Virus record (IMG/VR): IMGVR_UViG_3300003894_000270
Coordinates: 1 to 20,554 of that record
Strand: one strand, 5' to 3'
Origin: a virus
Length of the DNA stretch: 20,554 nt
Below are positions 1-20,554 of the stretch, piece by piece. The notes under the pieces are model-generated. The model was given only the letters and a program-made list of their open reading frames with translations. It made no database searches and was not told the DNA's origin. Every line of letters starts with the position of its first letter. The stretch's first letter is position 1. A program made the position numbers and the translations under genes.

Positions 1-125
1 GCAGGTAATGAGGAACGGGCGAGCGTGTACGGGGTAGGCGATAGGGATAGGGTGACGTGTTCACTCCGCCGACGCACCGACCCACCGACGCAGTGAGTGA
101 GTGAGCGGAAATCGTAAGGAACCTG

Positions 126-140
126 CGCGCATTATGCGCG
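126..140. repeat. Short GC-rich inverted repeat
   Basis: CGCGCA (126-131) and TGCGCG (135-140) form a perfect 6-bp inverted repeat around TTA. No T-run follows, so it does not look like an intrinsic terminator. A shorter inverted repeat, TGTGA-CCC-TCACA, lies at 181-193 and shares the TGTGAC core of the downstream repeats. Confidence 0.6.
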
Positions 141-223
141 AGCCGCCGATAGGCACGGTGGGGGGCTGTTTATAAGTGGATGTGACCCTCACAGCGTTGA
201 AATCCTGTAGCAGTCCCCTTCTC

Positions 224-279
224 TATACCGGGATATATAAGTCACAAGTTGTGACTTTGCTGTGACTTTGTGTGACTTT
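224..279 (+). repeat. Iteron-like module, copy 1
   Basis: The module reads TATACCGGGA (224-233), then AAGTCACA (239-246, an inverted copy of the repeat), then three direct copies of TGTGACTTT starting at 250, 261 and 271. The 10-11 bp spacing puts the copies on one face of the helix, as expected for a cooperatively binding protein. A second copy of the module lies at 347-397, and a lone TGTGACTTT at 512-520. Phased direct repeats are typical of iteron origins, ParR-type centromeres and operators of ribbon-helix-helix repressors; which applies here is unknown. Confidence 0.8.
239..257. promoter_or_regulatory. 19-bp perfect palindrome (operator-like)
   Basis: AAGTCACAA-G-TTGTGACTT is a perfect 9+1+9 palindrome. 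Its right arm is the first TGTGACTT direct repeat and its left arm is the only full inverted copy. A palindrome of this length fits binding of a dimeric protein that could then spread along the direct repeats. No ligand is known. Confidence 0.65.
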
Positions 280-305
280 AGTTTGGGGAGGGTGTGTATA
301 GCGTA

Positions 306-339
306 GTAAGTCGACCCCCTCGGGGGATAGGAGACTTAC
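306..339. other. Nested hairpin between the two repeat modules
   Basis: GTAAGTC (306-312) pairs with GACTTAC (333-339), and inside it CCCC (315-318) pairs with GGGG (323-326) around a CTCG loop. The outer arms contain AAGTC/GACTT, the same core as the TGTGACTT repeats. It could extrude as a cruciform or fold as RNA. It lacks the T-loop and anticodon-arm features of a tRNA, and no T-run follows. Confidence 0.5.
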
Positions 340-346
340 GAAGCGG

Positions 347-397
347 TATACCGGGAAGTCAGGGGTTGTGACTTAGGTGTGACTTCGTTGTGACTTT
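347..397 (+). repeat. Iteron-like module, copy 2
   Basis: The order matches copy 1: TATACCGGGA (347-356), an overlapping inverted arm AAGTCA (356-361), then TGTGACTT at 367, 378 and 389, exactly 11 bp apart. The AT spacer and part of the inverted arm found in copy 1 are replaced by AGGGG. The preserved order with diverged spacers argues for a functional duplication rather than chance. Confidence 0.8.
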
Positions 398-448
398 CTC
401 GCGTGTGCGCGTAGGCGGGGTGTATTTAATTACTTAATACATATATTC

Positions 449-489
449 ATAAATACCCTTCGCTTTTTTAAGAAGCTACGGGTATTTGT
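449..489. other. Long inverted repeat beside an AT-rich stretch
   Basis: AAATACCC (451-458) and GGGTATTT (480-487) form a perfect 8-bp stem, extendable by an A-T and a G-U pair to 449-489. Inside it GCTT (462-465) pairs with AAGC (473-476) next to a run of six T. An AT-rich stretch (about 422-458) leads into it. It could be a bidirectional terminator, a cruciform or an origin unwinding region. The single TGTGACTTT copy at 512-520 lies just downstream. Confidence 0.5.
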
Positions 490-551
490 TGCGTTAGCGC
501 GCGCGAGGGCTTGTGACTTTCTTGCTTATGGTGCTGGTGTGTATTACAGTG

Positions 552-583
552 TAGGTAGTGGAACGATTTGGAAGGAACGACAT
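552..583 (+). promoter_or_regulatory. Duplicated leader, copy 1, with RBS
   Basis: This 32-base element ends in GGAAGG (570-575), a Shine-Dalgarno sequence, followed by AACGACAT. It matches 762-793 at 29 of 32 positions. Where the second copy reads ATG, this one reads ATT (582-584) followed by GTG (585-587), so the usual start has changed and GTG is the best start. The conserved part extends well beyond a Shine-Dalgarno sequence and may bind a regulator or be a recent duplication scar. Confidence 0.65.
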
Positions 584-584
584 T

Positions 585-764
585 GTGTCGGAGATATTTG
601 AAAAGACTGAAGACAAGAGTGTTGGTGGGATTCAGCGTCACGTGGTGTCGGTGTCGTTCAATAAGTCTGAGTTTGCAAAGTTGAAGAAGCTGCAGGCAAA
701 TGCACCAGCGCAGTTCCTGCAAAATTCAACATCAGCTTTTATCAAGTTCAAGGTCTTGGGATAG
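585..764 (+). CDS. Small protein, possible ribbon-helix-helix DNA-binding protein
   Basis: A 59-aa protein if started at GTG 585, nine bases after GGAAGG. An upstream in-frame GTG at 558 would lie inside the duplicated leader and before the ribosome-binding site, so I reject it. From about residue 18 the protein reads as a short strand (HVVSVSF), a charged helix (NKSEFAKLKKLQ), a loop and a second helix with the pattern S-T-S-A-F-I-K. This is the strand-helix-helix order of Arc/CopG-like proteins, which bind DNA as dimers through the strand. The gene sits directly downstream of phased repeats of the sort such proteins bind, so autoregulation or partition is possible. The assignment rests on pattern alone; it could also be an unrelated small phage protein. 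Confidence 0.5.
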   Translation: MSEIFEKTEDKSVGGIQRHVVSVSFNKSEFAKLKKLQANAPAQFLQNSTSAFIKFKVLG

Positions 765-793
765 GTAGTGGAACGACTCGGAGGGAACGACAT
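762..793 (+). promoter_or_regulatory. Duplicated leader, copy 2, with RBS
   Basis: The second copy of the 32-base leader. It begins in the stop codon of the preceding small gene and carries GGAGGG (780-785) six bases before ATG 792. The strong Shine-Dalgarno sequence fixes the downstream start at 792 rather than at the in-frame GTG 768. Confidence 0.7.
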
Positions 794-1049
794 GAGCACT
801 TACAAGTGCGCTAAGTGCAAAAAGACCTTCAAGCCTGTTCAGGGTGGACTCACCATGCGCTGTCTCGTAAACCACCCCAAAGGAACCTGCTGCCACTACG
901 GAGAACGAGAAATCGTCTACGAATCTCCTGAAGGAGGCGTGATTACAACCGACTCCTATCCACACGTTGGAAAAACACCTGTAGAAGAATGGGTGCAACT
1001 AAAAGACCTGCACGTCTGCTCTTGTGGAGATGTTCACGTTCATGGCTGA
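792..1049 (+). CDS. Cys/His-rich putative zinc-binding protein
   Basis: An 85-aa protein with three metal-ligand clusters: C6-x2-C9 at the N-terminus (YKCAKCKKTF), C24-x3-H28 with C33-C34-H35 in the middle, and C76-x-C78 with H82 and H84 at the C-terminus. The first CxxC with its following basic residues looks like half of a zinc ribbon. Eleven potential ligands in 85 residues would bind two or more zinc ions. I do not recognise a named family. The start is set by GGAGGG six bases upstream. Its end overlaps the next gene by eight bases, suggesting coupled translation. It may bind nucleic acid or act in early takeover or packaging; its position does not decide between these. Confidence 0.75.
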   Translation: MSTYKCAKCKKTFKPVQGGLTMRCLVNHPKGTCCHYGEREIVYESPEGGVITTDSYPHVGKTPVEEWVQLKDLHVCSCGDVHVHG

Positions 1050-1545
1050 AAAGACCTACGACAAAATTGAGTACCGGGTAAACGCTGCCATACCCGAATG
1101 GAAAGAATGGGCGCGCCGACTAAGACGCATATACGCTTCACTCGAAGATATCGGAAGCAAACAAGAAGCCATTCAAGATGCTGTCGAACAATGGGGATGG
1201 GAATGGGTATCCATTCAAAAACTCTGGAAAGCACACCCAACATTCAACGACGCTGTCGAGGAATATCGAAAAGACGGTGACTACCCCAAGAAAAAACACT
1301 GGGTCAAAAGAGTCACAGCTTCCGAACTAAAAACCGTTTATATGCGGGAAGGAGAATTGACATCCTTCGCCTCACTCGACGAAAATCCTAAAGCAACCAC
1401 TTTCCATGCGTCAGTAGTAGCTGCCAACGGTATGCTTGATTTATCTGAACCGTATGGAGACAGGGATGACCTTGTTCAACCAGACTCAGCACCTGAAAAC
1501 CCAAGTAGCGGGTCAGGGCTGGCAAATAACTGGGACGAAGATTAG
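1042..1545 (+). CDS. Candidate terminase small subunit (HTH-like protein)
   Basis: A 167-aa protein from ATG 1042; GGAG lies 12 bases upstream, and in-frame starts at 1024 or 1030 are possible but worse placed. The N-terminal half is basic and helical. Residues about 39-72 (QEAIQDAVEQWGWEWVSIQKLWKAHPTF in two helices) resemble the helix-turn-helix of small terminases, which often ends in a HP-x-F-x-x-A-V motif. The C-terminal third is acidic and disordered, ending in a Ser/Gly/Asn-rich tail, which in known small terminases contacts the large subunit. The large terminase begins about 330 bases downstream. Small terminases recognise the packaging site on DNA. The call is inferred from position and motif; a generic HTH regulator is the alternative. 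Confidence 0.45.
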   Translation: MAEKTYDKIEYRVNAAIPEWKEWARRLRRIYASLEDIGSKQEAIQDAVEQWGWEWVSIQKLWKAHPTFNDAVEEYRKDGDYPKKKHWVKRVTASELKTVYMREGELTSFASLDENPKATTFHASVVAANGMLDLSEPYGDRDDLVQPDSAPENPSSGSGLANNWDED

Positions 1546-1547
1546 AT

Positions 1548-1736
1548 ATGACATCTGTAGAAGACCGATTCAATTTCGCAGCAAACGCAAGACTCGAAGG
1601 TGAAGAACTCGAAGAGTACATTGGTGGACTACCACCTCGTGCAAAAATCCTGTTTGAGGCATATCGAGAACTAAACGTCGTGGAAAAAGTAGTCAAGGCT
1701 GCTAAAAAATCCTCAAGGAAGCGAAAAAAGAAGTAG
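1548..1736 (+). CDS. Small acidic protein with basic tail
   Basis: A 62-aa protein starting two bases after the preceding stop. Residues 1-48 are acidic and helical. The last 15 residues are almost all Lys and Arg with Ser, ending KKSSRKRKKK, which could bind DNA or RNA. The basic tail is encoded by an A-rich run that contains the heptamer A_AAA_AAG (1724-1730) in the frame needed for -1 slippage, four bases before the stop codon. The stop overlaps a GTG-started zinc-knuckle frame (1736-1861), so the true product may be a longer fusion. No family is recognised. Confidence 0.7.
   Translation: MTSVEDRFNFAANARLEGEELEEYIGGLPPRAKILFEAYRELNVVEKVVKAAKKSSRKRKKK
1724..1730 (+). promoter_or_regulatory. 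Candidate -1 ribosomal frameshift heptamer
   Basis: A_AAA_AAG lies in the zero frame as cgA AAA AAG, the same arrangement as the slippery site of E. coli dnaX. A -1 slip moves translation into the frame of the 41-codon ORF and avoids the TAG at 1734-1736. An internal Shine-Dalgarno-like AAGGAAG lies at 1715-1721, closer to the slip site than in dnaX. I see no strong downstream stem-loop. Coupled re-initiation at GTG 1736 is the simpler alternative. Confidence 0.45.
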
Positions 1737-1861
1737 TGCAGAAACAGTCTCAGGACAGCTTCATAGTTGGTAAAAGCAAATTCCTTCAGTGTGAAATCCC
1801 AAAATGCTTCTACGCAGCCCTTGGAACTACGGTTTATTGCAAAGAGCATCAACCAGAGTGA
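1736..1861 (+). CDS. 41-codon zinc-knuckle ORF, alone or as frameshift extension
   Basis: Translation from GTG 1736 gives a 41-aa protein, MQKQSQDSF to KEHQPE, ending at TGA 1859-1861. It contains C19-x4-C24-x10-C35-x2-H38 (CEIPKC then YCKEH). The C-x4-C...YC-x2-H pattern is common as a small zinc knuckle, for example at the N-terminus of phage HNH proteins, which argues that this frame is really translated. The GTG overlaps the previous TAG by one base. If reached by -1 slippage at 1724-1730, the joint protein would be 104 aa: an acidic helix, a basic linker and a zinc knuckle. It fills most of the gap before the large terminase. Stand-alone translation would depend on AAGGAAG 14 bases upstream or on re-initiation. 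Confidence 0.6.
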   Translation: MQKQSQDSFIVGKSKFLQCEIPKCFYAALGTTVYCKEHQPE

Positions 1862-1873
1862 TATGCTCTGTAG

Positions 1874-3430
1874 ATGCCATACCAGCCACACGAACACCAA
1901 CTAAAACTTCATAAGTCCAAAGCAAAGGTCAAGTGGAATCAAACGGGTCGCCGTGGCGGTAAGACCCGTTCCGCTTTAGAAGAAGACCTTGCGGTTATCG
2001 AGTCGCTTTCCCACAAATATGTCCAGTTTCCTAACAGCGATAAAAAACAAACCGCTGAAGAAGCTAGGCTCGTTCCTGCTATACACGTCTGGACGGTAGC
2101 ACCTACCAAAGCACAGATGTATCAGGTCTGGAACGAAATGCAGGCATTCATTCCCGAATACCTAGTTTCTAAGACCAACCCCTACAGGGACAATAAACTC
2201 GGTGGCGGGAGAGGCTCAGGGTTCAAAGAAGACGCTCTGCACGTATGGCTTACGTTCAAAGACCGAAACGGACGGTGGCTCAAAGGTCGTGATGGCAAGG
2301 TTCGCCCACGACCTATTGTTTTCTGGGAACTCAAAAGTGCAGATAACCCCGAATCACTACAGTCAGTCGGACTCGACTTTCTACACGTCACAGAAGCACA
2401 GGAAATAGACGAACGTGGATGGAACAAACTGCGACCCACTCTCTCGTCCCCCGGTCGTGCTGGACGCGCCCTCATCGAAGGCATTCCACCAGTTTCTCCG
2501 TCACATTGGTTCGCTCGAAATTTCAAGAGAGCAAAGGAAAAACCTAGCCGCCGCCGTGAAGCATTCTCTTGGTCGGCGTTCGATAATCCACTCCTCACCG
2601 ACGAACAAAAAGAAGAAATCCTAGAAGACAAAGAAACCATGATGGAAGAGGACTGGAACCGCCTGTATATGGCTATCCAGCCCGAAGGTGTAGGTGCTTT
2701 CTTCCGAAAGGTTGATAAAGCTGCTAGGGGAAAAGAACTACTCCGACCCGACCACTCTCAAGAATACGTTGCAGGACTTGACCTTGGTCGTAGTAACGAT
2801 GCTACGGTACTCATAGTCAAGAACCGTAAAACACGAGAGTCCGTATCAGCCACAGAACTTCTGAAAACTGACTGGACACTCCAGATGGAGACCATCAGAA
2901 GTGAAGCCCGAAGATGGAACCTCAGACAGATTGTTATGGACTCGACTGGACTGGGTGGGCAATTCGCTCGTGACATCATGTACAACGAAATGCTGGCTGA
3001 GGGAATACCAGTCATCGCCTTCAACTTCACACCGGTGGCGAAATACCACGACCTGTATCTGCCTTACAGAGTTGCTCTCGAACACGAACAAGTATCTTTC
3101 CCGCCTGAGTGGTCAAAGCTAAGTTCTCAACTTATGGACACTACCCACAAGGAAACCGCTAATCGTGGTCACGTATTCGGAACATCGTCTGGAGGGCATG
3201 ATGATTGGGCTGACGCGGAGGTACTTGCCTTGTACGGATGCGACCCCGTAGAGTATGCTCAGAGTACGCGTAGTCTGAGAGATACCATGGGAATGGAGCC
3301 TTTGCGCCCTAATTTCATATCTCGAAGGCGTGGGAAGAAGCGCGGGTTTATCGGTTTGACAAGAGAGGCGCGACACGCCGATTACTTGAACGAAGTAGAT
3401 AACCTGCTGGAAGCGGAAACAATTAGATAA
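1874..3430 (+). CDS. terL: Terminase large subunit (packaging ATPase-nuclease)
   Basis: A 518-aa DNA-packaging motor protein that hydrolyses ATP to pump DNA through the portal and cuts concatemers. The Walker A motif is GRRGGKT at residues 25-31. The Walker B strand is DFLHVTE at 168-174, with E174 as the likely catalytic base; Thr replaces the usual Asp before it. The C-terminal RNase H-fold nuclease shows its acidic residues in GLDLG (D303), VMDSTG (D356) and HDDWADA (about 443-447). The C-terminus is basic. The start at 1874 is the first ATG in frame and has only a weak ribosome-binding site, so coupling to upstream translation is plausible. The stop overlaps the portal start (TAATG), so the two are probably co-translated. 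The length is normal for the family. Confidence 0.95.
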   Translation: MPYQPHEHQLKLHKSKAKVKWNQTGRRGGKTRSALEEDLAVIESLSHKYVQFPNSDKKQTAEEARLVPAIHVWTVAPTKAQMYQVWNEMQAFIPEYLVSKTNPYRDNKLGGGRGSGFKEDALHVWLTFKDRNGRWLKGRDGKVRPRPIVFWELKSADNPESLQSVGLDFLHVTEAQEIDERGWNKLRPTLSSPGRAGRALIEGIPPVSPSHWFARNFKRAKEKPSRRREAFSWSAFDNPLLTDEQKEEILEDKETMMEEDWNRLYMAIQPEGVGAFFRKVDKAARGKELLRPDHSQEYVAGLDLGRSNDATVLIVKNRKTRESVSATELLKTDWTLQMETIRSEARRWNLRQIVMDSTGLGGQFARDIMYNEMLAEGIPVIAFNFTPVAKYHDLYLPYRVALEHEQVSFPPEWSKLSSQLMDTTHKETANRGHVFGTSSGGHDDWADAEVLALYGCDPVEYAQSTRSLRDTMGMEPLRPNFISRRRGKKRGFIGLTREARHADYLNEVDNLLEAETIR

Positions 3431-5370
3431 TGGTCTCACCTGCAGTCTCTTCAGCATCAACCGCAGTCCCGCCTACACGCGGGAGTGTTGACGACACCAT
3501 TCAATTAGAACGTGCCAACCCCCAGAAGGAACCCAAAATCACTGAACAGTGGATTGAAGGGATGATGTCTGATGGGAAACAGAGGTTTGGCAAATTCTGG
3601 AGAAAATGTCGTGAAGTTGATGAGTTTGTACGTGGGGATTTCGACTTCCCGGTAACAGAGGATGGGTCAAAAATAAGACTCGGAACTGCTCATTCAGTAG
3701 TGAAGACGCTGGTTGACCACATCACTCCCCCTTTTGTGGATATCACCGTCCCACCGCCCGGTGCGAGGGGTCAGGCAAGAGCAGAAAAGATAGAAAAATT
3801 CTTGCGTGGCTCCAACCACCGGCTCGAACAAGAAACACCTACCCGGCGCATTGTGAACTTTCACATGGCTTCTTACGGCATCGGGTGGGAGAAGACAGAG
3901 TTTATCGGTGCTAAGTGGTCTGATTTCCCTGAGCCACCTGAAGATGGCGCAGATATTCAGCGATACAAAGAAGAACTCGAAGAAGCGATGGACAAACGGT
4001 CTATCCAGTTCCCTATCACCACCAAAGCCGTAAACCCACAATCAATCATTTGGGACACCAATAACGGAACAGACCCGCGCTGGATTATCCATTTCTTCGA
4101 TATCGACAACGAATGGATACACGCACACTTCCCCGGTTGGGAAGGCGCGAACAGCGGAAGGTCGCAGTTCATTGAGGTCTGGACTCACTCTCAAGTTGCT
4201 TATATGGCAGAACGTAAGTGGGTAATGCGCCCAAGAGAACACGGATACAAAATTCGTCCGTGGACTCCATTTATTCCACAAACAGGTCTGACAACTGTTG
4301 GCAATAAGCCTGAAGACCTTTATCGAGGCATCCTTGACGGAAACCTTGAGATGCTCCGCGCTGAATCTCAGCTTGCATCACAGTATCTCGACATCGTCAC
4401 CAACTCGACTCATCCGGTAACCAACTTCATGGGACCTCCGGGTATGGCTGACGAAGCCCTAAACGAATATGACAACTCGCCGGGAGCCATGAACGTGGTT
4501 CCTCCGAATGTTCAAATCGATGTGCCGCGAGTGCCAGAGCCACCTCAGACAATCATTTTGGCGAAGAATATGATTGATCAGGCTATAGAGTCCAACACCG
4601 CGCCATCGGTAACTCGTGGTCAGCGTCCTAGCGGCGCATCATCGGGTTATGAGACTGCCGTATTGTCCGGTATTGGTAGGCTCAATTTCTCTGCATATGT
4701 TGCAGCAGCTAACCGTGGTCTCCAGCATCGCAACGAGATTATTCTCAACATCGTGGAAAACGTGGTTCAAGACCGTATCACTGTATGGGGGCAGACAGAA
4801 TCGGGGTCTATTGATGCGACTATCTCTCCAAAAGATATCAGGGGACACTACGTCAACTTTGTCCAACTCAACCCAACCGCCCCAGAAGAACGAGAAAGAA
4901 TTCTCAATCTCTGGGCAACTCGATGGCGAGAAGGCTTCGTTGACCATGACACTGCCCTACGAGAAGGTGGGGTTTCTAATGCGCTTGAAGTCCAAAGCAA
5001 ACTTCTTGCAGAAAGATTCCTCCAATCTGAACAAATACAAGGTATTCTCGAAGGTATTGCAGCACAGCGTATCCCGCTTCTTCAAGGCATCGTAGAGGCT
5101 GCAGGGGCTACAACTGGAGAGGCTAGTGCAATAGCGCAGTCAGTTCTTGATACTCAGGGTGCTACCCAACTTCCTAATGCAGGTAATTTCCAGATGGGTA
5201 ACACTGCAGGCAATACTCCACAAACGCCCGGCACAGGCGCACCAACAACTACAAGACCTGTAATGCCGGGTTCTCTTGGTGAGGCTGACCTTGTAGCAAG
5301 GCAGATAAGTAGCCCTGCTCGTACAGGTGGGCGCAGAGTTCCAACATCTAATCTCCCGGCAGGTCGGTAA
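3430..5370 (+). CDS. Portal protein
   Basis: A 646-aa protein that begins inside the stop codon of the large terminase, the standard place for a portal. Portals form the twelve-subunit ring at the capsid vertex through which DNA passes and to which terminase and tail bind. The N-terminal 40 residues look disordered. The body is mixed alpha/beta with many Trp and Pro residues. About residues 380-450 would hold the stem and crown transition, and about 490-560 is a long amphipathic helical stretch. The last 80 residues are Gly/Thr/Pro/Asn-rich and probably disordered. The length is at the upper side for portals and closer to podovirus-like ones. The call rests mainly on gene order, length and overall composition. 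Confidence 0.85.
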   Translation: MVSPAVSSASTAVPPTRGSVDDTIQLERANPQKEPKITEQWIEGMMSDGKQRFGKFWRKCREVDEFVRGDFDFPVTEDGSKIRLGTAHSVVKTLVDHITPPFVDITVPPPGARGQARAEKIEKFLRGSNHRLEQETPTRRIVNFHMASYGIGWEKTEFIGAKWSDFPEPPEDGADIQRYKEELEEAMDKRSIQFPITTKAVNPQSIIWDTNNGTDPRWIIHFFDIDNEWIHAHFPGWEGANSGRSQFIEVWTHSQVAYMAERKWVMRPREHGYKIRPWTPFIPQTGLTTVGNKPEDLYRGILDGNLEMLRAESQLASQYLDIVTNSTHPVTNFMGPPGMADEALNEYDNSPGAMNVVPPNVQIDVPRVPEPPQTIILAKNMIDQAIESNTAPSVTRGQRPSGASSGYETAVLSGIGRLNFSAYVAAANRGLQHRNEIILNIVENVVQDRITVWGQTESGSIDATISPKDIRGHYVNFVQLNPTAPEERERILNLWATRWREGFVDHDTALREGGVSNALEVQSKLLAERFLQSEQIQGILEGIAAQRIPLLQGIVEAAGATTGEASAIAQSVLDTQGATQLPNAGNFQMGNTAGNTPQTPGTGAPTTTRPVMPGSLGEADLVARQISSPARTGGRRVPTSNLPAGR

Positions 5371-5543
5371 TGGCTAAGAAAAAAGAAAACGTCCTGATAG
5401 AAGGCGCAATAAACCAATTTGATGAAGTCGTGAAAAGGTTCTTGGACACAGTTCCAAAGCAGCTTCAGACACCAGTGATAGACCCACCAACCGGAAAGAA
5501 GGCTAATAAGCCTCGTCCGTTTAGCCCACTAGGGGGCATTTAA
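5370..5543 (+). CDS. 57-aa protein between portal and virion protein
   Basis: The ATG overlaps the portal stop (TAATG), and its TAA is immediately followed by the next ATG, so it is tightly coupled on both sides. The protein starts MAKKKENVLI, has a short amphipathic helix (about residues 7-30) and a Pro/Lys-rich tail ending SPLGGI. The final codons carry AGGGGG (5531-5536), the ribosome-binding site of the following gene. No family is recognised. The position suggests a small virion or assembly protein. Confidence 0.75.
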   Translation: MAKKKENVLIEGAINQFDEVVKRFLDTVPKQLQTPVIDPPTGKKANKPRPFSPLGGI

Positions 5544-8420
5544 ATGGCTCGGTATATTGTTCAAATCCCTAAAAATTACGAAGCACGTTTTCAAGGTAAT
5601 CGCCAAGTAACTGTAGAAGCCTCAAGCCCGCACAACGCTAAGGTGGAATTGGTTAAAAGAAATGTGCCGTATGCTTTGCTGGCAGATGCAACCCCTGTGG
5701 AAATTAAGGGGGAGATAGTTTATGGAAACTACCCAATAAACCTTGCGGATATCCCCTTCGACCCAACGGCTCCCGGCTCTAACCAGAGAGCACTTGGTGC
5801 TAACCAGCCATTCGGTGTTTTTGCTGGTGGACCTTCCGCTGCCGGGTCAAGCTGGAGACAGAATCAGCCTTATCATAGCGGAGAGCAGTCTTCAGGGAAT
5901 ACTTTCGCACCAAATATCAATCCTCCCCCAACGTGGGATGATATACAGCAGGCAATTCCGTACACTCTCGGCAGTCCGCAAGACCCGTTTTCACAGCCGC
6001 CTGCATACAAACCTCTTACAACAGAAGACTTTAGGCGTATAAGGCAAAAGTCAGAGGCTGCAAGAAAAGCGGCTGAATCAACAGAGTTTGATGCCAAAGC
6101 ATTCTTTGGTGGCGCGTACAGTGGTGGGACTGGGAGTTCTACTGGAAATAGCGCGTCTGCAATTAACAAGATGGTTGCAAATCAAACACAAGACCAAGGT
6201 AAAGGTAAGGGAAGTTTTTCTAGTTTTGATAAGGCGGCTGGGTCAACAGAGTTTGATGCTAAGGCATTTTTTGGTGGGGCGTTTAGTACAGCTAAAAAAG
6301 ATGACTCTGATAAAGGGCAAGATGACTCTGATAAAGGGCAAGATGACTCTGATAAAGACCGTTCAAGAAATTTCGACGAAACATTACAAGCCATTAAGTC
6401 CGGTGAAATAAACTTATACACTAACGGCACGTTTGGCATTACTCCATTTGAAGACTCCGGTTTCTGGGATGCAGTCTTTCAGGAATTGCCAGAACCAAAG
6501 TCTCAGGCTGACAGAGCGCGCATGGCGCAGAACCCCAATCTTTCCGGGGACACTCAAATGGGTCAATTTGAGGCAATGGCGAAGCAGATTGCAGAATCTG
6601 CCCCTACGGATTTTGAGGCTAATAGAGCACTTACAGCGTTCTATCGTTTAGCAGCCCTGCAGCTTAATGCTCGTGGAATGTCTAACCTTGGAACAAGTTC
6701 AGGTCGCACTATTGCTCAATTTGTTTCAGACAGCAATGCTGCATTAACTACTCCAGATAAAGAGTGGGATGATAGTTCACTCAATACAGACTTAGAACTT
6801 CAGTTGGATTCTGCCGATGCCGCCTCTTCAGACCCGCGCTCTATGTCTAACCGGAGCATATTTGACTTTGGCAGCACAGACGAGTCAGCAGGCATAGAGA
6901 ACTTTACTGGTGGTGGTGCTATTGGTGGTGAAGGTGAAGGGTTCTTCCCTGTTGTTCCTTTCGACCCAAATAATCCACCCAACCAAAACAACCAAGGCAA
7001 CCAACCTCCCCCTCGCCGTCCAACTCCTCCTAATGTTCCAGCCCAAACTGGTGACCTAATATCCATTCAGGACATAATTGACAGTTTTGAATTAGTAAAT
7101 CCGGGTCAAAAAGTTACTTATCAAGTTCCACTGCTTGACGCAGATGGTAACCCCATACCGGGTGCTTTTAATACAGTTGTAAATCCGTTGCTTGCCTCAT
7201 TGCTTGACAGTGCAGACTTGAATAACGGGTTTATAACTCAACAGTCACTGGCTGAGGCTCAAAACCTGAGCGCAGTTGAGATTGCTGAAATCCAAAAGGC
7301 TGAGGCTCTTGCAGTTGCATACGCTCAAGGTGCTTCTGCAGAAGCAATCGCTAAAATACAAAGTGATGGTGACTACAACGTAGCACTTGCTCGTGAAAAA
7401 GCTGATAAGTACATAGCGCAACAGCAACTAGCTGGGACGCAAGCCACTGCTGGTGCTGCAAGTCCGTTTGGGTTTATCCAGCAAGGTGGGACAACCGAAG
7501 AGCTTGCAACTATATATGGCAACCTAAATGAAGTAGGTCTTGCTGAAGCTGCTGCTGCAGAAAGTCAGGCTCAAGCAGCTAGACTTGGAGCGCAAGGTAA
7601 CATCTTTAGCTTTGCTGCTGGTCAAGACCAGTTCGACCCTAATCAGTTAGCACAAATAGCAGCAAACTCACCTGAAGCATTTGCTGCTCGTGGTCAAGTA
7701 GATGCCGCTACAGTACAAGCAGACGCACAGAGGGACATTGCTCGTATTCAGTCTAGTGTTGGCTTAGACCAGAATCAAAAAGATTACTTAATCGCACAAG
7801 TAAATAGTGATGCTCAACGAGCAGTAGCGGCAATTCAATCAGCGGCGCAACAATCAGTAGCGGCAACCCAAGCTGCTGGTCAAATTGGAGCGGCGCAAGC
7901 TGGGGCATCTGGTTTCGGAGCATTGCTTTCAGGAGACACAGCGGTAAACCAGCAAGCTAACGCTATTTTACGAGCGCAGCAAGCCAATAATCCATATGCC
8001 GCTGCACAGCTTGGAGATGTAGAACAGTCGCGTATTGACCAGATATTGCGTGGTGGTCTTACTGCAGAGCAACGATTGGCAGAAATACGTGCCAACCAAG
8101 AGGCTCAAAACTTTGCCAACCAGTTGAACTTTATTGGTAATCCTTCTGCTGTTGGGTTTGCTAGTGAGCGAGGATTGCTTCAAGACATCAGTAACTCTCC
8201 TGAAGGCAACATCCCCGGTTCGTTATTCGGGTTCAATGCTCCTAGTGCGACAGGCGCAGGGGGTGGGCAAACTACAAATGTTGGCAACTACAACTTGAAC
8301 ACACTGCGTAACGCAAGTGATGAGCAGATAGGTTTCTTGCAGGGAGCGGCTTCTGCTCAGGGGATGACCCCAAGTGAATTTCAAGATCAGGTAGAAGCGT
8401 TTACTCCACAGGGTGTGTAA
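5544..8420 (+). CDS. Large Ala/Gln-rich virion protein with internal repeats
   Basis: A 958-aa protein with AGGGGG seven bases before its ATG. Residues 1-60 form a small strand-helix-strand unit. Residues about 60-450 are low-complexity and contain two copies of STEFDAKAFFGGA (179-191 and 234-246) and a tandem DDSDKGQ run (253-272). A Gly, Asn and Pro-rich linker follows at about 452-500. Residues about 570-810 are rich in Ala, Gln and Glu and likely long helices or coiled coil. The C-terminus is Gly/Asn-rich. No enzyme motif is visible. The place after the portal, next to an even larger protein, and the helical Ala/Gln composition suggest an internal or ejected virion protein, comparable in role but not demonstrably in sequence to P22 or T7 ejection proteins. 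Confidence 0.65.
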   Translation: MARYIVQIPKNYEARFQGNRQVTVEASSPHNAKVELVKRNVPYALLADATPVEIKGEIVYGNYPINLADIPFDPTAPGSNQRALGANQPFGVFAGGPSAAGSSWRQNQPYHSGEQSSGNTFAPNINPPPTWDDIQQAIPYTLGSPQDPFSQPPAYKPLTTEDFRRIRQKSEAARKAAESTEFDAKAFFGGAYSGGTGSSTGNSASAINKMVANQTQDQGKGKGSFSSFDKAAGSTEFDAKAFFGGAFSTAKKDDSDKGQDDSDKGQDDSDKDRSRNFDETLQAIKSGEINLYTNGTFGITPFEDSGFWDAVFQELPEPKSQADRARMAQNPNLSGDTQMGQFEAMAKQIAESAPTDFEANRALTAFYRLAALQLNARGMSNLGTSSGRTIAQFVSDSNAALTTPDKEWDDSSLNTDLELQLDSADAASSDPRSMSNRSIFDFGSTDESAGIENFTGGGAIGGEGEGFFPVVPFDPNNPPNQNNQGNQPPPRRPTPPNVPAQTGDLISIQDIIDSFELVNPGQKVTYQVPLLDADGNPIPGAFNTVVNPLLASLLDSADLNNGFITQQSLAEAQNLSAVEIAEIQKAEALAVAYAQGASAEAIAKIQSDGDYNVALAREKADKYIAQQQLAGTQATAGAASPFGFIQQGGTTEELATIYGNLNEVGLAEAAAAESQAQAARLGAQGNIFSFAAGQDQFDPNQLAQIAANSPEAFAARGQVDAATVQADAQRDIARIQSSVGLDQNQKDYLIAQVNSDAQRAVAAIQSAAQQSVAATQAAGQIGAAQAGASGFGALLSGDTAVNQQANAILRAQQANNPYAAAQLGDVEQSRIDQILRGGLTAEQRLAEIRANQEAQNFANQLNFIGNPSAVGFASERGLLQDISNSPEGNIPGSLFGFNAPSATGAGGGQTTNVGNYNLNTLRNASDEQIGFLQGAASAQGMTPSEFQDQVEAFTPQGV
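6069..6116 (+). repeat. Intragenic repeat, copy 1
   Basis: A 48-base unit within the 958-aa gene, repeated at 6234-6281 with six mismatches. Four of the five changed codons are synonymous, so the peptide STEFDAKAFFGGA has been kept while the DNA drifted. Confidence 0.85.
6234..6281 (+). repeat. Intragenic repeat, copy 2
   Basis: The second copy of the unit at 6069-6116, in the same reading frame. It is followed after 18 bases by the 21-bp tandem repeat. Confidence 0.85.
6300..6357 (+). repeat. 21-bp tandem repeat (DDSDKGQ)
   Basis: Two identical 21-bp units (6300-6320, 6321-6341) and the first 16 bases of a third. They encode DDSDKGQ, DDSDKGQ and DDSDKD. Exact identity at the DNA level indicates recent slippage, and copy number may vary between related genomes. 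The acidic peptide is probably a flexible spacer. Confidence 0.9.
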
Positions 8421-11400
8421 ATGGTTAACCAGTTCAATCCGTTAGAGCAAATAGAGTCCATAAGAGCAAGGCGTGAAGAACGTAATCGGAGGACTCAGCA
8501 ACTACTTTCTCAATATGGTGGAAAACGTGGGGCGAGTATTGCAAGAGACTTGGCTAACCAGCAACAGTCAACACTAAACGCTCCGCTTGAGCCAACTCCG
8601 TCTGTTCAGGCTCAGGAAGAATTCAGGCAGGCTCAAGAAGCAACTGAGCAGATAAAGCTGCCGCTTGGAATTGAAACAACTGTTGGTGCTCAGGCAGGAG
8701 CCAAAGAAGACAGAGGCAAGCCTGAGTTTGGTTCTTTCTTTGGGTCTGGTGTTCTTGAGGGAGCGGCTGGGGCAGGTCTTAGGGCAGCAGAAAACGTCCA
8801 GAAGGGTATTGAGGCAACTATGGGAACTGCTGTAGGCACAGTAGCAGCGGTTACTCCCGGTGATTTGTTTGGGTTTGAATCAAATCTTCAACGTGTTGTT
8901 GACGAAAAGGGCGACCCCAGCTTCTGGAATGTGGCTGGTCAGGCTCAGAACTTTGCTGAAGCATTCCGTATTACGGACATGCCCTCATTCCATATGGACT
9001 TAATTCCGGGTGAAGGGGTAAACCTTCCGGGCGACAACACTCTCAATGAGTTCCAGTTTGGTGTAAAGGGTGCTTTAGAACTGCTTCCAGATGCCCTGCT
9101 GACAGTTGCAACAGGTGGAGCAAGTCTTGCTGCTACAGGTACAAAACTTGGAGCGGTAAAGGCTATTCCGACTGTTGCAGCACGAACAGTTGGTCTTGAC
9201 GTTCTCGCTTCCGGAGTGAAAGCAATCCCAAAGGTTGTTACTAAAACAGCCGACATCAAGAAACTTGCCGCTCCTGTTTACAGGAACGTCACGAACCTGA
9301 CCCTTGAAACAGGCAGAGCCAACATTGAGCGCGCCAAGATACCTGAGATGCGTCAGATGTTGAATAGGTTGAAGAGCGTGTCAGGTGCAGGTGGTGCTAT
9401 CAGTGGCGTAATGCATGCTGTAAGCCCTGCGATGTTGCTTGAAAATGGCAAAAACTTGATGACGGATATTGTCTATGGTCGCTTAAACGCTCTATCTCTT
9501 GTCCCCGGTGCGGTAGAAGCCAATACCGCTGTTTACATTGAAAAGATAGGAGGCATTGGTAACTCCCCTGCGAAAGTCGGGGGAGATGTTCTTGGTGAGG
9601 GTCGGGCTGACATAGGTCGCCGTGTTTCTGGCTCACCTGTTGGAAGAGTTGCAGGCAAAGTTCGGAGTAAAGTCTTTGGTCCGAACGAACAATCCCCGAT
9701 GCTTTACGTGGACTCATCAGGCTTAATCGTTGCAGATGCTGGTTCGGAAATCGAAAATCTAAACGGCAAGGTCTGGACAAACGCTTTTTCAGATGCGTTC
9801 AAGGTTGGTGAAGATGGTGAGTTGACTATACGTCTAGGCGATGATGCGGTTATTCCTGAAGAATTTGCAAGAAACTATATTGACGTAGATGTCAACGGAG
9901 TCCCGATGGCTCCGGTCGTTGAAGGTTCTGATACCGTCCCTCAGTTATTTGGTAAGTACGTCAAGGTCGATACAGAAACTGTCCCCGGTGAAATTACAGG
10001 GTCGGTCAAGCTAACTCGAACCCAAAGACTTCTTCTGCGAGATGAAGTGGCTGACGACCTTGGACAATTCGAAAGATCAACCCACGGTTTATTTGAGCCT
10101 GATGTTGAAGGGTTCTCTGAAGGAAAAAGAAAGTTCCTTGTTGACTCTTCTTTAAACACAACAGAAACCAACATGGGACCAATTGCCCTTCCTAGTGAGT
10201 TGGTTGAAGACGCTGTTCAGTTGGTTTACCTGCGTGACGAGGCTCTCCCTTCGATCATCGCAAAGCTGGATGAGCAGATAGAAGCAGGAAAACTCAACCC
10301 TAACGAGTTCGTCCCCGGTACAGATAAAACCTTACGCAAGGTTCAGGGTGAGCGCAGGTCAATAGAAAAGCTGCGCTCGTCGCTTGATGAGATGACATCT
10401 GCCCCCACAACTAGGCGTGTTCCGGGTTCGTTTACTGAGACAGAAGGTACTCGCTTTTACACTCTTGCTCGTCACTCGATTGAAACTTATCAAGACATGG
10501 CGAAGCATTACGAGTGGGCTACTGGCAAGATGATTTCCCGGACAGCCAAGATGAGGTTTACTGACTCTGCCTATGTTCCACAGGTTCCTAACGGAGGTGA
10601 CTGGTTTGATGATGTAAGCGAGGCTCTTGGCGTTGGTGGTAAACCGGGAGACAAAAAGCGACCTTTCCAAGAACGGTCATACTTTGCTGATGACTTGCAG
10701 GCTGCTATTGATGAAGGTCATTACGAAATGGCTGGTCCGTTGGAAGCCATGCAGTCTTATATGACTAACATGTACACAGCGACTATCGACGCTGGCATGG
10801 TTAAGCATATTAATTCGGCTACTAAAGACTTAGAAAGTGGCGTTGTCGATTTCAACAAAGTTGCAAAAAGCGTTCAAGGTGCTATTACTAGGTTGAGCAA
10901 GGGCGGTAATGTCAGCGACAAAAAAGGTGGCTTAATCAAAAAACTTGAAGCTGTAGGATTTGATGCTCTTCCGCAGGAGATGAAACGAATTCAAGGGCTT
11001 GAAGGTGATGCGCGTACTGCTGCTATAAGCCGCCTTAAAGAGGTCTTTAAAAAAGAACGGAAAGATTTAAACGGTCAGTATTACGCTGTGGATGAAACTA
11101 AAGGTCGTAAGGCTCCTGCATTTGCTGGCATTATGTTCCGTGACGTGGGCGAGGTTGAAGAGTCAGGCAAAAAGGTACGACTGCTTGGTGCAAAAGAAAT
11201 AGAAAAGCGTGGCGGGACAATAATTGTTGATGCTGCAGACCAAGCAAAACGTGTGTCTCGTGCTGCAAACCTTGGTGACCCCTCTAGGGCGCAGGGTGCG
11301 GTAGAGATAGCTGCTGAAACCGGTGACTTACTGCGTGTTGGTAAGACTGGATTCGACTTTGGCTTCCACATGATTCACGGTATCCCTGCGATTGGCATTG

Positions 11401-13499
11401 CAACAGGAAGATTTCTTGCTGGACACCCTAAAGAAGCTGCGAAACTGTATGGAACTTGGGCTAAGTCAGTAAAGACTACGTTTGACGCATTCTTCCGTCC
11501 CAAAGTCCTTATGGAAACTATGATGCGTGAGCCAGCACTTGTTCAAGAAGCTGTAGAAAATGGGCTTCAGTTGAGCAGGGAGGCTCAAGACTTCTTCCTT
11601 GCTACTCAAAATGCCACAGTGCTTCGTCGCATTCCTAAAGCTGGCGAGACAATGGATGCGCTTCTGACTGACCTTGCCAACTCATTCCAACGTGCGTTCG
11701 TAGCACCGGGAGACCTTCTTCGTATTGAAGGCTATCGCATCATGCGAAACACAGCAGGTCAGTCAGAGAACGGTCTTACTGAACTTACGGGTTTCTTGAA
11801 CAAGATGACGGGTGCTTTGAACTCTTCGGCATCAGGTGTTGGTAGAGGGCAACAGCAACTTGAGCGTGGGTTCCTGTTCTTTTCTCCACGGTACACACGG
11901 TCTGCGATGGCATTGTTCGCTGATGTATACAGGGGAGGGACACGAGGTGAACTTGCCCGACAGACAATGGTCGGTATGGCGTTCTTCGGGGCAGCTACTT
12001 ACTACGCTTTCTCTAAAGCAATGGGTCAGGAAGCAAAGTTTGACCCCTCAGAGTCAGATTTTATGACTGTTCAGATAGGCGATAGCACCGTGGGTGTTGG
12101 CGGTTTCTGGACACAGTTTGTACGGCTTTCCTCAAAATTGGCAGAAACTGCTTGGGATGAAGACGCTCAGGCGGCGTTTGGTGATGCAAGCGAAAACCCT
12201 CTGTGGAGATGGGTGCGCTCAAGGGCTGCGCCGGGTGCTGGTGCAGCGTGGGATATAGCCAACGGCGAAGACTATATGGGAAGGCAGTTCACGAGTCTTG
12301 GAGATGTTGCTAGTCACGTAGGGCGGCAGGCACTTCCTATTTGGGCTGAGGCTTCACTGCTAGAAGACCCGTACAGGACAGGTCCAGCAGGGATTACTGC
12401 TGAGGTGCTTGGCTCGCGAACGAACCCCCTCTCTGCGTCAAAGAGGCGCAGGCAGTTGCGTAACTCTATAGCCAATGATGCTTTCGGTAAAAAGTGGGAA
12501 GACCTAAATGCCCTTCAGCGTAAGTTGATTACTGAGGGTAAGGCTGAGGGGATGACTGCTGACGAGAAGGTTCAACTGGATGCGTACACGGACGAGGTGC
12601 TGTCTGGTAACGCTGATCGCAACGAAGAAGTTGATGTAAATATCGAGAAGTGGCATCACAAACGTGAAGAAATTGACCTCATATTTAATGCTCAGATAAA
12701 ACAGGGCATCGACCATCTTCAGACAGAAGGCTCAGGAGTAGACCCTCAATTCTTTAGGGAGTTCTATTTGGGCAATGCCAGCGCACAGCGTCGAACAAGG
12801 CTTGAGGACTTGAACGACCCTGAAGGCGAATATGCTCTAACGATGAACTACTACACGGATATTTCTGAAAAGTTTGGTAGCGAGCACCCAGAGGATGTTG
12901 CTTACTATGAGTACATAGACACGATTATTGCAACTGAAGACTTTGACGCTCCTAACGGCTTTAACTTTAGGAAAAGAGATGACGCTATTCTGGCGTTCCG
13001 TCAGCGTTGGGGGGACGAAGTTTATGCCTACGTCCAAGAAATCTTTGAGACTGGCAGGGATTTGGAGCCTCTTGTAGAAGAGTTTTATAAGGGCAGGCAA
13101 CGATATGAATACTACTGGCGAGATGTTGAAGAACAGACATTAGCTTCAATGCCTCGTGCGGGAGAACTTAGGGAAACGTACCAGCGGTATCTTGACGCAG
13201 ATGCGAATGGCAAGCGTGAGATGAAAGACAATGACAGGCTGCTTCGCAAGTACCTAAATACTATGAGTGACGTGAAAAAAGAGTTGCGTAAAAAAGACCA
13301 AATGCTAGATGCGTGGTTATTCAGGTGGGGCTACACAGACACTCTTTCTCACAAAAATAACAGAGTTGCCCCGGATGGCATCTCAAATCCAAGGGAATAC
13401 TGGCGCGCTCCAGAGGTGTTCCCGCTTTCAATATTTGGCATTGGCGAAGGCGTAAATCTCCCTGCTATAGAGCAGCCGAGTTTGCAAGCCTTTGCTTAG
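8421..13499 (+). CDS. Giant virion-associated protein, 1692 aa
   Basis: The ATG directly follows the previous stop, with AGGGTG five bases upstream. The N-terminal 60 residues are basic and Gln-rich. Hydrophobic glycine-rich stretches lie at about 215-250. Residues about 670-790 include an alpha-helical segment with FTDSAYVPQVPNGGDWF. About 970-1010 is an amphipathic stretch (FHMIHGIPAIGIATGRFLAG). About 1145-1235 has FFSPRYTRSAMALF, a hydrophobic segment (MAFFGAATYYAF) and SDFMTVQIGDSTVGVGGFW, a pattern I associate with large phage polyvalent proteins that are injected with the DNA. The last 400 residues are charged and helical. No lysozyme, protease or polymerase motif is recognisable. The likely role is an internal protein ejected at infection; an alternative is a structural or tape-measure-like protein. 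Confidence 0.65.
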   Translation: MVNQFNPLEQIESIRARREERNRRTQQLLSQYGGKRGASIARDLANQQQSTLNAPLEPTPSVQAQEEFRQAQEATEQIKLPLGIETTVGAQAGAKEDRGKPEFGSFFGSGVLEGAAGAGLRAAENVQKGIEATMGTAVGTVAAVTPGDLFGFESNLQRVVDEKGDPSFWNVAGQAQNFAEAFRITDMPSFHMDLIPGEGVNLPGDNTLNEFQFGVKGALELLPDALLTVATGGASLAATGTKLGAVKAIPTVAARTVGLDVLASGVKAIPKVVTKTADIKKLAAPVYRNVTNLTLETGRANIERAKIPEMRQMLNRLKSVSGAGGAISGVMHAVSPAMLLENGKNLMTDIVYGRLNALSLVPGAVEANTAVYIEKIGGIGNSPAKVGGDVLGEGRADIGRRVSGSPVGRVAGKVRSKVFGPNEQSPMLYVDSSGLIVADAGSEIENLNGKVWTNAFSDAFKVGEDGELTIRLGDDAVIPEEFARNYIDVDVNGVPMAPVVEGSDTVPQLFGKYVKVDTETVPGEITGSVKLTRTQRLLLRDEVADDLGQFERSTHGLFEPDVEGFSEGKRKFLVDSSLNTTETNMGPIALPSELVEDAVQLVYLRDEALPSIIAKLDEQIEAGKLNPNEFVPGTDKTLRKVQGERRSIEKLRSSLDEMTSAPTTRRVPGSFTETEGTRFYTLARHSIETYQDMAKHYEWATGKMISRTAKMRFTDSAYVPQVPNGGDWFDDVSEALGVGGKPGDKKRPFQERSYFADDLQAAIDEGHYEMAGPLEAMQSYMTNMYTATIDAGMVKHINSATKDLESGVVDFNKVAKSVQGAITRLSKGGNVSDKKGGLIKKLEAVGFDALPQEMKRIQGLEGDARTAAISRLKEVFKKERKDLNGQYYAVDETKGRKAPAFAGIMFRDVGEVEESGKKVRLLGAKEIEKRGGTIIVDAADQAKRVSRAANLGDPSRAQGAVEIAAETGDLLRVGKTGFDFGFHMIHGIPAIGIATGRFLAGHPKEAAKLYGTWAKSVKTTFDAFFRPKVLMETMMREPALVQEAVENGLQLSREAQDFFLATQNATVLRRIPKAGETMDALLTDLANSFQRAFVAPGDLLRIEGYRIMRNTAGQSENGLTELTGFLNKMTGALNSSASGVGRGQQQLERGFLFFSPRYTRSAMALFADVYRGGTRGELARQTMVGMAFFGAATYYAFSKAMGQEAKFDPSESDFMTVQIGDSTVGVGGFWTQFVRLSSKLAETAWDEDAQAAFGDASENPLWRWVRSRAAPGAGAAWDIANGEDYMGRQFTSLGDVASHVGRQALPIWAEASLLEDPYRTGPAGITAEVLGSRTNPLSASKRRRQLRNSIANDAFGKKWEDLNALQRKLITEGKAEGMTADEKVQLDAYTDEVLSGNADRNEEVDVNIEKWHHKREEIDLIFNAQIKQGIDHLQTEGSGVDPQFFREFYLGNASAQRRTRLEDLNDPEGEYALTMNYYTDISEKFGSEHPEDVAYYEYIDTIIATEDFDAPNGFNFRKRDDAILAFRQRWGDEVYAYVQEIFETGRDLEPLVEEFYKGRQRYEYYWRDVEEQTLASMPRAGELRETYQRYLDADANGKREMKDNDRLLRKYLNTMSDVKKELRKKDQMLDAWLFRWGYTDTLSHKNNRVAPDGISNPREYWRAPEVFPLSIFGIGEGVNLPAIEQPSLQAFA

Positions 13500-13552
13500 T
13501 GTGAGTAAATAAAGGCATCAAATCTTTCGGGATACAAGAGGTTTCGGCTTCG

Positions 13553-14320
13553 ATGACAACAAATAACAAAGATGTTTCGGCATCATCAGGCGCGGCAGAG
13601 ATTGCAGCTAGTGTTTCGGCAGCAGCAGCACCAGAACCCGCACAAGGGGAGCCACCGGCTCCTGCACCAGAACCGGCTCAGGGAATAACAATCGATGACT
13701 TACAGAGGGCTTTAGACCAGAGGCAAGGCACACAGAACAACTGGAATGCCGAGCAGATGCGTCGCATTGAAGCCAATCTGACAGCCAAAATGGAAGCTAC
13801 AGTCGCTCCAATTCTGGAGAGGGCAAAAGCAGAAGAAGCGGCTAGAATCGAAGAACTAGACCCTGAAGATCAGGCAGCTTATTGGAAAGCACAGGCTACC
13901 GCCCCTGCCCCTGAACCCGCACAACCTGCTCCACAGCAGGTGCAAAATAGTGCGTCTTATTCGGCAGAGGAACGTCTTGCAATTATCAATTCGACACAGC
14001 AGATGCTTGCTGCTGAAGGCGTAAATGTCCCATATAGTGACAACCGCCTTTGGACAGGCGCAACTAATGGCATGACTCCTGACCAACTCATAGCAGTTGC
14101 AAGACAAAATGCTCAGAAGTTGAAAGCCCCTGCTGCTGCTTCCACCGCTCCTGCTGCAGAACCCGCAGCTACCCCGCCTCCGTCCACACAGGACGCTCCA
14201 GCCAGCACCGGAGTCGCTTACGGCAACCGGAGTGAACTGAACGCTGCTCTGTTGAACGGAGAAATCCCAAACATTGACGAGTTCAAGCGTATCGGCAAAG
14301 AAGCCGGTATTTTGAAGTAA
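13553..14320 (+). CDS. Probable capsid scaffolding protein
   Basis: A 255-aa protein directly before the major capsid gene. The first 45 residues are Ala, Pro and Glu-rich with repeated APEPAQG, the centre (about 47-110) is a charged helix likely to form a coiled coil, a second Ala/Pro-rich linker lies at about 110-130 and another at about 190-215. The C-terminus (about 218-255, YGNRSELNAALLNG to EAGILK) is a compact helix pair. This layout of disorder, coiled coil and a small C-terminal helical unit fits scaffolds, which guide capsid assembly and then leave. AGAGG lies 11 bases before the ATG. The 53-base gap before it is the longest since the portal and could hold a promoter, but I see no clear -35/-10 pair. 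Confidence 0.65.
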   Translation: MTTNNKDVSASSGAAEIAASVSAAAAPEPAQGEPPAPAPEPAQGITIDDLQRALDQRQGTQNNWNAEQMRRIEANLTAKMEATVAPILERAKAEEAARIEELDPEDQAAYWKAQATAPAPEPAQPAPQQVQNSASYSAEERLAIINSTQQMLAAEGVNVPYSDNRLWTGATNGMTPDQLIAVARQNAQKLKAPAAASTAPAAEPAATPPPSTQDAPASTGVAYGNRSELNAALLNGEIPNIDEFKRIGKEAGILK

Positions 14321-14334
14321 TGAGGTAGATAGTC

Positions 14335-15240
14335 ATGGCTGAAGGTCTGACTCTTTCCAGCACGTCTAGTTTGTCGGATATGTCTCTAACCGTGGTTGCA
14401 GACGCAATCGCTAACGTGGAGCCTGCAGGTCCAACTGCCGGTCTCGTTACTCGATACGACCTCGCACAGGGTCAGACGCAGAAGAACATCCCACTCTGGG
14501 GTCGCCTTACTGCATCTGCTCTTACTGAGGGTGTTGAAATTAACGCAGCCCAGCAGGTATCTGTCACGGTTCGTAACGTCACTGCTTCAGAGCATGGCGT
14601 TCTCACGTTTGTGTCTAAAGTTCTGCAGCGCGAGAACTCAGAAGATGTACTTTCTGAGGTGGGAATGATGCAAGGTCTTGCCCTTGGGCGACTCCGTGAG
14701 TCTGACCTTGTCACCCTTTTCGACTCCGTAACAGGACTCTCGATTCCGGGTGCAGGTCAAAACATTACCTTCCCCGATCTCGCTGGTGCAGTGGCATATA
14801 TGCAAACTGACAACAACTCTTCATTCGGTCCAGCACCGGGTGGAACCATTAACGCTGTCCTACACCCCGAGCAGATTCGACGACTTGTTGAAGAAGATGC
14901 TGGTATTGGTGCTGGCGGCTCAACTATGGCAACGGGCGCACGACCAGATGGTCCGAGCAACGAAGTCATAAACAATTACTGGCGCGGTCAGGAGCAGAGA
15001 TTCGGAGTCCAGATTTGGTCTTCAGGAATCATCTCTCGTGATGGCTCTGGTGATGCTAAGGGCGCAATCTTCTCTCCACAGGCGTTTGCTCTGTGTATGG
15101 CTCAGGAGATTGAAGCCGACGACGACAAAGACATTCGCTCCCGCGGAACCGACATCGTAACTGTCGGTGTGTGGGGTGAAACCGAGATTGTTGACGAGTG
15201 GGCTGTAGAGGCTTACTCAGCAGCAGACGTAGTTAGCTAG
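14335..15240 (+). CDS. Major capsid protein
   Basis: A 301-aa protein with GAGG nine bases before its ATG. It forms the icosahedral shell, presumably with the HK97 fold. The N-terminal arm (about 1-45), a strand-rich region with the flexible loop (about 45-85), a long helix around residues 100-125 (SEDVLSEVGMMQGLALGRLRESDL) and a C-terminal domain with the strand pattern around AVLHPEQIRRLVEE and GAIFSPQAFALCMAQEIE fit this fold. Position after the scaffold and before small head genes supports the call. No protease domain is fused. The length is typical for capsid proteins of this class. Confidence 0.8.
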   Translation: MAEGLTLSSTSSLSDMSLTVVADAIANVEPAGPTAGLVTRYDLAQGQTQKNIPLWGRLTASALTEGVEINAAQQVSVTVRNVTASEHGVLTFVSKVLQRENSEDVLSEVGMMQGLALGRLRESDLVTLFDSVTGLSIPGAGQNITFPDLAGAVAYMQTDNNSSFGPAPGGTINAVLHPEQIRRLVEEDAGIGAGGSTMATGARPDGPSNEVINNYWRGQEQRFGVQIWSSGIISRDGSGDAKGAIFSPQAFALCMAQEIEADDDKDIRSRGTDIVTVGVWGETEIVDEWAVEAYSAADVVS

Positions 15241-15248
15241 GAACCTCA

Positions 15249-15662
15249 ATGGCTGGACTCACTGAAAGCTGGATACAAGAGAAACGTGCTCAAGGTAACT
15301 CTGTTGCCGGTAGCGGCGATGACTACGCGGTTGCTGTCATTGATGACACGGAAGATGACTATGTCATTCTTTACGACCTCACTGACGGACACCCGCTTCG
15401 TGTCCCTGCTGCTGACAGGCAGTACATGCTTGCCAAGCGCAAACCTCTTGTAAAAAGTGAACGGGTTCAGTGGTTCCGAACTCCTAACGGAAGAGGGATG
15501 TATCAATCTGCTCCCGGTGGAGTTCAACCTGTATATTCTGAGACCCCGCCTGCGACAACGCAGCCAACCAGAACCCCTGAACTAATTACTCAGGGTGGAG
15601 GTAAAAGTGTTCGGCGCAGTCGTAAACGCGGAAAGCGCGGCAGAGGAAAGAGGTCATTGTAG
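15249..15662 (+). CDS. Small head-cluster protein with basic tail
   Basis: A 137-aa protein; AGGAA overlapping the capsid gene stop serves as ribosome-binding site. Residues about 25-80 look like a compact beta domain (DDYAVAVIDDTEDDYVILYDL). The C-terminal 20 residues are almost entirely Arg, Lys, Gly and Ser (SVRRSRKRGKRGRGKRSL), a likely nucleic-acid contact. I do not recognise a family. The stop overlaps the next start (TAGTG). A completion or decoration protein is possible. Confidence 0.7.
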   Translation: MAGLTESWIQEKRAQGNSVAGSGDDYAVAVIDDTEDDYVILYDLTDGHPLRVPAADRQYMLAKRKPLVKSERVQWFRTPNGRGMYQSAPGGVQPVYSETPPATTQPTRTPELITQGGGKSVRRSRKRGKRGRGKRSL

Positions 15663-16147
15663 TGGTAATCAGTAATCACGCCCGACCTAGCGAATTAGTT
15701 CTTGAGCAGGCAGCAGATAGTATTCGTGATAAAGCACGTTCACTTTCTTCGTTTGCCGAAATCTTGAATGAGTTCGAGAGGCGTTTTGGCGACCTTGAGG
15801 GCAACCTCAAAGGTTTGGATTTTGTGAGTGCAGATTCCGCATACCTGCTTCAACCGCAGAAGGATGGCTCTTATTCCCCTGTCGTCCGCAACATTCGCCC
15901 CGGTCAACTCGCTACCGCACTAGAGCGCGGGTTCCTTCCTTTGGCTCACGATGTCTATTTGACAGCGTTAGAGACTTCTGAAGACCGCATGAATTCTGGT
16001 AAGAGTGGTGATGAAACTCAGGCGGGGTCGCAGTCCGAACAGAAAACTGCAAAGGCTCGTCCATTCAAGTGCGACCAGTGTGGAACCTCGACAACTACTA
16101 AGCGAAGACTCAACAGTCACGTAGCTAAGAAGCATGGAGGCTCGTAA
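15662..16147 (+). CDS. Protein with C-terminal C2H2 zinc finger
   Basis: A 161-aa protein from GTG 15662, with AGAGG eight bases upstream; the GTG overlaps the preceding TAG. Residues 1-105 form a mostly helical domain of unknown family. About 106-130 is a polar linker. The last 27 residues hold a classical zinc finger, C137-x2-C140-x12-H153-x4-H158, with the usual Phe two residues before the first Cys and Leu three before the first His. This is the eukaryote-like spacing rather than the C-x2-C-x9-H spacing of bacterial Ros/MucR. The finger may bind DNA or a protein partner. Sitting in the capsid cluster, it could be a head-completion protein or a cargo protein that binds packaged DNA. Confidence 0.75.
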   Translation: MVISNHARPSELVLEQAADSIRDKARSLSSFAEILNEFERRFGDLEGNLKGLDFVSADSAYLLQPQKDGSYSPVVRNIRPGQLATALERGFLPLAHDVYLTALETSEDRMNSGKSGDETQAGSQSEQKTAKARPFKCDQCGTSTTTKRRLNSHVAKKHGGS

Positions 16148-16470
16148 TGAGCATCGGAATCCCTCGCATCCGAGATGCGAACACCGAGACTCTGAGCGGG
16201 ACTAAAGTCCTAACTGCTGCTGATGCTTATCACCAGAACCTCGACTGCGGTGGCAGTGCGAGAGAGGTGGATTTGCCATCAGGTACAGGCACTCAGGGCG
16301 GCGAAGTGATGATTACTAACGCCAGCGATGCTGCGGAAGCAATCACCGTAAAGCAGTCTGATTCATCGACCACGGTTATCGTGATCGACCAGAACCAGTC
16401 TGCCAAGCTAGTTTGTAACGGCGTATCTGCCGCTGCAGGTTGGCAGGCGGTAGGTATCACTGAGTCCTAA
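16147..16470 (+). CDS. Small beta-rich structural protein
   Basis: A 107-aa protein with GGAGG six bases before its ATG and a TAATG overlap with the previous gene. The pattern of short strands and glycines, with GGEVMITNASDAAEAITVKQSD and a final GWQAVGI, matches small beta-sandwich proteins found as capsid decorations or as heads of fibres. No named family can be given. It is the last gene before the hairpin pair, so it probably closes the head transcription unit. Confidence 0.65.
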   Translation: MSIGIPRIRDANTETLSGTKVLTAADAYHQNLDCGGSAREVDLPSGTGTQGGEVMITNASDAAEAITVKQSDSSTTVIVIDQNQSAKLVCNGVSAAAGWQAVGITES

Positions 16471-16482
16471 ACCAGACTCTCC

Positions 16483-16533
16483 GTCGGGGGCTGTACTTTG
16501 CAGCCCCCGGCAACACCCTGATATGGTTCAGGG
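16483..16533 (+). terminator. Tandem hairpins, possible transcription terminator
   Basis: CGGGGGCTG (16485-16493) pairs perfectly with CAGCCCCCG (16501-16509) around a 7-base loop, and two more pairs (one G-U) extend the stem to 16483-16511. CCCTGA (16516-16521) then pairs with TCAGGG (16528-16533). The first stem is strong, but no T-run follows it directly; a short TTTT occurs at 16543-16546. It lies in the 93-base gap between head and tail genes. It may act as a partial terminator, an RNA processing site or a barrier to exonucleases. Confidence 0.65.
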
Positions 16534-16563
16534 ACACCCATATTTTCGAGAACGAGGTCTTAG

Positions 16564-17397
16564 ATGCCCACTCAAATTACAGGCGCAGTAAACCGTGAAC
16601 TTAGGTCTGCTGGATATGTAGCAGGCGGTCTTGCAGCCACAACAACGGTGAAAACCGCAGGTTTCCCAACCGGAACCCGTAATCTTTACCTGTCTTGCCA
16701 CAACCTAAGTTCAGCTACAGTAGTTGAGTACACACTCAACCCTTGGCTAACGGTTCTGAAAACCACAGATTCCGGTGCTACTTTCACTGATTACTCAGTA
16801 GAAGCACAAAACGACTCTGCTGACGCTGACATCACACTTTCGTCTTTGGACACAGTTGCTAACGGCGAAGCATTATTTATCGGAGCAACCGTTCCTTTCC
16901 GTGGATTGCAGTTTGATCTTGAAGACCTGAACGACACAGCTTCAGTTCTTACAATCAGCTACTACAACGGAACTACTTGGGCAGACACATCGAACTCTGA
17001 CGGAACAGACGTTGGCGGTGACACGCTCAAGCAAGACGGTGCTAACACTTGGACGATTAACTCAGCTTGGGTGTCGGAGCAATTCCGCAACATCATGGCT
17101 AAAGATAACGAGCCGTTCAAGCCAACTTATGTTCAGCCTGCTGGTGCTAGAGAGCATGTATCTTCACTTTACTGGGTACGTCTTGAAGTATCGGCGGCAC
17201 TTGATTCCTCTACAACGGCTAACAGCATTCACGCCCTCAACCGTTCAGAGAGATATGCACAGCTTGTTCTAAACCAGAACCACAACCAAGCCTTGAAGAC
17301 AGGGTTCGGGGGCTTTGGTTCGCTCGAATACAGCACTGACGCTGGCACAGCAGACTTGGTTGCTAATGTCGGCAGTGGAGATGGTTACTTTGGCTAG
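16564..17397 (+). CDS. Beta-sandwich tail or connector protein
   Basis: A 277-aa protein with GAGG six bases before its ATG. The sequence is Thr/Ser/Asn/Asp-rich with alternating strands. Residues about 115-225 carry FRGLQFDLEDLND, ISYYNGTTWADTSNSDGTD and YWVRLEVSAAL, a pattern seen in beta-sandwich domains of phage structural proteins. No enzymatic motif is seen. It follows the hairpin pair and starts the second structural cluster. A tail tube, spike-base or collar protein is possible. The end overlaps the next gene. Confidence 0.6.
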   Translation: MPTQITGAVNRELRSAGYVAGGLAATTTVKTAGFPTGTRNLYLSCHNLSSATVVEYTLNPWLTVLKTTDSGATFTDYSVEAQNDSADADITLSSLDTVANGEALFIGATVPFRGLQFDLEDLNDTASVLTISYYNGTTWADTSNSDGTDVGGDTLKQDGANTWTINSAWVSEQFRNIMAKDNEPFKPTYVQPAGAREHVSSLYWVRLEVSAALDSSTTANSIHALNRSERYAQLVLNQNHNQALKTGFGGFGSLEYSTDAGTADLVANVGSGDGYFG

Positions 17398-17884
17398 AAA
17401 CTCTAACTCTCATATCCGAATGGTTCAGAAGCCAGATATGACAGTGGCAACAGTTGACGCTCCCGGTGGCATCGTCACCAAGTCAGGGAAGCGAATCACT
17501 GCCAAGGTCGTGGTTGCTGATACCGCTACCGGATACGGAGACAAAGAGTCACTCGCTGCGATGACCGGAGACACCGTTGCAAGAGTCTCGACTGACTCCA
17601 AGGCTGGTGACAGGGCTTACGAGTCCGCTCTGGAGCAATACGAAGCCGACAGGGTCGTTGAGAAACGCAGGATAGCTAACATATCTCGTTTCTCTAAGGC
17701 TCCTGCGGTAAAGATGGAGTACACGCCATCCACGGACACATGGGATGTGGACTGGTTGGACGAAGACGAGGCTACTGGCATTGTCACTCCACGTAGCAAG
17801 AAGTTAACCGACGCTCAAACTGGGTACATGTACCAGCAGTACCAAGAAGCACAACTGTCAAAGAAGATTCAGAAGGATGAGTAA
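17381..17884 (+). CDS. Unknown structural-cluster protein, 167 aa
   Basis: The start is uncertain. ATG 17381 touches GGAG with no spacing; TTG 17390 in the same frame is nine bases after GGAG and may be the true start; ATG 17420 has no ribosome-binding site. The frame is open back to 17315, inside the previous gene. The protein has an N-terminal part with short strands and Gly (VDAPGGIVTKSGKRITAKVVVADTA within about 20-50), a charged helix (about 80-105) and a C-terminal charged helix. No family is recognised. It overlaps the previous and the following gene, so it is part of the same translation unit. Confidence 0.65.
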   Translation: MVTLARNSNSHIRMVQKPDMTVATVDAPGGIVTKSGKRITAKVVVADTATGYGDKESLAAMTGDTVARVSTDSKAGDRAYESALEQYEADRVVEKRRIANISRFSKAPAVKMEYTPSTDTWDVDWLDEDEATGIVTPRSKKLTDAQTGYMYQQYQEAQLSKKIQKDE

Positions 17885-19173
17885 TGACAACCACCACGCT
17901 GAACACGATGCTTCCCGCATTCGGGCGGTTCATTGGCGCGTATATAGGCACGTTTTCTACAACAACTAATATCACGACTAGCACAGCCCTTGTTTCGACA
18001 GGGCTTACTTCGTATTTTGAGGATAACGACCAGTTAAATGACTCCTTCGCTTATATCAAGGGGACTAATAACAATGGTGTGTCTAGGTCTGTCCTCGATC
18101 ATGTTGGGTCTACTGGTGCTCTTGATCTTAGGGGCGTTGTTCTAGCTGCTGAGTCAGGGTCTGTCGACTTCGACCTGTACCGATACGACCCTGCTCAAAT
18201 GATTGACGCGCTGAACGACGCTCGCCTTGCTGCGTTCCCTACTCTCTACTCCAGAAAGTACGACCGTACCCTTTACGGTGTTCCTGACCAGAAGACTTAC
18301 GCTCGTCCTACCAGTATTGAGCCGGGCTACACGCGGAAGATATTCGTTGAGAACCGCATAGACGCTAACTCTTTTGCGGACAACATTGCGAAGTCAAAAG
18401 ATATCGACTTTGAGGGAGACCTCACTGATTGGTCAACGACTAATATCACCCTTACTGCTGAAGTTGACACCAACGAACCCGACAATCTGATGGTGTTTGC
18501 TGGTGACCAGTCGGGTAAACATGTGGTTGGAGCGTCATCGTTAGGGAGCAGTTATGTATCCGTCGATAACCCAACTAATTACGATGGCGAAGAAATCAAC
18601 GTCACTGTGTGGGTCTATTGCAGGACAGCCAGTCGAGTATCGGCTGCAATCAGCGTGGATGGTGGTACGGCAGTCACAGGGTCTACCCACTCTGGAAGTG
18701 GTTGGGAACGACTCTCAGTCACCACCGTTCTGGGTGCTGTCAGCACTTCACTTCGAGTTGGAGTCTACGCAACGTCAGGCACTGCACTCACTTTCTATGC
18801 GGATGAACTAATTGCCACTGCTGGTCGGACGGAAGCACAGCGTCCATACTCAGACCCACTCCCCTTCTTCCGGGAGACCGGAGATGACATTTACATTCCA
18901 TACACCATTCCTGCGTCACAGCAGATAGTGGTAGAGGGGATGGGTCTCTTGAGTAGTGTTTCCTCTGGCACAGATACGATGGAGATCGGCGGGACTCAAT
19001 TGCAGCGGTTATACGCGTACGCTGCCGTTGAGTTCTTCCAAGGCGACATTGACCAGTTAGATGACGATGAACAGCAAGCAGCACTTCGTAAGCTGACAAG
19101 GTTCCGTCGAAGGATTGAGTCAGGGCAGGGGATGATGGCTTCTATTTCTAAGAAGAAAGTTCCACAGTTCTAA
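17884..19173 (+). CDS. Tail/neck protein with inserted jelly-roll domain
   Basis: A 429-aa protein with AAGGA six bases before its ATG and TAATG overlap. Residues about 1-165 and 320-429 are alpha/beta and seem to form one structural body: an early helix with AQMIDALNDARLAAFPTLY and a late helix pair with LDDDEQQAALRKLTRFRRRIE, as in head-tail adaptor proteins. In between, residues about 172-313 form a separate beta-rich domain with DFEGDLTDWS, a central INVTVWVY strand, SGWERLSVT and FYADELIAT, the pattern of carbohydrate-binding-module-like jelly-rolls. The insert may bind host or matrix sugars. Assignment as adaptor is inference from helices and from the propeller-like protein that follows. 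Confidence 0.55.
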   Translation: MTTTTLNTMLPAFGRFIGAYIGTFSTTTNITTSTALVSTGLTSYFEDNDQLNDSFAYIKGTNNNGVSRSVLDHVGSTGALDLRGVVLAAESGSVDFDLYRYDPAQMIDALNDARLAAFPTLYSRKYDRTLYGVPDQKTYARPTSIEPGYTRKIFVENRIDANSFADNIAKSKDIDFEGDLTDWSTTNITLTAEVDTNEPDNLMVFAGDQSGKHVVGASSLGSSYVSVDNPTNYDGEEINVTVWVYCRTASRVSAAISVDGGTAVTGSTHSGSGWERLSVTTVLGAVSTSLRVGVYATSGTALTFYADELIATAGRTEAQRPYSDPLPFFRETGDDIYIPYTIPASQQIVVEGMGLLSSVSSGTDTMEIGGTQLQRLYAYAAVEFFQGDIDQLDDDEQQAALRKLTRFRRRIESGQGMMASISKKKVPQF

Positions 19174-20554
19174 TGGCAACCGCAGGAAAAAACGCAGACA
19201 TTGTCATCTCCAATGCTGATGGAAGCACCAATCAGGTAGCCCTGACGCTCTGGAGGGACGACCCAAGCCGACCGGGAGGGGTAGAAGAGGCTCCTGTCCC
19301 TACAACGCCTGCGGCGCAGGCTCAGGGCGAAAGTAACTACTCTGCAATTAGCCCTGAGTTTGGTCGTGTCTACTCTCAGTCAGACTGGACTCACGGTTTT
19401 GGCATGGCTCATGTAGAAGACCATGTCCAGAACAGCAAGTACGGGTACTCCGATGGAGTGCTTTGCATGTTTGAGAACGAACTTGTTCCGGGCTACCGTG
19501 AAGACGATGTTGACGCAATCATCAAGAACGGTCGAATGGAAGAGGGTGGAATAGGTGGCTGGAAAGACGGAACAAATACAACAGCTACCGCAAGCACGTC
19601 ATCCAAAAACGGTAGTTACGCTCTTCAAGTTACGGCAGATGCAAATGGTGGAACATGTACCCAGAACTATCTTGGGACGGATTCTGTCTTACAGGGTAAA
19701 CAGATTACTGCTGTCGCTTATGTCAAGCGTACTTCCGGGTCAGGCACGATTTCTTTCAGCATTGCAGACGGAGTAGGAACAACTACTTCAAGCACTTCGT
19801 CCTCTACGGACTGGGCACTTCTTCAAGTAACCAGAACTATTGATGCTTCAGCGACAGCTATCCAGTTCATCTTTACGTTGTCGACCAGCGGTGATGTATT
19901 TCTGATTGATGATGTGGGAGTTATTCCTACAGGTGGTAGTGAGTGGAAGTCTCGACCTGTCAAGTTCGGTAGTGACCACTATGCCACCATGGGTCGTTGC
20001 ATTATGAAGTGGGATGAAGACGACGACGTGTTCCTTCCGGTCTACGTTGACGGTTCTCACGAAATAACTTCTCTGGTTCCCTTCGAGTCCAATCTGTATG
20101 CAGGGCGTGGTTCCAACAACAACTATCTCTACAGTTCTAACGGAACGACTTGGAGCAACCCTGCTACGAACTCAGGTAACGCTCGCCTAGCTAAGTTTTT
20201 TGCAGTTGTGAAGAACGCTCGTGGTGACTGGGCGTTGATGAAAACCCGCGCCAACCAGATATCTATTGCAGTTGACCCGACAGACACTGCTAATTGGGGC
20301 GCAGAAATAAAAGTAGGAGACCCTGACCGTAATGTCACATCGCTTACTTCCGCTGCAGGTACTGCCTACGTCGGACGGGATGGTCTCTTTGTATATGACG
20401 CGAGAACGAACCTCTTCTCTGACGTTGAGCCTGATGCTAACTTCTTTGCCTCAACGAATAACTTCAAGGCAGCTATCGGTAGAGGTGGAGCAATCTGGGC
20501 ATCAGGTGGTGAGCAAACCTTCTGGAACGCTGCTCCGACCGGAAGAGGAACTAA
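19173..20554 (+). CDS. Tail protein with jelly-roll and propeller-like region (partial)
   Basis: The ATG overlaps the previous stop (TAATG) and the frame stays open to the window end, giving at least 460 residues without a stop. Residues about 1-117 include an Ala/Pro/Gln-rich linker. Residues about 118-254 are a jelly-roll of the same type as in the preceding protein (NGRMEEGGIGGW, a KNGSYALQVTA strand and VFLIDDVGVI). From about 260 onward there are repeated blade-like units, with LYAGRGSNNNYLYSSNGTTW resembling an Asp-box and further lines such as TSAAGTAYVGRDGLFVYD. A beta-propeller after an adaptor gene recalls the tail nozzle of T7-like phages, but a receptor-binding or tail-fibre protein is equally possible. 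The 3' end lies outside the window. Confidence 0.65.
   Translation, partial: MATAGKNADIVISNADGSTNQVALTLWRDDPSRPGGVEEAPVPTTPAAQAQGESNYSAISPEFGRVYSQSDWTHGFGMAHVEDHVQNSKYGYSDGVLCMFENELVPGYREDDVDAIIKNGRMEEGGIGGWKDGTNTTATASTSSKNGSYALQVTADANGGTCTQNYLGTDSVLQGKQITAVAYVKRTSGSGTISFSIADGVGTTTSSTSSSTDWALLQVTRTIDASATAIQFIFTLSTSGDVFLIDDVGVIPTGGSEWKSRPVKFGSDHYATMGRCIMKWDEDDDVFLPVYVDGSHEITSLVPFESNLYAGRGSNNNYLYSSNGTTWSNPATNSGNARLAKFFAVVKNARGDWALMKTRANQISIAVDPTDTANWGAEIKVGDPDRNVTSLTSAAGTAYVGRDGLFVYDARTNLFSDVEPDANFFASTNNFKAAIGRGGAIWASGGEQTFWNAAPTGRGT

Follow-up and report, generated by a model that had tools for sequence, protein, structure and literature searches.

The region at approximately positions 220-490 of the window, i.e., the complete 20,554-bp IMG/VR metagenomic contig analysed here, is probably the replication origin of the unclassified tailed phage from which the contig derives, judging from its sequence and from comparison with related phages. 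It combines several features of iteron origins, namely a clustered short word, helical phasing of the copies and an adjacent AT-rich stretch. An origin is favoured because equivalent arrays in other genomes accompany a particular replication module, the array of one genome consists of DnaA boxes, AT-rich tandem repeats adjoin the arrays, and the cumulative GC-skew minimum of a 40-kb relative falls at its array region. The original prediction had offered an origin, a partition centromere or a cooperative operator; the comparative evidence favours the first of these, gives the second no support and leaves some probability to the third.

Positions 1-557 of the window contain no long open reading frame (ORF), and are followed by two small ORFs, a gene resembling that of the small terminase subunit (TerS-like) and the gene of the large subunit (TerL; Table 1). 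As the structural model of the TerS-like protein (pLDDT 74.5) had no match in the PDB or among viral structures, its identity rests on gene position. The portal and capsid gave weak family matches only, and the closest phage isolate match, DSL-LC06, has a capsid 30% identical and is too distant to be informative. Searches of bacterial and archaeal genomes with TerL and of Rfam with the window returned no match, and no replication genes are present on the window itself. Each of the two consecutive small ORFs is preceded by a 32-bp leader, TAGGTAGTGGAACGAYTYGGARGGAACGACAT, at 552-583 and 762-793 (91% identity).

Table 1. Positions of features in the window (plus-strand numbering; strand left empty where none applies).
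Feature	Position	Strand	Remarks
Left half of conserved element, CGCCGATA	144-151	+	Invariant in 8-sequence alignment; flanks the array
Right half of conserved element, TGTGACCCTCACAGCGTTGA	181-200	+	Degenerate pattern; present in groups 1-3
TATACCGGGA, first copy	224-233	+	Exact copy; lead-in of module 1
Inverted word copy	239-246	-	Exact copy; reads AAGTCACA on the plus strand
Module 1, TGTGACTT at 250, 261 and 271	250-278	+	Steps of 11 and 10 bp
Strong inverted repeat, GTAAGTC...GACTTAC	306-339		Inner GACCCCC/TCGGGGG; between modules 1 and 2
TATACCGGGA, second copy	347-356	+	Exact copy; lead-in of module 2
Module 2, TGTGACTT at 367, 378 and 389	367-396	+	Steps of 11 and 11 bp
AT-rich stretch	421-460		82.5% A+T; candidate strand-opening region
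Hairpin, AAATACCC-TTCGC...GCTACG-GGTATTT	451-487		Counterpart hairpins in relatives
Eighth word copy	512-519	+	Exact copy; isolated
59-aa ORF	585-764	+	68 aa if started at GTG 558; unique to the window; no family
TerS-like gene	1042-1545	+	Assigned by position; helical N-terminus; no database match
TerL gene	1874-3430	+	PHROG 2, E 2e-30

The window holds eight exact copies of TGTGACTT, counting both strands, all of which lie within 281 bp (239-519), seven on the plus strand and one inverted. Among 100 dinucleotide shuffles of the window the word occurred 1.09 times on average and at most five times, and eight copies were never reached; the stretch between the conserved left element and the TerS start (859 bp) was shuffled 200 times without yielding an 8-mer repeated as often. 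The original prediction had described seven copies and a compound module present twice. All seven starts were confirmed, as were the 10-11 bp spacing within each triplet and the TATACCGGGA lead-in, whose two copies are the sole exact ones in the window. The array is therefore real, but it had been slightly understated: the first of the two AAGTCA arms that had been noted is in fact a full inverted word, which pairs with the first copy of module 1 (250-257) in a perfect dyad, AAGTCACA-AGT-TGTGACTT, that opens the module. The arm of module 2 (AAGTCAGG) and its dyad are imperfect, and the bases TATATA, which precede the arm of module 1, are missing there. A distance of 123 bp separates the two compound modules. 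The copy at 512, which had been counted with the array, lies outside both modules and occupies the position where relatives have, by eye, a promoter-like TTGTGATAGG just before terS, so that it may be part of a different, promoter-like element.

Relatives were collected via TerL and via the TerS-like protein, giving group 1 (TerL >80% identical) and groups 2 and 3 (TerS about 30% identical). Close relatives lack the literal letters of the window's repeats, as the original prediction had set out as grounds for rejecting it, but their architecture is conserved and the word has been replaced: the closest contigs carry AAATACAC, AAATCCAC, AAACCCAT and TTACACAC in the corresponding gap, ahead of the TerS-like gene. 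Word arrays occur in all 11 group-1 loci that cover the gap, where a word specific to the genome is present in 4-8 exact copies, and for each locus none of 200 shuffles matched the repeat count. The order in group 1 is a two-part element, the word array, hairpins, AT-rich or TTAAC-type tandem repeats and then terS, with the tandem repeats adjoining the array in most members. The hairpins that correspond to that of the window have a similar CTTCGC/GCTACGG core, and their arms often spell the word of their own genome. Searching the literature for iterons located close to phage terminase genes gave no description of such an arrangement. Scans of IMG/VR for DNA patterns (TGTGACTT pairs and a conserved spacer) were set aside, as they returned mostly contigs not tied to this phage group.

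Same-strand copies of the words follow one another mostly at steps of 10-12 or 21-22 bp. Pooling of 10 loci whose words differ gave 33 such neighbour steps, of which 30 deviate by no more than 1.5 bp from one or two helical turns. The iterons of P1, RK2, R6K and lambda are roughly 19-22 bp in length. Such origins likewise have helically phased initiator sites, and opening takes place at an adjacent AT-rich stretch (PMC5043065); they differ from the present arrays, in which the words are 8-9 bp, direct and inverted copies are mixed, and the location is upstream of terminase genes, far from replication genes and with no known cognate initiator gene. The arrays of DnaA boxes in oriC likewise consist of 9-mers on one strand, with short gaps that place the protein on a single face of the helix (PMC4451416, PMC11317965). 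In oriC, DnaA sites of low affinity lie exactly two bp apart (PMC4451416) and DnaA favours pairs of sites 2-3 bp apart (PMC11317965); the 8-mers of the window, at steps of 10-11 bp, are equivalent to 9-mers with gaps of 1-2 bp, which is near the published values but not exact.

The words of G025 are canonical DnaA boxes (TTATCCACA, TTGTCCACA, TTATCCACA) at 10-11 bp steps, with inverted copies further along; those of the window and of most relatives are not. The window word AAGTCACA agrees with TTATNCACA at five of its seven defined positions, a weak resemblance when taken alone (p about 0.08), and the pattern TTWTNCACA, present in G025, does not occur at 181-560 of the window. Seven non-canonical words, treated as independent, jointly resemble TTATNCACA more closely than any of 20,000 shuffles made from them.

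A replication origin of this kind would work through several copies of an initiator, either host DnaA or a phage protein with a DnaA-like site preference, which would occupy the words along a single helix face, straining and opening the AT-rich stretch. The phage helicase and primase, which are encoded leftward in related genomes and would lie beyond the end of the contig here, could then load at the opened DNA. The drift of the word among sister phages would be accommodated if the copies within one origin change jointly with their binder.

Gene content is consistent with this scheme. In the 40-kb group-1 genome G006 the leftward module encodes a helicase (AAA_25) and a primase (CHC2), and we infer that the missing left end of the window carries a module of the same type. 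Helicase-based scans yielded four further records, three of which (G024, G025 and G026) extend over the gap that precedes the terminase. All four records with this helicase and primase and with the gap have arrays (G006; G024, AGTAACA; G025, TTATCCACA; G026, TAGTAACA), in contrast to none of the nine with an IstB/DnaC-like loader (G008-G011, G013, G015, G017, G018 and G021), and the IstB loader was absent from every array-bearing record tested. Counting records, the chance probability of this distribution is 1/715, which is indicative only, since the records share ancestry and are not 13 independent cases. The terminases of G024 and G025 have no detectable similarity to those of the window, the TerS of G025 being a Pfam Terminase_2 protein. 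These comparisons are indicative of arrays that follow the replication genes, not the terminase. The proteins common to the array-bearing genomes include the helicase, the CHC2 primase and RusA, but a search among them revealed no dedicated initiator. In the terminase tree group 1 is monophyletic (100/100) and G026 is a long branch outside it; as its position is unplaced, we dropped G026 as proof of a module swap.

The GC-skew check that had been proposed was run on G006, where the cumulative minimum (14482) lies at the array region, approximately 100 bp from the conserved element at 14391, but it coincides with a divergent switch in gene strand, which is a confounder.

In most group-1 loci the array immediately precedes the TerS-like gene, a position that could also indicate a packaging start (pac or cos), in which the words would be recognition sites of the small terminase subunit, upstream of its own gene, with cutting nearby. 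There is precedent in SPP1, whose pac covers the beginning of terS together with direct repeats, and in SF6, which has different repeats replacing boxA (PMC4737164); direct repeats upstream of terS that differ in sequence between relatives are thus shared with the present case, and the conserved two-part element adjoins the array in every genome. However, approximately 30 loci with a homologous TerS carry no words, and the arrays of G024 and G025 stand beside unrelated terminases. This absence beside homologous genes and presence beside unrelated ones sets the arrays apart from SPP1 and SF6 and makes a packaging start improbable.

If a packaging site is located here, the two-part element at 144-200, common to groups 1-3, is the better candidate. 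Three phage groups that differ in their replication genes have it upstream of terS, and in groups 2 and 3 it is mostly kept and the words are absent. The distance between its halves (CGCCGATA, then the core of the TGTRNCCCTCACRGYGYTGA-type half) is fixed at 44-46 bp in 12 records, and the CGCCGATA/CAGAGCGTTGA-type pair occurs once per genome in the window, G002, G003, G005-G011, G017 and G018. The degenerate pattern of the right half was found in 6 IMG/VR contigs only, all from this phage group. We regard the element as a candidate packaging or late-transcription site. Contig ends near the element are scattered and do not define a single point, which again argues against packaging.

Several observations were made around the element. 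The left ends of L006-L011, L014 and the window lie within 0.6 kb to its left, at differing positions; an interpretation of group-1 contig ends as physical DNA ends was rejected because their distances from the array are scattered. A conserved stretch (GCTCCGCACCATCCG...) precedes the leftward genes at about 100-330 in L011 and about 4540-4790 in L012, and may be a minus-strand structured leader. In group 2 (L016:4530-4702, L024:603-770, L030:5221-5388 and 11 others) the slot between the conserved element and terS, held by the words in group 1, contains a branched structured-RNA candidate of approximately 170 nt. It has 45 pairs, of which 19 are changed on both sides, with 97.9% of cells paired, and none of 500 shuffles had covariation as high; no Rfam family was matched at threshold, and weak searches of relatives gave chance-level matches. 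In group 3 (L155/L156, G017) this slot, approximately 0.3 kb upstream of terS, is taken by small ORFs, one of them HNH endonuclease-like by eye.

A cooperative operator, on which a phage regulator bound to phased half-sites would control divergent leftward and rightward units, is compatible with the divergent intergenic position and with the perfect dyad beside phased half-sites. Joint drift is possible for a regulator and the sites that it binds. An operator would likewise follow the early gene module, and the association with the leftward module is therefore compatible with this explanation too. We nevertheless consider it unlikely: all exact word copies of the window and of G002 are in the one cluster, a consensus scan revealed no sigma-70-like promoter (itself weak evidence), and the canonical DnaA boxes of G025 and the AT-rich tandem repeats are left unexplained. 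Nor is the adjacent 59-aa ORF, to which the array had been linked, present in relatives; none was found in 12 other records tested or in the phage collection. Being unique to the window, it does not explain the arrays of relatives, and the comparison indicates that its product cannot be the general array binder, so that the proposed link fails as a general mechanism. The sequence of this protein had suggested a ribbon-helix-helix repressor with its own operator, which was set aside because the single-sequence model is beta-beta-alpha-beta rather than beta-alpha-alpha (pLDDT 63, low confidence) and the protein has no relatives.

The same low-confidence model, in not being a ribbon-helix-helix fold, weighs against a partition centromere of a plasmid-like phage (parC- or tubC-like), bound by a ParR- or TubR-like protein. 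R1 parC is composed of two sets of direct repeats of about 11 bp, which the two clusters of 10-11 bp direct repeats in the window resemble. The present array differs in its inverted copies and AT-rich tandem repeats, and no ParM, ParA or TubZ was recognised in the G006 ORFs that were read or the proteins scanned against family libraries, a survey that was not systematic. With no partition genes seen, this explanation has no support and is very improbable indeed.

The origins of uncultured tailed phages are seldom known, and comparative anatomy yields here a specific, testable candidate in a phage family without a close isolate. Beyond the replication origin itself, we tentatively suggest, as a possibility that we consider doubtful at present, that sister phages share one origin anatomy in which the initiator word is rewritten in every copy at once, giving each lineage a private origin code, with rewriting even where the terminases of two phages retain 80-90% identity. 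Such a code might range from host DnaA boxes, as in G025, to words recognised by an initiator specific to the phage. If this is true, the origins of coinfecting relatives would be mutually blind. The group provides a natural series in which the geometry is constant and the recognition word is replaced, and this allows one to ask how initiator specificity shifts while the origin stays intact, and whether the reader is host DnaA or a phage protein.
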